Source: a virus
Length of the DNA stretch: 64,000 bases
Direction: 5' to 3' (one strand)
IMG/VR virus record: IMGVR_UViG_3300035698_035275
Span: 1 to 64,000 of that record
Shown here: piece after piece, positions 1 through 64,000 of the stretch
Layout: every line of letters starts with the position of its first letter
Numbering within the stretch: the stretch's first letter is position 1
Notes under the pieces: generated by a model
Databases searched by the model: none
What the model was told of the DNA's origin: nothing
The model's input: the letters and a program-made list of their open reading frames with translations, nothing else
Made by a program: the position numbers and the translations under genes

Positions 1-522
1 ATGTTCGAACAATACAATCACATTATGACACTCCGGTTCACCAACGCAGACACGGAGGCTATTGCAATTAGTCCGGCTGGTGTTCGCCAATGGCTGGAGG
101 GGGGAGCAACCGCTTATAACGCGCTGATTGGCCAGGGTGGTAGTGGGGGTAGTGGAGCCTTGATCGTTGGTGATAACGGATTCCTGCGGGTGTCTTCCCA
201 GTTCGGTATGAGACACATCATGACATACGCGGACACCACCTTCAATGATCAGACAGTCGATGCCATGCCGGATGAGTCCCTTGAGGTTCATACTGCTTTC
301 GAGGCGTGGAACTCGGCTACTACCCAATGGGATAAGGATTTCGAGGGTTCGAATCTCTACGGCGCATTTGAGGAGATGGCAACCAATATTATCAATGCCG
401 TGGGCGCATCACCAAGTGGACTGAGTGACTACGCTGATGGGGGAACAATCGCGCTGGCCTCGGTCAATGTGGTAGTCTTCAACGAGCCGCAGATTGCTTA
501 CGATACTGATTCCGGAGCGTAA
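1..522 (+). CDS. hypothetical protein upstream of portal, possibly 5' truncated
   Basis: The reading frame is open from the first base, which happens to be ATG, to a TAA at 520-522 (173 residues). Because the window begins here, this Met may be internal and the gene may extend upstream. The product has a Gly/Ser-rich loop near residues 45-53 and no recognised motif. It sits directly before the portal operon, where phages often keep small terminase or minor head genes, but nothing in the protein supports either role. The function is unknown. Confidence 0.55.
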   Translation: MFEQYNHIMTLRFTNADTEAIAISPAGVRQWLEGGATAYNALIGQGGSGGSGALIVGDNGFLRVSSQFGMRHIMTYADTTFNDQTVDAMPDESLEVHTAFEAWNSATTQWDKDFEGSNLYGAFEEMATNIINAVGASPSGLSDYADGGTIALASVNVVVFNEPQIAYDTDSGA

Positions 523-548
523 GCGAATTTCTGCATTCTTTTAACCAG

Positions 549-586
549 CTACGGGCGGTGGCGGACTATTTCGTCATCGCCTGTAG
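549..586 (+). other. intergenic stem-loop without U-tract
   Basis: Two 12-nt arms (549-560 and 575-586) pair along their whole length with two G-U wobbles around a 14-nt loop. No T-run follows, so it does not look like an intrinsic terminator. It lies between two genes and may act as an RNA-processing or mRNA-stability element. This is pairing seen by eye only. Confidence 0.35.
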
Positions 587-625
587 GCAAATAGAATACT
601 GACTGAGATAGAGAGGACACACAAA

Positions 626-1522
626 ATGTCTAATAGCGCTGGGGTTTCCAGGAAGAGCATAGCCAAAAAGCTACGCAAGCAATACGATCACGCAGCAGTG
701 ACTAGCGACGGTCGAAAGGTCTGGTTTAATGAGCTGGATGGCCACAATTACCCGCCGACATACAACCACTATACGACAGTGAAGGTCCTAGATTTTATCC
801 TGCCGTCCACCTCGGACGAGTGCCCAGCGATAAAGGTCGGGGCGTACAGTGCTATAGGGTGCCTTTTTGACCAGATTGTTATTCCGGTCAAGGAGCTGGT
901 GTATGAAACCAACAAATCAAGGCTGGTATCTCAGAGGGGGCTAGTAATTGGCCCCACTACCATTGTGATTCCAGGGCTGACAATACGCTCGTTGTCGAAG
1001 GCGGGAAACTATGTATTCAAGCCCGATGAGCCTGCTATGAAATACGCGTTCTCAGTGGAGGACGGACACGGCAGGGCAATAGATAACGTCAAAAGCGTAG
1101 CGGTGGAATTCGATAGGACATCCTCAGAGGTAGTAGCTGCCCAAGTGGAGTTACAATTTGTGGGGGAACACATCCCGGATGACGAGGAAATAGCGGCAGG
1201 AGTGAATCTGCTAAGGGTGGCAGACAGACCGAATGAGCTGGTAATAGATGATAGTGTCAAGGACGCTGTAGTAGGCACATGGAGGGCAGAGGTCATAAGG
1301 GAGTCAGAGAGGCCCGGTAATGAGGACGAGATAGGCAAGCTGCTTATAAAGCACTTTGGGCAAGAACACGGAATAGACACCGCCAGAGCTAAGGAAATGC
1401 TTGTTGATTTCGTCGGCACCCTGGCACCGATGGTACTAACTACAATGTTCCCGGCGCTGAATGTCGCTATGGGAGCTGGCAAGCTGCTAAGTGCGGTAGC
1501 TGCTGCAATAGATAAAAAATAA
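626..1522 (+). CDS. hypothetical protein preceding portal
   Basis: A 298-residue protein. The ATG at 626 follows a GAGAGGA ribosome site at about 8 nt. The first 200 residues are mixed alpha/beta without a recognised motif. The last 45 or so residues are hydrophobic and Ala/Met-rich, ending in a short lysine tail, so the C-terminus could pack in a membrane or hydrophobic core. The portal gene follows after about 20 nt, so it is probably co-transcribed with head genes. The function is unknown. Confidence 0.75.
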   Translation: MSNSAGVSRKSIAKKLRKQYDHAAVTSDGRKVWFNELDGHNYPPTYNHYTTVKVLDFILPSTSDECPAIKVGAYSAIGCLFDQIVIPVKELVYETNKSRLVSQRGLVIGPTTIVIPGLTIRSLSKAGNYVFKPDEPAMKYAFSVEDGHGRAIDNVKSVAVEFDRTSSEVVAAQVELQFVGEHIPDDEEIAAGVNLLRVADRPNELVIDDSVKDAVVGTWRAEVIRESERPGNEDEIGKLLIKHFGQEHGIDTARAKEMLVDFVGTLAPMVLTTMFPALNVAMGAGKLLSAVAAAIDKK

Positions 1523-1543
1523 GCTATACCTTGGAGGGTTAAT

Positions 1544-3355
1544 ATGCCAGCGGCTATAGGAAAAGATAAATCTGATAAAGCTATGATAGCTAAGGTGATA
1601 GGGGCGGATGCTGATATCAGCGACTCTAGGCAATTGCTGGGGGGAAGTGAGGGCGATTCGAAAATATTCTCCGGCTCCTCTGTGGAGATACCGTATTCCC
1701 CAATGGCTCTAATAAACGTGTTCGAGCAATCCAATAGCTTGAGGCAAATGGTCGATGCGTACAATAACAACGTGTACGCCACCGGGTACACGATAGAGCC
1801 GGTCATAGACATTGATGCCGAGGGTATTGAGGACGACATATCCGATGCTGTGTATGCCGAGAGGCTTGATGAGTGGATAACTAACGGGTCTGAAGGAAAC
1901 GTTCCAGAGGACCCGACCGAAGACGAGGTACAGGAGCGCATAAAGGAAATAAGGTCACAGATAAGGCGTGAGACTCTTATTGCCAGTGCGTTCTTTAAGT
2001 CGGTATGCTCGGAGTCGTCGCTTGTCACCTTATGCAAGACTACTGGTATGGACTTGGAGATAACCGGCAACGCGTATTGGGAAGTGATGAGGGATAGCCT
2101 TGGGAGAGTAGCCAGGGCGTCACACTCGCCAGCAATCAAAACCAGACTTGGCAAGATAATGAGAAAGCGGGTAGAAGTTGCCGAGCGCCGATACATATCT
2201 GACGTCAAATACGAAGAGGTGATAATACAAAGAAAGTTCAGGTCCTTCCTGCAGGACTCGGGCGGTGGTGTGGTGTACTTCAAGGAATTCGGTGATCCCA
2301 GAGCTATGTCATGTCAAAAGGGCATAGTATTCGATGACGAGAAGGCGTTCAACGCTGCAAAGAAGGACGGCACCATAGAGGAAGGTGATGAGCTAGCCAA
2401 CGAGATGATGCATTTTAAGATAGTGTCTACTAGGACGTCATATGGAATACCGAGGTGGATAGGGGTACTGCTGGAGACGTTGGGATCAAGAGCTGCCGGT
2501 GAAGTGAATTACGACTATTTCGACAACAAGAGCATACCACCACTAGCAATCATAGTGTCCGGTGGCCAGTTGAAGAAGGGAGCCGATAAGGTAATTGCTG
2601 AGTGGATAAAGAAGACTGTCAAGGGTAGAGAGAATTTTCATTCAGTGCTGGTGCTGGAGGCTACCCCTGGCCGTGGTTATTCCGGAAAAGATACACAGCC
2701 GACAGTGAAGCTCGAACCGCTGACGCAGTACATGGATAAGGATGCGCTGTTCCAGAATTACGATGAGAATAACAGGACGAAGATCGGCGCAGCGTTCAGG
2801 TTGCCACCACTGCTACGCGGGGAAATAAAGGACGTGAACAGATCCACGGCTAAGGCTACCCTGCAATTTGCAGAAGAACAGGTATTCGGTCCTGAGAGAG
2901 AGGATTTCGACTGGGTAATAAATGAGACGCTGGGCAAGGCCCTGGGGTTGTCGCTGGTTAAGTACAACTCGATTGGTGTGCAGGTCAATGATGTGACAAC
3001 GATGTCCGAGATAATGACCAAGCTGCTAGGTGTGGGGTCTATCACAATAAACGAGTCCAGGGCAATACTGCAGAAGGTCCTGAACAGGAGACTTCCGACT
3101 ATAGACGAGTTCTGGGCCAATCAGCCGATAGAAATAACCAAGCTGGGACTTACACCATCTGACGAGGAAGAGGACATCGAGGAAGAAGACACCAACGAGG
3201 AAGAGACGGAGGATGGGGGTGTGCTGGCGAGCTTGGAGAGGCTAAGCGACATGGTAAAAGGGGCAAAGGCGCTAGGCGAGAAAATAGCCACCACCGAGCA
3301 AAAGCGGGGTCTGGAAGCGAATAACACGGAACTTGACGGGTCGTCAAATGAATAA
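1544..3355 (+). CDS. portal protein (PBSX-type phage portal)
   Basis: A 603-residue portal protein, expected to form the dodecameric ring at the head vertex through which DNA is packaged and which joins head to tail. The central region (about residues 290-400) has the PBSX-type portal pattern: IPRWIGVLLETLGS, then YFDNKSIPPLAIIVSGG, then an L-P-P-L-L-R-G turn near residue 420. The C-terminus (about 540-560) is a run of Asp/Glu. The ATG at 1544 follows GGAGGG. Length suits the family. The 3' end overlaps the next gene by 8 nt. The call rests on motif recognition plus the MuF-type gene downstream. Confidence 0.85.
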   Translation: MPAAIGKDKSDKAMIAKVIGADADISDSRQLLGGSEGDSKIFSGSSVEIPYSPMALINVFEQSNSLRQMVDAYNNNVYATGYTIEPVIDIDAEGIEDDISDAVYAERLDEWITNGSEGNVPEDPTEDEVQERIKEIRSQIRRETLIASAFFKSVCSESSLVTLCKTTGMDLEITGNAYWEVMRDSLGRVARASHSPAIKTRLGKIMRKRVEVAERRYISDVKYEEVIIQRKFRSFLQDSGGGVVYFKEFGDPRAMSCQKGIVFDDEKAFNAAKKDGTIEEGDELANEMMHFKIVSTRTSYGIPRWIGVLLETLGSRAAGEVNYDYFDNKSIPPLAIIVSGGQLKKGADKVIAEWIKKTVKGRENFHSVLVLEATPGRGYSGKDTQPTVKLEPLTQYMDKDALFQNYDENNRTKIGAAFRLPPLLRGEIKDVNRSTAKATLQFAEEQVFGPEREDFDWVINETLGKALGLSLVKYNSIGVQVNDVTTMSEIMTKLLGVGSITINESRAILQKVLNRRLPTIDEFWANQPIEITKLGLTPSDEEEDIEEEDTNEEETEDGGVLASLERLSDMVKGAKALGEKIATTEQKRGLEANNTELDGSSNE

Positions 3356-3827
3356 TAGCAATATAAAGCTGCTAAAAAAATCCGGGTGTGGGGGGTCAAA
3401 ATCAGCAGATATGCTTACAAAGCTAACAGGTGTATCACCGGATACAATACTAGAGAGGCTGAAGACCCTGCCGCACGCGGAATCCAGCAATGAATTCCTA
3501 TTTACCTCATACAAAGTGCATCCGATAGCATCAATGGCTGACTTTGAGCACGTAATACTGAGGGGGGTATTGTATAGGTACGATAGCAAGAGGCCAGGAG
3601 CGGAGCCGGTGTTAGTTGGTCGCTGTCCAGTGTGCGGCACAATGAACATGTGGACCGGGTGTCACGTTGGTGATGACCTTACAGTGCTAGCCGTAAAAAA
3701 CGGGCAGCGTTCCGATGATCCTGCTGTGATGGCGTGCAACTGCGCGAGGTGTCCTGGGAAGTGGTCAGTGATGAAGGGTACTATAGTAAGTGCCAAGGAG
3801 TCTGACAGTAATGTACACGTGTATTAA
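3348..3827 (+). CDS. small zinc-ribbon-like protein between portal and MuF gene
   Basis: A 159-residue product. The ATG at 3348 overlaps the portal stop, which suggests translational coupling. A TTG at 3333 is in frame but has no ribosome site. The protein has a CPVCG knuckle near residue 92 and a C-x-C-x-x-C cluster near residue 134, which together could bind one zinc. The basic N-terminus and zinc site suggest nucleic-acid or protein binding in head assembly, but this is inference and the family is not recognised. Confidence 0.7.
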   Translation: MNNSNIKLLKKSGCGGSKSADMLTKLTGVSPDTILERLKTLPHAESSNEFLFTSYKVHPIASMADFEHVILRGVLYRYDSKRPGAEPVLVGRCPVCGTMNMWTGCHVGDDLTVLAVKNGQRSDDPAVMACNCARCPGKWSVMKGTIVSAKESDSNVHVY

Positions 3828-3830
3828 GCA

Positions 3831-6800
3831 ATGAGTGGGACATACGTACAAAGAGAGGCATCCAGCGGATTCTTTACGGCATTGCCATATAGGGATCTAG
3901 GCTCTAATAAGATACAGGCTATCCAGAAGATGGGTGCTGGCGTTGAGGAGTCGGCTTCCATCTTTTTCGGTGGCGTGCTAGTAGATGGGGGTGCCGGTAA
4001 GAGCACAAAGCTAATGCAAGCACCCAGTAGCGGCGCAGCGTCAGTGATCAAAGAAGCTACCAGGCTGGCTAGGCTGTATGGGTCCTCGACGGTTTCCGTG
4101 CCACTATGCAAGGTAGGGGATAGCGTCGTATGGAAGAGAGTGGAAGAATATAGCTCGGTTGGTGAAATGGAAGCCATACTGATACTGGCTAACGATCACG
4201 ATGATATAAGGGGCTTGGTGGAATTCGGGGAAATGACCTACATACAGAAGGCAGCAGCTAAGCTGAATCCCATGACTCCAGTAGGGTATACATCGTTTGT
4301 TGGTAGGTTGAAAACTAGGCTATCGAAGACCACAGGGCCAATGGATAGTAGCAATCTCAATGCTGCGCTGGATGAGTTGCTGGGGGAAGGCACAGATTGG
4401 ATAGGTGACAAGAAGAAGACCAAAGCTGTATTGCGAGCAGTGAAAGACGCGGCACCCAGTGACTACATAATGGATGAGCAGCTACCAAAATATGAGACGG
4501 TTCTGACGGCCACAGGCGAGGAAATAACTGACGGGGTAAAGAGAGATCTGGTGTATGAGCAGGGCGTATCAATGGGGCTAGATTTTACACTGGCAGACGA
4601 GAAGGCAATAGCAGCAGTGGCGGCAACACATACTAACTTTGTGCGCAACAGCTTTGGGGCGAGAAATGCGCAAATGTCGATAAAGGCCAGGAGTATAGTA
4701 TCCCAGGGTCTGGAGGAGGGGCTAGGTAGAGGAGAAATAGCCGGGTTATTACGTAAGGACCTCAAGAACTCATATGAGAAGAACACCAAGAATTATATGG
4801 ACGTGGTAGCTGCATCGTTCGTCGGTCGAGCAAGATCCAAGTCGTGTATGACCTCGTATCAGGAAGCACAAATAGAAGTAGTAGAGGTGCTGGCTGTACT
4901 AGACGACGCCACATCTGATATTTGCCGGTTTATGGATGGTAAGGTGCTATCCGTAAAAGAGACAATACGTATAACCGAGGCGGCTGATGGGCTGTCGAAT
5001 CCGGCAGATGTAAAGACAGCTCTGCCATGGATGCGGTCTAATAAAAACGGTCTGTCCGTGCCTACTGCAGGTGGCGGGTCACTACAGGTGGCATCGAAGG
5101 GTGATGATGGAGTGCTTAAGGGCAAAATAGACGATGGGAAATACGCCGATGCGAAGATAGGATTCCCACCGTATCACGGACTATGCAGGACCACCACTAT
5201 AGCCTCAAGTGACCTTACTGCCAGCGTGCAGGTCCCAGCCGAGGCACCGGTATCGGATAAGGAAATTAAGCCAGAGTCGGTACTCAGTGGCAAGCCCATT
5301 AAAGCCAAGCCGAAGGAAGAAGATGTAGATACGGGTAGCAATCTAGACATTGACGTATTCACACCAGCCACAGACTTTAATAGTGCTCTAAAACGCACGA
5401 AAGAGTTAGGGGTGGATATTGGCATGTACGGCAAAGATGCATCGCTGGACGTAATGAATGAAATAAACGGTGGCCTGGTAGAGGCACGGAATATGTTCGG
5501 GTCTAGTCAAATATCTGGGTTAAAAGTGTACTCGGACAGCTCCACACCTAAGGGCGGGTTAGTGCTGCCGGAGCCATCATCTGCTGTAGGGCAGGAGCTA
5601 TCCCTAAAAAACATAAACAGCAGAATAAAGTCAAGCAATAATAAGAATGTGGTGCTTGTATCAGGCGCTGGTTCGGCTAGGCTATCGAAATCGGAGACAA
5701 TAAAGGACGAAATAATAAGACAGGTAGCTGTTAGGCACGCTATGGAAATAACTCCCAAAGAAAGGAAGGAGTTCGGGGCAATAGCTAATAGTCTCACGCC
5801 ACAACAGGCATATCAATTAGGGGCTAGAACGTCTAGATATATGGAGACAAAGCAGTCTAATCACCTGGCTGATGTATTTGGTGATATGATGTTGCACAGT
5901 GCACAGGCCACCAGGCAGGGAAAAAACCAGCCACAATACATGGTTAAGAACAAAGCAGCACTTGACACGCTGTTGACGTCAATAAAGAATAAAAAGCTAC
6001 AGCCAAAATCAAAGCCAGTACCAGTACCAAAGCCAGTATCGATGCCAAAGGCAGGGACTAAAAACGCGACAAATGAGAAAATCAGGAGTAAGAGAGAAGA
6101 GGACAAACCGTCAATCGCAGACGTGCAGGAGGGCAGAAACAAGGTATCTGACAGGATGAAGGAGCCGGAATGGACCAAGCATTTCGATGATGCATTTTCG
6201 GCTGCTAGCAAAGAGATAGGGCGTGACGTACTCGACAGTAAAACTGACATGTCAGACTTAAGCTATGCCAAGCAGGTCAAGATAAGGGAAATCATCACAA
6301 AGAAGGTATTCTCTAAGATGTCCGATAAAGAGAGAGGCGGGATGACCCCAGATGATTTGATGAGTACTATGGTAAGTGTAACTCGGTCATGGACGTCCTC
6401 TTCTAATAGAGGTGGTGCCGCTATGCTTAAGGTGTGGGGGGAAAGCAGGTTTGGCACTGGCACATGTTTCCACTCTGAGTATATGGATGATGATAAGGGC
6501 AAGAGAGATGGGGCAATGTCTTATGGTTTGAAAGACATGGCTATAAGAATGACTCAGAAGCCAGCTATAACCGCCAAGAATAAAGCCAATAATAAAGGGT
6601 GGAAAAGCATAGCCGGTAATAGTAGTGAGCTAAAAAAGAGGGCTATAGCTGTAGGTGACACCCAGTATTGGATGACACAGAAACTACTAAGGGGGGAGGG
6701 GGTGAAGGGGAAGCCACTATATAGAGGCGTTAGTGGTGACATGGTAGCTGTTCATAAGGAGGAGACTGCCAAGCATCGTAGAGAGAGTCCTCAGCCTAAG

Positions 6801-7223
6801 CACGAGCCTAATGGGTTCACCAATACTAGAGAAAACCCGGTTGCAAGTTGGACTACTGACCCGACAACAGCCGCACAATTTGCCCTTGAGAATGGCCCAA
6901 AAAGGGAGAGCGGCAGAATCATGGTCAAATATATAGACTCAAAGGATACGCTATATTCTGACCGGGTGTTAGACATGATGGGCGGGTCCTCTGCAGAGAG
7001 AGAATGGGTCACATTAGCCAGAAATCATGAGAGGTCGTTTATGAGTGAGCGCGTAGACCTTGACTATCACTCGGAGGAGGAGTACAAAGAGATAGAAGAC
7101 AAGATTGGCAAGTACGAGACTATTGGCGGCGCTAAGTCGGAGAAGGAAATGTTCAGGCTTATGGTAAAGAGCGGATTTGCTAACCAGGAAGAGGTAGACG
7201 AGGAATTCGATAATGCCAAATAA
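3831..7223 (+). CDS. MuF/SPP1 gp7-type minor head protein with C-terminal ADP-ribosyltransferase-like domain
   Basis: A 1130-residue multidomain protein. Residues 1 to about 480 match the minor head (MuF/gp7) family: a long helical region, then the D-x-x-T-S-D-I-C-R-F-M-D-G-K motif near residue 360 and G-F-P-P-Y-H-G-L-C-R-T near 445. These proteins bind the portal and stay in the head. Residues 510-690 hold a helical unit resembling phage-type zincins, but without HExxH. The C-terminal domain has the order of R-S-E ADP-ribosyltransferases: L-Y-R965-G, then S1006-W-T-T, then E1056-R-E1058. Such enzymes transfer ADP-ribose from NAD to host proteins, and head-packaged ones such as T4 Alt enter with the DNA. 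MuF-toxin fusions are known in temperate phages. The head assignment is firm; the ART call rests on motifs. Confidence 0.85.
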   Translation: MSGTYVQREASSGFFTALPYRDLGSNKIQAIQKMGAGVEESASIFFGGVLVDGGAGKSTKLMQAPSSGAASVIKEATRLARLYGSSTVSVPLCKVGDSVVWKRVEEYSSVGEMEAILILANDHDDIRGLVEFGEMTYIQKAAAKLNPMTPVGYTSFVGRLKTRLSKTTGPMDSSNLNAALDELLGEGTDWIGDKKKTKAVLRAVKDAAPSDYIMDEQLPKYETVLTATGEEITDGVKRDLVYEQGVSMGLDFTLADEKAIAAVAATHTNFVRNSFGARNAQMSIKARSIVSQGLEEGLGRGEIAGLLRKDLKNSYEKNTKNYMDVVAASFVGRARSKSCMTSYQEAQIEVVEVLAVLDDATSDICRFMDGKVLSVKETIRITEAADGLSNPADVKTALPWMRSNKNGLSVPTAGGGSLQVASKGDDGVLKGKIDDGKYADAKIGFPPYHGLCRTTTIASSDLTASVQVPAEAPVSDKEIKPESVLSGKPIKAKPKEEDVDTGSNLDIDVFTPATDFNSALKRTKELGVDIGMYGKDASLDVMNEINGGLVEARNMFGSSQISGLKVYSDSSTPKGGLVLPEPSSAVGQELSLKNINSRIKSSNNKNVVLVSGAGSARLSKSETIKDEIIRQVAVRHAMEITPKERKEFGAIANSLTPQQAYQLGARTSRYMETKQSNHLADVFGDMMLHSAQATRQGKNQPQYMVKNKAALDTLLTSIKNKKLQPKSKPVPVPKPVSMPKAGTKNATNEKIRSKREEDKPSIADVQEGRNKVSDRMKEPEWTKHFDDAFSAASKEIGRDVLDSKTDMSDLSYAKQVKIREIITKKVFSKMSDKERGGMTPDDLMSTMVSVTRSWTSSSNRGGAAMLKVWGESRFGTGTCFHSEYMDDDKGKRDGAMSYGLKDMAIRMTQKPAITAKNKANNKGWKSIAGNSSELKKRAIAVGDTQYWMTQKLLRGEGVKGKPLYRGVSGDMVAVHKEETAKHRRESPQPKHEPNGFTNTRENPVASWTTDPTTAAQFALENGPKRESGRIMVKYIDSKDTLYSDRVLDMMGGSSAEREWVTLARNHERSFMSERVDLDYHSEEEYKEIEDKIGKYETIGGAKSEKEMFRLMVKSGFANQEEVDEEFDNAK

Positions 7224-7392
7224 TGACAAGTCGTTCAGCACTAAGGAGGAGCACAGGAACATGCGCAAGACATACGCAGCGGCAGAAATACTAGGTATTA
7301 ATGATGTGTTCATACCGGATCCGGACTGGATGAATGCACCGCCGACTGCGCCATCTAGTGGAAAAAAACGGTACAAACGAAGCAAGGCGTGA
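7213..7392 (+). CDS. small hypothetical protein (59 aa)
   Basis: A short ORF whose ATG lies 11 nt inside the end of the MuF gene. It runs to TGA at 7390-7392. The product is charged, with a basic C-terminal tail (KKRYKRSKA) and a Pro/Asp-rich middle. The tight overlap fits the gene packing here, but no motif is recognised and no strong ribosome site is seen. It ends just before the promoter at 7405. Confidence 0.5.
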   Translation: MPNNDKSFSTKEEHRNMRKTYAAAEILGINDVFIPDPDWMNAPPTAPSSGKKRYKRSKA

Positions 7393-7404
7393 CTAACCTA
7401 ATAC

Positions 7405-7434
7405 TTGACAGAAACCAACCAATTGTGGTAGAAT
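7405..7434 (+). promoter_or_regulatory. sigma70-type promoter with extended -10
   Basis: A perfect TTGACA (7405-7410) and a TAGAAT -10 (7429-7434, 5 of 6 to consensus) are separated by 18 nt, with TGG directly before the -10 (extended -10). It sits in the only substantial gap between the minor head genes and the capsid gene cluster, so it most likely drives scaffold, protease and major capsid transcription by host RNA polymerase. Nothing else in the window is as close to consensus. Confidence 0.7.
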
Positions 7435-7474
7435 TGGGTTAGCTAGGTGAGGGGAATAAATAAGGTGCCACCTG

Positions 7475-7855
7475 ATGGAGATAAAAGCAATGCCCGATAA
7501 AAAGCGTCCGGTTATGGTAGAGCTGGCTGTGAACGGCAAGAAGCTGGAGTGGATCAGTGAAAGAATAGCCGATATAGTAGAGCTTAGCTTCTGGGGTGAC
7601 ATGGGATGGAAAAGGTCAGAGGCAGCAACGGCAGCGGCAACGGGAATGATCCCACCGGTAAACTACTATACCGGGTCCGAGAAGAAGAGGAGAGCGCAGT
7701 TATGTGTAAAGCTGGTAGAAGAGCTAAGGCATGACCTGAAGTGGTCGTGGGAGAGGATAGTAGACATGCTGTCAACGGCTCTTAGACACAAATTAGACGG
7801 CAGTAATTGGACACCACCAACAAAAAGCGGGTGGGCAATACCGGATATAGTGTAA
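7475..7855 (+). CDS. hypothetical protein at start of capsid cluster
   Basis: A 126-residue product. Two starts are possible: ATG 7475 (AAGGTG about 8 nt upstream) and ATG 7490 (GGAG 9 nt upstream). It is the first gene after the strong promoter at 7405. The protein is basic with several Trp residues and has no recognised domain. Its place before the head genes suggests a head or packaging role, which is inference only. Confidence 0.65.
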   Translation: MEIKAMPDKKRPVMVELAVNGKKLEWISERIADIVELSFWGDMGWKRSEAATAAATGMIPPVNYYTGSEKKRRAQLCVKLVEELRHDLKWSWERIVDMLSTALRHKLDGSNWTPPTKSGWAIPDIV

Positions 7856-7875
7856 ATACTCAAAAGGAGAAATCA

Positions 7876-8499
7876 ATGTCCCTGAAAATCGACGCAAAGA
7901 AAATGGCGGCTTCGTCCGTTGGTGACCTTAGAAGTCTGGCGGTAGGAGCTAACAAGCTGGCGGACGATGTAGAGAAGAAGGCCATCGACCAGGACAAATT
8001 CGATGCAGGCGTGAAGAGTCTGGCGGATAGCCTCATGAAGCTGGCTAACGTCCCAAAGGTGGACGAAACGGAGAAGGACAAGAAGAGTAAAGACGATCAG
8101 AAGAAAGCAGCGGACCTGGCGGACCTTGTAAAGTCCATGGGTGATGCAGCCAACAACGACGAGTTAAGCGACGACCAAAAAGCGGCTTTATCCGCTGCCA
8201 CCGATGCACTGCGGGGCTTGGTTCCGGACGAGACATCCGAGGTGCTGAAGTCCGTAGTATCTGCCATCGAAAAGATGACAGCAGCCATGGATGAGATGAA
8301 GAAAGGCTCCGACGACGCAGGCGCAGACGATGACAAGGAGAAAGCCGCAGCCGCAGCCGCAGCCGCTAAAAAAGCCGACGATGCCAAGGCTGGCAAAGAA
8401 GAGGACGTCACAAAGGGCGATGACAGCGGAGACGATGACGATGCCGATGTTGACTGGGGTACCGACATGACCAAACAGACTGACAAGCTCAAAAAATAG
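7876..8499 (+). CDS. acidic helical head-cluster protein, possible scaffold or decoration protein
   Basis: A 207-residue product. ATG 7876 follows AAAGGAG. The sequence is strongly helical and charged: Lys/Asp/Glu-rich throughout, an alanine run near residue 157, and an Asp-rich segment near residue 190. Aromatic residues are almost absent. This composition is typical of scaffold-like or disordered head proteins. Codons favour GCC, ATC and AAG, unlike the ATA/AGG-rich neighbours, which suggests high expression. It lies two genes before the major capsid gene. A scaffold role is plausible but not proven. Confidence 0.75.
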   Translation: MSLKIDAKKMAASSVGDLRSLAVGANKLADDVEKKAIDQDKFDAGVKSLADSLMKLANVPKVDETEKDKKSKDDQKKAADLADLVKSMGDAANNDELSDDQKAALSAATDALRGLVPDETSEVLKSVVSAIEKMTAAMDEMKKGSDDAGADDDKEKAAAAAAAAKKADDAKAGKEEDVTKGDDSGDDDDADVDWGTDMTKQTDKLKK

Positions 8500-8523
8500 C
8501 CTACGGCTAAAGGAGCAGTGCTG

Positions 8524-10182
8524 ATGAGCAGCGAAATATTAAGAGAAGCTACACAGTTGCTAGAGAAAATAGCGAGCAAAAAGCTGGGTGTCAGTCTGGA
8601 GGTTCCAGACGGTACAGCGTCCCTGCTAGAGCACGCTAAATCAGCCTCATCTGGTGCCGGTGTCAGTGGTGAAATAGTCGGTATACTGTCGGCCATAGAT
8701 ACTAGTAAGTCATCCGACAGTGTGGAGGACTTATGTTGTACTATCGAAGAGCTTATGAGTGGCATAGATAGCAGTAGTGACCTGTACAAAGAGTTGTCAC
8801 CCCACGTCGATAGCCTGTATAAATCATCTGGGTTCGAGCAGCTAGCATCAAAACTCGGTTGGGATGAGTCCACCGGACAATGGAGATACTGTGTACGCGA
8901 TCCGGAGGACTTCAACGAGGATTCATTCTATACGCAGACCATATCTGGTGGTGTACAAGCCGTAGTGGGAGTCACCAAGGGCGATAAGAGCAAAATACAG
9001 TCTATGCGATTCAGCAAAACCGCATTTGATGACCTAGGCTCTGCCAAGGATTGGGCGGCTGAACACGAAGACATCATAAAGGGCATGAATGAGAAGGTAG
9101 ACTCCCGAAAATCGGCAGAGGTGAACGTTAGTAAGTCGATGCTATTGGAGGGGGAGGACCTATGGGGCTTCGAGCAAAAAGTACGCGGGGCCTTGCGTGC
9201 ACATGCCAAGGCTGGCAAATTACTGAATCTTCCACAGTCTGAGTACGGGAACGGTGGTTATGGCCCATATGTATCGGGGCTATTTGACACGTACCTAGTA
9301 TTTGATTGGGAAGGCGACAAGTATTACTCGGTTGACTGGTCTAGGTCCGGAGACGAATTCACATTTGGCGAGTCGGTCACTGAAGTTAGTATGAAGGTCA
9401 CTTATCAGCCAGTCAGTAAGTCATGCGATGATGCGGGGGTAAACGTCAGTAAGTCGGATATAATGGACGGTGAGAGCATGGATGACTTCAGGCGCAATCT
9501 GGAATCATCTCTGCATGACTGCATTAAAGACGGATCGGTAGCACTGCCGCAGCAGGCAGACCGGGCATCCGACTTTTGGCCGTACGTGTCCAGTATATTT
9601 GACACATACCTGATTGTCGAGATGGAGAGCAGTAAATACTATATGGTGATTTGGTCTAGGTCCAATGATGGCAAATTCTCATTTGATAGTGCGGCTCCCG
9701 AGGTGATGAAGAGGACGGTATATCAGCCGGTTAGCAAGGGCAATGAGCTGGAAAAGCTGGATGTACTACTGGCCGGACACTATATCAGCAAATCAGATGA
9801 CGGGGACGAAGAAAGATTTGTCCTTGGTGGCGTACTGGAGCCTAATGATGGTACGGATGGCAAACTGAAGCCGGACACCGACAAGGATATATACAGTGCA
9901 GAGGAAATCCGTAAGGCAGCACATAATTGGGCAGCTAATGGATTCGAGCTGGGCATACAACATCTGGTTAAAGCCAAGTCTACGTTAATACCCGTTGAAA
10001 GCTATATAGCCCCACAAGATCTGGTGGTTGAAGGTGTCGAGTTCAAGAAAGGCACGTGGATAATGGCTGCTAAGGTAGTCGATGATACACTGTGGAGTAT
10101 GGTTAAGAAGGGCAAAATGACTGGATGGTCTATAGAGGGCAAGGCATTTCGTACCCCTATAGATGGAAAAGGAGGAGACTGA
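8524..10182 (+). CDS. XkdF-type prohead protease with duplicated N-terminal module
   Basis: A 552-residue protein. ATG 8524 is chosen because AGGAG lies 8 nt upstream; an in-frame GTG at 8518 is too close to that site. The C-terminal part from about residue 415 matches the XkdF putative serine protease family: F-V-L-G-G-V-L-E-P-N, A-A-H-N-W, His480 in G-I-Q-H, Ser493 in V-E-S-Y-I-A, G-T-W-I-M-A-A-K-V, and T-G-W-S-I-E-G. His480 and Ser493 are the probable catalytic pair for cleaving scaffold and capsid N-termini. Residues 200-299 and 306-405 are two diverged copies of one module (V-N-V-S-K-S at the start, F-D-T-Y-L in the middle, Y-Q-P-V-S-K at the end), which ordinary XkdF proteins are not known to have. 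Confidence 0.8.
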   Translation: MSSEILREATQLLEKIASKKLGVSLEVPDGTASLLEHAKSASSGAGVSGEIVGILSAIDTSKSSDSVEDLCCTIEELMSGIDSSSDLYKELSPHVDSLYKSSGFEQLASKLGWDESTGQWRYCVRDPEDFNEDSFYTQTISGGVQAVVGVTKGDKSKIQSMRFSKTAFDDLGSAKDWAAEHEDIIKGMNEKVDSRKSAEVNVSKSMLLEGEDLWGFEQKVRGALRAHAKAGKLLNLPQSEYGNGGYGPYVSGLFDTYLVFDWEGDKYYSVDWSRSGDEFTFGESVTEVSMKVTYQPVSKSCDDAGVNVSKSDIMDGESMDDFRRNLESSLHDCIKDGSVALPQQADRASDFWPYVSSIFDTYLIVEMESSKYYMVIWSRSNDGKFSFDSAAPEVMKRTVYQPVSKGNELEKLDVLLAGHYISKSDDGDEERFVLGGVLEPNDGTDGKLKPDTDKDIYSAEEIRKAAHNWAANGFELGIQHLVKAKSTLIPVESYIAPQDLVVEGVEFKKGTWIMAAKVVDDTLWSMVKKGKMTGWSIEGKAFRTPIDGKGGD

Positions 10183-10183
10183 T

Positions 10184-10885
10184 ATGGCCACAGCAGGCAG
10201 CAAAAAGGTCATACGCAAGATGGCCGGTAGTGGCAGTGACGACGGAACGCATCTTCTCAGTGAGATAGAAGTGAGTAAGATTGATCTTGTCACTGCAGCC
10301 GCCAACAGAATGAAATTCGCGGTCATCAAAAGCGATGACGGAGTGGGATTCGAAGGTTCCGATAAGATATTAGAGGCAGCTATATTGCTTGCAAAGACCA
10401 ACGATGATGATCGGGTTTCGGCGGCAAAGGACCTGCTCCTGACAATATTAGAGGTCACAAAGGTTGACATAGACGAAATAGCCAAGTCCGAATCTTCGGA
10501 TGATGTTAGCTCCCATTGGATGACGCAGATGAAGGGTCTGTTTGAACAAATGAGCAGCACATTGAAGAGCTTAAACGAAAAGAAGGGCGATGAGGACAAT
10601 GCTGATTACTTGAAGAACTTATTCAAGGCAGAAGGCGGCGTCGAGCCTAAGGAGCTAGTAGAAACCGTCAAGGCGATGTCAAGCGCACTCTCTGAGGTTG
10701 GTAAGATGGCCGGTGAGATAGGTGAACTGTCCAAGCGGCTGAATTCGCTATCTAAGAGAGTCGGAACCATAGAGAGAATTCCTGTAGGGAAAATGGGGTC
10801 TACTCTTGAAAGCGACGGAACACAGCCGGACGACGACGATGATGACCTTAGAGGTGACTTAGCTGCAAAGGCTGCTAAGCGCTGA
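10184..10885 (+). CDS. head assembly protein with XkdF-like N-terminal motif and coiled coil
   Basis: A 233-residue product. ATG 10184 follows GGAGGAG at 7 nt; the ATG at 10163 lies inside the protease gene and lacks a ribosome site. Near residue 28 it has I-E-V-S-K-I-D-L-V-T-A-A-A-N-R, which resembles the N-terminal motif of XkdF proteins. The rest is charged and helical, with a coiled-coil stretch near residues 175-210 and an Asp run near the end. Immediately before the major capsid gene, it is a good candidate for a scaffold or a partner split from the protease. That role is inferred from position and composition. Confidence 0.7.
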   Translation: MATAGSKKVIRKMAGSGSDDGTHLLSEIEVSKIDLVTAAANRMKFAVIKSDDGVGFEGSDKILEAAILLAKTNDDDRVSAAKDLLLTILEVTKVDIDEIAKSESSDDVSSHWMTQMKGLFEQMSSTLKSLNEKKGDEDNADYLKNLFKAEGGVEPKELVETVKAMSSALSEVGKMAGEIGELSKRLNSLSKRVGTIERIPVGKMGSTLESDGTQPDDDDDDLRGDLAAKAAKR

Positions 10886-10918
10886 CACGCAAAAACTGAC
10901 TAAAGGAGGTTTACGATT

Positions 10919-11851
10919 ATGGATAACAAAACTCTGCTCGCAAAGGCGCAGATTAAGCTGAGCGATTTAGTCACAGACGGTGGCTATCTTAGACCGAAAC
11001 ACGCGGCTAGCTTCATCCTCAGCCTGATTGACTCTGCTGAACTCATGAAAATGTGCTACGTGACCGGAATGGCATCCCCAAAGATGTATGTCGATAAGAT
11101 CGTGTTCGGAGATCGCATTCTGCATGGCGTGAGTGGCGATGGTACGGCACTGGCCGAGGCGCAGCGTAGCAAACCGACGACCGACAACATCGAGCTGGAT
11201 TCACAGATGTTCAAAGCGGAAATACGCATACCGCAGGACGTTATCGAGGACAACATCCAGGGTGACGGGCTGAAGACGACCGTCATGGGCATGATTAAAG
11301 AGCGTGTGGCACTGGACATGGATGAGATTATCGCAAACGGCGATACAACGTCCAGCGATCCGGACCTGGCAATGCTTGACGGAATCCGCAAGCAGGCATC
11401 ATCCAACGTGGTTGACGTTGGTGGGGCGTCCACCACAAAGGCCGTTCTGCACAACATCATCAAGACCATGCCGAAGAAATATCGCCGTAACCGTCGCGAT
11501 GTTGTGTTCTTGATGGCCGATCAATGCGAGTTGGCGTACAGAAACTCCCTGGCCGAGCGTGCGACAGGTGGCGGCGATAAATGGCTTGCAGAAGATATAC
11601 CCGTCTTCTACAGCGGGTCCCCAATTCGAACCGTCCCGGTACTCCCGGAGAATCTCGGGGTTGGCAGCAACTACGCCGATATGCTGTATCTCAATCCCAA
11701 AAACATCAGAGTAGGTATCTATAAAAAGGTACAGCTCCGCACGGATGAGGACATTAGCGCTGGGGTTCTCGTTATTGTCGCACGTGTCCGCTTCGATGTG
11801 AAATACACTGAAGAGCAGGCAGTGACTAAGGCCCATTCCATCGCTGTCTAG
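10919..11851 (+). CDS. major capsid protein (HK97-fold)
   Basis: A 310-residue protein with a very strong AAAGGAGG ribosome site before ATG 10919. Recognisable capsid features are the E-L-D-S-Q-M-F-K-A-E-I-R-I-P spine, the L-D-G-I-R-K-Q region, the P-K-K-Y-R-R-N segment with F-L-M-A-D, and the C-terminal beta strands with V-R-F-D-V. Length suits the family. Codon choice is strongly biased away from ATA, as expected for the most abundant virion protein. It is expected to form the icosahedral shell after cleavage or maturation by the upstream protease. Confidence 0.85.
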   Translation: MDNKTLLAKAQIKLSDLVTDGGYLRPKHAASFILSLIDSAELMKMCYVTGMASPKMYVDKIVFGDRILHGVSGDGTALAEAQRSKPTTDNIELDSQMFKAEIRIPQDVIEDNIQGDGLKTTVMGMIKERVALDMDEIIANGDTTSSDPDLAMLDGIRKQASSNVVDVGGASTTKAVLHNIIKTMPKKYRRNRRDVVFLMADQCELAYRNSLAERATGGGDKWLAEDIPVFYSGSPIRTVPVLPENLGVGSNYADMLYLNPKNIRVGIYKKVQLRTDEDISAGVLVIVARVRFDVKYTEEQAVTKAHSIAV

Positions 11852-11854
11852 CGG

Positions 11855-11877
11855 CTGGGGTGAATACCAGACTTTTT
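11855..11877 (+). terminator. weak terminator-like hairpin after capsid gene
   Basis: CTGG (11855-11858) pairs with CCAG (11867-11870), and a run of five T follows at 11873-11877. The stem is only 4 bp, so at most partial termination is expected. It would set capsid mRNA apart from downstream genes. Confidence 0.25.
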
Positions 11878-11913
11878 ACTAATACGCCAATGAAGGCGTG
11901 AGGAGGTTTTGAC

Positions 11914-12237
11914 ATGACACCGACTTATTCAACCGGTGATCTTATTGGTGGTGCCGCTAGTGCGGCCACATTCTTCAAGAAAGTAAAGATCACATGCGAT
12001 GACACCTACCCGGACGGTGGATATCCAAAGGAGGTAGCCGACCTCCTGCCTAACGGCGCGGCGCTTGTTTCCGAATACCCCGTAAGAACCGGTCCGACCA
12101 GTGACAGTGACTACGAGCTGTACTGGGACGCGGACACCGGCAAAATCCACGTTATCGTGACAGCCACAAACGCGGAGGCCGCAACGGGTCTTGATCTTAC
12201 CGGTCTTAATTGCTGGTTCTTGCTGATTGCAAGTTAA
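11914..12237 (+). CDS. small head protein, possible capsid decoration protein
   Basis: A 107-residue product with a strong GAGGAGG site before ATG 11914 and the same expression-optimised codon use as the capsid gene. The sequence is beta-rich with Thr/Ala repeats near the end. A small, strongly translated gene directly after the major capsid gene is typical of decoration or cement proteins. No family motif is recognised, so the role is inferred from context. Confidence 0.65.
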   Translation: MTPTYSTGDLIGGAASAATFFKKVKITCDDTYPDGGYPKEVADLLPNGAALVSEYPVRTGPTSDSDYELYWDADTGKIHVIVTATNAEAATGLDLTGLNCWFLLIAS

Positions 12238-12269
12238 CAGGTTCGACCCCGTGAAAGGAGGTTCTACAA

Positions 12270-12623
12270 GTGGCAACTTTAAACACCCTGGACAGACGAG
12301 CACTGAGTGGAAGCGGCGCTGCCGAACCACATGCCAAGTCTCTTCTGGACAGCATCGATGCAATCATCGGGGAAGTGAACGCCAGACGTACAAAGGTACT
12401 CGGTCCCTACACTGCTGACGGGCTGGAACAGTCCATAGAGCACGGACTTGGTAGAATACCGACCGGCGTAGCTCCCTGCATCGTATACAATCCCGATAGC
12501 AATTATGCGGCAGGCTCCGAGGCGTTCAGCCTTGCACTTGGCACGCATACTGCTACTCATGTGAAGGTGACGTCTACTTCAGGCATCCAGTATTATCTGG
12601 TTGTTACTGGGGAGACGGCATAG
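12270..12623 (+). CDS. small head protein (GTG start)
   Basis: A 117-residue product. GTG 12270 is preceded by AAAGGAGG, and no ATG is better placed. The N-terminal half is helical; the C-terminal half is beta-rich (I-V-Y-N-P-D-S-N-Y and T-S-G-I-Q-Y-Y). Codon use resembles the capsid gene. It is probably a virion surface or decoration component, judged only from position and expression signals. Confidence 0.65.
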   Translation: MATLNTLDRRALSGSGAAEPHAKSLLDSIDAIIGEVNARRTKVLGPYTADGLEQSIEHGLGRIPTGVAPCIVYNPDSNYAAGSEAFSLALGTHTATHVKVTSTSGIQYYLVVTGETA

Positions 12624-12639
12624 TATGGACGATCACACT

Positions 12640-12678
12640 TGCGGTCTGGGGATCATAGATATCGGCCCCCAGGCCGCA
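12640..12678 (+). other. long intergenic stem-loop before glycosyltransferase
   Basis: Arms 12640-12651 and 12667-12678 form a 12-bp GC-rich stem with one G-U pair and a 15-nt loop. No T-run follows. The stem ends 16 nt before the GTG of the next gene and close to its ribosome site at 12683. It may separate highly expressed head mRNA from the glycosyltransferase message, or limit translation of the latter. Confidence 0.45.
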
Positions 12679-12694
12679 TGATGGAGTTATTACA

Positions 12695-14701
12695 GTGAGG
12701 AAAAGGGCTAGCACAGAAATAATAAAGTCGGAGATAACGATTGTGTGTGCAGTGCACGATCCGGGTTGTCTTCCCGTGCTGGCCAAGTCGGTAGCGTCTA
12801 TATTTGATTCCGGAATAAGAAATATCGTAGTGGTTGATTCCGGCAACAACGAGCCACACATAGTAGATATACTGCGCTCGGTGCCGTGGAAGACAGCTCA
12901 TTATTACGGGGTGTCAGGCGGCAAGTTAGGATTTTCCAGGTCTAAACTAATCAATTACGGTGTAGCCAGAGTGAGCACCAGGTTCATTATGGTTTCTAAC
13001 GCCGATAACATACTAGTTCCACAATTAATAAATAGTGTATGCGAGACGCTAGCGCGTGCAGCGTCGTCTATGGTCGTTATACCAGTTAGGTATGTGTCCG
13101 CCACGGATACTGAGTCGTTTATGTCGAAGGAGTGCAGGGCTACCGAGTTACCAGCAATGATCACCAAATCGGACGATTCCATACCCGACTCGGGGGAGCC
13201 GATGGTATCCCCGTCATCCCCGTTTGTATGTGGGAGATACGATTACTGCTCATCTGGGGGGTTTGACTGTACACTGGGCAGCGTCTCATTCGAGATGGAA
13301 GACCTCAAGGGTCGGTGGAAACAGCAGGGCAGAGATATAGTATATGCCGATGGGTACTCACATCATTTGTACCACGCTGAGAGAGAGCACGTTAACAACA
13401 CGAAGGCTGCGGCTGTTGGCACTGATGATGTTGTACAGTTTTCATATTCAGCAGTGGAAGGCGTGTCCTTTGTAGACTGTGCCATCAAACCGGTGGCCAC
13501 GGTTATCGTAAAGAAGAATATACTGATATGCGGTGAGACTCTGGGGCTAGGTGGCGCTGAGAAGATGACGGTAGACATAGCTAATTCCCTAAACAGGTCC
13601 GGTCGTTTCAACGTCGAGGTAGTGCTAACCGTATCACGTAATGGCATATTCAAGGATAGGCTCGACGGCGGTATACCGGTTAGCCTGGTTACATCTACGA
13701 AGGGCCTGACAGACATCGTATGCGAGCACAAGCCAGATGCCGTACTTGTTAACAACTGCAGAATCGCAACGCAGTGCATTAGAGACATAACCAACAGGCA
13801 CAAACCCGACTACATAGGTGTGCTGTTACACGGGTTTAATGAGTGGACTATGAGAATGGTCCCAGACGAATTAGATGACGTGATAACCGACATCGTGACA
13901 ATATCCCATGAGGCGGCTGGTGGAATAATAGGTAAGAAGCCAGCGTATAAGGGAAGACTGGCGGTATTCGAAAATTACGTAGATACCGACATATTTACGA
14001 AGAGCAGCGGAGCACGTACGATCTTTAATAAGTACGGGTGGCCGGACGACTCATTCGTATTCAGCTATATGGGCAGGCTCTCCGGAGAGAAATCATTAGT
14101 GCCGCTGGTAGAAACTTTTAAACGTGTGTTAACTAGAAACAAAAAAGCCAGACTGTTAATGATAGGCGGTTCAGATCCTGGTGTTCAGTCGTATAAGGGG
14201 TACTGGGACTCTAATATTAGGGTTATTACTGACTACATTAAGCAAATAGGGGTGGAGCAGGAAGTAAAAATAACCGGAGTCGTCAAGGACCCGTGGACGT
14301 ACCTAAATGAGACAGATGTGCTCGTTATGTCGTCGCAATTTGAGGGAGTCCCACTAGCACTGTTAGAGGCTATGTCGTGCGAGGTGCCGTTTATTTCAAC
14401 GGACGTAGGTAGCGTCTCCAGGTTCTCTAACGCTGGAGCCGGTGTGGTAGTGAAGAAGGTCGGACCGGATATGAATGACGGGGAAAGGTCGGAGTTCGCA
14501 GGTCACATGCTATCGGCTATGCGTAATCAGCCACGCGGGATAGCAATGGGTAAGGTTGGTAGGGAATACATAGAGAGGTTTCACAGCCTTAACGAATATA
14601 GTAGCAAAATATCTAGGTATTTTTGTAATGCAGTGTCTGGTGACGGTACGACTAATAGTGATCGTGCCTGTGATAGAATAGTGGATCCAATAGTAATCTG
14701 A
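12695..14701 (+). CDS. bifunctional glycosyltransferase (GT-A plus GT4-like GT-B)
   Basis: A 668-residue protein. GTG 12695 has GGAG 8 nt upstream. Residues 1 to about 240 look like a GT2/galactosyltransferase-type GT-A domain: T-I-V-C-A-V-H-D at the start, V-S-N-A-D-N in place of a DxD, and F-E-M-E-D-L-K followed by H-H-L-Y-H. Residues about 275-650 are a GT4-like GT-B domain: G-L-G-G-A-E-K, G-R-L-S-G-E-K-S, and the E-x7-E element E-G-V-P-L-A-L-L-E near residues 550-558. Both active sites look intact. It would move sugars from nucleotide donors to an acceptor that cannot be named; a virion protein or modified DNA base is possible. It interrupts the structural gene order. Confidence 0.85.
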   Translation: MRKRASTEIIKSEITIVCAVHDPGCLPVLAKSVASIFDSGIRNIVVVDSGNNEPHIVDILRSVPWKTAHYYGVSGGKLGFSRSKLINYGVARVSTRFIMVSNADNILVPQLINSVCETLARAASSMVVIPVRYVSATDTESFMSKECRATELPAMITKSDDSIPDSGEPMVSPSSPFVCGRYDYCSSGGFDCTLGSVSFEMEDLKGRWKQQGRDIVYADGYSHHLYHAEREHVNNTKAAAVGTDDVVQFSYSAVEGVSFVDCAIKPVATVIVKKNILICGETLGLGGAEKMTVDIANSLNRSGRFNVEVVLTVSRNGIFKDRLDGGIPVSLVTSTKGLTDIVCEHKPDAVLVNNCRIATQCIRDITNRHKPDYIGVLLHGFNEWTMRMVPDELDDVITDIVTISHEAAGGIIGKKPAYKGRLAVFENYVDTDIFTKSSGARTIFNKYGWPDDSFVFSYMGRLSGEKSLVPLVETFKRVLTRNKKARLLMIGGSDPGVQSYKGYWDSNIRVITDYIKQIGVEQEVKITGVVKDPWTYLNETDVLVMSSQFEGVPLALLEAMSCEVPFISTDVGSVSRFSNAGAGVVVKKVGPDMNDGERSEFAGHMLSAMRNQPRGIAMGKVGREYIERFHSLNEYSSKISRYFCNAVSGDGTTNSDRACDRIVDPIVI

Positions 14702-14716
14702 ACGAGAGGACCTAAA

Positions 14717-15319
14717 ATGTCAAAGTTAGTAAGAATCAAACCCGTAAACAAGAAATCCGGCAATATGGTGCGCAGATACGGAGCATTCGGCCACGTGTTT
14801 GACGTTGAAGACGGGTGGTATATGGTGGATGACGATGTTGCCGGTAGACTGGTGCTGAAGACGACAGACCCCCATGACTCCATGACCTCCACCGTGTTTG
14901 ATGTGGTGGACTCCAAGGATGAAGCCGTCCAGTTAGAGGCTGTAGATAGGGCGAGAAAACTGCAGGAAGCCAGACAGCAGGATTACCGGGGTTCCAGAGA
15001 CTCCATTCTGCTATCCAAGGACGGCGAAAGACTGACTCAATCGATTCCAGACGTAGCACCGGAGACAGTGACCAGGAATATTAGAAACGTGGGATCCCTG
15101 GATGACATCGTGGATTCCGAGGATCTGGATGATGAAGAGGACGACATCGACGACGATGAAGAGATTGATATGGTGGCAGAGGCAGAGGCAGAACGCAGGG
15201 CTGATAGCCCCAAAGCTCTGAAGACAAACGGAGCAAAAAAAGCCGCTGCACCTCCTACGAAGAAGGTGGCTGGCAAAGGCAAGGGCAAAAAGGCCGCTAG
15301 CAAAAAGTCCGCATTATGA
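14717..15319 (+). CDS. hypothetical acidic/basic bipartite protein
   Basis: A 200-residue product. ATG 14717 follows GAGAGGA. A beta-rich first 65 residues is followed by a helical section, an Asp/Glu run near residues 130-155, and a Lys/Ala-rich histone-like tail (about 170-200). The tail could bind DNA, and the acidic run could balance it. Position between the capsid and connector genes suggests a head-associated role. No family is recognised. Confidence 0.7.
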   Translation: MSKLVRIKPVNKKSGNMVRRYGAFGHVFDVEDGWYMVDDDVAGRLVLKTTDPHDSMTSTVFDVVDSKDEAVQLEAVDRARKLQEARQQDYRGSRDSILLSKDGERLTQSIPDVAPETVTRNIRNVGSLDDIVDSEDLDDEEDDIDDDEEIDMVAEAEAERRADSPKALKTNGAKKAAAPPTKKVAGKGKGKKAASKKSAL

Positions 15320-15624
15320 GCGATAATAACACCAATAACGGTGATAACAGAGCTGCTATAATCGGGAAAGTAGCCCTTCCAGAAAGTGGCGAGTCTAGAA
15401 GGACATCCGATATAGGGCTGGCAGCGTTCGCCAAAACCAGGGGGCTAACTCTCAAGGCTGTTAAGAGGGTGCCTGGTAGGGGTAGAAATGAAATGCAGTT
15501 CACGCTAGACGATCCGAACAAAATATTCGATAGCATAATACTGGACTGGGTTAACTCCCCCGAGAAGAAATTCGATGACGAAATCAGAAGCTTAAAGAAG
15601 CTGATGTCAAGGTACGAGGCGTAG
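15316..15624 (+). CDS. hypothetical protein (102 aa)
   Basis: ATG 15316 overlaps the previous stop in ATGA, so translation is probably coupled. The first 20 residues are Asn-rich. The rest includes G-R-G-R-N-E-M-Q-F-T-L-D-D-P, suggesting a small folded domain. No motif is recognised. Confidence 0.65.
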   Translation: MSDNNTNNGDNRAAIIGKVALPESGESRRTSDIGLAAFAKTRGLTLKAVKRVPGRGRNEMQFTLDDPNKIFDSIILDWVNSPEKKFDDEIRSLKKLMSRYEA

Positions 15625-15625
15625 T

Positions 15626-15985
15626 ATGGCACCTATGAACGAAAAGCAGATGATGTCACTGGCAATGAAGCTGGTATTTGTTGAGGGTAGTATGACCGCA
15701 ATAAATAATATAAAGAAGGCCCCCAGTGACATCATAAAGGCGGTGGTGAATAAACACGTACCTAACGCAAGCGATGAGTCTGTGGCACTGGTGCAGGCGT
15801 CTATAATCGGCATGTGTGACTCGTACCTTGCTAGCACGCTTCAAGAGGCAAAAAAGATGGCCGACGGGTATAAAGAAGTCATTACCGATGACACATCTAT
15901 GGAGCGCACACTAAAAAGAATATCTGAAATGCTGGGCGGTAAAAGCGATGATATCTCTGTACAGGAATCAAATAGTAGGGGCTGA
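15626..15985 (+). CDS. hypothetical helical protein (119 aa)
   Basis: ATG 15626 lies 1 nt after the previous stop. The protein is mostly helical with many Met residues in its first 20 positions. Its 3' end overlaps the next gene by 38 nt. No family is recognised; its place just before the connector genes suggests a structural or assembly role. Confidence 0.65.
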   Translation: MAPMNEKQMMSLAMKLVFVEGSMTAINNIKKAPSDIIKAVVNKHVPNASDESVALVQASIIGMCDSYLASTLQEAKKMADGYKEVITDDTSMERTLKRISEMLGGKSDDISVQESNSRG

Positions 15986-16958
15986 TGATCCGGCTCTTGT
16001 TTGGTATTTCACCGATGGATCTACCGGTCTGCTGGCTGACCCCGATAGCATGGACTATCGGATAGTAGTACTAAACGATCCATTAGAGCAGGTCCTACCA
16101 GAGGTTGAGATGTGGCAGGAACTGGATATTGACGCTAATAAGCTCAGTATCGGCAGGTATGTGCTCCCGTGGTCGGTGCCGAGCGATGCAGACATTGACT
16201 ATGCGTACAGGGTGTATGTTAGGTGGGTGATGGGGGGAGTCACTAAGACAGCGTGGCAGGATATTGGGGTTAATGACATGGACTACGGGCTTAGCAATGA
16301 ATGCTGTTGCCTGATGTGTGACTTAACGCTATCCGGGATAGACCTTTCGAGCATACGTAATAAGATGAGGGCAGCTTCTCTAATACAACGGATGTCCCAG
16401 TACATTAGAAACATTACCGATAGATCGTTTCACCCCGAGTATAAGACCATCAAGCTGGACTCTATCAGCAACGACACGTTGATGTTGAGGGAGCCAATAA
16501 TTGGGATAGAAAGCATGGTATTGCCGGAGCTGCTCGATTTCGAGGTTGACGCTGGATCAATGGCGATATACTCAAGACACCTAACTGACAATCTCAAGGA
16601 TCCGGATGATAGAGACGTCCCTATGATTTACATGGAGAATGGCATACGTGGCGGGTCACAGAATATCGAACTTACCGGGGTATTTGGTTACACAGACCCG
16701 GACGGCACCTGCTTCGGGAAGGTCCCAGACTTAATAAGGGATGCGTGCGTGCAGTTAGTATGGAGGGATATGCCGGGGCTAATGGATCAGTCCGAGCAAA
16801 ACGATAGGAGAAGGGAAGGGTTTATTACGTCCGAGAAGACCAGTACACAGAGCTATACTATGGATTCGTCGGTGGTGCCATCTGGTGTCACCGGAATAGG
16901 GGATGTAGATACAATACTGAGTATGTATTGCGCTCCATTCTCAGTGAGTGTAGCATGA
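15948..16958 (+). CDS. head-tail connector/adaptor-like protein
   Basis: A 336-residue product. ATG 15948 overlaps the preceding gene by 38 nt. The first 110 residues form a beta-rich, Ig-like section. The rest resembles gp15/gp6-type adaptors that bind the portal ring: I-R-N-K-M-R-A-A-S-L-I-Q-R-M-S-Q-Y-I near residue 140, a beta domain, and a C-terminal helix with D-L-I-R-D-A-C-V-Q-L-V. Adaptors are usually about 100-150 residues, so the extra N-terminal domain is unusual. The call rests on pattern and gene order and is moderate. Confidence 0.6.
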   Translation: MISLYRNQIVGADDPALVWYFTDGSTGLLADPDSMDYRIVVLNDPLEQVLPEVEMWQELDIDANKLSIGRYVLPWSVPSDADIDYAYRVYVRWVMGGVTKTAWQDIGVNDMDYGLSNECCCLMCDLTLSGIDLSSIRNKMRAASLIQRMSQYIRNITDRSFHPEYKTIKLDSISNDTLMLREPIIGIESMVLPELLDFEVDAGSMAIYSRHLTDNLKDPDDRDVPMIYMENGIRGGSQNIELTGVFGYTDPDGTCFGKVPDLIRDACVQLVWRDMPGLMDQSEQNDRRREGFITSEKTSTQSYTMDSSVVPSGVTGIGDVDTILSMYCAPFSVSVA

Positions 16959-17479
16959 GAGGGAGGCTAATAAACAAAATGTATGCTATGATAGCTAGGC
17001 TAGACACCGATACCACAGCAAAGGTGGAATTGGATAATGGTAGAACCGGCTATGACGACGTGTTTAGGGAAGTCGAGAAGAAATCAGACCCAGACGGCGG
17101 CGCTGTTGGTGAATCGGTACGTGCGGAAATGGAGCTAATATCTATTCCCTGTCAGGTGGAGCCGCTGACGTGGAGGGAGACGCAGGTAACACCAGGCGGA
17201 GATAACCCAGCCTCTGCTATTAAGCTGATAACGCATATGCGGTACCTGGAGAGTGACGGTCTGATAAGGGATGATGGCTTGCCTAGTCTTAGGAAGGGTG
17301 ATAGGCTGGACAGAATAATGAACAAGCATAATAAGACTGTACAGCAATTTGATGGCCACCCGACTGGAATGTATTTATACTCAATAACACCGAGCAGCCA
17401 CGGGCTTAATATGGCAGACCCTAAAGTTAATCTGGTAATTTTAATATTCACTAATAGGCAACAGGGAATATCGGCGTAA
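16955..17479 (+). CDS. head closure/stopper-like protein
   Basis: A 174-residue product. ATG 16955 overlaps the previous stop in ATGA; an upstream TTG in frame is disregarded. It contains R-K-G-D-R-L-D-R-I near residue 118 followed by a beta-rich end, like head-closure proteins that plug the portal after packaging. It lies between the adaptor and tail-completion genes, as expected for a stopper. No definitive signature is visible, so position carries most of the weight. Confidence 0.55.
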   Translation: MRGRLINKMYAMIARLDTDTTAKVELDNGRTGYDDVFREVEKKSDPDGGAVGESVRAEMELISIPCQVEPLTWRETQVTPGGDNPASAIKLITHMRYLESDGLIRDDGLPSLRKGDRLDRIMNKHNKTVQQFDGHPTGMYLYSITPSSHGLNMADPKVNLVILIFTNRQQGISA

Positions 17480-18099
17480 TGGCTAGTAAGACTCTAATAG
17501 GGCATTGGAAAGATGCCAATAACCTGCTGGGTGAGTTCAGCAGTCGTCTACACAAGGCCACAGAGGTAGCTATGAAGAGTACCGCCATTAACTTAGAGGG
17601 AACAATAAAGAAGGGAATACGTGATCAAGCGCCTGGTGGGGTCAAGTTTAAGGCACCGTCTAAGATGACGCTAGCTAGCAGAGAATTCAGCGGCAAAAAG
17701 GGAAGAACCAAGGCGCTGATAGTGGACAGTGACCTATTGAATTCCATAACACATAAGGCCGACGCCGACAGTGCATTTGTAGGGATAAAGAGGAGCGCAC
17801 GCAGTAAAAAGGGTGATGGAAAGAAGATGATAAATATAGCCGAAATACAAGAAAAGGGTTTCGGACCAATAGTCATCCCATTCACCCCGAAAGCGAAAAG
17901 ATACCTGTTTGCAATGATGAAGGCAACTGGTATGGCGGTAAAAGCGAAAAGCGTGAGCACTGGTACAGGCAAAAACGTGATAATTGTATACATTCCCCCG
18001 AGGTCCTATTTGGTGTCAACATTTAAGAAGTGGAAGAATACAGCTCCGGACGAGTTCAGGGCCAAAATTGCTAAGGTAATGGAGGACTACGGAAATTAA
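17479..18099 (+). CDS. tail completion protein (HK97 gp10/Mu gpG-like)
   Basis: A 206-residue basic protein. ATG 17479 overlaps the previous stop (TAATG). The pattern of an N-terminal helix, a central L-L-N-S-I-T section, E-K-G-F, and a C-terminal I-P-P-R-S-Y-L resembles the HK97 gp10/Mu virion morphogenesis family, where P-x-R-P/S-Y/F-L is typical. These proteins help join the tail to the head. Gene order agrees. Confidence 0.65.
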   Translation: MASKTLIGHWKDANNLLGEFSSRLHKATEVAMKSTAINLEGTIKKGIRDQAPGGVKFKAPSKMTLASREFSGKKGRTKALIVDSDLLNSITHKADADSAFVGIKRSARSKKGDGKKMINIAEIQEKGFGPIVIPFTPKAKRYLFAMMKATGMAVKAKSVSTGTGKNVIIVYIPPRSYLVSTFKKWKNTAPDEFRAKIAKVMEDYGN

Positions 18100-19115
18100 T
18101 GACTATTCCGGCAATAAATAGCATGGGACCAACAGCGGGAAGATCGGTAGGCGCATACACCACCTATATACTCGGGTCCGGGTTCAGGCAGACGCCAGAT
18201 GTGGACTCGGAGTTTTACATCGACATAGGCGGGGTGGTAGTAGTGGATTGGCCGGAAACCGTAAAAGTGGAGGTAAACGGGGTAGCAGCGGATAGCGTGG
18301 AGGTACTCAGTGCCACCGTTATAAAGTTCAATATGCCAGCATATAACGGGGATCCGAAATCGCTACCGGCAACGGTGGATGTTGTAGTATCGAATCTTGA
18401 CAGTGACGAGGTAGTAATTGCAGGCGAGACGGTGACAGCAACGGAGATATTCACGTACAAGCAAAAGGACCTTACTAGTAGATCTCATTTGCTGGGGGTC
18501 ATAGCGTCCCTGGTACTGTCCTTAAGGAACGGTATAATACCGAATGTATCGATGACTCAGGATGTGGATTGGACATCGATGCCAACCAGTGAGGACAGGC
18601 CAGACAGCGATGCCGAATTACCAGCAATATATGTATTAGGACCAAGGTTGCAAGACTACAAAGAGGATAAGTCACTGCAAGAGGATAATATACTAGTGGA
18701 GTCGGAAGACTCGGAGGACGAATACAAGCATAGAAAAGACCCGGTGACTGCTAACTGTGTATTTACGATAATGGGCGTGTCCAATAATAAGTCCGAGTCT
18801 ATAAATATGGCGCAGGCGTTTATAGAGTGGTCGCAGGCCATAAAGGAAATAAGGGCATACAGAAACCCGAATAACCTGGAGTCAGAGGCACTACAATATA
18901 GTATGGGCTTAACACCGGACGGACAGCCTGATTTTAGTAGCCGGTCTGGACTCCATCAGTGGGCTGCATCGATAATTATAGACGGTGTGCAAATGACACC
19001 TGAAGAGCACTTGATAGTCGATGAGGGATACACCGTGTACGACGGGACAGAGCTTGAATGGGCTATGGGTCTTCCGTTTGCATGGCTGACAACTACAAGA
19101 AAAGAAAATGACTAA
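18099..19115 (+). CDS. tail terminator-like protein with N-terminal IPT/TIG-like domain
   Basis: A 338-residue product; ATG 18099 overlaps the preceding stop. Residues 1 to about 125 look like an IPT/TIG immunoglobulin-like domain (G-P-T-A-G-R-S-V-G and I-L-G-S-G-F near the start, a repeated V-E-V pattern, then F-T-Y). The remainder (about 130-338) has the helix-strand layout of proteins just upstream of sheath genes, which cap the tube (terminator). The TIG-like fusion would project from the neck or tail. Function is inferred from order. Confidence 0.6.
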   Translation: MTIPAINSMGPTAGRSVGAYTTYILGSGFRQTPDVDSEFYIDIGGVVVVDWPETVKVEVNGVAADSVEVLSATVIKFNMPAYNGDPKSLPATVDVVVSNLDSDEVVIAGETVTATEIFTYKQKDLTSRSHLLGVIASLVLSLRNGIIPNVSMTQDVDWTSMPTSEDRPDSDAELPAIYVLGPRLQDYKEDKSLQEDNILVESEDSEDEYKHRKDPVTANCVFTIMGVSNNKSESINMAQAFIEWSQAIKEIRAYRNPNNLESEALQYSMGLTPDGQPDFSSRSGLHQWAASIIIDGVQMTPEEHLIVDEGYTVYDGTELEWAMGLPFAWLTTTRKEND

Positions 19116-19128
19116 GGAGGAAAGCGCA

Positions 19129-19497
19129 ATGGCCAATATATGTATGAAGAACGACGGGAAATCACCAATTACCGTAACACTCCTGCATGACACATACTGC
19201 AGGCTGTCCGGTAAGTGCGTGTGTGAGCGCAGGTCGGTAAGGGGTAGTAAGAGGAAAAAAGATGGATCCGTGGCTACTACTGTCAAAGATAAGAGAATGC
19301 CGCATGTGATAATGCTGGCAGTCGGGGAGAAATCGTGTGGACTGCACGAGTCGGCTAGAACACTGCCAGACGCTATGAGGGCCATTGAACACGGGCTTAA
19401 GATACAAGATGATAAGGGTAACAACAAGGACAATGCCTCAGCAAAGCAGGGGGTATCAACTAAGCGGTTACATACAGGCACTGGCAAGAAGAAATAA
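19129..19497 (+). CDS. small basic cysteine-containing protein
   Basis: A 122-residue product. ATG 19129 has AAGGAGG 8 nt upstream, better than the in-frame ATG at 19108 inside the previous gene. It has five Cys in the first 72 residues, including C-R-L-S-G-K-C-V-C, and is Lys/Arg-rich with a basic tail. It could bind a metal or nucleic acid. No family is recognised. Confidence 0.65.
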   Translation: MANICMKNDGKSPITVTLLHDTYCRLSGKCVCERRSVRGSKRKKDGSVATTVKDKRMPHVIMLAVGEKSCGLHESARTLPDAMRAIEHGLKIQDDKGNNKDNASAKQGVSTKRLHTGTGKKK

Positions 19498-19524
19498 TAG
19501 CCATACCAAATAGGGAGGTTTAAG

Positions 19525-21786
19525 ATGGGTCAATTGTTATCGTCAAAATGGGTCGTGAAAAGGCAACCGCCGAGAGTCACGAATATACCATCAGAGGCAA
19601 CGGCTGTCACTGCTAACATAGGAGTCACCGAAAGAGGGCCAATCGGAATCGATACCCTGGTGACATCATGGGAGGAGTTCTACAGGAAATTCGGCGGAAT
19701 AACGGCAAATGCGGACGCGTCGATGCAGGCGTACTTGTTCTTCGAGGAGGGCGGTCAGATGTTGCATGTCACCAGGACATGCCACTATTCGAATATTGAC
19801 TCAGCGGCCACATACGCGGCCACGAAAGGCACCGCTAATCTCAGCACAGGCGCTGTATCTCCATCGACCGGAAGTATTGACACTACGGAGTCGGCACCGT
19901 TCAACCTGTCCAATGGTGACACGCTGCTGATCGAAGCAATCAATGATGGGGTGTCGTCCGGTGATTTGACCACCACCTTTACAGGTACGGCGGCACAGGT
20001 CGAGTCTGCTGCAGAAATGTACGCACTAGCTGACGGGCAGACGTTAACCCTAAAGGTGGACAAGGGACCGGAGCAGTCCTTATCGTTCTTGACGGCTGAA
20101 TTCGTTGACATAACAACTGCTACCGCTAAGGAGGTGGCAGCGGTTATCGGTGCAAAGGCTACCGGTATCAGGGTGACATCAGACAGCAGCAAGGTGCAAG
20201 TAATAAGCGATGTTGCTGGTTCGTCCTCGTATGTGGAAATAACCGGTGGTACTGCAAATGCCGTACTGGGGTTCTCCACTAGTGAACAGGCTGGCACCGG
20301 AAATGTAGAAGACCTGGCGAATGTCACGGTGGACGAGCTATACGGCTTGTTAACAACTGCATTAGGCGTGAATGCCGATGTATCGAAGACTGTCACGGTT
20401 GTGACAATAGCCAGCATCGGCACCGGGGCTGACTCATCCATACAGGTTAAGGCGGTATCGACGGCTGATACTAAGATTGGCTTGACTAATGCTGTCTATT
20501 CCGGGTCTGACGGCGGCACAGCCGTAACACTGCGGATAGACGGCAAGACAGAAGGAAGCTACACGGACGATGTACAAATAGCTGTAGAGGCAGCATCATC
20601 CGGCGTAAGCTCCGAGTTCAACCTATCGATCATAGTAGGCGGATATGTTGAAGAGTCATTCCCCAATCTGACTATGGACTCAGACAACGACAGATATATC
20701 GAAACGGTTATCAACCATACGGCAATCGGGTCCGACTATATAGCCGGTGTTGACATGAGCGCGGCTGGGTCGGTGCTGCAACGTAGACCCACCAACGGAT
20801 CATCGTTTGGTCCTCTCACTGGTGGCGGTGACGGTCTGTCCAGTCTGTCGGCCACTGACTTTATCGGGTCATCGGTAGCCAGGAATGGAATGCATTCACT
20901 GGAGCGCGTGAACTCGGTAGACCTGCTGATTATTCCGAATTACAGCAGCGTCTCTGCAGTGGCTAACGCTATGATACAGTATTGCGAGATAGATAAAAGC
21001 AGCATGATGTTCTGCATTATCGATCCGCCTGCTAGCAAGACAGCCGTAGAAATGGTCACATGGCTGGAGGACGAAGCGCAGATTTATGGCGAGTCAGAAC
21101 AGGCCGCTACATACTGGCCTCGCATACGAGTCAGCAACAAGTGGGAGAGCGTGTATGGCTCCGATGACACCGTGGTGGTTTCCCCGTCTGGTGCCATAGC
21201 GGGCCTATATGCCAGAAATGACGCATCGGGGCCTGGTGGCATCTACAAGACGCCTGCCGGTTCAGACGCACAGGGACAGCTTTATACCGCTGTCGGATTT
21301 GAAGGCGATGAGGACGAGCCGCACGAAGTGGAAGATGAGAAAAAGCGTGATATTATCTTCCCGAAACGCATAAATCCGATACGGCGTGATAGCGGTCCTA
21401 TATACCTGGACGGTGCCAGATGCTTGAAGGGTGATGGCCCGTTCCCGTTTGTGCAGCAGTCCAGAGGCACTATAAAAATATCCAGGGAGATGACGAACGG
21501 CCTTGACTGGGTGCGCCACAAGAGAAATTCCAAGTCGTTAAGGAATAGAGTACAACGCGCGGCCATCAAATATCTGAATAGTCAGACTGCCGTCAACGCA
21601 TTCGCATCAAAAGACCCTGATAAGGCGTACTTCTTGGACGTTAGCGAGCAATTAAACACCCCGTCAGTGCAGGCGTCTGGTCAATTGCTGGTCAGAGTAG
21701 GTCTGGCATACGAAGACCCCATTGAATGGGGCGTACTGATGATTACCAAGGACACCCGGAAGCTCGAAGACGAGCTGGGATTATAA
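19525..21786 (+). CDS. contractile tail sheath protein
   Basis: A 753-residue protein with a GGGAGG site before ATG 19525. The N-terminus (R-V-T-N-I-P then V-T-E-R-G-P-I-G, F-Y-R-K-F-G-G) and the C-terminal region (I-N-P-I-R, R-G-T-I-K-I-S-R, F-A-S-K-D-P-D-K-A-Y, V-R-V-G-L-A-Y) match the contractile tail sheath family. The middle (about residues 110-400) carries repeated Ser/Thr-rich beta domains inserted in the core fold, probably exposed on the sheath surface. It surrounds the tube and contracts during injection. Confidence 0.92.
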   Translation: MGQLLSSKWVVKRQPPRVTNIPSEATAVTANIGVTERGPIGIDTLVTSWEEFYRKFGGITANADASMQAYLFFEEGGQMLHVTRTCHYSNIDSAATYAATKGTANLSTGAVSPSTGSIDTTESAPFNLSNGDTLLIEAINDGVSSGDLTTTFTGTAAQVESAAEMYALADGQTLTLKVDKGPEQSLSFLTAEFVDITTATAKEVAAVIGAKATGIRVTSDSSKVQVISDVAGSSSYVEITGGTANAVLGFSTSEQAGTGNVEDLANVTVDELYGLLTTALGVNADVSKTVTVVTIASIGTGADSSIQVKAVSTADTKIGLTNAVYSGSDGGTAVTLRIDGKTEGSYTDDVQIAVEAASSGVSSEFNLSIIVGGYVEESFPNLTMDSDNDRYIETVINHTAIGSDYIAGVDMSAAGSVLQRRPTNGSSFGPLTGGGDGLSSLSATDFIGSSVARNGMHSLERVNSVDLLIIPNYSSVSAVANAMIQYCEIDKSSMMFCIIDPPASKTAVEMVTWLEDEAQIYGESEQAATYWPRIRVSNKWESVYGSDDTVVVSPSGAIAGLYARNDASGPGGIYKTPAGSDAQGQLYTAVGFEGDEDEPHEVEDEKKRDIIFPKRINPIRRDSGPIYLDGARCLKGDGPFPFVQQSRGTIKISREMTNGLDWVRHKRNSKSLRNRVQRAAIKYLNSQTAVNAFASKDPDKAYFLDVSEQLNTPSVQASGQLLVRVGLAYEDPIEWGVLMITKDTRKLEDELGL

Positions 21787-21806
21787 GCTGAAAGGAAAAT
21801 ATTGAT

Positions 21807-22289
21807 ATGGCCAGCAAATTCAGTCACAAATATTTATTTCGTATTGAGATAGACGGGGTGGAAAGGGCGGTGTTTGAAACCTGCTCGGATCTAGCCGGAG
21901 AGGTGGAGGACGTCGTATTCTCGCCAGCGGGATCACTAAGAGATCACAGTGAGCCTGGAAAGGTGAAGTTCGACGATATAACCCTTACAGCGGGCAAAAC
22001 CAACAGCTTAGAGCTGTACAACCTGTGGGAGGAGACGGTAAAAGCCGACGCTGGCATGGATGATGACACTATCGAAGTTGGTGGTGGAACCGGCAGTGAC
22101 GACACCGAGATGCATTTTGATATCGTCGAGCTGAACAGATCGGGATCGGAGAAGGCTAGGAATCGAGTAGTCACCGACTACGTTAAAAGATACGTGCATG
22201 GCTCATGGGATTCCAAGGCCAATGAGGTAGTCGTACAGAGCATTACATTCAAAACCCAGCAGTGGAAACCAGTATCCAAATCGGCCTAA
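21807..22289 (+). CDS. tail tube protein (T4 gp19-like)
   Basis: A 160-residue protein; ATG 21807 follows AAAGGA. The K-Y-L-F-R-I-E-I-D-G-V start, L-A-G-E-V-E-D-V, the W-E-E-T-V-K loop and the closing beta strands with V-V-Q-S-I-T-F fit the gp19-like tube family. It forms stacked hexamers inside the sheath. Adjacent placement after the sheath gene is the usual order. Confidence 0.88.
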   Translation: MASKFSHKYLFRIEIDGVERAVFETCSDLAGEVEDVVFSPAGSLRDHSEPGKVKFDDITLTAGKTNSLELYNLWEETVKADAGMDDDTIEVGGGTGSDDTEMHFDIVELNRSGSEKARNRVVTDYVKRYVHGSWDSKANEVVVQSITFKTQQWKPVSKSA

Positions 22290-22322
22290 ATAGCCAACGA
22301 GTAATAGAGAGGGCATAATAAA

Positions 22323-23243
22323 ATGTCTGGGATTAGCATAGAGGCAGAAAAGGGCAAAGACATAGGTGGAACCGTCGAGGATGCTGTTGGGACAGTAGGC
22401 ACTGGTGGCAGTGACCTGTCAACAGCCAGCGACGGAGTAAGAAGCGGAAAGACTAACACCCTAAAGCTGGTATCCGGGCTTACTCTGCTGGTGTCAAAAT
22501 TCAAGGTTAAGCACGAGGACATATGGTCCGACCGAGATAAGATGTACGCTGGTGGAATGGAGGACATATTCGAGGACATAACCATTAAGGTTGTAGACCC
22601 AGGACCATATAGCGAAACCGGCGTATTCAAGGACGGAGTGCTTGACTGGTCTAGGGTCCTCACTGGCGATAGGGTTGACCTCCTAGTACAAAACAGAATA
22701 AAGTCGTATCGACACGGTAACGAGTATTGGTTCGATCACGTATGCCCAAAATGTCAGGCAGCACAGGATGATACATTCGTCGACTTGCTGAAGCTGAAGA
22801 GAAGGGAGCTGTCCGCCGACTCCAGAGCTAAGCTTATTTCGGGAGGACCGTTTGTAGCCGACCTTATGGATGCCGATGGTGGCGCTAAGTTCCTAATGCA
22901 GACCGGAGCGGACGAACGCAAGCTGATGGATATGGAAAGAAACGGACAGATAGACAAGGGTAAGAAGTCGGCAGAACTCATTATCAGGGTTAAGAGCATA
23001 GACGGTATTGCCCCAGAAAGGCTTGTCCCATACATCAGGGAGGACATGACGTCAGACGATGCGTGTGACCTGAGAAATAAAATGGATGAGGTTGACTGTG
23101 GCATAGATACATCCGTGTTCCATAAGTGCTGGTCGTGTAAAAGTCAGTATTGGGCTGATGTCCCTTTCGATCAGGGGTTCTTATCTCCGCAGAGGGAAAT
23201 AGCGAAGAGAAGGAAGGCAATGCATGCAGAAGAAGGCGTGTAG
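22323..23243 (+). CDS. T4 gp26-like baseplate/tail assembly protein with zinc-ribbon cysteines
   Basis: A 306-residue product. ATG 22323 follows GAGAGGG. Around residue 115 it has D-W-S-R-V-L-T-G-D-R-V-D-L-L and then F-D-H-V-C-P-K-C, with a second C-W-S-C pair near residue 262; the two pairs could bind one zinc. This layout resembles the T4 gp26-like baseplate family, often encoded between tube and tape measure and thought to act in tail assembly. The first 60 residues are Gly/Ser/Thr-rich. Confidence 0.6.
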   Translation: MSGISIEAEKGKDIGGTVEDAVGTVGTGGSDLSTASDGVRSGKTNTLKLVSGLTLLVSKFKVKHEDIWSDRDKMYAGGMEDIFEDITIKVVDPGPYSETGVFKDGVLDWSRVLTGDRVDLLVQNRIKSYRHGNEYWFDHVCPKCQAAQDDTFVDLLKLKRRELSADSRAKLISGGPFVADLMDADGGAKFLMQTGADERKLMDMERNGQIDKGKKSAELIIRVKSIDGIAPERLVPYIREDMTSDDACDLRNKMDEVDCGIDTSVFHKCWSCKSQYWADVPFDQGFLSPQREIAKRRKAMHAEEGV

Positions 23244-23254
23244 GCCATGCGTGG

Positions 23255-23449
23255 ATGGTCCTGCCGTTAATGGATCAAGCTAACTCATTCAAGAAGAGGC
23301 TGTCATTGTGCTGGAGGGCGCATGGTGGCAGCGGCCTTGGCATTACGTTTGGAGATATTGATGATATGACCGTCGATGAATTTGAAATGGCGCTGGATGT
23401 AGTAAGAGAATTTCGAGAGCTGGAGTCTAGGGCCATAAAGAAAGGGTGA
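23255..23449 (+). CDS. short acidic protein before tape measure, possible tail chaperone partner
   Basis: A 64-residue product (59 if ATG 23270 is used; neither start has a strong ribosome site). It ends 8 nt before the tape measure start. Phages usually carry a short chaperone ORF here. Relative to the preceding gene it is in the -1 frame, and that frame is open from 23159, so frameshift fusion is possible. No canonical slippery heptamer was found in the overlap, so independent initiation is preferred. Confidence 0.6.
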   Translation: MVLPLMDQANSFKKRLSLCWRAHGGSGLGITFGDIDDMTVDEFEMALDVVREFRELESRAIKKG

Positions 23450-23456
23450 TAGTACA

Positions 23457-25682
23457 TTGTCACTGAATAACCTAGGTTTGGGATTTAATTTTACCGCTAG
23501 AGATATGGCCAGCGGAGCTGTAAGAGGGCTAAATAGTAGTATGTCCAAGCTAGGTAATTCAGCCACCGGAGCACAAAGCAAGATATCAAGTGCCATGTCA
23601 ATGATGGGTAAGGGTGCTGGTATAGCTGCGGCTGGTGCTGCAATAACCGGAATGGTGGCGGCACCTGTCGTTATATCAGCATCCTTCTCAAAGGGAATGG
23701 CAGAAGTGAACACGTTAGGTGACTTCACCACCGAGCAAATGGACAACATGGGCAATAGTCTTCTGGACATGTCTGCTAAATATGCATCTGGTCTGGACAC
23801 AGCGACAAAATCCCTGTATGATACGTTGTCCGCGTCAATGAGTGTTGCCGATAGTACGGCATTCCTTGAGCGGTCGTTCAAGGCGTCCGTTGGTGGGTCT
23901 ACTGATGCTAGTACGGCGGTGGATGCGCTATCCACTGTTATAAACGGCTATAAGGGGTCAATAGCTGGTGTAACGTTAGAAACAGATGGAATGGCTAAGG
24001 TGGTAGCCAGAACCAGTGACTTAATGTTTATGGCTGTAAACAAGGGTAAGACGACATTCCCCGAGCTTGCAGCATATATGGGGCAGGTGGTACCGACTGC
24101 CAACGCGTTAGGAGTAGGTTTTGACCAGTTGACTGGGGCCTATGCCACTATGACCAAGCAGGGAATAAAAGCTGCTAACGCTACCACACTAATAAAGCAG
24201 GCATTGACAGCCGCCACCAGCAAGCAGGAGGTAGCGGCTAAGATGGGTAAGAAGGTAGCTGACGCCTTCAGTCTGCAGAGCCTAAGGTCAAAGGGCCTGC
24301 AACAATGGATGGTAGATGTGGGTAATGCGGTAGGCAATAGCAAGGAGAAGATGATAAAGCTCCTGGGCAGTAGTGAGGCTATGTCGGCATTTATAGCTAT
24401 GACAGGGGTTAACGCTAAAACGGCAGCGGATGACTTGGCGGCAATGGGGGATAGCGCTGGTGTTACAGATAGATCATTCAAGAAAATGAGCAACACGCTG
24501 ATATTCCAGTCTGATAAAATGGCTAAGAGTTCTAAGGTGCTGGCTGTTAAGTTAGGCAGTGGCCTTGAGAAAGCACTACTGCCTGTAGCAAAGGCTATGA
24601 ATAGGGTAATAAGTGCGGTTATAGAATTTGCGGGGGAAAATCCGAAGTTAGTTGATACCGTCATGAAAACGGTGGCCGTGGTGGGCCTGCTGGTGATGGC
24701 TGTAGGTGGTGGTATGTTCATATACGGACTGATAGCGGCTTTGACACTGTTAGCACCAATAGCGCTAGCAGCAGCGGCACCAGTAGCCATTATACTAGGA
24801 GTCATAGCGGCAGTCATAGCTATAGGGTACTTGCTTAAGAAGGCTTGGGATGAAAACCTGGGCGGGTTCAAAGACTCAATAATGGAGTCATGGGGAGTGT
24901 TGAAGAGCGCGTTTTCAGACCTGGCCTATGTATTCGGTCCGCTTATAGACGTCGGGAAAATGGCACTGGAGGGCCTCGGGTTGATGGGTGGCGGTCTGGA
25001 TGATACTGGTGACTCTGTTAGCGTGTTTGGGGCGATAGTGACAGCTCTGGCAACGGTAGTAGGTAAGGGATTAAGCTTTATGGTACAGCTAATAGTATTT
25101 AATATAAAGTTAGGTACTACAATAATAAAGGGAATGATCGACGGGATAGCATGGCTAATAGGGGCTGTGGTAGATGGTGCTCCAAAGGTGGCTGACGCTC
25201 TAACAGGTGCATTTTCCAAGGCGTGGGACTTTATTTGTAAGCTGTTCAGGCGTGGCGCTGCATTTGTACTAGAGATGGTCACTGCTCCGATAAGGGGGCT
25301 ATTAAGTCTAGCATCGAAAATACCTGGTATCGGTAAACACGCAGAGCGACTTAGAGAGTCAATAAATGGGGTTATAGGAGATGTACGCGGTGACATGTCG
25401 GAGGGAGAGCCTAAAACAGGGGCTGACTCGTCAGGGGTATTTGACGCCAGCAATACGCCAGCAATAGCCGAGGCGGAACATAGGGAAACGATGTCTAGCG
25501 AGTCGAATGATGCTATTAGGGAGTCCGCAAAGTCTAATTATGCATTAGCTAGCATAGTAAAAGACGCTTCTGTAGCCGATAAAAAAATAGTGCTGGAAGT
25601 GGACGGCGAGGAATTAGCTAATGCTGTAAGCAGGAGTAATGACTCATTGGCAGAGCGGTCATTTGCTCCGGGTGGTGCATAA
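23457..25682 (+). CDS. tail tape measure protein (TP901 type)
   Basis: A 741-residue protein. TTG 23457 is chosen because GGGTG lies about 8 nt upstream and the early G-F-N-F-T-A-R-D segment looks conserved; the next ATG is at 23504. The TP901-type core spans residues 70-350 (F-S-K-G-M-A-E-V-N-T-L-G, L-S-T-V-I-N-G-Y, M-G-Q-V-V-P-T-A, T-K-Q-G-I-K-A-A). Residues 405-465 are strongly hydrophobic and may insert into the host membrane. It sets tail length and is ejected during infection. It is short for a myovirus, predicting a tail near 0.1 micrometre by the usual scaling. Confidence 0.88.
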   Translation: MSLNNLGLGFNFTARDMASGAVRGLNSSMSKLGNSATGAQSKISSAMSMMGKGAGIAAAGAAITGMVAAPVVISASFSKGMAEVNTLGDFTTEQMDNMGNSLLDMSAKYASGLDTATKSLYDTLSASMSVADSTAFLERSFKASVGGSTDASTAVDALSTVINGYKGSIAGVTLETDGMAKVVARTSDLMFMAVNKGKTTFPELAAYMGQVVPTANALGVGFDQLTGAYATMTKQGIKAANATTLIKQALTAATSKQEVAAKMGKKVADAFSLQSLRSKGLQQWMVDVGNAVGNSKEKMIKLLGSSEAMSAFIAMTGVNAKTAADDLAAMGDSAGVTDRSFKKMSNTLIFQSDKMAKSSKVLAVKLGSGLEKALLPVAKAMNRVISAVIEFAGENPKLVDTVMKTVAVVGLLVMAVGGGMFIYGLIAALTLLAPIALAAAAPVAIILGVIAAVIAIGYLLKKAWDENLGGFKDSIMESWGVLKSAFSDLAYVFGPLIDVGKMALEGLGLMGGGLDDTGDSVSVFGAIVTALATVVGKGLSFMVQLIVFNIKLGTTIIKGMIDGIAWLIGAVVDGAPKVADALTGAFSKAWDFICKLFRRGAAFVLEMVTAPIRGLLSLASKIPGIGKHAERLRESINGVIGDVRGDMSEGEPKTGADSSGVFDASNTPAIAEAEHRETMSSESNDAIRESAKSNYALASIVKDASVADKKIVLEVDGEELANAVSRSNDSLAERSFAPGGA

Positions 25683-25683
25683 T

Positions 25684-26220
25684 ATGTCTAATGTAATGTG
25701 TATAAACCCCGTTAAAGGGTATATCGAAAACACGGTCACTGGTGAGGGCAAGGAGTTCCTTATGAATCCTAACTCAGCATCCGAGTCGGTGACTGTAAAC
25801 CATGAGGACGCTACGCCACATGCAATGTCGCACAGCGTGTACTCATATAATAACACGACCGGAGCGACCAGGCCGGTGGTGCTATTTGTGTCAAGAGCTG
25901 ATGTAATGCGGCGAATGAAGACCGGGGCAAAGGCGGCACAGGAAATAATAGATGACTATAGAAGGTTCCTGTGGTCCTTGACAGTCCCTGATGGACAATC
26001 ACTGTTAAACGGTGCAATGGGGGCTGATACCCCAATAGTCAATCTGTGCTGGCCTGGTACGTTCACTGGCAAATGCAAGGTGTTCGGAATGAGCATATCA
26101 TACAGGCTATTTGATGTAAGCCTTAGGCCCAAGGTCTATATGGCATCGATAGAGTTCAAGGAGTACAGAATAGGTAGAAAATGGTCAGAAGAGGTACGAA
26201 GAAACGGAATACATTGGTGA
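25684..26220 (+). CDS. contractile injection tube-adaptor-like baseplate protein
   Basis: A 178-residue product. ATG 25684 lies 1 nt after the tape measure stop; an in-frame ATG at 25639 falls inside that gene. F-L-M-N-P-N-S near residue 28, a Y-S-Y-N-N-T-T-G-A-T-R-P-V segment, and a late S-L-R-P-K-V-Y-M-A-S-I-E-F-K-E-Y resemble the N-terminal domain of contractile injection system (Afp7-like) tube adaptors. The following LysM gene supports this, since those proteins carry LysM. It probably joins the tube to the hub. Confidence 0.6.
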   Translation: MSNVMCINPVKGYIENTVTGEGKEFLMNPNSASESVTVNHEDATPHAMSHSVYSYNNTTGATRPVVLFVSRADVMRRMKTGAKAAQEIIDDYRRFLWSLTVPDGQSLLNGAMGADTPIVNLCWPGTFTGKCKVFGMSISYRLFDVSLRPKVYMASIEFKEYRIGRKWSEEVRRNGIHW

Positions 26221-26226
26221 TTAATA

Positions 26227-26547
26227 ATGCCACCTAAAAGAGACAGCTTTCATGGACAGTGCTTGGCAATAGCCCGACGCGGCAAATTGTACCTCACCAC
26301 TCTTGAGCCTATGAGATACGAGGACAGGGAGGACACGACGCTGCATGAGGCCATGTCTGGGGATACACTGATGCAGATAGCAGAGTTATACTATGGTAAA
26401 GACGGGTGGAAATACTGGAGAATGCTGGCTATGTTCCAGCCGGATCCAATAGTAGATCCGACTGTGGCGTTTAAAGCTGGTAAAATGGTATATGTGCCTT
26501 CCAGAAGGAAGGTATCAGAGTATATGAATCCAAGCGTTAGGAGATAG
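26227..26547 (+). CDS. LysM-domain baseplate hub protein
   Basis: A 106-residue product. ATG 26227 lies 6 nt after the previous stop. Residues about 45-95 form a LysM-like fold: S-G-D-T-L-M-Q-I-A-E-L-Y-Y-G, W-K-Y-W-R-M-L, D-P-T-V-A-F-K-A-G-K-M-V-Y-V-P. In phages, LysM modules at this position occur in baseplate hub parts and bind the tube or peptidoglycan. Together with the preceding gene it resembles a split Afp7-type adaptor. Confidence 0.8.
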   Translation: MPPKRDSFHGQCLAIARRGKLYLTTLEPMRYEDREDTTLHEAMSGDTLMQIAELYYGKDGWKYWRMLAMFQPDPIVDPTVAFKAGKMVYVPSRRKVSEYMNPSVRR

Positions 26548-26549
26548 TG

Positions 26550-28133
26550 ATGACCGCTAGCGCCGCACTAATAGATATGTGGACCGATTACGGGGCGTTC
26601 GAGGTGACGGTTGGAAGCGGTGTGTATTTCTCTGTAGAGGTTATCAACAGTGGCAATGTCGATGGGTACTTAGACCTATCTGACAAGTTCACATCATTCT
26701 CATTTAAGGACCCGGATAATAAGGCTGACTCATTCACTATCAAATTACACAACAGTGACTTGACGCTGTTCGACGATCCTAGGCTGTTCGAGGGCCAGGT
26801 GGTGAAATTGTCATGGGGATATTATAACCTAATGACAATACCAAGAAAGATGAAAATAAAGAAAGTTAAGGGCTGGAGAAAGGTCACGATCGAGGGAATA
26901 GCTATGTCGGTGGAGATGGACAAGTCCGCTAAGTTTAGGCGATTTGACAGCATGACACATTCTGAGATAGCTGAACAGATAGCACTTGAAGAGGGATTCG
27001 ACCCGCTAATGATACATACTCAAGAATCCGAAATAGCCACTACGACGATGTATAACGCCGACCTAGAGTATAAAATATCGGCGTCAGAAGAGGCAGCATC
27101 GGAGGAGGAAATGGCTATAATGAGTATGCCGCCTCTTAGGGGTACTGTTATTCCATCGATCAGCCAGTTCGACAGTAATGCTAAGTTCCTGGCTAGGCTG
27201 GCTGTCAAGGCTGGGTTCGTATTCTTTGTAGATCACACCGGATTCCACTTTCATCGTAGGAAGCTTGGAACGCCACCAATGAAGACATACTCATGGGGTA
27301 TTGAGGTAGACGGGGTGTCGTCCAGGATAATAGGCGATCCACTGTTCGAGTCGGAGCATACACATAAGAAACCCGGAGTCATAAAGGTAGTAGGCATAGA
27401 CGATGAAACCGGGGTACCGTTTGAGGTAAGAGCTAGTAATAGCGATACTAGTAGAGATGGCCTCGGGTCGTCGCAGTCAACAATGGACCCTGAAGCAGTG
27501 AGCACCGGAACCACGTATGATAGATTGGCAAGTGAGGAAGTAATACATTCATCAGCCAAGAACGAGCAGCAGGCCAAAGAAGAGGCTGATGCTAAGTTCT
27601 TCCATAGATCAACCGATCGCATGAAGCTGTCGTTTAAGGCTGAAGGGGATCCAAGGGCATACTCGAAGGGTGTTATTCAATTCTGGTGTGCATCCAAATA
27701 TGTGTCTGGTGCATACTACACCGTGGACGTGGCCACCGACATATCTAATGGCGGGTTTACGCAGTCACTGAAACTATCCAGGGACGCCAGCAACGCGATA
27801 CCACTTGAGATATCACTACCGGATGTATCAGTAGCAATGCCATACGTGCCAGAGGGGGAAGAAGAGAGCGCAGACACCATAAACCTGTCTGGCACCTCTG
27901 ACAGGGTACCCAGCATGGCAAAGGTTAATACTGGAGAAGTGGCCGATATAAACGCCCCCACAGTGGTTCCCACTGCGGAGGAGCTGCCGGATGGTAGTTG
28001 GCAAAAAGCGTGGTCGTATCAGTGGAGCGGTTTAGCATTAGGGACTACCATAAAATACACGCAGAGTGCCGGACATAACGCGAGTCTGCTACTCAAGAAG
28101 AGAATAAGAACAGAACTGGGCATATCACTATGA
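26550..28133 (+). CDS. baseplate hub protein, gpD/gp27-like
   Basis: A 527-residue product. ATG 26550 has AGGAG 5 nt upstream; a GTG at 26547 is too near that site. The D-K-F-T-S-F-S-F-K-D-P beginning, V-K-L-S-W-G-Y-Y, I-E-G-I-A-M-S-V-E-M, I-A-E-Q-I-A-L-E-E-G-F and F-L-A-R-L-A-V-K-A-G-F-V-F-F elements fit the late control gpD/VgrG N-terminal hub family. It links the tube to the spike. A long Ser/Glu-rich C-terminal section (about 300-527) lies outside the core. Confidence 0.8.
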   Translation: MTASAALIDMWTDYGAFEVTVGSGVYFSVEVINSGNVDGYLDLSDKFTSFSFKDPDNKADSFTIKLHNSDLTLFDDPRLFEGQVVKLSWGYYNLMTIPRKMKIKKVKGWRKVTIEGIAMSVEMDKSAKFRRFDSMTHSEIAEQIALEEGFDPLMIHTQESEIATTTMYNADLEYKISASEEAASEEEMAIMSMPPLRGTVIPSISQFDSNAKFLARLAVKAGFVFFVDHTGFHFHRRKLGTPPMKTYSWGIEVDGVSSRIIGDPLFESEHTHKKPGVIKVVGIDDETGVPFEVRASNSDTSRDGLGSSQSTMDPEAVSTGTTYDRLASEEVIHSSAKNEQQAKEEADAKFFHRSTDRMKLSFKAEGDPRAYSKGVIQFWCASKYVSGAYYTVDVATDISNGGFTQSLKLSRDASNAIPLEISLPDVSVAMPYVPEGEEESADTINLSGTSDRVPSMAKVNTGEVADINAPTVVPTAEELPDGSWQKAWSYQWSGLALGTTIKYTQSAGHNASLLLKKRIRTELGISL

Positions 28134-28708
28134 TAGACGCTGATGGCAAAATAAGGGTCCCGGTCGAGGGAACAGTGGTTAGTAATAACGACCCTGATGG
28201 CAGATACAGGGTTACAGTATACGTTCCAGGTCTGTTCGAGCCGGGGTCTGGATGGGTTAGGCCAACAGGGACAATAGGCGGTGGGAAGGCTGGCCGTGGT
28301 GGGTTCCTCGGTCCGGCAGAAGGATCATTAGTCACTTTGATATTCATAGGCGGAGATCCTGATAACCCTAGATATCTATGTGGAGACTGGCCTAAGGGGG
28401 GATTGCCGGAGAATAGCGACGGCGGTAATCCGGACGTGCTAGCGCTGTCGCTGGGCGGGTTAAGACTGGTACTGTCAAAAGGGGTAGTAGACGACGACTA
28501 CCCAGATGGCAGGGGAAAAGCCATCATATACACCGTTCCAGGGAACTCCAGAAACTACATAGAACTGGATGGGGAGACTAATTCCGTGACTGTAAGTGGA
28601 ATAACGGACACACAGGTATTGGCTGATGGAAGAGTTAAGATTAAAGGTCGTTGTGCTACTGAAATATCGGACAGGGTTGTAATACCATCTCCGAAACCAA
28701 TATCGTGA
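28130..28708 (+). CDS. baseplate spike protein, gpV/gp5 OB-fold type
   Basis: A 192-residue product overlapping the previous stop in ATGA. Residues about 10-90 form a gpV-type OB fold: G-T-V-V-S-N-N-D-P-D-G-R-Y-R-V-T-V-Y-V-P-G, then P-A-E-G-S-L-V-T-L-I-F-I-G-G-D-P-D-N-P-R. The tail end is beta-rich (Y-I-E-L-D-G-E-T-N), as in spike needles that pierce the outer envelope. It lacks a lysozyme domain. Confidence 0.82.
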   Translation: MIDADGKIRVPVEGTVVSNNDPDGRYRVTVYVPGLFEPGSGWVRPTGTIGGGKAGRGGFLGPAEGSLVTLIFIGGDPDNPRYLCGDWPKGGLPENSDGGNPDVLALSLGGLRLVLSKGVVDDDYPDGRGKAIIYTVPGNSRNYIELDGETNSVTVSGITDTQVLADGRVKIKGRCATEISDRVVIPSPKPIS

Positions 28709-28718
28709 GGTAATTAAT

Positions 28719-29486
28719 ATGGCCGTGGTACTCAGTCACTCGAACTGCATAAAGATAAAGACAAGCCATACGACCTGTGAGCCGTCATTTGCCGGCGTCC
28801 CAATATTGGTGGGCCTTAGTGTTGATATGTTCGACCCACTCGGGCAGGCGCTAGATGCTGTAAACAGCCTGATGGGGTCACTAGCACCAATGAAGCCGTT
28901 CTTTGACGTGCTGGCGCTGGCAGTGCAGGCGGTGAAGTGCGTGCAGGAAATACCGGATGCAATAATAAAGCTGGACCCGTCCGGGATAATAAATTGTATA
29001 CCTAAGTTGGCTGAGAGAATGGCTGCTGTGATGGGGCATCTGCCGCAGGTGTCGCTATTTAAAATGGTAGCTGGTATGGTGTGCTTATTAATAACGCTAC
29101 TCGAAGCCATAAAGACATGGCTTGAGACTATACGTGACTCCGTGCTTGACTTAAGCTTCGTGCTGGAGCAGAACATAACCCTAAATGACCCCAATCTGGG
29201 GGCAATGATATCATGTGGCGAAGCAACCATGATAGGTATGCTGGACGGTCTATCTGGTCTGTTTGACATGGTAATGGTAATTATCGACGTAGTGAATATA
29301 TTCCTGGAGCTGGCGCAGTTAGACCCAATAGAGATTGGTGGGGCGCACTCGTTCGGCTTGGACGCTGGCATGTCGTTGGAACCAACGTGGCTGGACCCGA
29401 TAATTGAGATACTGGACACTACTATAGCATCGTTAAGGGTGGCACTAGCGGTCATTCCGACCGGGGTCACTATGATGCCAGTGTGA
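28719..29486 (+). CDS. hydrophobic protein in baseplate cluster
   Basis: A 255-residue product. ATG 28719 has GAGGT 8 nt upstream. It is rich in Met, Leu, Ile and Val, with a strong membrane-like segment near residues 110-135 and another near 170-205, plus Cys near both ends. It lies between the spike (gpV) and gp25 genes, so it is probably a baseplate or tail-tip component. Such hydrophobicity is unusual there and could indicate membrane insertion during injection. No family is recognised. Confidence 0.65.
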   Translation: MAVVLSHSNCIKIKTSHTTCEPSFAGVPILVGLSVDMFDPLGQALDAVNSLMGSLAPMKPFFDVLALAVQAVKCVQEIPDAIIKLDPSGIINCIPKLAERMAAVMGHLPQVSLFKMVAGMVCLLITLLEAIKTWLETIRDSVLDLSFVLEQNITLNDPNLGAMISCGEATMIGMLDGLSGLFDMVMVIIDVVNIFLELAQLDPIEIGGAHSFGLDAGMSLEPTWLDPIIEILDTTIASLRVALAVIPTGVTMMPV

Positions 29487-29493
29487 GGCTATT

Positions 29494-29928
29494 ATGGCAG
29501 TAGCTAGCGGAATAAAAGATAGATACAGGACTCTTTCACCGTCTATGTACAGGGACGGCAGCGACGATTTCAAGGTAGTATCCGGAGAAGATGCTATAAG
29601 TGAGTCGATAGAGACAATATTAACCACCAGATCAACTAGGCCGGGGTCAGTCGGTGAGCTTCCATGGAGGCCGTCATTTGGTAGCAGAATGCAGGAGTTA
29701 AGACATAAGAGCCTGCCAGACCAGGTACTTATAGAACTGGCTAGGCAGGACGCCACCGAGTCCATCGGCATCTGGGAAAAGAGGGCAATAGTGACGGGGG
29801 TTGACATACAAATAACTAGAAATAACGGTGGAGAAGGTAGGTGCTTCCAAATGAGTGTATTATGGGTTCCTACCGGGGTTAACTCCGGCAGCGTGCAGAG
29901 ACGTACAACCGTATTAGTGGGGGGTTGA
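29494..29928 (+). CDS. baseplate wedge protein, gp25-like
   Basis: A 144-residue product. ATG 29494 lies 7 nt after the previous stop. It contains E-S-I-E-T-I-L-T-T-R then G-E-L-P-W-R-P-S-F-G-S, the gp25/W wedge signature, followed by Q-V-L-I-E-L-A-R-Q-D. It joins baseplate wedges to the sheath end and helps start sheath assembly. Confidence 0.88.
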   Translation: MAVASGIKDRYRTLSPSMYRDGSDDFKVVSGEDAISESIETILTTRSTRPGSVGELPWRPSFGSRMQELRHKSLPDQVLIELARQDATESIGIWEKRAIVTGVDIQITRNNGGEGRCFQMSVLWVPTGVNSGSVQRRTTVLVGG

Positions 29929-29932
29929 TAAC

Positions 29933-31459
29933 ATGATATTAAACCCGGCAAAAATGCCAGCCAATCTTGATTATACGGACAAGGATTTCGACTCTATAAG
30001 AAGGAGACTGATTAATCTCACTGGGTCAGTATTTCCCGAGTGGGAAATCTCAGCCCTTGGTGACTGGTCTGCGATACTGTTAGAAATGAATGCGTTCGTA
30101 CTAGACATCGTATGTGGGTATTTGGACTTCTCCACGATGGAGGGCAGACTAGCCACAACCACACAAAGGATAGAGGCCATACGCATACTGGAGCTTATAG
30201 GCTATGAGATGGCTGGGCAGACTTCCGCCACCGTTGATGTGCAGGTATCTATTACTAGTGGTCTGTTACAGGCATCAGTAAGGATACCGGCTGGCACAAA
30301 AGTGAGAAATAAGGACACCTCAAATAGGATAGAATATCAGACCCTGGCTGACGTCGTATTCACTGCTGGAGGAGACGCCATCAAAATGGTGTCGGTCGAG
30401 AATTCATCCGTTCAGCAGGAGGTGTTTACCCCAGATGGCACACCTGAACAGACATACATGCTATCTAAATACCCGTATTTGGACGAGGGCGATGATTCAG
30501 TTATAGGCATAAATATTGAGGGCAATTGGGCAATAAAGGACTCTCTGCTTAACTCCGGCGCTAACGACAGACACGTAATGATAAGGGTAGACCAATATGA
30601 CAGAGCTACCCTGTATTTCGGAGATGGCATTAATGGTGCCGTGCCGGTTTCCCCGATAACGCTGGCTTATAAGTACGGCGGTGGAGCCACAGGCAGAGTA
30701 TCGGCTGGGTCCCTTATCGTAATAGACGGGGTGTTTAAGGATGTCAACGGGAATCTAGTGACATTTGGTGTCACCAACCCGGCGGGGTCTACTGGTGGGG
30801 ATAACAGGGAAACAGTGAATAGCGCAAAGCAGCTAGGGCCTGCCAGCCTGAGAGCAACAGAAAGGACCGTCACGACCGAAGACTTTGCAATAAGGGCGAT
30901 TCAAGGCGGCGCTGATAGAGCTATGATGCTTACTAGTGACGAAGATTTATCCGTCCCGGAAAATGTAGGCCAATTATATATGGTGTCGTCGACAAGCGAT
31001 ACCATATCATCTGCCATAAAGTTAGCAATAACGGCTTTGTACACAGTGGACTATCCGAAAATAACTACATTCTCGGTGCAGCTAATAGACGCTCCAACAA
31101 AGGCCGTTAACGTGGGGGCTACCGTACACTTTAACGATGGATATGACAAAACGACGGTTAGGAATAGCATACTGGAAAATCTGGGGGTGTACATGAGTCC
31201 AATAAACGCGGACGGCACGTCTAATAGTAATGTTGACTTCGGGTACAATATGAGGAATGATGAGGGGCTACACCCTGTATTAGCGTTCTCAGATATTTAC
31301 AACATAGTAAGGGATACTATTGGTGTAAGAAAGATAAGCCCGAATGTTGGTGACTTTACATTAAACGACGTACAAGCGGATGTTGTGCTGCTGAATAACC
31401 AATTCCCGGTATTAGGGACTGTGGTAATAGTAGATGGAGATACTGGGTCTACCGTATGA
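29933..31459 (+). CDS. baseplate J-like protein
   Basis: A 508-residue product; ATG 29933. The N-terminal region (Y-T-D-K-D-F-D-S-I, G-D-W-S-A-I-L-L-E-M, T-T-T-Q-R-I-E-A-I-R-I), the D-R-A-T-L-Y-F-G-D-G-I-N-G-A-V-P turn near residue 220 and the T-E-D-F-A-I-R-A-I segment match the baseplate J/gp47 family. It builds the wedge with gp25 and the gpI-type protein. Its 3' end lies 13 nt before the next gene. Confidence 0.88.
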   Translation: MILNPAKMPANLDYTDKDFDSIRRRLINLTGSVFPEWEISALGDWSAILLEMNAFVLDIVCGYLDFSTMEGRLATTTQRIEAIRILELIGYEMAGQTSATVDVQVSITSGLLQASVRIPAGTKVRNKDTSNRIEYQTLADVVFTAGGDAIKMVSVENSSVQQEVFTPDGTPEQTYMLSKYPYLDEGDDSVIGINIEGNWAIKDSLLNSGANDRHVMIRVDQYDRATLYFGDGINGAVPVSPITLAYKYGGGATGRVSAGSLIVIDGVFKDVNGNLVTFGVTNPAGSTGGDNRETVNSAKQLGPASLRATERTVTTEDFAIRAIQGGADRAMMLTSDEDLSVPENVGQLYMVSSTSDTISSAIKLAITALYTVDYPKITTFSVQLIDAPTKAVNVGATVHFNDGYDKTTVRNSILENLGVYMSPINADGTSNSNVDFGYNMRNDEGLHPVLAFSDIYNIVRDTIGVRKISPNVGDFTLNDVQADVVLLNNQFPVLGTVVIVDGDTGSTV

Positions 31460-31472
31460 TGGAGGTTATATA

Positions 31473-33455
31473 ATGGCTACTGCCAAGATACTAATAAACG
31501 GCGCTGCCGGTTCCAATGTCGGGATTACACTGGGATCTACCGTGCAGCTATCCAATGAGGACAACAGTGGTGTACTGACGCCAGAATGGTCTATGCTGTC
31601 TGTTCCACCGGGATCGTCCGCTTCGATAAGTAATCCAGCGGCCAGTGCTCCTACGTTTATAGCGGACGTAGCAGGCTCATACCTCATAAAGCTGGACGTA
31701 AACGACGGTGAATCAGTACATCAAGAGATAGCGGCAGCACTGGGCGAGAGGACTGATGTAAGAATACCAGCGTACACGGAAACCATGGAATTTGGTGGGC
31801 AGGGGTGGGCTGCGTCCCGGTACGCTGACTTAATGAAGATAGATCGAATATTGGCGTCTGGTAGTCCGGTAGTGTGTAAAAATGGCACAGGATCCGTCAT
31901 TGCCAGTAAGAAGATATTGGAGGTTGACTCGGTAGTAATTCCGGCTAGCGGCGCACCGATTCCGACTATAAGACTTGCATCGGACGGCAGCGAAATAATC
32001 GGAATCTATGGGATATGCATGGGCGGCATCGACGGATTACAAAGCGTTAATGACGGCGACAACCTAATACTGGTGTCGATGGGACCGGCGCTAATGGATA
32101 CCAGCTCATTTGCAGTAGGGGGCACAATATATGTTGGCGACTCCGGGGAACCGTCCGACTCCGGAAGCGTTGCGCTGGCTGTGGTACTGGTATCTGGGGT
32201 GAATGGTGTGGTGTGGGTAAATCCGCAGGTACCGGGTCCGTCCGGAGACGGCGGATTTCCACCGGTTGCTGATGGTGGACTGTGGCCGCGATTTATGCTA
32301 TACGGCGCTCCACTTGACATATACCCATTGCACGTTGGCATAGACGGCAAATACCCGATTCCCGAGGCTGGAAATGTAAGATGGATGTATGCCATTAGGA
32401 ACACAGCCGGGGCATCTGGGGAGACACTAGTAAACGCGTATTTAAACGGATCGCCACTGCTATCCGGTGATGATAGAATATCGTTCGTTAATTACGATGG
32501 GGATGAGTCTGTAAAATACTGTATGATAAACGAAGACTGTTCAGCGGGTGACATCCTGGAAGTCAGGTTGGAGGGCGTCGAGGCTGGAGGTGCTGAAGAC
32601 TTATATGTTGTATTCCTGGTACAAACGCCCGTACCACCAGCCAGGTTTGGGTATTCGGCACCATTAATAGGGCCATTTGACGCAATAAACCCGCTGGATT
32701 TACCGGCACGACTCGGTAGATTTGTAGTACCGTATAGCGGCGATATAAGGTCGCTGTCATTGTGGAGGGGTACCGCTGGCACATCAGGGAGCACGGTAAT
32801 CACTCTGCTAAAAGTGCAGGCAGCTAGCGGAAGTTACCCCGGCGAGACGCTAACAGACTTATATCAAGGCTCTTCGAAGCCCACTGCTACCTCACTTGAC
32901 GGAGACGACTATGTATCCCTGGTTGGTCCTCCTAGCTCTGCATCCGTGGTGGCCGGTGACATCCTGGAAGTCAGGTTGGAGGGCGTCGAGGCTGGAGGTG
33001 CTGAAGACCTGCATGCATCGCTATCAATAAGTGCCGGTGGTGACATGAAGAGCACCATGAGCTTTGAGGTACAAGGCGATGTATCGATACCGTCTTTGCC
33101 ATTTAGCATGGACGGAAAGCACATAGTAGTCGAAGATGGGGAGCTACTAAACATATGTATTGCTAGGAGGGTGCCTGGTTCGAGTGGAAGCATATGCATA
33201 GATGTAACACTAGATGGTAATTCGGTATTTAGTGGCGGCGCTCCATACTACTATGGCGGCTGTTATCCGGGTTCTGGTGGTGGCCCTGGTGATGAACTGC
33301 TATCCCTGCAAACGGATGAGATGTCAAAGTGCACCGATTCTTTAGTATTGACGGAAGTTAACAGGGGTGGTATAATAGAGGTATTGGTGGTGTCGGTGGA
33401 GGACGGATCACCGGAGGACATAGACGTCACGATTACTACTAAAATAAACAAGTAG
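31473..33455 (+). CDS. large tail fibre or baseplate protein with three related C-terminal domains
   Basis: A 660-residue product. ATG 31473 has GGAGGT 6 nt upstream; an in-frame ATG at 31434 is inside gene J. Residues 1-90 look like an Ig/PKD-type domain. Residues about 300-660 hold three related beta domains of 90-130 residues, each with a G-x-S-G-x-x-V start and ending in a G-D-I-L-E-V-R-L-E-G-V-E-like strand. In two of them 54 nt are identical. Placed after the baseplate wedge genes, it is probably receptor-binding or tail-tip. Confidence 0.7.
   Translation: MATAKILINGAAGSNVGITLGSTVQLSNEDNSGVLTPEWSMLSVPPGSSASISNPAASAPTFIADVAGSYLIKLDVNDGESVHQEIAAALGERTDVRIPAYTETMEFGGQGWAASRYADLMKIDRILASGSPVVCKNGTGSVIASKKILEVDSVVIPASGAPIPTIRLASDGSEIIGIYGICMGGIDGLQSVNDGDNLILVSMGPALMDTSSFAVGGTIYVGDSGEPSDSGSVALAVVLVSGVNGVVWVNPQVPGPSGDGGFPPVADGGLWPRFMLYGAPLDIYPLHVGIDGKYPIPEAGNVRWMYAIRNTAGASGETLVNAYLNGSPLLSGDDRISFVNYDGDESVKYCMINEDCSAGDILEVRLEGVEAGGAEDLYVVFLVQTPVPPARFGYSAPLIGPFDAINPLDLPARLGRFVVPYSGDIRSLSLWRGTAGTSGSTVITLLKVQAASGSYPGETLTDLYQGSSKPTATSLDGDDYVSLVGPPSSASVVAGDILEVRLEGVEAGGAEDLHASLSISAGGDMKSTMSFEVQGDVSIPSLPFSMDGKHIVVEDGELLNICIARRVPGSSGSICIDVTLDGNSVFSGGAPYYYGGCYPGSGGGPGDELLSLQTDEMSKCTDSLVLTEVNRGGIIEVLVVSVEDGSPEDIDVTITTKINK
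32547..32600 (+). repeat. 54-bp direct repeat, copy 1
   Basis: The sequence is identical to 32955-33008, 408 nt downstream. It encodes 18 residues ending in G-G-A-E-D. Perfect identity, including third codon positions, contrasts with the diverged flanking domains and suggests recent duplication or gene conversion. Confidence 0.9.
32955..33008 (+). repeat. 54-bp direct repeat, copy 2
   Basis: Second copy of the 32547-32600 repeat, in the same reading frame. Recombination between the copies would delete exactly 408 nt (136 codons) and keep the frame, giving a shorter fibre with one domain fewer. Confidence 0.9.
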
Positions 33456-33476
33456 ATAAATAAAAGGGAGAATAAC

Positions 33477-35369
33477 ATGGGAAGCATACTAGGTAGCATT
33501 TTAGGAAGCGCTATAACCGGTCTTAAGGGTGCGCTTGGCGGTAATGACACCCGTGCTCTGGCCGTGAGGCCGCTGTTGGGGTATGACGAGCTGAACAGGG
33601 TAGACAGAAGAGCTATATCCGCCATACTGGGCGCATCGTATCGGACATACGAGAGAGCCATTCCAATAGGAGTAGTGGCAAGAGATGTAAAGGCTGTAGC
33701 CGACTCCAAGTTAAGACCCCTAAGCGACATACACTATATAGACGACAATTCAGCCCTGGGTGGCATGTCTGACGGTGCTATAGTACAAACGTTCAAACCC
33801 AAGTCATCTCATTTTGGTAAGATGTCCCTGGAAGTGGATCTAAGGCCAAATGATGAGGCAGCGGACGGATCCGACCTGTCCACTATAGAAGCGTTTGACG
33901 ATACCGCGTTCATCTCTAACTTCATTTTCCAGACAGGCCCCATAGACACGGCCACCATGAACGCTGGCGATGTAGATGCTGAACTGCTAGTCACTAGAGA
34001 CACAGCCAGCAAGTTTAGCGGTGCCTCGTCCTGTAAGGTGGCGTTCGAGAGTGTTACAGACGTCTATATTGGAATGGAAAGCTTCGGAGCTACCTATCCT
34101 GGTATAAGTGGAGTAGGCAGTGGGGGAGACGTCGTTACAGCAAGAATCAGATGCCCCGATAGAAACACCCTTCTGTCAAGCGGTGGCCCAAATCAAAGGG
34201 CTACCGGAATGCAACCGATAAGACTACACATGACAGATGTTGGCAGCAACAACGTTTGGGCAGACGGCATTGAAGGCCCCGAAGACTCAAACGGGTGGAA
34301 GTTAATAGTGTTCAATCTCAGAGATGCATATTCCGCTAGTGACACCGAGTATGACGGGTTTACCGGCGGCGCTAGTATCGATCTGTTTGAGATTGAGGTG
34401 CCATTTGGCAACCTGCCACCGGATTCGGAAGTGGGATTGGACAACTTAAGGCACTTTACTATTAGCCTGCCGATCAGCTCAATGCTACGCCTGGAGCTGT
34501 TCAAATACACTGGCACATTCCCATTACACGGCGGTGTGCTTCCCGTTGGCCCATACAGCACTGACTTATCGAGTCCATGGACAAAGGTGACTCCGGTTAA
34601 CTGCGGAGCCAATACCAGTATCGACATGGGCGGCGGCGAATACGCGTTTGAGCTGTGTCCAATAGGGGGATATCTTGGCAGGCATAAAGTGGCGTTCGGC
34701 ACCATATTCGGAAAGCCTCCGGTGGCTATCGACTCTAGCCAAATGGACTATCCCGGCGATACGATAGAGGCTAACGCTACCTATGCATTCGCTATTACCT
34801 GCCCCCACATTGACCCCAATCTACTGATGCATGTGCTGGGGTTTGATGAGGACTCCGGTTATCAGAGCGGCAGAGCGTTCAAGTCGTCAGACACCGGGGT
34901 CACAATAACAGAGGCTAACGCTATCGATAGCCAGTGCTCCTGCGAATACTCCTATGAGGTGTACGATAAAGAGTGTGTAATGGACGAAATAGACTCATTC
35001 TCCGAATACGTTCCGTCTGGGAGGGTGTCAAGCGGGTTCGATTACTCCCACATGCTGACACCGTATTACGGCGATGACTTCGTGGAGCAAGAGGCACCAG
35101 CTATCGTACAGGTTCTGGACAGCTCGGGCAATATACTATGGAGAGAAGAGGTTCCATCTCCACTGTCTCCTTATGTATACCCCAGTAGGGCGCTTAACGG
35201 CCAAGCAGGATCGGCGGCTATGGATAGGAAAGGGCTTCCGATACACCTTCCTGCCGGTAGTACGCTGTTGATACAGCAGTCGTGCAGCAGGGCATCGATG
35301 AGGACCGCTAGTAGAGCCGTTAATGTGAAGATGTCACTCAGGCACGATGGCGATTTAACCAACACATAA
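33477..35369 (+). CDS. large structural protein of tail-tip region, unrecognised
   Basis: A 630-residue product. ATG 33477 follows AAAGGGAG. The first 22 residues (G-S-I-L-G-S-I-L-G-S) are Gly/Ser/Leu-rich and could form a membrane-active or amphipathic helix. The rest is mixed beta with regular G-P-x segments and several Cys near 475-510. It is encoded among fibre genes and is likely a virion protein. No domain is recognised. Confidence 0.7.
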   Translation: MGSILGSILGSAITGLKGALGGNDTRALAVRPLLGYDELNRVDRRAISAILGASYRTYERAIPIGVVARDVKAVADSKLRPLSDIHYIDDNSALGGMSDGAIVQTFKPKSSHFGKMSLEVDLRPNDEAADGSDLSTIEAFDDTAFISNFIFQTGPIDTATMNAGDVDAELLVTRDTASKFSGASSCKVAFESVTDVYIGMESFGATYPGISGVGSGGDVVTARIRCPDRNTLLSSGGPNQRATGMQPIRLHMTDVGSNNVWADGIEGPEDSNGWKLIVFNLRDAYSASDTEYDGFTGGASIDLFEIEVPFGNLPPDSEVGLDNLRHFTISLPISSMLRLELFKYTGTFPLHGGVLPVGPYSTDLSSPWTKVTPVNCGANTSIDMGGGEYAFELCPIGGYLGRHKVAFGTIFGKPPVAIDSSQMDYPGDTIEANATYAFAITCPHIDPNLLMHVLGFDEDSGYQSGRAFKSSDTGVTITEANAIDSQCSCEYSYEVYDKECVMDEIDSFSEYVPSGRVSSGFDYSHMLTPYYGDDFVEQEAPAIVQVLDSSGNILWREEVPSPLSPYVYPSRALNGQAGSAAMDRKGLPIHLPAGSTLLIQQSCSRASMRTASRAVNVKMSLRHDGDLTNT

Positions 35370-35382
35370 ACGGGAGTATCAA

Positions 35383-36441
35383 ATGTCGGCAAATAAGGGA
35401 TGGGGAATAGCACCGTGGGGGGATGACCCATGGGGCGGCGTTTCACCCGCTGACGTCCCAGACATAAATTGGTCATTTGAAGTCTCGGATGGGGAGGACC
35501 CACCAGGTGCCGACAAGTGGACTCACACCCTATCAGGCGATGCTTATTTGATAGCTCTGTTTGCTGACGTGTACGAGTACGAGTCATGGCTGTTGTCGGG
35601 CTACAAGTTCAGCCTTGGCACAGCCGTATATGTGGCTGACTTTACACGTGGAGACGGCACCGATACAATGGCTGAGTCGTTTGAGACTGAATGGATGGGC
35701 AATACCTATTACATGTTCTCACTATTGGGATCTAACTCAGTTATTGCGCTATTTGACTCCGGGCTAGTAGACGTTGAGGACATGAGTGGCAAATGGGGGC
35801 ATGGCGCTGTCGAGCCGACAGAATACATGTGGGCAGCATATAGGTCGTCGTTTACTATGGACATATGGTCGACAGAGATAGAATCTGCTACGGTTAACGA
35901 CCATTCGACTATTACAATAGCAAAGTCCAGCCTGTTAGGTGATAGGCCAGTATATACTAGGTATGAATTGGCACTGCAAGCCGGTTCATATTCCCCGTCT
36001 GATATAGCGTCTGTATTAAATACGTGGTTCTCTGACTCTGGCCCGTCCGGGTGGTCGGCGTCAGTAGTCGGTAGCACTGTTAAAGTGACTGCCGCCTTTG
36101 AGTCCGGGGTGTTCTACGAATTGCTTGCCCCGTCCGAGAGTTCGTATACCGACGCATGGCCGGTGTTTGGCTTTATGATTGGCTCACTGTCTAGGATCGT
36201 CACGGGCGACTTAGGAATACATACCCCAGTGCCGGACGCTGACGGGTTCGAGACGTCATGGGGTTCTAGTGGGGAAATATATCAAAATATGGACGACAGA
36301 GGAGACGGCACGGGGTATGACTACATCGACCCATCAGGGGTACCCGTTGTAGACCTAGATGCATCGTACTTTACACACGGGAATTATTTCGAACCGTTCT
36401 ATGCACCAGATTGGGGCGGGTCTGAAGACCCTATAGCATAA
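35383..36441 (+). CDS. tail protein with Trp/Gly-rich N-terminus
   Basis: A 352-residue product. ATG 35383 follows CGGGAG. It starts with G-W-G-I-A-P-W-G-D-D-P-W-G-G, a repeat style common at the N-termini of phage tail or fibre proteins. The remainder is rich in aromatic, Ser and Asp residues, typical of beta-rich fibre or adhesin domains. Role in attachment is inferred from place and composition. Confidence 0.7.
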   Translation: MSANKGWGIAPWGDDPWGGVSPADVPDINWSFEVSDGEDPPGADKWTHTLSGDAYLIALFADVYEYESWLLSGYKFSLGTAVYVADFTRGDGTDTMAESFETEWMGNTYYMFSLLGSNSVIALFDSGLVDVEDMSGKWGHGAVEPTEYMWAAYRSSFTMDIWSTEIESATVNDHSTITIAKSSLLGDRPVYTRYELALQAGSYSPSDIASVLNTWFSDSGPSGWSASVVGSTVKVTAAFESGVFYELLAPSESSYTDAWPVFGFMIGSLSRIVTGDLGIHTPVPDADGFETSWGSSGEIYQNMDDRGDGTGYDYIDPSGVPVVDLDASYFTHGNYFEPFYAPDWGGSEDPIA

Positions 36442-36454
36442 TGGAGGATATAAT

Positions 36455-37228
36455 ATGTCTTTGGTAGACTGGACTGTAATGGATGGCAGCTTGGACGGCA
36501 CCAACTGGGTAGGTACAATAGTAAAAAGAGGAGTCACATCCGGCATCAGTGGGCCACCGGGCAGCACTCACTTTGTATTTGGATTTAACTCCACTCAGAT
36601 CACTGATGGGGCGGTGGCTATATCGTGCTCAATAGCTAACTTTGGGCCTATTGAACCCCGTCCCGTTCATTCCGGATCAGGTGGTGGTGGTGGATCGATA
36701 CGTGGGTGTGTAAAGAGGGGGCAAAGTGCCGGTAAGACCGGATTTAGTCCATTCCTGTTTATAGGTGCCAACCTTAACGACGTGCAGGCGACGACGTATA
36801 TGCTTGGGCTAGAGGATGCCGACCCCAATAGGATAGTGCTGGTAAAGGGGCAGATACAGCATGGAGTGCCCAGTGTTGACGCACCTGGCACGCAGACGGT
36901 ATTGAGATGCTCCCAGAATGTGTACGACTGGGACAAATGGCATCACCTGAGACTGGACATGATCGTAAACGATAATGGGGACGTCGTATTGTACGCATAC
37001 GAGAATGACCTGGATACCAATAACTGCAATGCCCCCGTGTGGACCCCGATTGAATTTAATGACGGGCTGGAGTACCCAGACGGTGTATACGTCGATGACT
37101 CGTTGGGCGTAATGACGGAATCCGACCCACTGTTATCTGGGTATTTGGGGTTCGGGTTTGAGGTATCGAATTCGGCCAGAAGAGGCTATTTCGACCATAT
37201 GGAAGTAATGAGACAGAAGGCCCCGTAA
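36455..37228 (+). CDS. lectin-like (LamG/concanavalin-type) tail protein
   Basis: A 257-residue product. ATG 36455 has GGAGGA upstream. A glycine run (H-S-G-S-G-G-G-G-G-S) near residue 74 splits two beta regions. The later W-D-K-W-H-H-L-R-L-D-M-I-V-N-D-N-G-D-V-V and the closing G-Y-L-G-F-G-F-E-V-S segment are typical of LamG/concanavalin-like jelly-roll domains that bind sugars. It is probably a receptor- or glycan-binding tail component. Confidence 0.6.
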   Translation: MSLVDWTVMDGSLDGTNWVGTIVKRGVTSGISGPPGSTHFVFGFNSTQITDGAVAISCSIANFGPIEPRPVHSGSGGGGGSIRGCVKRGQSAGKTGFSPFLFIGANLNDVQATTYMLGLEDADPNRIVLVKGQIQHGVPSVDAPGTQTVLRCSQNVYDWDKWHHLRLDMIVNDNGDVVLYAYENDLDTNNCNAPVWTPIEFNDGLEYPDGVYVDDSLGVMTESDPLLSGYLGFGFEVSNSARRGYFDHMEVMRQKAP

Positions 37229-38016
37229 TGAGTGAAAAGTCAGCATATTGGTCTGGAGAAAAGGGCGTTAATTGGGGCAGGGTAATGCCTACTCCTTGGA
37301 CTGCGCCACATGGGGACTGGGTGTTTTGCCTAGGCGTGCAGGGGGTAAGCACCTCTATGCCTAGTGATCACTCAGAGAGCATGCCAGTAATGGAGATGAT
37401 TATCAACCCAGACGGCGAATATGGAGACTCTGAGAATCAGCTATCCGGGTGGTCGCTGTCCGGAGCCGGGTATATTAACTCTGATTCTGGTGTGTTGTAT
37501 TGGAAGCTTACTAATCCGTCCACTCCTACTGTTGGCATATATAGGGACTCCCTAGGGGCATTACCGGTGGCACTCGGTAGCCTTCCTTCTGGTGTGTCTG
37601 GTCAAATAACGCTGTCAGAGGTGGGCGGGTCTGGAATAACCGGAAGCGTAAATGTTGATTACTCACTTGACGACATAGACGTTGCAAATAATAAGCTTAT
37701 ACTGGTTAAACAGTGGTCTACGAAGTCCATAGATCTCCCGTATGGAATAAAGGTAGGGGATAGAAGAGAGGTAAAGCAGAGCATAAGCCTTACCGGAATA
37801 AATGTGCTAAGAATGGCAGCACATATCAATGCTCCGAGCCAATCACCAGATGGAACCGCGTGGGAAGTCAGTATACTGATAGACGGCACCAAAAAGTCAA
37901 GAATGAGGATAAACTCAATAAGAACTAGAACCAGGTACGATATGGCAGCTAATACTAGTAAGCTAGACGGCAGCCATTTGGTATCATTTAGATTAGAGCT
38001 GGTGTCGAATGGCTGA
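37228..38016 (+). CDS. tail-tip protein, unrecognised
   Basis: A 262-residue product. ATG 37228 overlaps the previous stop (TAATG), and the gene overlaps the next one by 8 nt, so the set is probably co-translated. The protein is Ser/Gly/Trp-rich near the start (S-A-Y-W-S-G-E-K-G-V-N-W-G) and beta-rich afterwards. No family is recognised; a tail or fibre role follows from its neighbours. Confidence 0.7.
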   Translation: MSEKSAYWSGEKGVNWGRVMPTPWTAPHGDWVFCLGVQGVSTSMPSDHSESMPVMEMIINPDGEYGDSENQLSGWSLSGAGYINSDSGVLYWKLTNPSTPTVGIYRDSLGALPVALGSLPSGVSGQITLSEVGGSGITGSVNVDYSLDDIDVANNKLILVKQWSTKSIDLPYGIKVGDRREVKQSISLTGINVLRMAAHINAPSQSPDGTAWEVSILIDGTKKSRMRINSIRTRTRYDMAANTSKLDGSHLVSFRLELVSNG

Positions 38017-40009
38017 ATATAGAATACCGTTTATTGGCGTAGATACAATAATCCTAGACACGGATGATACTAGGCCAATAACGATAAACAGGGACCCGGA
38101 GCCGTATGAAACCGGGGTGCCAGTTAGCACGACCATAAGCCTCGAAATAATGGACCCTGAGCATGACGGAATAGACCTATCTGGTACCAGTGTATACATA
38201 GATGGTGTACTAGCGTTTGACGGGTCGGCGTATGATGGATCGGCTGAGTCAGTATTTGCTACTGGGTTTAATGGCAGCGAGTCGGCATTTATTACAACAT
38301 CCGACTCGTTGATAATAGCAATAGACCCCGAGTTAGATTTTGTATCCCTAAACAGAACCAATATAAGGGTGAAGACCTGCACAAACGGGCTGCACCCAGG
38401 CATAATCGATCTCCCGTACTCATTCTGGATAGAAGATAAGACAGCACCGACTATCGCTAGTGCTGTGGCGTGGGGGCAAAAAAAGGTAAGGGTGACGTTC
38501 AAGCAACCTATGACACAGAACGATATGACAATATCTGGCGTGACCGCAATAATGCCATGGGGGGTGGAGTCCCTTGTGTACAACAAGTCACTCGGTAGGT
38601 ATGTGCTAAACGATGTGTCATACCCATATGTCAGTAGCTCCATTGAAGCGTTCGCATTAAAGCACCTCGACACTATATATATATCTATTGACGGAAAGGC
38701 CGCGCAGACATTCCGATTTCTGCTGTCGTCATTTAATGACATATCTAGTGCCACAGCAAACGAGGTGGCGTTATTCCTTAACGATGCGGTGCCTGGGGCG
38801 TCGTCATGGTCTAAGGATGGAATGGTGTATTTGAGGTCTGACAATCAAGCCGGTTCAGTGCAGGTAGTCGGCGGTACTGCAAACGCTGAATTATCGTTCT
38901 CCGACTCCCTGCAGATTAGAACGCTGCCATACGGGACGGTTGACGGCGAGTACGCAATAGCAGCATTCGCTGAATATTCTAACGGGGCTATCGGGGAGAG
39001 AAGAGCGTTTTATGAGTTATCCAGACACGATGACTCGTTTGTACTAGAAATGGTGTCTGAAGCTATGGACGGCACGACAGCCGCTAATCATAACAACTAC
39101 GTTATGGAGCGTGTGAATGACAGCATGACACCGACTGTCAACGTGTCCATTGTCTCTGCGGAAATGACAAGCTCTGGGGTAGTGGAGCTATCAATAGATA
39201 TACCAATGACACCGGGGTCACCGTATAAGCTGACGGCATCCGGTGTAAAAGATGCTAGCGGGAATGTAATAGTAGAGCCACTTAATGAAGCGCTGTTCAC
39301 CGGGTGGGTGCCACAAACCCCGTCCGGCAGAAGATTTGATTTATGGAAGATGGTTCCTGAAGCGGTTAGGAATAAGGACAGCACCGGGGATCATAGAAGA
39401 ATAATAGGATGCATGCAGGAAGCTCTTAATCTGGTTCTACACGACATAGACACTCTATACACCACGTGGAGCGCGTTGGACGCCAGTGACGAATTTGTGC
39501 AGGCAATGCTATATGATCTTGGTAATCCGTTTTCGTGGCTTGAGATTAATGCTGATACCAGTCGAAAGCTGGTGCTTAACTTAGTTAAAATATACAAGTC
39601 AAAGGGAACCAGTCCAGGCATAAAGGCCGTATTAAGGCTATTGATGGCGGTAGAGGCGGATGTAATACCCTTTGACGACGATTCCGAGGTGTGGGTATTA
39701 GGTATGTCAGAGCTAGGCATTGGCACGACACTTGGGATAGACTCCGTAAGATACATAAGGTCGTTTAATATTAAGGTGAATACAATAGGCGGCGCAGAAA
39801 GAAATCTCACTGATGCTGAGAAGCTGACTGCTAGGAAGCTAATAAACTATATGAAGGCCGCTAACGAGCATTTTATAGACTTCATCGAACCAGTACAGGA
39901 GGACGAATCAACGGCATGGGTATTGGGTGTGTCAGAACTTGGTGGGCTGACATTAGATGGCGTCGAAGAGGGTGAAACCGAGTTAGCGGATGAGGAAGAA
40001 GGAGAATAA
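38009..40009 (+). CDS. gpI-like tail protein with N-terminal beta domains
   Basis: A 666-residue product. Residues 1 to about 430 are repeated beta (Ig- or fibronectin-like) segments. The C-terminal part (about 443-640) matches the phage tail protein domain (P2 gpI/TIGR02242 type): L-W-K-M-V-P-E-A-V-R, D-D-S-E-V-W-V-L-G-M-S-E-L-G, and L-V-K-I-Y-K-S-K-G-T-S-P-G-I-K. A second short V-W-V-L-G-V-S-E-L-G-like copy occurs near residue 635. It joins wedges to fibres. The extra N-terminal domains make it much longer than gpI. Confidence 0.78.
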   Translation: MAEYRIPFIGVDTIILDTDDTRPITINRDPEPYETGVPVSTTISLEIMDPEHDGIDLSGTSVYIDGVLAFDGSAYDGSAESVFATGFNGSESAFITTSDSLIIAIDPELDFVSLNRTNIRVKTCTNGLHPGIIDLPYSFWIEDKTAPTIASAVAWGQKKVRVTFKQPMTQNDMTISGVTAIMPWGVESLVYNKSLGRYVLNDVSYPYVSSSIEAFALKHLDTIYISIDGKAAQTFRFLLSSFNDISSATANEVALFLNDAVPGASSWSKDGMVYLRSDNQAGSVQVVGGTANAELSFSDSLQIRTLPYGTVDGEYAIAAFAEYSNGAIGERRAFYELSRHDDSFVLEMVSEAMDGTTAANHNNYVMERVNDSMTPTVNVSIVSAEMTSSGVVELSIDIPMTPGSPYKLTASGVKDASGNVIVEPLNEALFTGWVPQTPSGRRFDLWKMVPEAVRNKDSTGDHRRIIGCMQEALNLVLHDIDTLYTTWSALDASDEFVQAMLYDLGNPFSWLEINADTSRKLVLNLVKIYKSKGTSPGIKAVLRLLMAVEADVIPFDDDSEVWVLGMSELGIGTTLGIDSVRYIRSFNIKVNTIGGAERNLTDAEKLTARKLINYMKAANEHFIDFIEPVQEDESTAWVLGVSELGGLTLDGVEEGETELADEEEGE

Positions 40010-40011
40010 CC

Positions 40012-41577
40012 GTGGACAAAATTGACTATTATTTCAAGCTGGTAGTTAGGGAGACGCACCTTGACTGGTCCTTCCAGAAGGTAGAGGAGTATATCTGGAA
40101 GTCGGCCAAATACGCATTTGGCCCTGGCATAATAGAAGGCGGTGGAGTAACACCCACTACCCCAGATGCCAGCCTAGCCGCAGTAGTAGGGGACCTTAAA
40201 CTGGTAGACAAACAAGGCAGATATGTCGGTAAGGTTGCTGACACTACAGTCAACTGCTCGGTAGACAAAGACGGAATATCGACCGTCGACGACCTGACAG
40301 CAGGGCAGGGTAGGTGGCTGACTATAGGGTGCGCGTTAAGCAGGGATAACTCAGATCCGAAGGTCGATGGCAACGGTAACACGGTGTATATGTATGCCAC
40401 TGACTCATACGAGGTGTTTGTGGTGGCCGGTGCCAAGGGCGGGCTAGATGGGTCCGGGGTGCCTCTGGCCGATAAACCCAGTCTACCTGGTAGCTATGAG
40501 TCTTCGGACGACTTTAGGCCGGATGCGCTGATACTGGCTGACATAAAGATACAGCAGACGGCGCAATCGATAATATCCGGAGACATTGACTACACCAGGC
40601 GTGAGAATTGGATTCGTAAGACCGGGTACACACACATAGCATCGGATGTGCTGGTAGCTGGCACTGCTAAAGAAGCCCTTATTCAGTTCGCTGACTGGCT
40701 TGACGCCTACCTTGGTGGGATGGCTACAGTCGGATTCTGGGACAACATAGGCGCAAACGAGGGGCAGGGATTTGCCGACTTAACAACCCTGTCAGCAGGG
40801 ACGACCGTCACCATAAACACTGTATTTGACGCTCTTATAGCCGCATATACAGCAAAAGGTGGAGCGGGGAAAATCGGTTGTACTGGGGCTTCCGTTGGGT
40901 CAGGTTCGGGGACAATAGGTCTACCTGATGGGACGCTACAAGATGCCGTCCATTACCTCCTTGCGCTTGTCTACTCTGAGTCCCTGTCACGGGCGGCAGT
41001 TGATGCGACCAAATACGATAAGACAGGCGGAGAAGTCTCAGGGGATATCTACCCTGATGCTAACGGAATAAGAGCACTAGGGAAGCCAACAGTGCGCTTT
41101 AACGGGATTTTCCTAAAGAAAGAAACAAAAGGAAAGACGTTTTTTGCATCACAAGCGCAACCAATAACCGTTGCAGGCGTTGATTCCGGTTGGGACTTTA
41201 AGAATAATGACGGTGAATACTGGGAGTCTACAGGGGGACCCGGGCCGCAACTCGTGTTGCCGATTAACTTGCCGACCGGCGCTATATTCTCAGACTTATT
41301 AATTGGTATTGGCTTGTGGGGTGCTGGTGTAAATAAGTCAATTACATGCACACTATTAAGTCAGTCAGCATTTGCTAAGGGGTCAACAGTTATAGCCACA
41401 GAAAGTCAAACAGTCATTGACGACCTTGACCGGGCTTTTATCTTCACAAGTCCAATCCTCCCAGAGACGACTATCGTTACCGAAACAAAATACTATCTGG
41501 TTATACAGGGTGGAGTGGGGGTTGTATTTTATGGTGCAAGTGCAACTGGGGAATTTGATCAGGCTATTTCACTATAA
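40012..41577 (+). CDS. tail fibre protein with distinct C-terminal section
   Basis: A 521-residue product. GTG 40012 follows AAGGAG. Residues 1 to about 250 resemble collar/attachment parts encoded after gpI. A G-G-E-V-S-G-D-I-Y-P fibre motif lies near residue 343. The final 160 or so residues (from about 41090) use fewer ATA codons and more ATT/ATC, hinting at foreign origin of the receptor-binding end. It is probably a host-recognition fibre. Confidence 0.72.
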   Translation: MDKIDYYFKLVVRETHLDWSFQKVEEYIWKSAKYAFGPGIIEGGGVTPTTPDASLAAVVGDLKLVDKQGRYVGKVADTTVNCSVDKDGISTVDDLTAGQGRWLTIGCALSRDNSDPKVDGNGNTVYMYATDSYEVFVVAGAKGGLDGSGVPLADKPSLPGSYESSDDFRPDALILADIKIQQTAQSIISGDIDYTRRENWIRKTGYTHIASDVLVAGTAKEALIQFADWLDAYLGGMATVGFWDNIGANEGQGFADLTTLSAGTTVTINTVFDALIAAYTAKGGAGKIGCTGASVGSGSGTIGLPDGTLQDAVHYLLALVYSESLSRAAVDATKYDKTGGEVSGDIYPDANGIRALGKPTVRFNGIFLKKETKGKTFFASQAQPITVAGVDSGWDFKNNDGEYWESTGGPGPQLVLPINLPTGAIFSDLLIGIGLWGAGVNKSITCTLLSQSAFAKGSTVIATESQTVIDDLDRAFIFTSPILPETTIVTETKYYLVIQGGVGVVFYGASATGEFDQAISL

Positions 41578-41598
41578 CCTATTAGCTAAGGGGAGCGG

Positions 41599-41940
41599 AT
41601 GATTACTGTAATTGCCACTGCTACTATTGCCACTGCCACTGCCGCTGCTCAAGTGGAGCCTAGTGTAGTAATTCCAATGTGGATTATATGGCTGATAACC
41701 TCGGTGTTAGCCGCTGCCGGTGGGCTGGTGGCGTTCTTCCTAAATCGAATATTAGGGGAGTTCGATAGGATGAAATCTAGCTTAGAAGAAATGCGTATGT
41801 ATTCCGAGCAGGAATTTGTCAAGCGCTCTGATTGCGCAGACAGAGCATCTAGATTTGGGCTTAGGCTGGAGAAGACGGAGACGGGCATTAACGACATCAA
41901 AATACACTGTGCTGAAACGCACGGCGGGAAGGGCAAATGA
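41599..41940 (+). CDS. small membrane protein, possible lysis accessory
   Basis: A 113-residue product. ATG 41599 follows GGGGAG. The first 20 residues are Ala/Thr/Ile-rich. Residues about 27-48 form one transmembrane segment, followed by a charged, helical tail. It sits directly after the fibre gene and before another membrane protein, as in many lysis cassettes. No endolysin is visible beside it, so a holin or accessory role is only suggested. Confidence 0.55.
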   Translation: MITVIATATIATATAAAQVEPSVVIPMWIIWLITSVLAAAGGLVAFFLNRILGEFDRMKSSLEEMRMYSEQEFVKRSDCADRASRFGLRLEKTETGINDIKIHCAETHGGKGK

Positions 41941-42416
41941 GTATGAGATGGACAATAGCTAATAGTAGGAGCATCTGGCTGTCAGTATCTGTTGTGCTGT
42001 TCGTTATTAGTATGGCGTCAATGATGTGCGCTGTGGCTTCTGATGGTAAGGCTACCGAGCTGTCCGATCAAAGCGTCGAGCTAATCCTTATAGAAGCAGT
42101 TGACGACGCTGCCGGTGTAGGGGGTGTGGCCTTGCCACTTTTCCTAGCCAGCCTGATCATAAACATCGTAACAAAGCTGCTAAAGAGCCGAATATTCTTC
42201 AACGTACTAAGGAAGAAGGTAAGCTCGCGGTACAGAATATACATCCCAATACTGATGGGGGTGGTATTGGCGGGGTGTTCCTACTTAATAGGAATGGACC
42301 CCACGAAGGCCATAATATTAGCATTCTCTGGGCCTACGGCGATAGTAATGCATGAGCTGGTAGACGAGAGCATCCTTGGGAATTACACAAGGAGAGCATC
42401 TGGCGGGAAGGAGTAG
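41937..42416 (+). CDS. multi-pass membrane protein, holin candidate
   Basis: A 159-residue product overlapping the previous gene in ATGA. A hydrophobic segment at residues 13-33 (signal or TM), another near 62-80, and two near 100-140 are visible, with a basic stretch (R-K-K-V-S-S-R-Y-R) between. Its length and topology fit phage holins. It is the last + strand gene before a convergent helicase gene. Function is inferred only from topology and location. Confidence 0.5.
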   Translation: MSMRWTIANSRSIWLSVSVVLFVISMASMMCAVASDGKATELSDQSVELILIEAVDDAAGVGGVALPLFLASLIINIVTKLLKSRIFFNVLRKKVSSRYRIYIPILMGVVLAGCSYLIGMDPTKAIILAFSGPTAIVMHELVDESILGNYTRRASGGKE

Positions 42417-42504
42417 CAGGCTTACACTTGTTGTATGCACATAGTCGATGCAGGTGTATTCCTGAGTGCCTTTGTTTAAGGCCGAGGCCAAATTACAAAC
42501 GGGA
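42417..42504. other. convergent intergenic region with inverted repeats
   Basis: This gap separates convergent genes. TACACTTG (about 42424) pairs with CAGGTGTA around a 20-nt loop, and GCCTT/AAGGC pairs around TGTTT near 42468. No clear U-tract follows either, so it may be a weak bidirectional termination zone. Confidence 0.35.
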
Positions 42505-43950
42505 TTACACGTCCTCCACTACCCTATTGGATCTTAAATAATCGTTGAAGGATATCTTTCTGGAGTACGCATCTATGATCATCTCATCAACAGACTTTTT
42601 ATTATCCGGGCGCACCGACACGATGTCATAGACGACGGAGCCGCCTTTTTTAAACGGACTATAATTTCTCTCAAGAGACTGCTGCCTTATTTCGATATCC
42701 CAGTCGTGTGACAGGTATATCATTTGATCCGCTTGAGGGATGGTGTGTCCTCTAGATATACTCCTGGATTGGGCTAGCAGGACTTTCACTTCGTCCTGCG
42801 GCTCATCCTTAAACATCTTTATTCTAAAGAACACCTTCTCCTGCTTGACACTACCATCGACCCTGGTGTATCTTATTTTAGCCTTAGACAAAGCCTCTTC
42901 CATTAGGTCGAGGTCATACAAGAATCTAGACCATACTATAAACTTCCCGTCATTGCCGCATATAATATCTATTGCCGACTGCACTTTGTTGCTCTTTATG
43001 TTTACTATGTCCCCGTCCTCATCCCTTACCCAGCCGGATGATACTCCTTGTCGGTGCACATATGAATCTATTCCGCCCTCTTTCTCGAAGGCTTTAATTA
43101 GTGGCATTTGCTGGCTATTCATCATTATCGGCACCTTTATAAACGATACCGGCGGGATGTCCATACACTCATTCTTCTTATATCGTATTGACCTTTCAGA
43201 TAGTATCTCCTCAGCTTTTTTAATGGCTGAGTCTCTTAGTCTCCAGTCAGGGTATTCGGACCCAACGTTTATGTAGTAGCTATTTTTGAACTGGTAGTAA
43301 TTACTGCCGAATGGGGACTTATAACCATCTAAAACACACCACTGCCCATATAGGTCTTCTATTCCTCTGTTAGCTGTGGCGGTACCCGTCAACATTAGCA
43401 AGTTGGGGGTGTCTTGAAATACGGCGCTGGCATGCCGTGTGAGCTTGCTGTTATAGTGCCGATACACGCTGGCTGACTCGTCCAGTATAACGAGGTCAAA
43501 CCTATCCATACAACCAGGCAGCACCTTCACTATCTCATGATTCGATATAACTAACCCATCACGTTCCAGTACCTTCCTTCTTTTATCCTTGGGACCGCCG
43601 AGGTCCGTATGAACGTCAATATCCGGGGCGTGAGTGTTGGCCTCTTGTACCCACTCTAGCACCATCGTTCGCAGTGTAAGAACTAATGCGCTCTTAATCT
43701 TCTCTGTATGAATAAGCCACCTAAAGAAGTCTAAAGCCACCTTGCTCTTACCCATTCGCATATCCAGCAGTACCGGCAGTCTTCTATGATACATGCATGC
43801 CAGGAGACTCACTAGCTGATGGTGGTATGGCTTAGTGCAGAACGTGAAGCCGTCGAAATACTCATCGATAATGTCATCAACGGACAAGGGATGACATTCC
43901 ATTTTAAGCTTATCACAGAATCCAAGCTCTGATAACAGTCCTACCGACAC
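42505..43950 (-). CDS. SNF2-type DEAD/H helicase
   Basis: A 481-residue product on the minus strand. GTG at 43950 is preceded by AAAAGGAGG (reading the minus strand), which supports this start. Walker A is D-M-R-M-G-K68-S-K, motif II is L-D157-E158-S, and motif III lies in L-T-G-T-A. The C-terminal half has Q-S-R-S-I-S-R-G-H, I-Y-L-S-H-D-W and Q-Q-S-L-E-R-N-Y, the usual SNF2 motif V and VI patterns. It is an ATP-driven DNA translocase likely used in replication-fork or recombination intermediate processing. The gene starts 2 nt after dcd ends. Confidence 0.85.
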   Translation of the reverse strand: MSVGLLSELGFCDKLKMECHPLSVDDIIDEYFDGFTFCTKPYHHQLVSLLACMYHRRLPVLLDMRMGKSKVALDFFRWLIHTEKIKSALVLTLRTMVLEWVQEANTHAPDIDVHTDLGGPKDKRRKVLERDGLVISNHEIVKVLPGCMDRFDLVILDESASVYRHYNSKLTRHASAVFQDTPNLLMLTGTATANRGIEDLYGQWCVLDGYKSPFGSNYYQFKNSYYINVGSEYPDWRLRDSAIKKAEEILSERSIRYKKNECMDIPPVSFIKVPIMMNSQQMPLIKAFEKEGGIDSYVHRQGVSSGWVRDEDGDIVNIKSNKVQSAIDIICGNDGKFIVWSRFLYDLDLMEEALSKAKIRYTRVDGSVKQEKVFFRIKMFKDEPQDEVKVLLAQSRSISRGHTIPQADQMIYLSHDWDIEIRQQSLERNYSPFKKGGSVVYDIVSVRPDNKKSVDEMIIDAYSRKISFNDYLRSNRVVEDV

Positions 43951-43952
43951 CT

Positions 43953-44501
43953 TTATTCCTCCTTTTCAACGATTGGCAGAGTTATTTCGGATTGGCCCTG
44001 GTATTTACCGGATCTTGAATAGTAGTTGGTAGCGCACGCGGCACCGCGAAAGAATATAGCCTGCATTATTCCTTCTCTAGCATGCACCCTTACCGGTAAT
44101 GGGGTGCTGTTGCTTATTTCTATTGTAACCTTCCCGTGCCACCCAGGTTCAAGCGGTGTTACATTGACGATTATTCCGCACCTTGCATATGTGCTCTTCC
44201 CAATACATATTGCTATTACATTGTCCGGCATGTGGATAGTCTCTACGGACTTAGCCAGGGCGAATGAGTTAGGCGGTATGTCACAATAATCACCTTCCAC
44301 CCGTACGAATGATTCCGTCTTCATATTCTTCGGGTCTATCGTGACATTGTGCACATTATGGAACACTAGGAACTCGTTATCTACACGCAGGTCGTACCCA
44401 TACGATGACACCCCATACGATATTACCCCACTCGACACCTGCTTATTAAGAAATGGATCTACTATCTTATGATTTTCAATCTGTCTGTCGTTCAGTATCA
44501 C
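43953..44501 (-). CDS. dcd: dCTP deaminase
   Basis: A 182-residue product if read from GTG 44501. That start gives M-I-L-N-D-R-Q-I, matching the family's M-I-L-S-D start, and GGAGG lies about 5 nt upstream. An ATG at 44513 adds four residues and has no ribosome site. G-K-S-T-Y-A-R-C-G, P-L-E-P-G-W-H-G-K-V-T-I-E128 (probable catalytic Glu) and G-K-Y-Q-G-Q are the Dcd signatures. It converts dCTP to dUTP, feeding dUMP/dTMP synthesis together with the dUTPase domain encoded at 59222-60211. Confidence 0.92.
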   Translation of the reverse strand: MILNDRQIENHKIVDPFLNKQVSSGVISYGVSSYGYDLRVDNEFLVFHNVHNVTIDPKNMKTESFVRVEGDYCDIPPNSFALAKSVETIHMPDNVIAICIGKSTYARCGIIVNVTPLEPGWHGKVTIEISNSTPLPVRVHAREGIMQAIFFRGAACATNYYSRSGKYQGQSEITLPIVEKEE

Positions 44502-44536
44502 CTTTTCCTCCATTATATTGCTATTTAATCGGCATA

Positions 44537-44782
44537 CTAATAAAGACGCAGTGTGTAATGTAGTGTTTCAGGGAACACCATCAGATAGTACCAGGTAATA
44601 CCAAAGGAACGGAGTCCTGCACCCACCGTCATTATAAATGATTGACCCAAGCTGACAGTATGGAAGAGATTGGCGTTTAACATTTGGCATATGATATTTG
44701 ACACCTGGCATATAAGGCCGCTGAAACGCGATTCTTTGTGCAACGTCTTTATTGGTTCATGTAGTGGGCCGGTCGTCGTCAT
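44537..44782 (-). CDS. doubtful small ORF in control region
   Basis: An 81-codon minus-strand ORF with AGGGG about 7 nt before its ATG. The 21-nt tandem repeat falls in frame and encodes two 7-residue units (I-C-Q-V-S-N-I then I-C-Q-M-L-N-A). The codon choice is not clearly phage-like and no family is recognised. It could be chance coding across regulatory DNA. Confidence 0.25.
   Translation of the reverse strand: MTTTGPLHEPIKTLHKESRFSGLICQVSNIICQMLNANLFHTVSLGQSFIMTVGAGLRSFGITWYYLMVFPETLHYTLRLY
44676..44715. repeat. tandem 19-bp direct repeat, 21-nt period
   Basis: Copies at 44676-44694 and 44697-44715 agree at 15 of 19 positions and share TGGCATAT exactly. The 21-nt spacing equals two helical turns, so a dimeric or cooperative regulator would contact the same DNA face. 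It lies in the divergent control region. Confidence 0.55.
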
Positions 44783-44860
44783 AGTATACCCCTGACTAAT
44801 TTACTCTATGATGGCGATTGGCTGCACTACGCTAATAGTCGGTAATGAGGGAGATACAAA

Positions 44861-45169
44861 ATGCCAATTTGGAAGGATTGTTATGAGAAGAAGACACTTG
44901 AAAGGTGTGTTTATTTTAACATCGCAGATGACTGCGAGTATCCAATAAAAGATACCCTTCTAGAGACACACCATGTAGCCTATCCGGACGGAACGTTATT
45001 TGATATGTCTGAGGGCCTATTCCTGGATAACTTCTGGTTCGGGACGGATGCCGAGCTTACTGAGATACTGATACAGCAGAAGACGCTAATGATTGAGAGG
45101 GCAACCGCAGAGGTCGAAATGCTTAAAGTGGCGTCGGCTATCTCAAAAGAAACCCCTAGCACTCATTAA
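44861..45169 (+). CDS. hypothetical protein (102 aa)
   Basis: ATG 44861 follows GAGGGAG. The protein is acidic with aromatic residues near the middle (F-L-D-N-F-W-F-G) and a helical C-terminus. It begins the + strand small-gene run after the control region, where early genes that modify the host are often found. No motif is recognised. Confidence 0.65.
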   Translation: MPIWKDCYEKKTLERCVYFNIADDCEYPIKDTLLETHHVAYPDGTLFDMSEGLFLDNFWFGTDAELTEILIQQKTLMIERATAEVEMLKVASAISKETPSTH

Positions 45170-45192
45170 TTCACCCTGAAAGGACACACGTT

Positions 45193-45453
45193 ATGCGCGA
45201 AAATGACAGAATGAGACTGGTAGACCCGTATGCATTGTGTACCGAATCATCGAAGAATGTAAGAATGATATCTGAAAGCGACGGCGGCAACGTGTACGAC
45301 ATACTACACAGTACCGCCACACCTAACTTGGTCATGGAGCTTCGGTCTGGGGGTAGCAAAGAAGCGTCTATTGCCGCTGCAAACGTACAAGCGGCACTGG
45401 ATAGATTTCTGCGTAGTGGTGGCTCCGTGTACCTGGAGGAGTCGTTTGTATAA
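45193..45453 (+). CDS. hypothetical protein (86 aa)
   Basis: ATG 45193 has GAAAGGA upstream. The protein is mixed alpha/beta with a Ser/Gly-rich middle. It is followed by an AAAGGAGGAG site for the next gene. No recognised motif; likely an early phage protein by position. Confidence 0.6.
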   Translation: MRENDRMRLVDPYALCTESSKNVRMISESDGGNVYDILHSTATPNLVMELRSGGSKEASIAAANVQAALDRFLRSGGSVYLEESFV

Positions 45454-45467
45454 AGGAGGAGTTGCAA

Positions 45468-45692
45468 ATGGGCGAGTTGGAGATTCTGAAGCGGTGCGCG
45501 TCCAGTAGGAAAGAGGTCACGAGCACCCGTCATGATATGTTTAACGTTCTAGTGCTTATCGAAGACCTGTGCACGTCTGCTATTAAGATTCGAGATGAGC
45601 AGGCATATGAGAAGGACCGCGCTCAAGAGGACGTTCAAGAGGACGTTCAAGAGGACGTTCAAGAGGACGATGATAGCCGGGGCGATAGGTAA
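45468..45692 (+). CDS. hypothetical protein with (EDVQ) tandem repeat tail
   Basis: A 74-residue product. ATG 45468 lies 6 nt after AAAGGAGGAG; an in-frame TTG at 45462 is ignored. Residues 1-50 are a helical, charged domain. The C-terminus is a run of E-D-V-Q units from a 12-nt DNA repeat, ending in acidic residues. The repeat count may vary between strains. Function unknown. Confidence 0.6.
   Translation: MGELEILKRCASSRKEVTSTRHDMFNVLVLIEDLCTSAIKIRDEQAYEKDRAQEDVQEDVQEDVQEDDDSRGDR
45624..45671 (+). repeat. 4 x 12-bp tandem repeat
   Basis: Four units of CAAGAGGACGTT, the last with one mismatch, coding for Q-E-D-V. Strand-slippage would change the tail length in four-residue steps without loss of frame. 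Confidence 0.9.
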
Positions 45693-45717
45693 TGCCTAAG
45701 GCATAAAAGGAGACACC

Positions 45718-45831
45718 ATGCGTATTGTAACAGTGTATGTAGAGACGCTCTTTGAGGGTGCGGATAACGTCTCCCACGTTTTCGACTATCTGGAGAAGGA
45801 GAAAGCGATCACGGAGGAACAGGATGATTAA
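45718..45831 (+). CDS. very small acidic protein (37 aa)
   Basis: ATG 45718 has AAAAGGAG directly upstream. The 37-residue product begins M-R-I-V-T-V-Y-V-E-T and ends in an acidic helix (E-E-Q-D-D). It overlaps the next gene by 8 nt. The good ribosome site is the main support. Function unknown. Confidence 0.55.
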   Translation: MRIVTVYVETLFEGADNVSHVFDYLEKEKAITEEQDD

Positions 45832-46084
45832 TGGCATTCCGGACTACGACCCAGACACCTGTATTACTGCTGGCGAGCTTCGTGCTGATGGTGTTAATAT
45901 TCCTGACACAATACCAGACTGCGCCTGGATATCGCGCAGCTCGCTAATACCGGTAAGCTTTAATGCCGTACACGTCGGTAATAATGGGGCAGTATGCATT
46001 GAGACGTCCTGCAGCATCACAGAGCCGTTTCGGTGGATTGAGGCAACGATAACCCTACCGGGGAAGGACGAGGCGAGTAAATGA
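45824..46084 (+). CDS. hypothetical protein (86 aa)
   Basis: ATG 45824 follows GGAGG at 7 nt. The product has a D-Y-D-P-D-T-C-I start and a beta-rich C-terminus. An upstream in-frame start at 45752 lacks a ribosome site. The 3' end overlaps the next gene in ATGA. No family is recognised. Confidence 0.6.
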   Translation: MINGIPDYDPDTCITAGELRADGVNIPDTIPDCAWISRSSLIPVSFNAVHVGNNGAVCIETSCSITEPFRWIEATITLPGKDEASK

Positions 46085-46248
46085 AAGCTGTATTTGCTGC
46101 GATATTCGTTGTGGCGGTTGTGATTGTGATTAGCAAGATAGGGCTTAATATTTACGATCACCATCAATTAGAACAGGAACTTAATGCCTGTCAAGAAAGC
46201 TTAGCTCGGTGTGAGTCCGGCTGTGTATATAGTGGAGGAGGTGAATGA
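46081..46248 (+). CDS. small single-pass membrane protein (55 aa)
   Basis: ATG 46081 overlaps the previous stop. Residues 3-24 form one transmembrane helix, followed by a helical E-L-N-A-C-Q-E-S-L-A-R-C segment and C-V-Y near the end (three Cys). The small size and topology could fit a spanin-like or membrane-targeting protein. No family is recognised. Confidence 0.5.
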   Translation: MKAVFAAIFVVAVVIVISKIGLNIYDHHQLEQELNACQESLARCESGCVYSGGGE

Positions 46249-46517
46249 TGAAGCGGGTGATAGGGGCTATAAAATGCTCCGCTTGTATGATAGGAGCCTT
46301 GCTGGGTTCGTTTGTCCTAATATTTATTACCCAGGTGCCTGAGCTGATTAGGTACGAGTACGAGGCTTATTTCGACACGTTAACCAATGTAGAGCGTGCA
46401 CTATGGACAACCACTGCGTGGTTGGGTGGGGGGCTTTTATTTATGGCTCTGTTTAGTGTCGCAGTTCTCATAATTACATATAACCCGAGGCAGACGGACG
46501 ATGACGACGGTAGCTAA
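46248..46517 (+). CDS. two-pass membrane protein (89 aa)
   Basis: ATG 46248 is preferred over ATG 46245 because GGAGGAGG lies about 6 nt upstream. Two hydrophobic helices (residues about 12-30 and 56-78) flank a short acidic loop, and the C-terminus is Asp-rich. It is a candidate inner-membrane protein. It overlaps the next gene by 17 nt. Confidence 0.6.
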   Translation: MKRVIGAIKCSACMIGALLGSFVLIFITQVPELIRYEYEAYFDTLTNVERALWTTTAWLGGGLLFMALFSVAVLIITYNPRQTDDDDGS

Positions 46518-46845
46518 CCGGGTGCCTGAGTTAAATTGCCAAGAATGCGGGGCGTGCTGCTGCCTGTTCACAGTGCAGTTATCTGACGGTGACGAGCTGA
46601 ATATTTCTAATGAACTTGTTGAGCCTTGGCCTAATCATAAAGGTGAGTTCGTTATGAGGGGAACCGGGGGAGATGTTGACATGGATAATAAGCAGACCGG
46701 TAATGGCTGTGCTGCCTTTGTTGGAAAGGTAGGGGCTGCGTGCTCATGTGCAATTTATAAGTCAGGTAGGCCGTGGGTGTGTCGGAATTTTGAGCCTGGG
46801 GGCGTTCTGTGCCATCAAGCCAGAAGATTTCACGGACTGGAGTAG
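46501..46845 (+). CDS. YkgJ-family cysteine-cluster (zinc/iron-chelating) protein
   Basis: A 114-residue product. It has C13-x-x-C-G-A-C-C-C near the start, then N-G-C-A-A-F, A-A-C-S-C-A-I-Y, R-P-W-V-C-R-N-F and G-V-L-C-H-Q-A-R, the order of conserved Cys in YkgJ/UPF0153 proteins. They bind zinc or iron. The biological role in phage is unknown. Confidence 0.75.
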   Translation: MTTVANRVPELNCQECGACCCLFTVQLSDGDELNISNELVEPWPNHKGEFVMRGTGGDVDMDNKQTGNGCAAFVGKVGAACSCAIYKSGRPWVCRNFEPGGVLCHQARRFHGLE

Positions 46846-46850
46846 GAATA

Positions 46851-47366
46851 ATGCGCGGAGATGCCACAGCCGAGTATATGCGCTTAGCTACATCAAGAGG
46901 GTGCAAAATAGGTAAGGCCACCAAGCTTAGATTAGTAGCAATGGAAGATTGGCTAGAGGAAGTCATTATAGATGATGGCTCTGGGTTCGTTAGAGCGCAA
47001 TTCGATAGGCTGCCGTCTCGCATGTGCCTAAATGCATTTAGGATGCATTGTCCTCCTCCAAATGTAATGATAGGCGAAAAGGCGATTGAGAGATACCTGC
47101 ACGTGGCTGATATTGAGAAGGTAGTAAACGAACTTGACGCCGAGTCGTGCGCCCGTGCATCTGCCTCATTTATAACTGAGTCAATGATTGACGTCGAGCA
47201 CATACCGCATATGGTAGATGCTGGCAAGCTAAGTAGAAGGCTAATTAACGCAATAAGGAATAAGTTGGGGTCCGGTGGTTGCTTAGATAGTAGCGTAATA
47301 ATTAACGAGATAGCCAATACAGTGCTGCGTGAAAGAGAATCTGACTTTCGCCGTCTTTATAATTGA
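46851..47366 (+). CDS. hypothetical protein (171 aa)
   Basis: ATG 46851 with AGGA just upstream; an in-frame GTG at 46809 would overlap the previous gene by 37 nt and has no ribosome site. The protein is mainly helical, with an R-M-H-C-P-P-P-N-V segment near the middle. No motif is recognised. Confidence 0.6.
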   Translation: MRGDATAEYMRLATSRGCKIGKATKLRLVAMEDWLEEVIIDDGSGFVRAQFDRLPSRMCLNAFRMHCPPPNVMIGEKAIERYLHVADIEKVVNELDAESCARASASFITESMIDVEHIPHMVDAGKLSRRLINAIRNKLGSGGCLDSSVIINEIANTVLRERESDFRRLYN

Positions 47367-47431
47367 AGACGTGGCACAAAATATTAATATTAGGTGCTCA
47401 AATAATAAAAACAGATTGGAAGGACAAGACG

Positions 47432-48751
47432 ATGGACAAGAAGACCGAGAAAGTTATTGCATCGCTGTTGAAGAAGGATGCAATCAAGCTGATTGACGCT
47501 GAAGGCAAGAAGAAGAAAGCCGTGTCTGTCAAGGCTAGCAACATCGATTGCAGTATATCGCTGCCTACGGTGTCGAGTCTGACAGGCAACAAGCAGATGT
47601 ATGTCGAAATGGATGGTGATATGCACCGCCTGATGGGGGTTGCCGCTAAGCAGCAGAAGCCAAGAAGCCCCAAATATGACCTCAAGTTCATAGTGGAGGT
47701 TGGCGGCAAGAAGAAGTACATCAACCCCGATAAAATCGACGGGTTCACCAACGATTACGCCGACGCTGACGACGCTGACGACGCTGACGACGCTGACACC
47801 AATGAACAGCAGGATGACACGTCCCCCACACCGTCTACCCCCTTGGCTATTGGTGGTCTGCCCACCAAACCGGTAATGACCGAGGCCGACATCCCGAAAA
47901 GATTCCTCGACAAAAAGAAAGTCCCGTACTCCCACATCAAGATGTACAACGAGATGAAGAATATGGCCGGTGACGAAATCTCCGAGCTGCATAACGTCAT
48001 CTTTGGCGTTCCGCCTGACTTGCTGGGTGCCAGCGATGACGAGGCGGACTTCTACCGGAAGCGCTGCTATTACGGGTACGGTCTTGTTGTCTCGAAGGAG
48101 GTCAATATTGAAAAGTTCGTTGAGAATCTCAACGGCCTTGTCAAGTTTGAGAAGAAGACCAACAACATTGGATCGGTTACTGGCAAGCCCAAGAAGGCGG
48201 CAGTGACGGATGACGGAATCGGCACAATCAAAACCGTCGAGGGCAACCGTGTCAGGGTTAACCCCAGCTCCGTGGTCTTCATAGATGAGGACCCAATCAT
48301 CAAACGACGCATCCCGAAGAACGGATTCAGAGACGAACTCGCTGAGAAGCTCTTCTATATGACGATGAAACAGGTCTGCGCCTACGCTGTGGAAATCGGC
48401 GCGTGTGACAAGGATGATGTCAAAAAATACCTGAATGCGTCCGACAACAACAACGATCCGGGTCTTGCTCGCATGGCCATCGGAAACCGCATCCGTGGAC
48501 AGGTCAATCGAAACGAGCGTGGTGATGCGCCCAAGAAGGAAAAGAAGAAGTCAGGTGTTAAGGCCGTTCCGGGCGAGAAGTCTCTGGCGCAGTTAGCTGT
48601 TAAGGCTGCTGTAAAAGCAAAGGCGAAAGCTGCCACCAAGGACACTGTGGAAGAGAAGAGCGCCGACAAAAAGCCGCCGAGTGTAAGAAGCAGTCTGGCC
48701 AAGCTCGCTGCCGCCAAGAAGGGCAAGAAGAAGAATAAGGCCAGTAAGTGA
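47432..48751 (+). CDS. highly expressed charged protein, function unknown
   Basis: A 439-residue product. ATG 47432 has GGAAGGA 7 nt upstream; an earlier TTG at 47363 has no ribosome site. It is Lys-rich at both ends, with an A-D-D repeat near residue 110 (9-nt DNA repeat) and a structured middle (F-R-D-E-L-A-E-K-L-F near 310). Codons strongly avoid ATA and AGG, like the capsid gene, which suggests high expression. The Lys/Ala-rich C-terminus resembles histone-like tails. It may be an abundant DNA-binding or replication-organising protein. Confidence 0.65.
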   Translation: MDKKTEKVIASLLKKDAIKLIDAEGKKKKAVSVKASNIDCSISLPTVSSLTGNKQMYVEMDGDMHRLMGVAAKQQKPRSPKYDLKFIVEVGGKKKYINPDKIDGFTNDYADADDADDADDADTNEQQDDTSPTPSTPLAIGGLPTKPVMTEADIPKRFLDKKKVPYSHIKMYNEMKNMAGDEISELHNVIFGVPPDLLGASDDEADFYRKRCYYGYGLVVSKEVNIEKFVENLNGLVKFEKKTNNIGSVTGKPKKAAVTDDGIGTIKTVEGNRVRVNPSSVVFIDEDPIIKRRIPKNGFRDELAEKLFYMTMKQVCAYAVEIGACDKDDVKKYLNASDNNNDPGLARMAIGNRIRGQVNRNERGDAPKKEKKKSGVKAVPGEKSLAQLAVKAAVKAKAKAATKDTVEEKSADKKPPSVRSSLAKLAAAKKGKKKNKASK

Positions 48752-49233
48752 TCTACCTGGGACATCCAATAGATATGGCATCAAAGAGGTACGATCCCAC
48801 CCAGCTCTTGGCAGCAATGTCAGGGGCTGGGTGCCAATCTGTGTATGTGCCATCTTCAGCGTTCAGGGTGCATACAAACTCCGAGGCGTACGCGTCCGGT
48901 GCTGACCCGCGTTCGTTGTGTAGGATAAATGACTTTGCAATGTCTATGTGCACTTCAGCAATATTTATTTATGCACAGAAGAAGTCCGTATGCCTGCCTA
49001 TTGAGCTGGAGAATGCGACGAAGGGCAACATAAGGGCGGTAGACGGCGGCCTGCTGAATGTGTATGTAGTGTGTCCGTGGGTGTTTAAGTCTGTAAAGAT
49101 GATAGAGATGGTGACATACGGCGCTCCGTCTAGAATAAATGTATACAATAGTGAGGGTGGGCTTATAGAGGACATAGTGTCAAGGTCGGATAGGGTGTCT
49201 AACTTGTTATCCAGTGAGCTGCTGGAAGCCTAA
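48748..49233 (+). CDS. nucleoside 2-deoxyribosyltransferase-like protein
   Basis: A 161-residue product. GTG 48748 overlaps the previous stop (GTGA). M-I-Y-L-G-H-P-I-D at the start, G-A-G-C-Q-S-V-Y-V-P near residue 26, N-D-F-A-M-S-M-C-T near 61, and S-V-C-L-P-I-E-L-E-N-A near 80-90 follow the layout of the nucleoside 2-deoxyribosyltransferase/DUF4406 group, whose Glu (86 or 88 here) attacks the sugar. It could exchange bases on deoxynucleosides. The similarity is partial. Confidence 0.45.
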   Translation: MIYLGHPIDMASKRYDPTQLLAAMSGAGCQSVYVPSSAFRVHTNSEAYASGADPRSLCRINDFAMSMCTSAIFIYAQKKSVCLPIELENATKGNIRAVDGGLLNVYVVCPWVFKSVKMIEMVTYGAPSRINVYNSEGGLIEDIVSRSDRVSNLLSSELLEA

Positions 49234-49257
49234 AACCCCTTATATAGTAGGATAGTG

Positions 49258-50322
49258 ATGTCATCAGATAAGAAGACAGGTAAAAAGAAGGCTGGTAAAA
49301 AGAAGGCTGGTAAAAAGAAATTAAATGCGTATGACGCAATACGCGGAATGATAGATGACGTAATAACCGGTAATGAAATGCTGGATTACGAGTGCCTGCC
49401 ATCGGCTCTGCCGTCGTTAAACCTTTCGATACGTGGGTATCCGAAACCCCCTGGCGGATACCCACGTGGTGCAATGACCGAGGTAGTGGGTGGTAGTCAA
49501 ACCGGAAAGACTAGAATACTGCTGGATATGGCTGCTGCTGCACAGGAGGACGACGAGAATGCTATAGTGTACTTCTTTGACTCCGAGAGAGGTGTAACAC
49601 GCAGCTTAATGGACTTGCACAACGTGGATAAAGATAGAATAGTGTTTATTCGGCCAATGTGCATGGAGGATATGTTCTTAGGCGTTGAGAAGATACTCAA
49701 AGCTAGCGCTGGCAGGTCACGACTGGACGGGGACCCCGGCGCTATAATAGTGGACTCTGTAAAGGGATTCCCACCCAGTGTTGAACTCGACATGGTAGAC
49801 GCATCTAATGACGGGGAAAAAAAGGGAATCCCAATGGCCCTTCAGGGCCAGCTATCTAGCTCCCACCTACCCAAAATAATACCATTGCTTGAGAAGACAA
49901 AGATGTTGATGGGTGTATCCAACCAGCTAAGAACAAAGCCGGGTGTTGTATATGGAAATCCGGAGTATTCAACTGGTGGCTCCTCCTGGGAGTTCTATTC
50001 AGGTCTTAGGCTGAAGCTGACAAAGGGGTCAAAGGTAAAGCGCAGTAAAACAGATGACACCATCGTTGGAATGAACGGTACTATACAAGTCATAAAAAGC
50101 CGTGTTGCGTGGTGCTGGCGTAAAACATCTTTGATATTCGCTGAGAATGGCAGACTGATTGATACTGGCTTGTTGGACATAATGATTGACAAGGGTCTAG
50201 TATCCGTAGACAAAGCTACCGGGTGGCATACATACGGTGACGAGAAGTTTTATAAAGCCAACTGGCCCACCGTAATGGATGATAACCTAATAGAAATAAT
50301 GGATGACCTGGAGGGCAAATAA
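49258..50322 (+). CDS. RecA/UvsX-like recombinase
   Basis: A 354-residue product. ATG 49258 has AGGA 5 nt upstream; GTG 49255 is nearer. Walker A (G-G-S-Q-T-G-K-T) is near residues 78-85, Walker B (A-I-I-V-D-S-V-K) near 162, and L-M-G-V-S-N-Q-L-R near 220. These match the RecA/UvsX core. It pairs single-stranded DNA with homologous duplex. The first 20 residues carry a G-K-K-K-A repeat (15-nt DNA repeat) giving a basic tail. It begins the recombination cluster. Confidence 0.85.
   Translation: MSSDKKTGKKKAGKKKAGKKKLNAYDAIRGMIDDVITGNEMLDYECLPSALPSLNLSIRGYPKPPGGYPRGAMTEVVGGSQTGKTRILLDMAAAAQEDDENAIVYFFDSERGVTRSLMDLHNVDKDRIVFIRPMCMEDMFLGVEKILKASAGRSRLDGDPGAIIVDSVKGFPPSVELDMVDASNDGEKKGIPMALQGQLSSSHLPKIIPLLEKTKMLMGVSNQLRTKPGVVYGNPEYSTGGSSWEFYSGLRLKLTKGSKVKRSKTDDTIVGMNGTIQVIKSRVAWCWRKTSLIFAENGRLIDTGLLDIMIDKGLVSVDKATGWHTYGDEKFYKANWPTVMDDNLIEIMDDLEGK
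49279..49320 (+). repeat. 15-bp tandem repeat in recA-like 5' end
   Basis: Two full 15-nt units (49279-49293, 49294-49308) and a 12-nt partial encode G-K-K-K-A repeats. They make a flexible basic N-terminal tail. Confidence 0.9.
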
Positions 50323-50324
50323 TA

Positions 50325-51365
50325 ATGAAGGTAGCAATATTCTCTGACCCACATATGCACAAGTTCAAGCCGTTCTCCAGGATGGTTGACCATAAGTACG
50401 TGGATAGCACTGGAAGCGCCAGGAAGATGCTTGTTAATTCTAGGCTCCTTAACTCATATAAGGCCGTAGCTGAGATATTCAGGTGGTCGGTTGCCCACAG
50501 TGTTGATTACGTTATATGTGCCGGTGACTGGTTCGAGGACAAGGGGCGTATTGATGTAGACGCCCTGTCTTTAGCTAGTGATGCCGTGTCAATACTGGAT
50601 AGTAATGGAATACCGCTAATATCTACGTACGGAAATCACGATATATCGCCAGCTAGCAGGTACGCGGTAGAGTCGATAATGAGGCTTGATAGCTCCCAGC
50701 CAGTGCCGTCGATGTTTGTGAGGAGTGCATCAGTCAAATTGCCGTCTGTGTCCGGTAGTGGGTCTGTGAGGGTGGCGCTGCACGGGTACGACGGAGCGTT
50801 TGACCCAAATAAGAGCTTATCGCACCTGCCGAAGTCAGATATCCTGGTAATACATCAGACACCACGTGGGGCTGTAGACGGGTATTACCACGCATCCGAT
50901 GGGGCGTTTGACGCTAATAACAGGAACTTTAAGAAGTTCGGCTGTGTGCTGTGCGGACACATACACGCGCCACAGAAGGTAGGCTCTGTGCAGATAATAG
51001 GGTCCCCGCTGCACTATAGAAGAGGGGATATTGGTGATCGTGGATTCTGGGTGTGGGATGACGGCAAGCTCGACTTCTACGCTATGAATTACCCGAAATT
51101 CGTGACACTGGACGATACCGCTAGTGCTAAATCAGTAAACACCGCTATCGGCAACGGCGATTACGTCACAATAACGACCGGTGACAAGTCGCTGCAGGAC
51201 AAATACGCAGGTGTGCCTAATGCTCTGGTGGAGTCGGTTATTGACGTTAGCCACGTAGATAAGATAGGTGACTCCGACCCAGTGGAAGTGTATGTCGGTA
51301 GGAATGACCCTGGGTTCAGCAAAAAAACAGCCATAAGGGTAATAAAGAAGTACCTAGGAGAATAA
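50325..51365 (+). CDS. SbcD/gp47-like nuclease subunit
   Basis: A 346-residue product; ATG 50325 has GGAGGG upstream. D8-P-H10, G-D-W-F near residue 66, G-N-H-D near 102 and G-H-I-H-A-P near 210 are the calcineurin-type metallophosphoesterase motifs. With the next gene it forms the Mre11/Rad50-type complex that processes DNA ends for recombination. Confidence 0.88.
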   Translation: MKVAIFSDPHMHKFKPFSRMVDHKYVDSTGSARKMLVNSRLLNSYKAVAEIFRWSVAHSVDYVICAGDWFEDKGRIDVDALSLASDAVSILDSNGIPLISTYGNHDISPASRYAVESIMRLDSSQPVPSMFVRSASVKLPSVSGSGSVRVALHGYDGAFDPNKSLSHLPKSDILVIHQTPRGAVDGYYHASDGAFDANNRNFKKFGCVLCGHIHAPQKVGSVQIIGSPLHYRRGDIGDRGFWVWDDGKLDFYAMNYPKFVTLDDTASAKSVNTAIGNGDYVTITTGDKSLQDKYAGVPNALVESVIDVSHVDKIGDSDPVEVYVGRNDPGFSKKTAIRVIKKYLGE

Positions 51366-51366
51366 C

Positions 51367-53043
51367 ATGGATATATCGTTTCACTCGGTAAGAATAGAAA
51401 ATTTCAGGTCGATAAGGAAGGCATTTGTCCCTCTCGATGACGTCGGCCTAGTATCTATTGAGGGTGCTGTGCACGGTAGCAGTGGCTTTGAGTCTAACGG
51501 CGCTGGAAAGTCGTCTATACCGTGGGCAATATGCTGGTGCCTGTATGGGCTGATTCCTGGTGGCATAGCTGGCGGTGGTATAATGTCCACGTGGTCGAAG
51601 TCCTGCTCTGTTGTGCTGTCAGGGGTAATTGATGGGGCTAGGTTCTCGGTCGAGAGAATCAGAAAGGGCAGCACTACAGATGTCGTGTTCTCAGTAGGTG
51701 ACGGGGAGTCCAAAGGGAAATCCAAGGATGTCCAGTCTGAGATAGATAGGGTATTCGGGACATTACACTATTTCCTGAACTCGGTGCTATTTGGGAGCAG
51801 GGTTGTAGGCTTTACCAAGTCCAGCGGTGAAGAGAAGAAGAAGATATTCAACGAGATAATAGGGCTGGATGAGTACAGGGCGGCCAAGGATAAAGCCTGG
51901 TCGGACATGAAGTTAATAAAGCAAGGTATGCTGCTTGCGTCTGATAGAATATCGTCAGCAGAGGGTAGCATAAAAATCCTAACCGGGCTAATGGTGTCTG
52001 ATGACGATGTACGCGATGCTAGGAACGAGCTAGCCGGGGTAGAGTCCTCAATACTGGATAAATACGACTGTTCATACGATGATTTGGAGTCGTCACTGAG
52101 TGGGCTGGATAGCATAGTAAGTACAGAAAGGGATTTGCTGGCGAAATCGCGATCTGTTAAGTCCAAATATGAATTTGTGTTGGAGTCTCTTAATGATAGC
52201 CTAGACAAAATGTCTGACATAGACGCGGGTTCGGTGTGCTCCGAATGTATGCAGATTATTGACGGTGAGCACAAGAAAAGAGAAGTAAAGAAGCTAAAAG
52301 CGAAGATATCCGACCATAAGTCAAAAGCGCCGCTGGTTGACCCGTCCAGGTATAACACAGCGGTGGAATATTGTGACGGTGCCAGGGAAGTGATACACGA
52401 GTACGAGCGGGCAAAGTCTGAACTCAGCAAGGTGCTACTAGCTAACAGTAAGACATCCGATGCCATGGCAGAGGTGAACGAAAAGAAGATCACCAACGAA
52501 AAGAAGCTTAAGGTCTTAAAGAAGAGGCGCGTAGAGGCCGAGTATGCACATAAGGCCCTGTCGGATACTGGGATACCGTCTTTGTTGATGGATAAACTGG
52601 TGCCAGCTCTTAACGAGTCGTCGGCTAAGTATATGCGGGTTATGTTCCCACAAGCATACTTATCATTCTCGACCGACAGTGGCAAGAGTGATAGATTTGT
52701 ATTCCTGTCACACAAAATAGACGGGACTGACTACAAGCTGATGTCAGAGGGGGAGAGAGCACGTGTGGACTTGTGTGCTGCTATGGCTATTCAGGAGTCA
52801 TCTAGCGGCACGTCCGGCAGGTCGTTCAATATTAGATTCTATGACGAGGTATTCGACGGAATGGACGATGCTGGTATGGAAAACGTAGTAATGATGCTGT
52901 CAGAGAGGGTATCAAAGGTGAAGTCAATATTTGTAATATCGCACTTAGGGCAAATACGTGACATGCTGCCATCGCGCATATTGGTGACTAAGAGGCTTGT
53001 AGGTGGGAATATGGAATCCAGTGTTAACAGCGTGGAGGGGTAA
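51367..53043 (+). CDS. SbcC/gp46-like ATPase subunit
   Basis: A 558-residue product. ATG 51367 follows AGGAG. Walker A is G-F-E-S-N-G-A-G-K-S-S near residue 37-47. A coiled coil (about 190-430) contains a C291-x-x-C294 zinc hook. The C-terminus has M-S-E-G-E-R-A-R-V-D-L and F-Y-D-E-V-F-D (signature and Walker B). It is the Rad50-type partner of the preceding nuclease. It is shorter than bacterial SbcC, as in T4 gp46. Confidence 0.88.
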   Translation: MDISFHSVRIENFRSIRKAFVPLDDVGLVSIEGAVHGSSGFESNGAGKSSIPWAICWCLYGLIPGGIAGGGIMSTWSKSCSVVLSGVIDGARFSVERIRKGSTTDVVFSVGDGESKGKSKDVQSEIDRVFGTLHYFLNSVLFGSRVVGFTKSSGEEKKKIFNEIIGLDEYRAAKDKAWSDMKLIKQGMLLASDRISSAEGSIKILTGLMVSDDDVRDARNELAGVESSILDKYDCSYDDLESSLSGLDSIVSTERDLLAKSRSVKSKYEFVLESLNDSLDKMSDIDAGSVCSECMQIIDGEHKKREVKKLKAKISDHKSKAPLVDPSRYNTAVEYCDGAREVIHEYERAKSELSKVLLANSKTSDAMAEVNEKKITNEKKLKVLKKRRVEAEYAHKALSDTGIPSLLMDKLVPALNESSAKYMRVMFPQAYLSFSTDSGKSDRFVFLSHKIDGTDYKLMSEGERARVDLCAAMAIQESSSGTSGRSFNIRFYDEVFDGMDDAGMENVVMMLSERVSKVKSIFVISHLGQIRDMLPSRILVTKRLVGGNMESSVNSVEG

Positions 53044-53564
53044 TGTCCAACGTATTTATTAGTATAGGTATTGACCCAGGTTCACAGGGGGCATGGGTAG
53101 CCGTCACTAAGGATGAGGAGTCAAAGAGATACATAGTGTTGGGGACTGGTTCAGTGACCAACTCGACAATAGATATTATAGCTATGGCAGACTCACTACT
53201 GGTCATACTGGAGGAGACTAGTATTGACTGTGAGGTATTCGTAGAGATACCAAAGACGACCGGCATCTATAAGAGTAAGCACGCTTCATACCAGCAAGGG
53301 TTCGGGCACGGGGCGATAATTACTGCTCTGTCGCATATAGAGGCTAAGTCAACAGCGATTGACCCCAACGACTGGCAAATACAAACCGGAGTCAAGGCTA
53401 TTGCTGGTAAAAAGTCGAAAGCCGCTGTTGATATAATCCTCAATGACCTGCTACACGAGAGATCTGCCGAGTACAAAGGTAAAAAAGCAGTAACAAACGA
53501 CGGCAAGCGAGATGCTGCCCTGCTGGCCATACACGGGTATCGTCTAAGGAATGGAATCTTGTAA
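53043..53564 (+). CDS. RuvC-like Holliday junction resolvase
   Basis: A 173-residue product overlapping the previous stop (TAATG). G-I-D11-P-G at the start, V-F-V-E68-I-P in the middle, and D153/D157 in N-D-G-K-R-D-A-A-L-L-A near the end give the four acidic residues of the RuvC fold. It would cut four-way junctions produced by the recombinase and replication. Confidence 0.8.
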   Translation: MSNVFISIGIDPGSQGAWVAVTKDEESKRYIVLGTGSVTNSTIDIIAMADSLLVILEETSIDCEVFVEIPKTTGIYKSKHASYQQGFGHGAIITALSHIEAKSTAIDPNDWQIQTGVKAIAGKKSKAAVDIILNDLLHERSAEYKGKKAVTNDGKRDAALLAIHGYRLRNGIL

Positions 53565-53572
53565 CACGGGTT

Positions 53573-53601
53573 GTTATTTATGAATGTAATAGCATAATAA
53601 C
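53573..53601 (+). promoter_or_regulatory. hairpin next to polymerase ribosome-binding site
   Basis: GTTATTTATG (53573-53582) pairs with CATAATAAC (53593-53601) with one bulged base, making a 9-bp stem and 10-nt loop. It ends 1 nt before the GAGG ribosome site (53603-53606). In T4 the polymerase binds a hairpin at its own start to limit translation; a similar role here is inference. Confidence 0.45.
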
Positions 53602-53610
53602 GAGGTAATT

Positions 53611-56097
53611 ATGTCCTGTGACGGCTGTCCATTACGCGGTGTAAGCATAAATACAAAAGTGCCTGGGGGTGGTAGTAATAGCCCATCAATAATGCTGGTA
53701 GGTGAGGCACCAGGGAGAGAAGAGGACGAATTAAATCAAGTGTTTGTGGGTCCGGTCGGGGTGTTCCTAAGAGAATGCATGGCCAGCATGGAGGTAGACG
53801 CATCCGATATCTACTTCACTAATATTGTAAAGTGCAGGCCACCGAATAACAAGCTGGTAGGCAAATATAAAAAGGCCGTAAAGCACTGTAAGGAGTACCT
53901 GCTAGAGGAAATAGAAAGGCTGTCCCCGACGGTTATAGTGCCTCTCGGTGACACAGCAATGGAAGCATTACTAGGAATACGCGGTATTTGGAAGAACCAC
54001 GGCAGGGTAATAGATAGAGACGGAATCCCTGTAGTACCCACTTTCCACCCGTCATACGTCAAATTCTACAATAAGAGTGACCAGGTATTTGACTTATACT
54101 CCCAGGACCTATATAATGCTGCGGTAATAGCAGAGGGCGGCACGCCAGAAATTATAATACCAGACGTTGACTATATAACAGAGGGTGTTACTAATGACGA
54201 TATATTGCTGCTGCTCAAGGCGGATATACTGTCTATAGACATCGAGACTAACACAGTCAGCACGCACTATTGCACCATATCGGCGGATGCTGACAGGGGA
54301 CCACGAATACTGTCGATATCGTTTTCATGGGATGAGGGCGTCGCAATGTTTGTCCCATGGGATGAGGAGCACATGCCAGCTATAAAGGCAGTGTTGGAGT
54401 CGGACATCCCAAAGGTGGCGCATAACTGGAAATTTGAATACTCGTGGCTAGTGTTAAAAGAGGGTATTGCCGTTAGCAACATATACATGGATACCATGCT
54501 AGCACATTACCTGGTGGACGAAAACAGCAGGCACGGGTTGAAGGAGCTAGCGTACACGTACACCGATATTGGTGGGTATGACGTGGAGATGGATGTGTAC
54601 ATAGGTGATCACCCGGAGTGTGACCCAAAGAAGAGCGGGTCATATGCGAATATACCGCTTAGGCTACTATCTAAGTACAATTGTGGAGACGTGGATGCGA
54701 CCCTGCGAATAGCGCGTAAGCTTAGCAAGGTAATGGATGACAAACTGTGGTCACTACATAATAACATACTGGTGCCAGCGGCTGAGATGCTGTCTCGGGC
54801 GGAGCTTAGCGGGTTTGAGTTAGATATTGATATGTGGGACTGCCTGAACAACGAGTATACGGCTAAGGTTAGTGAAGCTATTGATGACGCTATGTCTATT
54901 GACGAGGTTAGGCACTTCTGGAAGTATTATAAGGAGTCCACCAAGGCCAAGGGAGACAGGGTTAATCTTAGGTCTTCCAAGCAGGTATCGCTCTTAATGA
55001 CGGAGTACTTCAGATTTCCAGTGATAAGGGAAACCGACTCCGGCAATCCGTCATGGGATTCCGAGGTAATAGACGAGCTGCTAAGGATGGATAGGTACAA
55101 GGGGAATAAATTCCTGCCGATACTAAAAAGAGTAAGAAGCATTTTGCAGATACAAAGCAACTGTCTAGGGACGACGCCTAAGCAAATAGCGGAGTCGGTT
55201 GATGCCAGGGTGCATACGAATTTTATCTTGCATTTTGTAGTCACTGGTCGCCTGTCGTCTAGAAACCCAAATATGCAGGCTATTCCTAGAGAGTCTACTG
55301 TTGGCCCGTTGAACGTGCCGTCAATAAAGACAATGTATATTTCCAGGTACGACGGCGGGAACATTGTACAGGCCGACTATAGCCAGATAGAGCTTAGGAT
55401 ATTGGCTATGCTGTCTGGTGATAAGGCGTTCAGGCGCATATTTGAAGAGGGGCTGGACCCGCATGCTAGTGTTGGGGTTAATATATACAAAATGCTAGAG
55501 GGGAAGGACATAGACATAGCGGACCTGCCGAAAGAGTGGAGAGATAAAGGGAAGACAACCAACTTTGCAATAGTGTATGGGCAGACACCAGAGGGGATGG
55601 CTAAAAAGCTAGGCTGTACAGACGCGGAAGCTAAGAAGATGATGTCTGCCACCATGTCTACATACTCGGGAATAGACGACCTGCTTAAGGGGTATAGGAA
55701 TGATGTCATAAAGAATGGGTATGTTGAATCCCCATTTGGCAGGAGGAGGAGACTGCCGATAATCGAGGGTATGAGTAGGTCAGATAAGAATGCGGCACTG
55801 AGAGAGGCCGGTAATCACCCTGTACAAAGTGCCGCGTCGGACATGACCCTATACTCAGCGGTACTACTGGATGCCGAAATCAGAAGACTGGGTATGAAGT
55901 CGCACATAATATGCCTTGTGCACGACTCGATAATACTGGATACTCCCAGTAATGAGACTGAAAAGGTGTGTAAGATGGTAGGGGATATTATGAGGTCATT
56001 ACACAAGCATTTCGACTGGATAGACGGCAGTTTCCCGATAGAGGTAGACGTTGAGTATGGCCCGTCATGGGGCGAGCTTAACGAGTACGAGGCATGA
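53611..56097 (+). CDS. family A DNA polymerase with N-terminal family 4 uracil-DNA glycosylase domain
   Basis: An 828-residue replicative polymerase. ATG 53611 follows GAGG. Residues 1-190 form a family 4 uracil-DNA glycosylase: Cys3/Cys6, G-E-A-P-G-R-E-E-D, C-R-P-P-N-N-K with a fourth Cys in K-H-C-K-E-Y, and F-H-P-S-Y. The four Cys would hold an Fe-S cluster. Residues about 205-390 are a 3'-5' exonuclease (D-I-E-T, H-N-W-K-F-E-Y, Y-N-C-G-D-V-D). The rest is the polymerase: Q-A-D-Y-S-Q-I-E-L-R (A), T-N-F-A-I-V-Y-G (B), V-H-D-S-I (C, HDS rather than HDE). UDG-like fusions occur in SPO1-type polymerases. With a PurZ-like gene nearby it is a DpoZ candidate. Confidence 0.92.
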   Translation: MSCDGCPLRGVSINTKVPGGGSNSPSIMLVGEAPGREEDELNQVFVGPVGVFLRECMASMEVDASDIYFTNIVKCRPPNNKLVGKYKKAVKHCKEYLLEEIERLSPTVIVPLGDTAMEALLGIRGIWKNHGRVIDRDGIPVVPTFHPSYVKFYNKSDQVFDLYSQDLYNAAVIAEGGTPEIIIPDVDYITEGVTNDDILLLLKADILSIDIETNTVSTHYCTISADADRGPRILSISFSWDEGVAMFVPWDEEHMPAIKAVLESDIPKVAHNWKFEYSWLVLKEGIAVSNIYMDTMLAHYLVDENSRHGLKELAYTYTDIGGYDVEMDVYIGDHPECDPKKSGSYANIPLRLLSKYNCGDVDATLRIARKLSKVMDDKLWSLHNNILVPAAEMLSRAELSGFELDIDMWDCLNNEYTAKVSEAIDDAMSIDEVRHFWKYYKESTKAKGDRVNLRSSKQVSLLMTEYFRFPVIRETDSGNPSWDSEVIDELLRMDRYKGNKFLPILKRVRSILQIQSNCLGTTPKQIAESVDARVHTNFILHFVVTGRLSSRNPNMQAIPRESTVGPLNVPSIKTMYISRYDGGNIVQADYSQIELRILAMLSGDKAFRRIFEEGLDPHASVGVNIYKMLEGKDIDIADLPKEWRDKGKTTNFAIVYGQTPEGMAKKLGCTDAEAKKMMSATMSTYSGIDDLLKGYRNDVIKNGYVESPFGRRRRLPIIEGMSRSDKNAALREAGNHPVQSAASDMTLYSAVLLDAEIRRLGMKSHIICLVHDSIILDTPSNETEKVCKMVGDIMRSLHKHFDWIDGSFPIEVDVEYGPSWGELNEYEA

Positions 56098-56117
56098 AAG
56101 CTGATTCTTTTCATGCC
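56091..56117 (+). other. perfect 9-bp hairpin at polymerase stop
   Basis: GGCATGAAA (56091-56099) pairs with TTTCATGCC (56109-56117) around a 9-nt loop. The left arm includes the polymerase TGA. No T-run follows, so it is not a standard terminator; mRNA stability or processing is possible. Confidence 0.5.
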
Positions 56118-56140
56118 GTCTGTAATAACGGAGGTGACGC

Positions 56141-56371
56141 ATGGCCAAGGTAGCAACAAAGAAGATAACAGTAGAGTACGGTATGTCGCTGGAACTGCCG
56201 AATAAGTGGGTAAGGTTCGCTACTACCTCTGAAGCTAAGATCCCAAGCGGTTCCATTGCCATAGATGTTGCACTTATAAGAGAGGACGAAATGCAGCGGT
56301 GCGTTAATTTCGTGCAGGGCGTCGCTGACGAGGTACACAAGCAAACCAAGAGAAAGAAAGGCGGTAGATAG
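56141..56371 (+). CDS. small hypothetical protein (76 aa)
   Basis: ATG 56141 has a GGAGGTG site upstream. The protein is basic at both ends (K-R-K-K-G-G-R tail), with a beta-rich middle (I-T-V-E-Y-G-M-S-L-E-L). It sits between polymerase and SSB. No recognised motif. Confidence 0.6.
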   Translation: MAKVATKKITVEYGMSLELPNKWVRFATTSEAKIPSGSIAIDVALIREDEMQRCVNFVQGVADEVHKQTKRKKGGR

Positions 56372-56895
56372 TGGCTAAGAAGGTAATAAAGAAGCCTGCA
56401 GACCATAGCGGCAGGGACCAGGTTATCAACGCCAGGGAGTTCATGAATGAGCTGCTGGCAGCGTGTCAGATTGGGGATGTCGTTGAAGCTGCCACCACTC
56501 AGGTAGGCATGTTCGTCGAATACTCGATGGCATGGGCTAAAGCCAGAACGAAGGTGGATAGATCCAAGGCCATGTTCGATGCTGTGAAATCCAAGCTCCA
56601 AATAGCTGTTAGGGACGACCTAATGGAGGCCGGGGGCAAATTCACAGAGGCCAAGGTTCAGGCAGAGGTAGACGGTAGGCCCGAATACTCGGAAGCCCAA
56701 ACCATGATGATGAACGCTATCGAGGCTGAACGCATACATAGAGTAGGGGTGGATGCCCTGAACATGCGAAAGGACATGATCGTTGTGCTGTCGAGGTTTA
56801 CAGCCGACGAAAGAAATGCTGGAACGCTGGTAAGTAGAACCAGAATCAAGCGGAAGCTCGACAGTGCCGGTAGATCGATAAACAAAAACACATAA
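56371..56895 (+). CDS. helical protein between polymerase and SSB
   Basis: A 174-residue product; GTG 56371 overlaps the previous stop. Mostly alpha-helical and charged (D-V-V-E-A-A-T-T-Q-V, W-A-K-A-R-T-K). Codon use resembles the SSB gene. It may be a replication accessory protein, judged by position only. Confidence 0.65.
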   Translation: MAKKVIKKPADHSGRDQVINAREFMNELLAACQIGDVVEAATTQVGMFVEYSMAWAKARTKVDRSKAMFDAVKSKLQIAVRDDLMEAGGKFTEAKVQAEVDGRPEYSEAQTMMMNAIEAERIHRVGVDALNMRKDMIVVLSRFTADERNAGTLVSRTRIKRKLDSAGRSINKNT

Positions 56896-56913
56896 AGCGG
56901 AGGATGAGAGAGA

Positions 56914-58080
56914 ATGGCTATAAAGATTAGACGCAGTGTCCTGGTTGATCAGGCAAAGCAAGCGCAGGAGTCCGGGGGCGGGAAGTATATGAAGTTTCAG
57001 GACGGAAAGACATATGTGCGCGTGCTCCCGTTCCTAGTAGAGAAGGGCATGTATGATGTCGCACTCAAATTTGGAACACACAACAACATACCGGGTGTGC
57101 GGGGTCCCGTCACGTGTAGACGCCTTTTCCCGAAGAAGTCCGCTAAGGGCAAGAGTCTGGAATGCCCTATCTGTATGGCAGTGGAGATGCTGGAGTTAGC
57201 CGGTGAGTCTGAGAAGGCTAACAAGCTCCGTGCCAATCCGAATCGGTGGGCAATGTACATGTACGATGTGTCGAACAAGCAGGGTCCGAAAACGGCAACC
57301 GTCGGATCGCAGATAGCCACTCCTATTCTGAAATACGGGGTGGACGATGAAGAGTACGGAGATGTATTTGATCCCAAGGTAGGGCGTGATTTCATCGTTG
57401 AGAAGACCGGCACCGGTATGGATACTGAGTACCAGGTACGTATTCGCGATGCAAGCAGATGCAAACCGGTGCCTGCGGCTGTCATGGCTAAGGTCAACTC
57501 GCTATTTGACGAGCTAAGACCGAAGTCATACGCGGAATTGCTCGAGATGATGGGTCCTTTGGGTCTGAACATTCCAAAAACCGAGTCGGCAATAGCAGCC
57601 AACAACGACGACGAGGAAGAGGACGACGTACCATTCGACAGCAGCGATGATGAGGACGACGACGAGGAAGAGGACGAAGACATCGATGAGGATGACGACG
57701 ACGAAGAGGAAGAGGACGAAGACATCGATGAGGATGACGAGGATGACGAGGATGACGAGGATGACGAGGATGACGAGGACGAGGAAATCGACTATGAGTC
57801 CTTAGGGTTCATCAACAGTGACGACCTGGAGGATACAGTGGGAAAGGTTGATGCATCCAATCCCAAAGTCAAGAAGCTGTTCGATAAGTGGGGGGCGGAA
57901 GACGGCACTAAGAGCGGCCTGCTGGTCATTCTGAAGAAGCAGAAGGTCTTTGCCGTGCAGAAACCCGGCAAGGCTGGCGGTGGTGGTGCTCTGGACAGGC
58001 TGAAGAAGAAGATGGAGAGCGCTAGCGACTCGAAAGCGAAGGTAAAAGCAAAAGCGAAGAAAACCGGCAGGAAGAAATAA
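56914..58080 (+). CDS. gp32-like single-stranded DNA-binding protein
   Basis: A 388-residue product. ATG 56914 has GGAGG 9 nt upstream. A H56-x11-C68-x15-C84-x-x-C87 zinc site, with V-R-V-L-P-F before it and R-W-A-M-Y-M-Y-D-V after it, matches T4 gp32-type proteins. It coats single-stranded DNA in replication and recombination. Residues about 232-292 are an almost unbroken Asp/Glu run from 9-nt DNA repeats. After it comes a small folded segment and a Lys-rich C-terminus. Most SSBs end in the acidic tail, so the basic end is unusual. Confidence 0.82.
   Translation: MAIKIRRSVLVDQAKQAQESGGGKYMKFQDGKTYVRVLPFLVEKGMYDVALKFGTHNNIPGVRGPVTCRRLFPKKSAKGKSLECPICMAVEMLELAGESEKANKLRANPNRWAMYMYDVSNKQGPKTATVGSQIATPILKYGVDDEEYGDVFDPKVGRDFIVEKTGTGMDTEYQVRIRDASRCKPVPAAVMAKVNSLFDELRPKSYAELLEMMGPLGLNIPKTESAIAANNDDEEEDDVPFDSSDDEDDDEEEDEDIDEDDDDEEEEDEDIDEDDEDDEDDEDDEDDEDEEIDYESLGFINSDDLEDTVGKVDASNPKVKKLFDKWGAEDGTKSGLLVILKKQKVFAVQKPGKAGGGGALDRLKKKMESASDSKAKVKAKAKKTGRKK
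57601..57789 (+). repeat. acidic-codon low-complexity repeat in SSB gene
   Basis: A GAY/GAR-rich tract coding for Asp/Glu. It includes 9-nt units (GAGGATGAC) between about 57735 and 57780 and two longer related blocks. Slippage could change its length. Confidence 0.85.
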
Positions 58081-58086
58081 CTAGCC

Positions 58087-59220
58087 ATGCCCAAATTCGG
58101 TAATGTAGACCTGATAATAGGCGGTCAGTACGGATCAGAGGGAAAAGGTAAACTCGCCGGGTATGTATCCCGGCGGGTTCCTTATTCCGTCGCCGTGTGC
58201 AACTTCACATCTCAAGCCGGTCATACATTTGTGTATGACGAAGGCAGAAAGGTTATTACGCAACAACTACCAACAGCTATAGTGAGTAGTTGTGAGAATA
58301 TAATGATAGGGCCTGGTGCTATCATAGATGAAGACGTACTGGAGAGGGAGATAAACGAGTACGGACTAACAGAAGCCAGACTTACTATAGACAGCAACGC
58401 TATAGTGATAGACCAGAGGCACAAAGACGCTGAGAGGGCCAACGCCATAAGGGTAGCATCAACGATGAAGGGCAATGGAGCTGCAGCAGCGGAGAAGTGT
58501 CTCAGATTCCAGGGCTTGAGGACTGCTGGCGATGACTCGTTCAGATTTAAGCAGTACGTTGGTGATGTGAGGTCGGCACTACACAATACGCACGTGATGG
58601 GTGGTGACATACTGCTGGAGGGGTCGCAAGGGTTCGACCTGGATGTTAATCTTGGATTTTATCCATTTGTCACCAGCAGGGGGACCACTAGCGCGGCAGA
58701 GCTTAGCAGGTGCGGCCTTTCGCCACAAAGCGTAAGGAATGTATTCGGCGCATATCGGACGTTCCCAATACGCGTTGGGAACTTGAAGGATGAAAACGGT
58801 GTGGAGGTGGGTAATTCCGGGCCTGTATACGATGACCAGACGGAGATGACGTGGGATGAGCTGTCTAGCCAATATGGGGGTGCTGATAAGCTGCTGGAGA
58901 GGACCACAGTGACAGGCAGGGTCAGAAGGGTGTTTACGTTCTCCCGGACCCAATTTGCCAGATCGATAGTGTCGAACGGGGTAAACTGCATATTTATAAA
59001 TTACGCTAACTACATCGACGGGGCCTTGTACGGTGCCAGTGGTGATAGTGACGATTCCCCATCGCGTAATGCCAAGCTTCTTGACTGGTTGCAGCAGAAC
59101 ATCGTTCCCGTCCTTTCGAAGGTGCACGATATAGGTGAGAGGGTCATTATACCACTTCTTATTGGTACTGGCCCCGCCGACTCTGACATGTTGTCGATTA
59201 ACATGATTGTGGGGTCCTAA
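58087..59220 (+). CDS. purZ: PurZ-like adenylosuccinate-synthetase homologue (2-aminoadenine pathway)
   Basis: A 377-residue product with the adenylosuccinate synthetase fold: G-G-Q-Y-G-S17-E-G-K-G-K (P-loop), A-G-H46-T, S-T-M-K-G-N-G near residue 127, E178-G-S-Q-G, F-V-T-S-R and T-V-T-G-R-V-R-R-V-F-T-F. In cellular PurA the position of Ser17 is the catalytic Asp (G-D-E-G-K-G-K). Its loss is the known mark of phage PurZ, which joins dGMP and Asp to form the precursor of 2-aminoadenine (Z). Phage PurZ proteins are about 340-380 residues against about 430 for PurA, and this one fits. His46 is kept. The gene lies between SSB and a kinase-dUTPase fusion. A cellular-type PurA function is less likely but not excluded. 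Confidence 0.85.
   Translation: MPKFGNVDLIIGGQYGSEGKGKLAGYVSRRVPYSVAVCNFTSQAGHTFVYDEGRKVITQQLPTAIVSSCENIMIGPGAIIDEDVLEREINEYGLTEARLTIDSNAIVIDQRHKDAERANAIRVASTMKGNGAAAAEKCLRFQGLRTAGDDSFRFKQYVGDVRSALHNTHVMGGDILLEGSQGFDLDVNLGFYPFVTSRGTTSAAELSRCGLSPQSVRNVFGAYRTFPIRVGNLKDENGVEVGNSGPVYDDQTEMTWDELSSQYGGADKLLERTTVTGRVRRVFTFSRTQFARSIVSNGVNCIFINYANYIDGALYGASGDSDDSPSRNAKLLDWLQQNIVPVLSKVHDIGERVIIPLLIGTGPADSDMLSINMIVGS
58153..58177 (+). other. GC-rich hairpin in 5' end of purZ-like gene
   Basis: CGCCGGG (58155-58161) and CCCGGCG (58169-58175) pair perfectly around a 7-nt loop, and two flanking pairs (one G-U) extend the stem to 9 bp. It falls at codons 23-31 and might slow translation or attenuate transcription. 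Confidence 0.5.
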
Positions 59221-59221
59221 T

Positions 59222-60211
59222 ATGCGAGGGTTCGAAGTAAAATTCGTGTCCGGCTATACAGGGTCTGGCAAGACGGCCTATACTGATAGGTTGCACCTGG
59301 ATACTGGGTGGCCGGTACTGCACATAGGTGACTCGTTAAGGGAGTTTGGTATATCGTCCAAATCCATATCCGAGATGCCGGATGCGCACGCTCCCGCGTC
59401 GTTGGACAAGATGGTTAATCAAACGGTGGCTAATTTCATTGCTGAAGCGTTAGGACCTGAAGGAGGGGGCGGCGTAATAATAGATGGATTTCCACGTAAG
59501 CCGTCGCAGGTTCACGAGGCATATGAGATGGTGTGTGGGCTGGTGCGTTACGCACCAGGAGAAATACGCCTAAGATTTGTATTTGTGACGGCACCTATTG
59601 ATACAAGAATATCCAGGGTGCTGAGTAGCAGGAGCGAGGCCAGAAGAGAGTTATCTGTAATGAAGATAGAATCGGAGTCTGCCGATATGGATAACTCTAT
59701 AAAAGTGGCAAAGGAGATCGAGAGAGGTAAGCCAGCGTTAGCAATGAGCATTATGGTTACAGAGACGGGGATAAAAGAGATATACCCAGGAGTGATGGTG
59801 GCAGATGTACTGGTGGTTGGAGACGGGTACAGAATGCCCGTGCATGCTGGGGACGTTGGGATAGACTTAAGCTCAAACGGCAGGGTTGAAATACTCCCTG
59901 GGGAGTTCAGCAATGTAGAAACCGGGGTAAGCGTTAAGATAGATGATAGATGCTGGGGAAGAGTGACCGGCAGATCATCGGCTGTATGGGGTAAGGGAAT
60001 AATGGTGATGGAGGGAGTCATTGACCCAGGGTATACCGGTGAGCTGTTTATGCTCGTGTATAACCCTGGGAAAAAGGCGGTGGTGGTGGATAGGGGAGAC
60101 AGAATAGCCCAACTAATTCTAATACCAAGGGTTGACTATAGCGTATTGAGGGTAGACAGTCTGCCAAAGACGAGTAGAGGCAATAAAGGATTCGGCTCAA
60201 CCGGTAAATGA
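59222..60211 (+). CDS. adenylate-kinase-like domain fused to dUTPase
   Basis: A 329-residue product. ATG 59222 has GGGG about 8 nt upstream; an in-frame TTG at 59207 lies inside purZ. The N-terminal domain (1 to about 195) has Walker A G-Y-T-G-S-G-K-T, a G-D-S-L-R-E segment, and I-I-D-G-F-P-R-K-P-S-Q, which fits the adenylate kinase signature. The C-terminal domain (from about 205) has all five dUTPase motifs: A-G-D-V-G-I-D-L, G-R-S-S-A, G-V-I-D-P-G-Y-T-G-E-L, G-D-R-I-A-Q-L and R-G-N-K-G-F-G-S-T-G. It would convert dUTP to dUMP and phosphorylate a nucleoside monophosphate, possibly dZMP or dAMP. Such a fusion is unusual. Confidence 0.85.
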   Translation: MRGFEVKFVSGYTGSGKTAYTDRLHLDTGWPVLHIGDSLREFGISSKSISEMPDAHAPASLDKMVNQTVANFIAEALGPEGGGGVIIDGFPRKPSQVHEAYEMVCGLVRYAPGEIRLRFVFVTAPIDTRISRVLSSRSEARRELSVMKIESESADMDNSIKVAKEIERGKPALAMSIMVTETGIKEIYPGVMVADVLVVGDGYRMPVHAGDVGIDLSSNGRVEILPGEFSNVETGVSVKIDDRCWGRVTGRSSAVWGKGIMVMEGVIDPGYTGELFMLVYNPGKKAVVVDRGDRIAQLILIPRVDYSVLRVDSLPKTSRGNKGFGSTGK

Positions 60212-60229
60212 TAATGTAGGGGCTTATAT

Positions 60230-62413
60230 ATGAATAACAGAAGCAAGTTGGTCCTGTCACCAGATAGGAAAACAGCGATATTTGGGGAGAGGTACGCCAA
60301 GAAGGGTGAAGATTCGGTGGAGTCTGTCATGCACAGAGTAGCGATGGCAGTAGCTACCAGTTATGAGAGCAACCACGGCGGCAAGCTGGAGGATACTGCC
60401 GATATAGTGGATGAGTGGGTAGGGTATATGTCGAGGTTCGAGTTTGTTCCTGGCGGTCGTATTCTGTCTAATGCAGGCGTTGACAAGAATCTGCTGAACT
60501 GCTTTGTAGTGCCGGTGGATGACAGCATAGGGGGCATATTCGACTCGCTGAAAAGAAGCATGATGATACAAGGGGTTGGTGGTGGTGTTGGGTTCAACTT
60601 CGGCGGAATAAGGCCGAAGGGGTATCCGACATCCGGCCTTGGTGTGGCCTCTGGCCCGTGCAGCTTTATAGATGTATTTGATAAGGCCAGTGATACAATA
60701 AGCTCTACCTCTGACAGGAAAGCCGCTAATATGGGGATACTGCCAGTGTGGCACCCAGACATACGGGAGTTTATCAGATCAAAGGTAGGGAACGACGGCA
60801 ATACTGGTAGATGGATAAAATTCAATATATCAGTGGCTGTGAATAACAAGTTTATCAATGCTGTCAAGTCGGGGTCCGGATTTGACTTGATGTGGGATGG
60901 AAAGGTAGTAGACACAATCGACGCGGCGGGATTGTGGAAGGAGATGGTGGATAGTCAATGGCTGTGTGGTGACCCTGGTTTGTGGAATTATGATACAGCC
61001 AACGAAATGAATAATACCGGGTACTTCCAGGAGCTGATAGGTACAAATCCGTGTGGTGAGATATCCCTGCCTGCTTGGGGTTCGTGCTGTCTGGGTTCAA
61101 TAAATCTCAGCAAATTCGTTGTCGATGGGTCGGTTGACATACCAGCCCTTGAGAGGGTCGCTGGTTCAGCGGTGAAATTCCTAGACTCGGTAATAACAGA
61201 AAATGAATACCTGTTTGATGAGATGGAAGCGGAGGCCAAGCTATCCAGGAGAATAGGGCTTGGAGTGATGGGCGTAGCTCACGCGTTAATGAAGATGGGT
61301 ATTAGATACGGCAGTGAGGAGGCCAGATTGGTTGTTGGGTCGATGATGACCACAATAAGAGACGCAGCATACGAGACATCTACAATGCTGGCAACATGTA
61401 TGGGGTCGTTCACTGGGTATGACGAGAAGAAATATACGTCCAAAAAGTCAGGGTATACTAAGTCGCTCCCTAACGGGGTAATGGACAAGATAAAAGCACG
61501 CGGGATAAGAAATTCAACACTGCTCACGGTTGCCCCGACTGGAACGACATCGGTTGTAGCAGGTTCATCGTCTGGTATTGAGCCTGTATACTCGTTGAAA
61601 TTCGTACAGAAGAGGTTCAAGGACGGGTCGTGGCACTCTGAGAATGTAATGGACCCTATATACGAGGAGTGGCTTAATAAAAACCCCGAAGGTGCTGCCG
61701 TTCCTGACTATTTTGTGACGTCGAAGAACATACATCCGGATGATCACCTGAAGATGCAATTGGCTGTGCAGGCGGTGGTGGATAACAGCATAAGCAAGAC
61801 AATAAATATGCCAAGTCACGCGACTAGGCAGGAAGTATCAAAAGTGCTGCTGGACGCCATGACGGGCGGCGCTAAGGGCTGTACTATATACAGGGACGGC
61901 TCTTTGTCTCACCAACCCCTGAGTGACACGCCTAGTACAAGAAACAAGGGTGTAAAGATTAGGCGTGGGCTGACGTATGAAATAAGTACGCCACAGGGGA
62001 AGGCATATGTGACCATAAACGACTTTGAGCAGGGTGGTGGTCCGATGCAGGTGTTCATAAGGGCTGATAAGCCAGGGTCGGATTCCTACGCATATTGCAA
62101 TGCAATGGGTAGGCTGATATCGATAGGGCTGCAAGACGGCACCGACCCGAAGAGAATAGCAAACACTCTAATGGGTATAAACTCATCCGGTGTGACATGG
62201 GAATTTATGCCAGACAGCCAGGATAAGCCGGTCACGATAACTTCAGTGCCAGACGCGGTAGCAAAGCTTATGCTATCCTACTGTGGGGAGCCGGTAGTAA
62301 TAATGGATAATGCGTCGTCGAAGGCTGTTATGTGCAGCAACTGCGGCGCTCCGATGGAAATGATAGAGGGTTGTCTAACGTGCAGGAGCTGCGGAAATGC
62401 TCTGTGCCAATAA
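60230..62413 (+). CDS. nrdJ: class II (adenosylcobalamin-type) ribonucleotide reductase
   Basis: A 727-residue product. ATG 60230 follows AGGGG. F-V-P-G-G-R-I-L-S-N-A-G, L-L-N-C-F-V, G-G-G-V-G-F-N-F, N-P-C-G-E-I-S-L and A-P-T-G-T-T-S are the reductase motifs. The C-terminus has C-S-N-C-G-A-P then C-L-T-C-R-S-C-G and a final Cys, a zinc ribbon typical of class II NrdJ. It makes deoxynucleotides, including dGDP needed for PurZ substrate. No small subunit is present or needed. Confidence 0.92.
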   Translation: MNNRSKLVLSPDRKTAIFGERYAKKGEDSVESVMHRVAMAVATSYESNHGGKLEDTADIVDEWVGYMSRFEFVPGGRILSNAGVDKNLLNCFVVPVDDSIGGIFDSLKRSMMIQGVGGGVGFNFGGIRPKGYPTSGLGVASGPCSFIDVFDKASDTISSTSDRKAANMGILPVWHPDIREFIRSKVGNDGNTGRWIKFNISVAVNNKFINAVKSGSGFDLMWDGKVVDTIDAAGLWKEMVDSQWLCGDPGLWNYDTANEMNNTGYFQELIGTNPCGEISLPAWGSCCLGSINLSKFVVDGSVDIPALERVAGSAVKFLDSVITENEYLFDEMEAEAKLSRRIGLGVMGVAHALMKMGIRYGSEEARLVVGSMMTTIRDAAYETSTMLATCMGSFTGYDEKKYTSKKSGYTKSLPNGVMDKIKARGIRNSTLLTVAPTGTTSVVAGSSSGIEPVYSLKFVQKRFKDGSWHSENVMDPIYEEWLNKNPEGAAVPDYFVTSKNIHPDDHLKMQLAVQAVVDNSISKTINMPSHATRQEVSKVLLDAMTGGAKGCTIYRDGSLSHQPLSDTPSTRNKGVKIRRGLTYEISTPQGKAYVTINDFEQGGGPMQVFIRADKPGSDSYAYCNAMGRLISIGLQDGTDPKRIANTLMGINSSGVTWEFMPDSQDKPVTITSVPDAVAKLMLSYCGEPVVIMDNASSKAVMCSNCGAPMEMIEGCLTCRSCGNALCQ

Positions 62414-62431
62414 TAACGGTCGGTGGTAATT

Positions 62432-62752
62432 GTGTATATTTCTAACAGCAGGATTGTGTCTATCGTTAGTGCCATAATCACGGTTTCTGATGATGGGGGT
62501 GCAGAAATAGACGTCAGTAATTGCATTCTTGAGGTAGGTGTTTCGATGCTGGTCTTTGGGTGCTTGAGCAACTCCGTAGTGTATATTATAGAAGGTGCCT
62601 ATGTCGATCATCTAGTGGAAGAGCTGCACGGTCTGAGCGACGGGGTAATAAACAGCGAGTCGGTAAGAGTGCGTAAAGCTTCGGGCGTGCTGGACATAGC
62701 CGGGTTATCAAATTCTCTAATGGCTGTTGAGGTGTTCCTTGGCATCGAATAA
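62432..62752 (+). CDS. hypothetical protein between nrdJ and helicase
   Basis: A 106-residue product from GTG 62432, with GGTGG about 6 nt upstream (GTG 62423 is also possible). It is rich in Val, Ile and Ser, with alternating hydrophobic residues that suggest a beta-sheet sandwich (I-S-N-S-R-I-V-S-I-V). It overlaps the next gene by 14 nt. No family is recognised. Confidence 0.6.
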   Translation: MYISNSRIVSIVSAIITVSDDGGAEIDVSNCILEVGVSMLVFGCLSNSVVYIIEGAYVDHLVEELHGLSDGVINSESVRVRKASGVLDIAGLSNSLMAVEVFLGIE

Positions 62753-64000
62753 ATTAAAATTCGACTTTGACGATGAGTTTCAACTGTCGGTGGTGTCACT
62801 GCTGCTGAGAGATTATAGATTTGCTAGGAGAGCTTTATCTGTCCTAGACCCTGACTATTTCACTGACGACGACTTATCTGCTATATCCGGAGCTGCTATC
62901 GGGTATGTTAGGAAATACGGAGTATGTCCATCATCCCCTAGTGACTTTTTGCTGTACATGGCATCACTAGGGGATATGGATGGCCGTATGCCAGAATTCG
63001 AGGACTCTATTCCATTACTGTACGAGGGGCGCATGCCGTCCGGGATAGTGGTGGATACAGTGGTGGAGTGGTGTAGGAGAGTTAGGGTGGAGAGTGCGTT
63101 ATCCTCTGCCATGCTGGAGATGTCGGCAAACAGTGGTGATGTTGACTACTCCTCCATTAGAGGAGGAATAATAGACGCTATAGACTCTGGTGGGATATTA
63201 GATCCAGGGGTTGACTTGTTCAAGGATGCTGAGGATATACTAAATAGGCCGAGGAAGCCTGGAGCGTGTAGGACCGGAATAAATTCTCTAGATAAAGTGC
63301 TAGGTGGTGGCCTCGGGGCAGGGGAGATGGGCCTGATTTCTGCGCCGTCCGGTCGTGGAAAGTCCACTCTCGCTATCAATTTTGCATGTGGCTCACTATA
63401 TATGGGTAATGACATCTACTACTATACACTGGAAATGCCAAAGCACCAGGCCAGCATGTATTTTATACAGTGCTTAACAGGAATGACGAAGGAGGGAATA
63501 TATAAGGCTGAGAATGGGAAGAACAGGGCCTTAAAGAAGCTCCTGAGAATAGCTAATACATATAAGTCAAATGCGTACATAAAGGAGTTTCAGGAGCGTA
63601 AGACTACATACGATGACATAAGAACGGACATTCTAAGGAGAATGGACGAAACCGGCAGAGCGCCAGCTCTAATAGTCGTGGACTCCCCTTATTTATTAAA
63701 ACCGGTAAGGCACAGGGCCAGAGGGGATGAGGAAATAGAAGATAACGTTCTTGGGGTAAGGGCAATAGCTAAGGAGCTTGGAATAGCAGTGTGGGGTATG
63801 GGGCAGGGAAACCGCAGCTCTGAGGATCCGGACACCGAGACTATGACTAATTACCACTTGGCAATGGCATATTCTCAAGCATTCGGTCTTGACGTATCAT
63901 TGACTATTAATAGGACATCTGGGGAAATAGACAGAGGAGAGGCAAGGATATACATTGCTAAAAACAGAGAAGATATGTCGGCAATGTCGGTAAGGACCAA
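62739..64000 (+). CDS. DnaB-like replicative helicase (3' end beyond window)
   Basis: The frame is open from TTG 62739 to the window end (420 codons). TTG is chosen because GAGGTG lies 5 nt upstream and no ATG is available before the conserved part. G-I-N-S-L-D-K-V-L-G-G-G-L leads to Walker A A202-P-S-G-R-G-K208-S-T. Y-T-L-E-M-P, V-V-D-S-P (Walker B) and G-Q-G-N-R-S follow, as in DnaB/gp41-type hexameric helicases. It would unwind DNA ahead of the polymerase. The N-terminal 180 residues form the helical domain. Confidence 0.85.
   Translation, partial: MASNKLKFDFDDEFQLSVVSLLLRDYRFARRALSVLDPDYFTDDDLSAISGAAIGYVRKYGVCPSSPSDFLLYMASLGDMDGRMPEFEDSIPLLYEGRMPSGIVVDTVVEWCRRVRVESALSSAMLEMSANSGDVDYSSIRGGIIDAIDSGGILDPGVDLFKDAEDILNRPRKPGACRTGINSLDKVLGGGLGAGEMGLISAPSGRGKSTLAINFACGSLYMGNDIYYYTLEMPKHQASMYFIQCLTGMTKEGIYKAENGKNRALKKLLRIANTYKSNAYIKEFQERKTTYDDIRTDILRRMDETGRAPALIVVDSPYLLKPVRHRARGDEEIEDNVLGVRAIAKELGIAVWGMGQGNRSSEDPDTETMTNYHLAMAYSQAFGLDVSLTINRTSGEIDRGEARIYIAKNREDMSAMSVRT
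62928..62979 (+). other. long inverted repeat inside helicase gene
   Basis: ATCCCCTAGTGA (62933-62944) pairs perfectly with TCACTAGGGGAT (62964-62975). Flanking CCAT/ATGG add 4 bp after a 1-nt bulge. The loop is 19 nt. It is an unusually strong structure for coding DNA and could be an RNA or DNA element, or coincidental. Confidence 0.5.

Follow-up and report, generated by a model that had tools for sequence, protein, structure and literature searches.

Published schemes for phages that place 2-aminoadenine (Z) in their DNA leave the phosphorylation of dZMP to host enzymes and describe two kits for pool control, one made up of DatZ and MazZ and the other of DutZ and DmtZ. As Poubanne et al. 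(2026; PMC12884076) showed, PurZ0 phages manage their nucleotide pools with neither DatZ nor MazZ. In these phages DutZ, a dUTPase relative, hydrolyzes dATP, dGTP and dUTP, and DmtZ, a deoxyribosyltransferase-family member, breaks down dAMP and is able to pass the deoxyribose phosphate on to Z, with dmtZ fused to dutZ in 77 of 85 dmtZ genes (PMC12884076). Among polymerases, one change common to both DpoZ clades is that of a helix-O Tyr to Phe (Czernecki et al., 2021; PMC8599892), while S-2L achieves full replacement of A through pool control despite an unselective PrimPol (PMC8065100, PMC8342488).

Here we examined the purZ locus of a phage in a stretch of 64,000 nucleotides (hereafter the window), which comprises bases 1–64000 of the 66,842-base record IMGVR_UViG_3300035698_035275. 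IMG/VR lists the record as “linear,” Megablast against phages returned no match, and L004, another contig from this phage, extends ~150 bases beyond the record end but does not lead back to the record's beginning, which leaves the ends unclosed; part of the genome may be missing from the record, and further genes could lie there. An initial annotation had taken positions 53611–62413 to be an incomplete Z module, with a polymerase, a reductase and a kinase around a PurZ homologue and neither DatZ nor MazZ. “Incomplete” is probably the wrong word, as the tasks of DatZ and MazZ can be covered by a DutZ-type domain together with a DmtZ-like gene, and the predicted activities of the encoded proteins suggest that the locus is probably a complete alternative Z-DNA nucleotide module and not a broken one.

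Gene Content and Comparison With Described Phages

The family A polymerase, class II reductase and adenylate-kinase-like enzyme reported around the PurZ homologue are all present, intact and encoded, with ssb, in one direction (+ strand). The first gene (53611–56097) encodes a SPO1-like fusion of a family 4 UDG, a 3'-5' exonuclease and a family A DNA polymerase (profile matches at 1e-29 for UDG, 1.9e-16 for the exonuclease and 2.2e-77 for DNA_pol_A), and is followed by ssb (56914–58080; phrog_1192, 5e-20), whose single-strand DNA-binding product has a long acidic tail, and by purZ (58087–59220), whose 377-aa product is a PurZ-type adenylosuccinate synthetase homologue (NF038379, phrog_1211). 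The next gene (59207–60211), whose first 14 bases are also the last 14 of purZ, encodes a 334-aa protein (AAA_17 2.4e-9; an ADK match; dUTPase 1.1e-24) for which the kinase label holds but the single-enzyme label does not, its C-terminal half being a dUTPase. The class II (B12-dependent) ribonucleotide reductase NrdJ follows (60230–62413; TIGR02504 523 bits, above the cut-off of 400). The span proposed for the module proved too narrow: a relevant 161-aa ORF of the nucleoside deoxyribosyltransferase family, DmtZ-like by HMM, lies outside it (48748–49233, + strand). Further off, a dCTP deaminase on the opposite strand (43953–44513; TIGR02274 163 bits, cut-off 93), a source of dUTP, is probably accessory to the pool-control genes.

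The PurZ0 phages (Gordonia phage Ghobes and Arthrobacter phage Wayne) resemble the window in having a DutZ-type dUTPase near purZ, a DmtZ-like gene and no DatZ or MazZ, and the DmtZ-DutZ fusion of Wayne, like that of the window, joins a dUTPase to a second nucleotide enzyme. However, the fusion partner in the window is an AK-like kinase instead of DmtZ, the DmtZ-like gene stands separately ~9 kb away, PurZ falls on the ATP-type PurZ side, and the polymerase is not a DpoZ. With the classical PurZ-DatZ-MazZ cluster (S-2L, phiVC8, SH-Ab 15497) the window shares the catalytic Ser and an Asn/Gln at the guanine-Asp column of PurZ, and the polA-ssb-purZ order annotated in SH-Ab 15497 resembles the window’s; yet the window is without DatZ, DUF550 and MazZ, has the kinase-dUTPase fusion instead, and its polymerase is not DpoZ-2. 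The closest annotated phage PurZ (38.6%) is that of Bacillus phage vB_BpsS-140 (MH884512), which likewise has adjoining adk and dut, a DmtZ-like gene and no DatZ or MazZ, but whose purZ lies ~9 kb from adk-dut, whose adk and dut are separate genes, and which has ThyX. Bacillus phage SPO1 and Lysinibacillus phage LysYB1 share the UDG-exo-PolA architecture and the helix-O Tyr, with ~29% identity along the full length of the polymerase, although such SPO1-like phages are not counted among the known PurZ phages.

A Deep PurZ Lineage

The PurZ homologue carries Ser17 at the column of the PurA catalytic Asp (Asp13), where all phage rows have Ser and P. horikoshii PurA has Asp, and Asn308 at the guanine-binding Asp column, where PurA and PurZ0 carry Asp. 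Asn308 is common to most of the PurZ side of our 75-row tree, the residue being Asp in 24 of 25 sampled cellular homologues. In this tree the window PurZ falls on the PurZ side (39 rows, support 100/99), apart from PurA and PurZ0, where it forms a long, deep single branch outside the well-supported clade of kinase-linked PurZ (21 rows, 98/94). Its NF038379 score of 223 bits, below the curated cut-off of 300, suits such a deep lineage. Identity as a PurZ0, suggested by the DutZ- and DmtZ-type partners, was rejected, as the residue at position 308 is Asn, not Asp, and the protein lies outside the GTP-using PurZ0 clade. In E. coli PurA, Asp333 sets the preference for GTP; with Asn308 in place of this Asp, an ATP-type donor would be expected for the window PurZ.

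Ser-bearing PurA homologues also occur in bacterial and archaeal genomes (contigs L192–L271), 78 of 80 with the same GSEGKG loop as the window PurZ. For 52 of these 80, none of the Z genes tested lay within 6 kb, and Ser alone is therefore no proof of Z synthesis. The sampled cellular Ser homologues branch apart from the PurZ side, with the exception of that on MAG contig L192, which carries DatZ.

An AK-Like Kinase Fused to a DutZ-Type dUTPase

The fusion protein comprises an AK-like P-loop NMP kinase (residues ~8–183) and a DutZ-type dUTPase domain (~206–334), and its predicted structure is confident for the dUTPase half alone, where pLDDT is high. The kinase half has the motifs GYTGSGKT (16–23), GDSLR (41–45) and DGFPRKPSQ (93–101), the last of which holds the adenylate-kinase signature DGFPR-x3-[NQ] with both its Arg and its Gln, and its scores do not reach the curated adk cut-offs. 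In adenylate kinase, the Arg and Gln of DGFPR-x3-Q face the AMP phosphate and the N1/N6 edge of adenine, and this edge is common to Z and A. A ThyX-linked thymidylate kinase was considered and rejected on the AK signature and the lack of ThyX in the record; ThyX is also absent from 8 of 9 related IMG/VR records tested.

Among the best phage matches to the dUTPase half, the proteins with at least 41% identity belong mainly to PurZ0-type phages of Microbacterium, Gordonia and Micrococcus, and purZ neighbors were seen in such phages. A 41-row dUTPase tree places the domain with DutZ in a group of 25 rows (95/87) that also holds other PurZ-phage dUTPases and is thus wider than DutZ proper, whereas cellular and non-Z-phage dUTPases form a separate group (96/82). 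All canonical dUTPase motifs are kept, and the motif-III hairpin carries a Phe (F281) at a position that, in a small comparison set, is Phe or Tyr in 7 of 7 PurZ0-phage dUTPases and Lys or Gly in 5 of 5 ordinary ones; an aromatic residue occurs here in a few other PurZ-genome dUTPases as well. By analogy with DutZ, we infer that the domain hydrolyzes dATP and dGTP. This domain would then make dAMP and dGMP, and as a kinase acting on either would set up a futile cycle, dZMP is the most sensible substrate of the kinase half, an assignment that we hold at about even odds. A search of the open-access literature returned no account of a kinase that acts in this way in a Z module.

A Candidate Remote DmtZ Homologue Outside the Flagged Span

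In a direct full-sensitivity hmmsearch with a DmtZ HMM, the ORF at 48748–49233 alone, out of the 283 ORFs of the window, gave a significant match (E 5e-8, 27 bits), and the best of 5000 shuffles of the same ORF scored 7.9 bits. The genome-scan form of the search missed it at the loose first stage. Alignment with hhalign assigned a probability of 95–98% to the ORF as an NDT-superfamily homologue. While overall identity is low (17–26%), the ORF matches all five DmtZ residues probed by mutagenesis (Tyr6, Asp12, Pro57, Asn77 and Glu103; PMC12884076) with its Y3, D9, P35, N61 and E86, and the invariant columns over six sequences are M1, Y3, D9, P35, A38, N61 and E86. Pfam returned no match, tblastn against phages found none, and an IMG/VR search with the ORF recovered the same phage only; an AlphaFold model built from 4 sequences (pLDDT 39.7) was of too low a quality for the fold to be judged, and its Foldseek matches were not significant. 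On these sequence grounds, the ORF is a good candidate for a remote DmtZ homologue.

DatZ and MazZ Across the Whole Record

The initial annotation had recognized no HD-domain dATPase or MazG-like gene near purZ, and this is borne out over the whole 66,842-base record, which may itself be incomplete: HMM searches with PF12917 (YfbR-like/DatZ), PF04447 (DUF550) and PF03819 (MazG) gave no match. As positive controls, PF12917 matched S-2L and phiVC8 and PF04447 matched S-2L, and out of the same four classical IMG/VR records each of these profiles matched three. DatZ above the family cut-off was likewise absent from all 41 non-classical PurZ records searched (the present record, vB_BpsS-140 and a further 39, many of which are fragmentary). 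Of the two explanations first offered for the missing partners, an alternative route, by way of the DutZ-type fusion and the DmtZ-like gene, is better supported than partners lying elsewhere in the genome.

A Polymerase Outside Both DpoZ Clades

The polymerase had been set beside DpoZ, a link that fails. In our tree the window polymerase joins the SPO1-like UDG-PolA enzymes (28 rows, support 100), outside both the PurZ0-linked clade (5 rows, 100) and the classical clade (61 rows, 100); within its surroundings it groups with PurZ-associated polymerases at modest support (SH-aLRT 88). It scores 57.7 bits against the DpoZ profile NF038380 (cut-off 500). Helix O reads NFAIVYG, with the canonical Tyr that is also found in the other parsed polymerases of its kind, while Phe is present in 49 of 61 classical and 4 of 5 PurZ0 polymerases. 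Tree placement and the kept Tyr together reject a diverged DpoZ, though Z preference can evolve by routes other than the helix-O change. At non-classical kinase-purZ loci, most polymerases have an N-terminal UDG-like region.

The purZ-Kinase Arrangement in Other Phages

We fetched ~145 further IMG/VR purZ loci, many of them on fragmentary records, profiled their neighbors, and grouped them as “mid,” “g28” and “classical” by our own PurZ tree. Counted as distinct loci that are related and not independent, so that Fisher values are descriptive only, an AK-like gene adjoins purZ in 31 of 35 mid and g28 loci versus 1 of 82 classical loci, and DatZ occurs in 0 of 35 versus 79 of 82. The purZ-kinase arrangement thus recurs in dozens of uncultured phages. 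The AK-like gene of mid and g28 loci lies on the same strand as purZ, often with a 4-base overlap. These two groups form one clade (98/94), outside which the window falls with the same gene order, and the window kinase and dUTPase are distant relatives of those in the other kinase-purZ phages.

The hydrolase that accompanies the kinase varies. A dUTPase gene often follows the kinase in g28, in several mid loci the kinase shares one protein with an all-alpha dUTPase_2 domain (matches at E 1e-6 to 1e-8), the C-terminus of the L072 kinase is weakly PRA-PH/DUF550-like, and in the L005 group the kinase follows purZ though no dUTPase is nearby. From locus to locus, then, what stays with purZ is the kinase and what changes is the hydrolase. 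In one locus (L032:11137–12690), purZ adjoins a gene for a 517-aa fusion of an AK-like kinase, a dUTPase_2 domain and a C-terminal part that is NDT-like by eye (VVYLAGPI...). In another, of a non-classical lineage (L022:11166–12066), a DUF5664-type gene and a dUTPase take the place of the kinase after purZ. Four phage records of 250–395 kb (L083, L087, L039, L098) have a purZ homologue with no DatZ, kinase or DutZ within 10 kb.

A Model for Z Supply and Its Alternatives

In the model that we favor, the DutZ-type domain would, as its homologues do, hydrolyze dATP and dGTP (and dUTP) to monophosphates, and so both remove dATP and supply dGMP, which PurZ would join to aspartate to form N6-succino-2-amino-dAMP. 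Host PurB would convert this product to dZMP, and the AK-like half, judging from its motif and context, may phosphorylate dZMP to dZDP, otherwise a host-kinase step. The DmtZ-like protein would remove dAMP, and may use it as a donor of deoxyribose phosphate to the free base Z, while the UDG-exo-PolA enzyme, by its phylogeny and helix-O motif, would copy the genome with little or no built-in preference for Z. The nucleotide pool would then determine how much Z the DNA contains, as it does in cyanophage S-2L. The observed basis of this model is the gene content, the motifs, the domain fusion, the relationships of the proteins, the recurring purZ-kinase adjacency and the absence of DatZ and MazZ from the record.

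The genes beside purZ might alternatively serve an ordinary pyrimidine economy, in which a true dUTPase, a pyrimidine or general NMP kinase and the dCTP deaminase lead to dTTP, with DatZ and MazZ missing because the record is incomplete. The deaminase at 43953–44513 does make an ordinary dUTPase role plausible, and both the full set of canonical dUTPase motifs in the fusion and the unclosed record ends agree with it; we nevertheless think this unlikely, given that the kinase signature is adenylate-kinase-like, that ThyX is missing here and from nearly all related records tested, that the kinase follows purZ in the L005 group even where no dUTPase is nearby, and that DatZ is missing from the other non-classical PurZ records too. 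We regard as similarly improbable a partial or scavenged use of Z, in which the enzymes only enrich the dZTP pool and an unselective polymerase takes dATP and dZTP alike, to give a genome of mixed A and Z. This would fit a polymerase that is not of the DpoZ type and a DutZ that, in also hydrolyzing dGTP and dUTP, is a less specific remover of dATP than DatZ (PMC12884076), but full substitution in S-2L with its unselective PrimPol shows that pool control can suffice (PMC8065100, PMC8342488).

More doubtful still is that the homologue is not a PurZ at all but acts in another purine or DNA-modification route, its neighbors being standard phage nucleotide metabolism. Its sub-threshold NF038379 score, the Ser-bearing PurA homologues in cellular genomes without Z genes, and a PLP enzyme and DNA methylase at the record end, which hint at other modifications, all point that way. 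Against it, the tree groups the homologue with PurZ and away from every sampled cellular Ser homologue but that of L192, most of the PurZ side likewise has Asn308 where cellular homologues almost always have Asp, and DutZ- and DmtZ-type partners are present.

A broader proposal can be put forward tentatively, at slightly less than even confidence: a third Z-genome architecture, in which a PurZ-coupled phage dZMP kinase is joined to a dATP/dGTP pyrophosphohydrolase that differs in fold between phages, being a trimeric dUTPase, an all-alpha dUTPase_2 or a DUF550/PRA-PH-like domain, all unrelated, the genome is copied by SPO1-like UDG-PolA and not DpoZ, and Z enters by pool control across a large uncultured phage diversity. 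Were this so, the purZ-adjoining kinase and its varied hydrolases would be a third kit that supplies the missing phage step, convergent assembly of Z metabolism would be wider, Z-DNA would be predicted without DpoZ, and the enzymes would be useful for making dZTP and Z-containing DNA.

Other Features of the Record

Beyond the window, the record carries a PLP-dependent (PALP) protein gene (record bases 65025–65786; L002:10026–10787) and, directly after it, an N6/N4 DNA methylase gene with a CPPYW motif that is cut by the record end (65796–66842; L002:10797–11843), a pair for which a further DNA modification is possible. Low-complexity acidic repeats occur at 45462–45692, 47363–48751 and 56914–58080 (QEDV repeats, DADDADD, and the DDEED tail on ssb). 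A small protein with a CxxCxxCC metal-chelating domain is encoded at 46501–46845, and a 668-aa protein encoded between capsid and tail genes (12695–14701) has a Glycos_transf_1 match (E 3e-21) in its C-terminal third.

Follow-up and report, generated by a model that had tools for sequence, protein, structure and literature searches.

In a 64,000-base stretch of viral DNA (hereafter the window, bases 1-64000 of a linear 66,842-base IMG/VR virus record), a gene for a PurZ-type synthetase is followed, one base further on, by a gene that fuses an adenylate-kinase-like domain to a dUTPase domain. On balance we consider this locus to be a third type of supply module for 2-aminoadenine (Z) nucleotides, with reactions that we infer. 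The fuller proposal, which we hold in even balance, is that a third Z-DNA module was independently assembled in uncultivated phages, wherein PurZ is combined with a dedicated dZMP kinase and a dNTP pyrophosphohydrolase that stems from one or the other of two unrelated dUTPase folds, together supplying a UDG-PolA polymerase. In the window phage the predicted kinase and hydrolase of the module are in one chain. PurZ and Z genomes are already known, and the sets described in the literature that we searched are PurZ with DatZ, MazZ and DpoZ, and PurZ0 with DutZ, DmtZ and DUF5664. The kinase module is provisionally regarded as undescribed in that literature, outside which most subscription journals lay; the word "kinase" is absent from the main text of a 2026 survey of NCBI viruses.

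The features of the window on which the argument draws are:

58087..59220, + strand: purZ, PurZ-type synthetase, 377 aa, ATG start (ORF list, profiles, tree, predicted fold)
58135-58137, 58213-58215 and 58222-58224, + strand: purZ codons for Ser17, Gln43 (CAA) and His46, in that order
59222..60211, + strand: kinase-dUTPase fusion gene (ORF and domain matches)
59237..59695, + strand: its N-terminal adenylate-kinase-fold domain (P-loop, DGFPRxxxQ), a proposed dZMP kinase
59840..60208, + strand: its C-terminal trimeric-type dUTPase domain, DutZ-like, a proposed dGTP/dATP/dUTP pyrophosphohydrolase
53611..56097, + strand: DNA polymerase with family-4 UDG, 3'-5' exonuclease and PolA regions, not DpoZ (profile matches)
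56914..58080, + strand: single-strand DNA binding protein, directly upstream of purZ (ORF, PHROG)
60230..62413, + strand: class II (B12-dependent) ribonucleotide reductase NrdJ (profile matches)
62727..64000, + strand: DnaB-like replicative helicase, continuing past the window end and complete in locus L004
43953..44513, - strand: dCTP deaminase-like protein
19525..21786, + strand: tail sheath protein (contractile tail)
21807-22289: tail tube
29494..31459, + strand: baseplate wedge subunits, two genes

A second IMG/VR record encodes a protein identical to the 58087-59220 product together with an identical downstream gene. No large terminase was recognized among the profiled genes; hence the contig is probably incomplete, and the absence of a given gene from it carries limited weight. 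The single-strand DNA binding protein (56914-58080) contains a very long acidic stretch rich in Asp and Glu. Past the end of the window (L004:15026-15787 and 15797-16843, at about 65025-66842 of the contig), the replication genes are followed by two ORFs whose translations alone suggest a PLP-enzyme-like and a DNA methyltransferase-like product, the latter with a TCPPY motif.

There is little doubt that the 58087-59220 product belongs to the PurZ family, as a first-pass annotation made from the sequence had proposed: profile scores, phylogeny, the retained PurZ TTVT loop and the predicted fold all agree. The plus-strand frame with its ATG and 377 residues, the P-loop GGQYGSEGKGK, Ser17 and the retained His46 are present as that annotation described them. 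The product matches PF00709 (E=5e-37) and PHROG phrog_1211 (E=2e-60), and its best specific NCBIfam model is PurZ (NF038379), whose curated cut-off of 300, set by NCBI for confident naming, is not reached by the observed 223 bits. The annotation had named a tree of PurA, PurZ0 and phage PurZ as one of its checks, and the product belongs to the clade of phage PurZ both in a larger tree (SH-aLRT 99), built with PurA, PurZ0, known PurZ and loci from IMG/VR and from genomes, and in a smaller set (99.9). An AlphaFold2 model (pLDDT 91) finds its best match in phiVC8 DgsS/PurZ and its next in S-2L PurZ. It is highly improbable that the protein is instead a PurA-type enzyme that acts on IMP and boosts adenine nucleotides; the two share a superfamily and archaeal PurA is similarly short, but Ser17 replaces the catalytic Asp present in the E. 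coli and P. horikoshii PurA, the purA model TIGR00184 scores only 131 bits, and the product lies apart from the PurA branch in the trees.

Two of the markers on which the first-pass annotation had relied turned out to be less telling. The length of 377 aa does lie within the 343-390 aa of the PurZ proteins compared here (PurZ0 and MaF61 excluded), but the P. horikoshii PurA chain has 340 aa, so length is not diagnostic and was discarded as a PurZ marker. Likewise, Ser does occupy the position at which PurA has Asp, but Ser alone is not diagnostic because Ser-type homologues exist on chromosomes, and it was no longer taken as proof by itself. These chromosomal homologues, namely L136:5446-7056 from Pseudomonas sp. 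TH43 and many among L106-L185, are adenylosuccinate synthetase homologues on bacterial and archaeal genome contigs; their lengths are near 350 aa or near 540 aa, and in the tree they lie outside the clade of phage PurZ; the L136 protein owes its additional N-terminal part to a fused AAA_18 kinase-like domain, which precedes the synthetase. Ser-type PurZ homologues also occur on the very large viral contigs L041, L100, L085 and L092 (371, 395, 312 and 263 kb), some of which have tail sheath matches. In the 168-kb Flavobacterium phage MaF61 the Ser-type PurZ homologue (L012:4980-6323) is divergent, has 447 aa and is encoded next to the terminase and an RNR gene. Within the phage clade the window PurZ has a long branch; placements with the DatZ-linked and with the kinase-linked subclade are both compatible with tree tests that reject neither (AU p 0.62, 0.76), and its assignment to one or the other was dropped.

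We are fairly confident in predicting that the window PurZ is a dGMP-dependent synthetase. Among the substrate residues described for S-2L PurZ (PMC8342488), it retains Y15 G16 S17, A44 G45 H46 T47, T126, R140, Q181, T196, R229 V230, T273 T274 V275 T276, R280, N305, N308 and G362 P363. The changes from S-2L to the window protein are N49 to Q43, Y203 to F194, C204 to V195 and G130 to A124. N308 agrees with phiVC8 at this position, a match suggesting that the energy donor is ATP/dATP and not GTP. The first-pass annotation's claim that the other synthetase motifs are kept was nearly right, His46 being retained; it did not mention residue 43, which is Gln where the homologues have Asn. Asn is found at this position in all 93 other viral and all 80 genomic homologues, as well as in the two PurAs, making Gln43 unique to the window protein among 176 aligned sequences, and the equivalent Asn of S-2L PurZ lines the base pocket. 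This Gln may be tolerated, or else it may have retuned the enzyme.

A synthetase retuned by Gln43, or one using GMP and not dGMP, would act on another purine nucleotide and yield a different modified nucleotide or only partial Z. The uniqueness of Gln43, the chromosomal Ser-type homologues and the missing DpoZ would fit such an enzyme; we nevertheless judge it decidedly unlikely, given that most of the other mapped substrate residues, V230 and the TTVT loop included, fit PurZ, that Gln is a conservative change and that the protein lies within the phage PurZ clade.

The dGMP-dependent PurZ that we favor is encoded immediately ahead of the fusion gene, whose probable start is the ATG at 59222, one base past the purZ stop (TAA 59218-59220); the ORF list gives its start as TTG 59207. 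Domain matches place an AAA_17/adenylate-kinase-like region first and a dUTPase second. The kinase domain displays the features of the adenylate kinase fold, with a P-loop, DGFPRxxxQ, catalytic arginines and an AK-like predicted structure (pLDDT 87.5), and its PDB matches are adenylate kinases, albeit distant ones (TM-scores 0.5-0.66). Across the aligned kinase family there is no variation in the P-loop, in the arginine of DGFPR or in the Gln that follows it by four residues. In adenylate kinases this Gln contacts the adenine (a 6-amino purine) of AMP, and its conservation suggests that the substrate is likewise a 6-amino purine nucleotide, either dZMP or dAMP, and not dGMP. A tblastn search with the kinase against named phages gave no matches. 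We regard a role for the kinase in the Z pathway as a reasonably probable prediction, and give a roughly even chance to dZMP as its main substrate.

The best phage matches of the dUTPase domain are the dUTPases of PurZ0 phages. In two of these phages, Ghobes and Wayne, DutZ hydrolyzes dATP and dGTP besides dUTP (PMC12884076). In the dUTPase tree the window domain falls, with moderate support (81/87), in a 22-row group with dUTPases of PurZ phages and four of the five DutZ proteins, that of Hiyaa lying outside. Canonical dUTPases are mostly apart from this group (91/89), with Campylobacter CP21 as an exception. The window domain shares an RSS[TA] motif with its group, whereas most canonical dUTPases have RSG[LM]. 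In the PurZ0 phage Hiyaa (a Streptomyces phage) a PurB-like lyase is encoded near purZ0 (L018:11483-12856), and is possibly a phage-borne dSMP lyase.

When IMG/VR was scanned with three PurZ query sequences, 80 loci were kept of 233 relatives, and purpose-built profiles revealed two main arrangements among them: purZ with DatZ/MazZ and DpoZ, and UDG-PolA...purZ-kinase-dUTPase-DnaB. Relatives of the window locus keep the order purZ-kinase-(dUTPase)-DnaB. Within the flanks of the 80 loci the kinase alone was found in 37, DatZ alone in 22, both in 3 and neither in 18. After clustering at 85% identity the mutual exclusion of kinase and DatZ gives p=5e-4, a statistic that ignores common descent; the exclusion follows clades and may thus reflect few independent events. 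In six other loci the fusion partner of the kinase is instead a dUTPase_2 domain, all-alpha and unrelated, whose acidic motif residues are conserved. That dUTPase domains of two unrelated folds are each found joined to this kinase in the same position points to the need for a dNTP-to-dNMP step.

An alignment of 15 diverse kinases was too divergent for scanning, and closer subsets were therefore used as queries for the converse search. Scans from two kinase subfamilies found purZ directly upstream in 6/6 and 11/11 contigs. A looser query recovered 12 contigs, of which 5 were purZ-adjacent and 3 had a Ser-type PurZ elsewhere; no PurZ was found on three shorter ones (38, 12 and 4.5 kb) or on a large one of 162.9 kb. 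Overall, purZ accompanies the kinase in 25/29 converse matches, 21 of which repeat loci of the first set. Such recovery is expected, the seed kinases having come from PurZ loci, and the informative part of the converse scans is that few close kinase relatives occur outside PurZ-bearing contigs.

These patterns bear on the possibility that PurZ makes Z and that the kinase-dUTPase protein merely provides ordinary pool upkeep (dUMP for dTTP and a general dNMP kinase), adjoining purZ only through the clustering of replication genes. The dUTPase fold, the UDG domain of the polymerase and the dCTP deaminase would fit uracil exclusion and dTTP supply, and in phage BpsS-140 and some large contigs the kinase (and dUTPase) is distant from purZ, near primase/helicase genes. 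We consider this explanation unlikely, if still a serious contender: the kinase stands immediately downstream of purZ in 36/80 PurZ loci and the converse matches repeat the association, while the kinase/DatZ exclusion and the swap between two dUTPase folds also speak against it.

In the Z supply module that we prefer, purZ and, after one base, the kinase-dUTPase fusion are flanked by UDG-PolA upstream and by the class II RNR and DnaB helicase downstream. Its reactions would proceed as follows: 1) The dUTPase-fold domain would cleave dUTP and would also act on dGTP, yielding the dGMP that PurZ uses, and on dATP, whose conversion to dAMP would reduce the competitor. 2) PurZ would join dGMP and aspartate, with ATP or dATP, to form dSMP. 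3) Host PurB would convert dSMP to dZMP. 4) The kinase domain would phosphorylate dZMP to dZDP. 5) Host nucleoside diphosphate kinase (Ndk) would produce dZTP from dZDP, and the phage UDG-PolA would insert dZTP opposite T. With both activities on a single chain, kinase and pyrophosphohydrolase would form a futile cycle unless their specificities differ; the hydrolase is therefore predicted to spare dZTP, and the kinase to ignore dAMP and dGMP.

The window polymerase scores 57.7 bits with the DpoZ model, against a cut-off of 500, and groups with the polymerases of kinase-module phages (SH-aLRT 98), apart from both DpoZ groups. No YfbR-like or dATP/dGTP-PPHyd match, as sought for DatZ and MazZ, was found in the probably incomplete contig, and the profile scan likewise returned none. 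According to PMC8599892 and PMC8065100, the PrimPol of S-2L shows no discrimination; by analogy, pool control alone may be enough for Z incorporation in the window phage, as in S-2L. Even with no DpoZ, DatZ or MazZ found and with Gln43 departing from the base-pocket consensus, we think it likely that Z is present in the phage DNA, in part or in full.

The first-pass annotation had also suggested that a contractile tail would extend the Z group. The tail is borne out by the sheath, tube and baseplate wedge genes, but its novelty is not: the sheath profile matches 8/34 other records with PurZ, and a sheath is annotated in Burkholderia phage Bm1, which has PurZ and DatZ. The fused kinase-dUTPase beside purZ, absent from that annotation, is more novel than the tail. 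The virion structural protein at 10919-11851 (major capsid type) is closest to siphovirus-type capsid proteins of Rhodobacter, Vibrio and Stenotrophomonas phages, despite the sheath of the window phage.

In the characterized Z phages dZMP is converted to dZTP by host enzymes, and the pool is set by DatZ/MazZ or DutZ/DmtZ. If real, a dZMP kinase encoded by the phage would be a new step, and a single synthetase would have been the core of three or more separate assemblies of the Z pathway. In that event purZ and one fusion gene would also offer a compact set for Z-DNA production in laboratory bacteria. The locus also allows a test of whether, after a shift in the pool, Z genomes can be replicated by a polymerase that is not related to DpoZ.

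The window locus shares different parts with several named systems. Its synthetase shares the fold, Ser for Asp, the TTVT loop and most of the substrate residues with phiVC8 and S-2L PurZ (DgsS), to which it is 34-35% identical across some 80% of the protein; unlike the datZ-mazZ-purZ Z-cluster of those phages, the window locus has Gln43, no DatZ or MazZ found, UDG-PolA in place of DpoZ or PrimPol, and a kinase-dUTPase fusion after purZ. The polymerase has a full-length match (28.7% identity) in SPO1 DNA polymerase gp31, likewise UDG-like plus PolA, from a phage in which hydroxymethyluracil replaces T; there was no SPO1 PurZ among the matches listed. Burkholderia phage Bm1 (PP183292) resembles the window phage in combining PurZ with genes annotated as encoding tail sheath and baseplate wedge proteins, but its cluster is of the DatZ/MazZ type and its polymerase phiVC8-like. 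The best named-phage PurZ match, at 38.6% over 97%, is that of Bacillus phage vB_BpsS-140 (MH884512), which has neighboring adk and dut genes; in contrast to the window, this pair is unfused and about 9 kb from purZ, and the phage has no sheath match. Finally, the PurZ0 phages, exemplified by Wayne, share with the window a dUTPase-fold enzyme near purZ, which in Wayne is also the C-terminal half of a fusion. The window PurZ lies outside the PurZ0 clade and the polymerase is not a Wayne-like DpoZ, and the N-terminal half of the fusion, which in Wayne is the nucleoside deoxyribosyltransferase DmtZ, is in the window a predicted kinase.

Follow-up and report, generated by a model that had tools for sequence, protein, structure and literature searches.

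Which enzyme carries dZMP towards dZTP in phages that encode PurZ, the protein used by some phages to make Z (2-aminoadenine), an unusual base of DNA? The steps from dZMP to dZTP have been assigned to host enzymes, and the enzymes that lead from dSMP, the product of PurZ, to dZTP have not been found on phage genomes (PMC8342488). A 2026 survey of the nucleotide enzymes of Z-phages leaves the steps from dZMP to dZTP to host or uncharacterised phage proteins, and the word 'kinase' is absent from its main text (PMC12884076). No phage dZMP kinase was found described in the open full-text literature, which omits most subscription papers, the first accounts of PurZ among them. The question is raised here by a gene directly after purZ in a virus, studied in a window of 64,000 bases taken from a linear record of 66,842 that may be incomplete. 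With a probability of roughly 0.55, this gene encodes an enzyme with two functions in the making of Z-DNA precursors, in which a kinase domain would turn dZMP into dZDP while a DutZ-type domain (related to the DutZ of phage Wayne) would drain dATP and free dGMP. For the kinase, dZMP is the best candidate substrate, as judged from genomic context and from the residues of the base pocket.

The gene (59222-60211, plus strand) is a single open frame of 329 amino acids that translates without a stop, while the opposite strand holds many stops, and its ATG lies one base past the stop of purZ. An adenylate-kinase-like domain is followed in the same frame by a domain of the trimeric dUTPase fold. The first, proposed as a dZMP kinase (residues 1 to about 190; 59222-59800, plus strand), is recognised by Pfam, by a family profile and by an AlphaFold2 model. 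It matches Pfam AAA_17 over residues 11-149 (E 2.3e-9, 38.1 bits against a cut-off of 27) and Pfam ADK over residues 10-104 (E 3e-4, 21.3 bits, below the curated cut-off of 26.8). Since the ADK cut-off is missed and AAA_17, of the same superfamily, passes, the domain is called adenylate-kinase-like rather than adenylate kinase (Adk). The P-loop and the adenylate kinase signature that the initial annotation had read in this domain are indeed present in the translation (G11-x-x-G-S-G-K17 and I-I-D-G-F-P-R92-K-P-S-Q96, with G36 and R40 between them), and with them all the residues that mark membership of the nucleoside monophosphate (NMP) kinase family (the P-loop GxxGxGK, R40, R92 and Q96). The second domain (59822-60208, plus strand; placed by Pfam and by a tree) matches Pfam dUTPase over residues 208-328 (E 1e-24), and each of the five dUTPase motifs claimed for it was found (AGDVGIDL, GRSS, GVIDPGYTGEL, GDRIAQLIL and RGNKGFGSTG). 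A possible internal start codon (ATG at 59795-59797, plus strand) stands in frame at the domain junction, two bases behind AGGAG at 59788-59792, so that a free C-terminal domain could also be translated. An identical copy of the fusion is carried by a second contig, IMGVR_UViG_3300031697_000018, which is probably the same virus; the copy therefore argues against a lone misassembly, yet it does not count as an independent genome. A near-identity DNA search of phages and plasmids gave no matches.

Around the fusion, the gene order is an SSB-like gene, purZ, the fusion and nrdJ. The purZ-type gene (58087-59220, plus strand, 377 amino acids; phrog_1211) has Ser where PurA has its catalytic Asp13 (QYGSEGKGK). 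Its match to the NCBIfam PurZ model NF038379 (E 4e-66, 223.3 bits) is under the cut-off of 300 bits, which was set for that model's own subgroup, and is still the best among NCBIfam models. In a maximum-likelihood tree of 85 PurZ proteins, built without a PurA outgroup, it is sister to the PurZ0 clade of phages Wayne and Ghobes (support 98/92). Directly upstream lies the single-strand DNA-binding-protein-like gene with an acidic low-complexity tail (56914-58080, plus strand; phrog_1192, E 5e-20), and the next gene after the fusion is a class II, B12-dependent ribonucleotide reductase, NrdJ (60230-62413, plus strand; TIGR02504, 522.6 bits, over the cut-off). Farther away, a DmtZ-like gene of the NDT family (48748-49233, plus strand) aligns with a DmtZ alignment in hhalign (probability 95%, E 2.6e-8; E 6e-8 with our own HMM) and keeps the Tyr/Asn/Glu triad of the NDT fold (Y3, N61, E86) together with the base-reading Asp. 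An HMM search of the window found no datZ, mazZ or DUF550, and the whole, possibly incomplete 66.8 kb record gave no match to datZ. Another nucleotide-pool gene encodes a dCTP deaminase (43953-44513, minus strand; Pfam DCD E 2e-33, phrog_1663). A family-4 uracil-DNA glycosylase is fused to a family A DNA polymerase with a 3'-5' exonuclease (53611-56097, plus strand; Pfam and NCBIfam), whose scores against the NCBIfam DpoZ models (57.7 and 25.3 bits) are far under the cut-offs of 500 and 350. Possibly this fusion senses uracil as the DNA is replicated; genes of the DutZ type and for dCTP deaminase are present in the same phage.

Kinases of this type come after purZ in many uncultivated phages, and how closely they are tied to it can be judged from purZ loci elsewhere. 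Two PurZ alignments and one dUTPase alignment yielded 230 phage or viral loci, which came down to 154 at 90% identity and to 147 with at least 1.5 kb of downstream sequence. A kinase is found in 33 of these 147; since the second PurZ scan targeted PurZs of the kinase type, this proportion is no measure of natural frequency. It stands directly after purZ in 32 of the 33 (gap -36 to +290 bp), as does the stand-alone adenylate-kinase-like gene of L004, the first PurZ relative found. Reverse searches with two kinase alignments, in which purZ was not used, returned 10 and 6 loci, and purZ lies directly upstream in all 16. These scans relied on two closer sub-alignments, the full profile (A4) being too diverged for a pattern scan, and the alignments were built from purZ-linked members, so remoter relatives without purZ could be missed. 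The fusion has not turned out to be common in phages without purZ, a finding on which the initial annotation had made its proposal depend: the kinases of the window, L004 and L094 match nothing by tblastn in 50,697 phage records, and the more canonical kinase of Bacillus phage vB_BpsS-140 (L006) matches 15 of them. The kinase domain thus co-occurs with purZ, and the exact order of kinase and DutZ-type domain has so far been seen only in this virus. For comparison, the gene after purZ in Wayne encodes DUF5664, and those in Ghobes and PermaG match nothing; none could be taken as a kinase.

The kinase family itself is close to adenylate kinases in profile and in fold. Its profile matches adenylate kinases in the PDB with E 1e-21 and UMP/CMP kinases with 1e-17. 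The domain of the window was modelled with AlphaFold2 from 33 sequences (pLDDT 87.6). In VIA-align the model agrees best with adenylate kinases (B. subtilis Adk, 2oo7_B; rmsd 3.1 over 163 residues, Z 15.9), closely followed by UMP/CMP kinases and the kinase domains of PFKFB (Z about 14.5). By E-value, the top Foldseek match is human UMP-CMP kinase, ahead of adenylate kinases. With both programs placing the model near UMP-CMP kinase, the substrate cannot be read from the fold alone. At about 20% identity, G16, K17, P91, R92 and Q96 are invariant in 35 of 35 purZ-linked kinases, and G36, R40, D88 and R132 are nearly so. In Adk, the arginine equivalent to R92 binds the phosphate of AMP and Gln92 reads N1 and N6 of adenine, which Z presents in the same way as A; in UMP/CMP kinases, Asn takes the place of this Gln. 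Q96 fits AMP or dAMP equally well. The Leu-Val pair of Adk (E. coli 58-59), present in 9/9 and 8/9 bacterial Adks respectively, is replaced in the purZ-linked kinases, mostly by polar or small residues, which is a hint, though not proof, of an altered base pocket. Compared with adenylate kinase (PF00406, EC 2.7.4.3), therefore, the fold, the P-loop, the arginines for the NMP phosphate and the adenine-reading Gln are shared, whereas the low identity, the changed base-pocket segment and the fusion or coupling to a domain of the dNTP-diphosphohydrolase type set the family apart. In a tree, 31 of the kinases stand apart and four (L006, L021 with L096, L279 and L309) group with bacterial Adks (100/99), so purZ probably acquired partners from the Adk family on two or more occasions. 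The finer branching is uncertain, given the long branches and a bootstrap that had not settled. The window kinase is among the more diverged members (branch length 2.26) and, in the alignment behind this tree, has Ser where 30 of the 35 have a lid arginine, for which the adjacent R137 may substitute. Between the adjacency to purZ, in 33 loci and in all 16 of the reverse searches, and the invariant NMP-binding residues of adenine type, the candidacy for a dZMP kinase put forward in the initial annotation is better supported than before.

A different picture from the one first drawn emerges for the C-terminal domain. Together with 38 other purZ-linked domains, it is split (100/99) from 22 ordinary dUTPases, 16 bacterial and 6 from phages in which purZ was looked for only in the stretches read. 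The purZ-linked clade includes the characterised DutZ of Wayne, and on the same side lies the dUTPase of a purZ-bearing phage of Curtobacterium, Parvaparticeps. A scan with an IDxGY pattern found purZ near 74 of the 79 nearest viral relatives of the domain, a figure that is biased upward since the pattern was drawn partly from DutZ, and the tree with outside sequences is the better test. In Wayne and Ghobes, the DutZ enzymes retain dUTPase activity and hydrolyse both dGTP and dATP, the latter about ten times faster; the Wayne enzyme is joined to DmtZ, a destroyer of dAMP (PMC12884076). Sharing a clade with the DutZ of Wayne, a hydrolase of dATP and dGTP, the window domain would by homology hydrolyse both, and is thus more likely a drain on purine dNTPs with dUTPase activity retained; the coupling of Z to U/T nucleotide flow through a dUTPase, as first suggested, is probably wrong or incomplete. 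The fusion in Wayne is a close parallel, since it likewise lies downstream of a PurZ0-type gene and joins an N-terminal nucleotide-monophosphate enzyme to a C-terminal DutZ-type domain of the same clade (PMC12884076). The N-terminal domain of Wayne is, however, an NDT-fold dAMP hydrolase/transferase, whereas that of the window is an adenylate-kinase-like P-loop kinase, and the DmtZ-like gene of the window is separate, at the position given above.

Across the 33 kinase loci, a domain of the dNTP-diphosphohydrolase type follows the kinase or is fused to it in 23 (14 DutZ-like and 9 of the dUTPase_2 family, which is unrelated to the trimeric DutZ-type domain). In 8 of the 23 the partner shares a frame with the kinase, the window being the sole DutZ fusion beside 7 dUTPase_2 fusions. 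One of the loci (L024, 11134-12687) has a triple fusion of 518 amino acids after purZ, in which adenylate-kinase-like and dUTPase_2 domains are followed by an NDT/DmtZ-like domain (hhalign probability 81%, E 1.2e-5). The fused dUTPase_2 domain was also considered as a MazZ, and an hhalign comparison with MazZ2 gave a probability of 3% and no convincing link.

The kinase and datZ are largely found in different loci. Among the 147 loci, 64 have DatZ, 33 have the kinase and 2 have both, and a DatZ match occurs in 2 of 36 whole kinase records, the same two (L125, 4209-5260, and L158, 9355-11894, where the kinase is upstream of purZ). A Fisher test gives p 2e-7, a value that overstates independence because the loci are related through the PurZ tree and both labels follow that tree; the DatZ-type PurZs make up one side of a branch (97/91), and the pattern is one of lineage that a few events may underlie. 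The classical purZ-datZ-mazZ module (S-2L, phiVC8, SH-Ab 15497) is alike in pairing purZ with enzymes that drain dATP and supply dGMP, and differs in that the window has the kinase, with no datZ, mazZ or DUF550 found. The odds are about even that purZ, a Z-specific NMP kinase and a dNTP diphosphohydrolase form a third class of Z-DNA module, largely exclusive of datZ and mazZ, with a phage-encoded dZMP kinase that is here part of one bifunctional protein. Three loci (L062, L119, L138) carry DatZ together with a DutZ-like domain and are intermediate between the two published module types, and eight others (L022, L023, L037-L039, L057, L075, L084) have no kinase, DatZ, MazZ, DutZ or DmtZ gene within the locus stretch.

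A cultured relative exists in phage vB_BpsS-140 (DSM 29700; MH884512.1, loci L344 and L345), whose PurZ is 38.6% identical and in which a kinase gene annotated adk is directly followed by a DutZ-type dut. In contrast to the window, the two genes are unfused and 9 kb from purZ, and the kinase is nearer to bacterial Adk. The DNA of this phage was cut by EcoRI and not by DraI, a DraI result unlike that of the other phages of the study, which leaves the adenylosuccinate synthetase of the phage unmentioned though adk is annotated (PMC6483233). The genome has 21 DraI sites (TTTAAA) and 24 EcoRI sites, and the resistance to DraI fits altered DNA without being specific to Z.

Kinase-like and PurZ-like domains also meet in bacterial chromosomes (Pseudomonas, Acidobacteria, Microvirga and others), where one protein begins with a P-loop kinase-like domain and continues as a PurZ-like protein that bears the Ser motif (L222, 9419-11047; L237, 9440-11113; L210, 9374-11035; and others of L201-L255). 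DUF7002 comes next, and in L222 a protein with M78-peptidase and macro domains precedes; the locus looks like an uncharacterised operon, possibly defence-like, and an independent fusion of kinase and PurZ. In other bacterial loci (L213, 9968-13319; L232, 132-3375) another PurZ-like gene carries the Ser motif, and the protein encoded after it has 730-760 amino acids and in L213 ends in an AAA ATPase domain.

If the fusion acts on Z-DNA precursors as proposed, the pathway would run as follows. The DutZ-type domain would hydrolyse dATP and dGTP (and dUTP) to monophosphates; dGMP would be turned by PurZ, whose activity is assumed by homology, into dSMP, and host PurB would convert dSMP into dZMP. 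The N-terminal domain would then phosphorylate dZMP to dZDP and host Ndk would complete dZTP, while the DmtZ-like enzyme would destroy the dAMP left by DutZ. Of this scheme, the sequences themselves establish the fusion, the protein families and the order of the genes. With both activities in one protein, dATP could be lowered, PurZ fed with dGMP and dZMP drawn onward. The kinase would be of use only if it disfavoured dAMP: DutZ yields dAMP, a plain dAMP kinase would return this to dATP, and a preference for dZMP is therefore expected of a kinase joined to DutZ. Against the need for such an enzyme, host enzymes complement the phiVC8 pathway in vitro (PMC8342488), so that a phage need not strictly bring a dZMP kinase of its own, and the 64 DatZ-type loci do nearly all without the kinase.

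Foremost among the rival readings is a conventional adenylate kinase that would belong to a general nucleotide operon and act on AMP or dAMP, for example to recycle adenylate during infection or support the ATP-using PurZ. Adenylate kinases are the closest relatives of solved structure and the closest in fold, PRxxxQ is an Adk signature, and the L006 copy looks canonical. Such an enzyme would, however, undo the removal of dATP by DutZ, the Leu-Val base-contact segment has been lost, and Adk-like genes, rare in phages to judge from the 15 records that match the L006 kinase, recur beside purZ; the reading is rated unlikely. The fusion could also pair a plain dUTPase with a dUMP/dTMP kinase and couple U and T flow, given that both partner folds carry dUTPase family names and that the tested DutZ enzymes keep dUTPase activity. 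This is a poor fit to a C-terminal domain of the purZ-linked clade, to the Gln that all 35 kinases have where UMP/CMP-type enzymes have Asn, to the 0 of 23 kinase records with a thymidylate-kinase domain above cut-off and to a virus record in which no ThyX was found, and it is held to be improbable.

The two remaining readings are rated lower again. Guanylate kinase is the host enzyme proposed for dZMP, which makes cross-reactivity between dGMP and dZMP plausible, and the kinase might act on dGMP, or broadly, to balance the dGMP drained by PurZ. That would be surprising for an Adk-like sequence and fold with an adenine-reading Gln, and for a family whose top profile and structure matches do not include guanylate kinase, so we regard this as very improbable. 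Least probable of all is that the kinase has nothing to do with Z metabolism and was inherited with purZ by descent or by sharing an operon. In its favour, the PurZ tree shows PurZs of the kinase type as a deep grade and not as numerous scattered gains; the probable two or more recruitments, the three partner arrangements (fused DutZ, fused dUTPase_2 and separate genes) and the kinase that vB_BpsS-140 has retained 9 kb from purZ but adjoining dut all speak against mere hitchhiking.

Under the preferred reading of a kinase that acts on dZMP, the purZ-linked family is a concrete candidate for the phosphorylation of the Z monophosphate, a step otherwise credited to the host. If this is true, it would provide an enzyme for the laboratory synthesis of Z-DNA precursors, and for the phages themselves the family suggests how the pools of Z and A could be kept apart at the monophosphate level.
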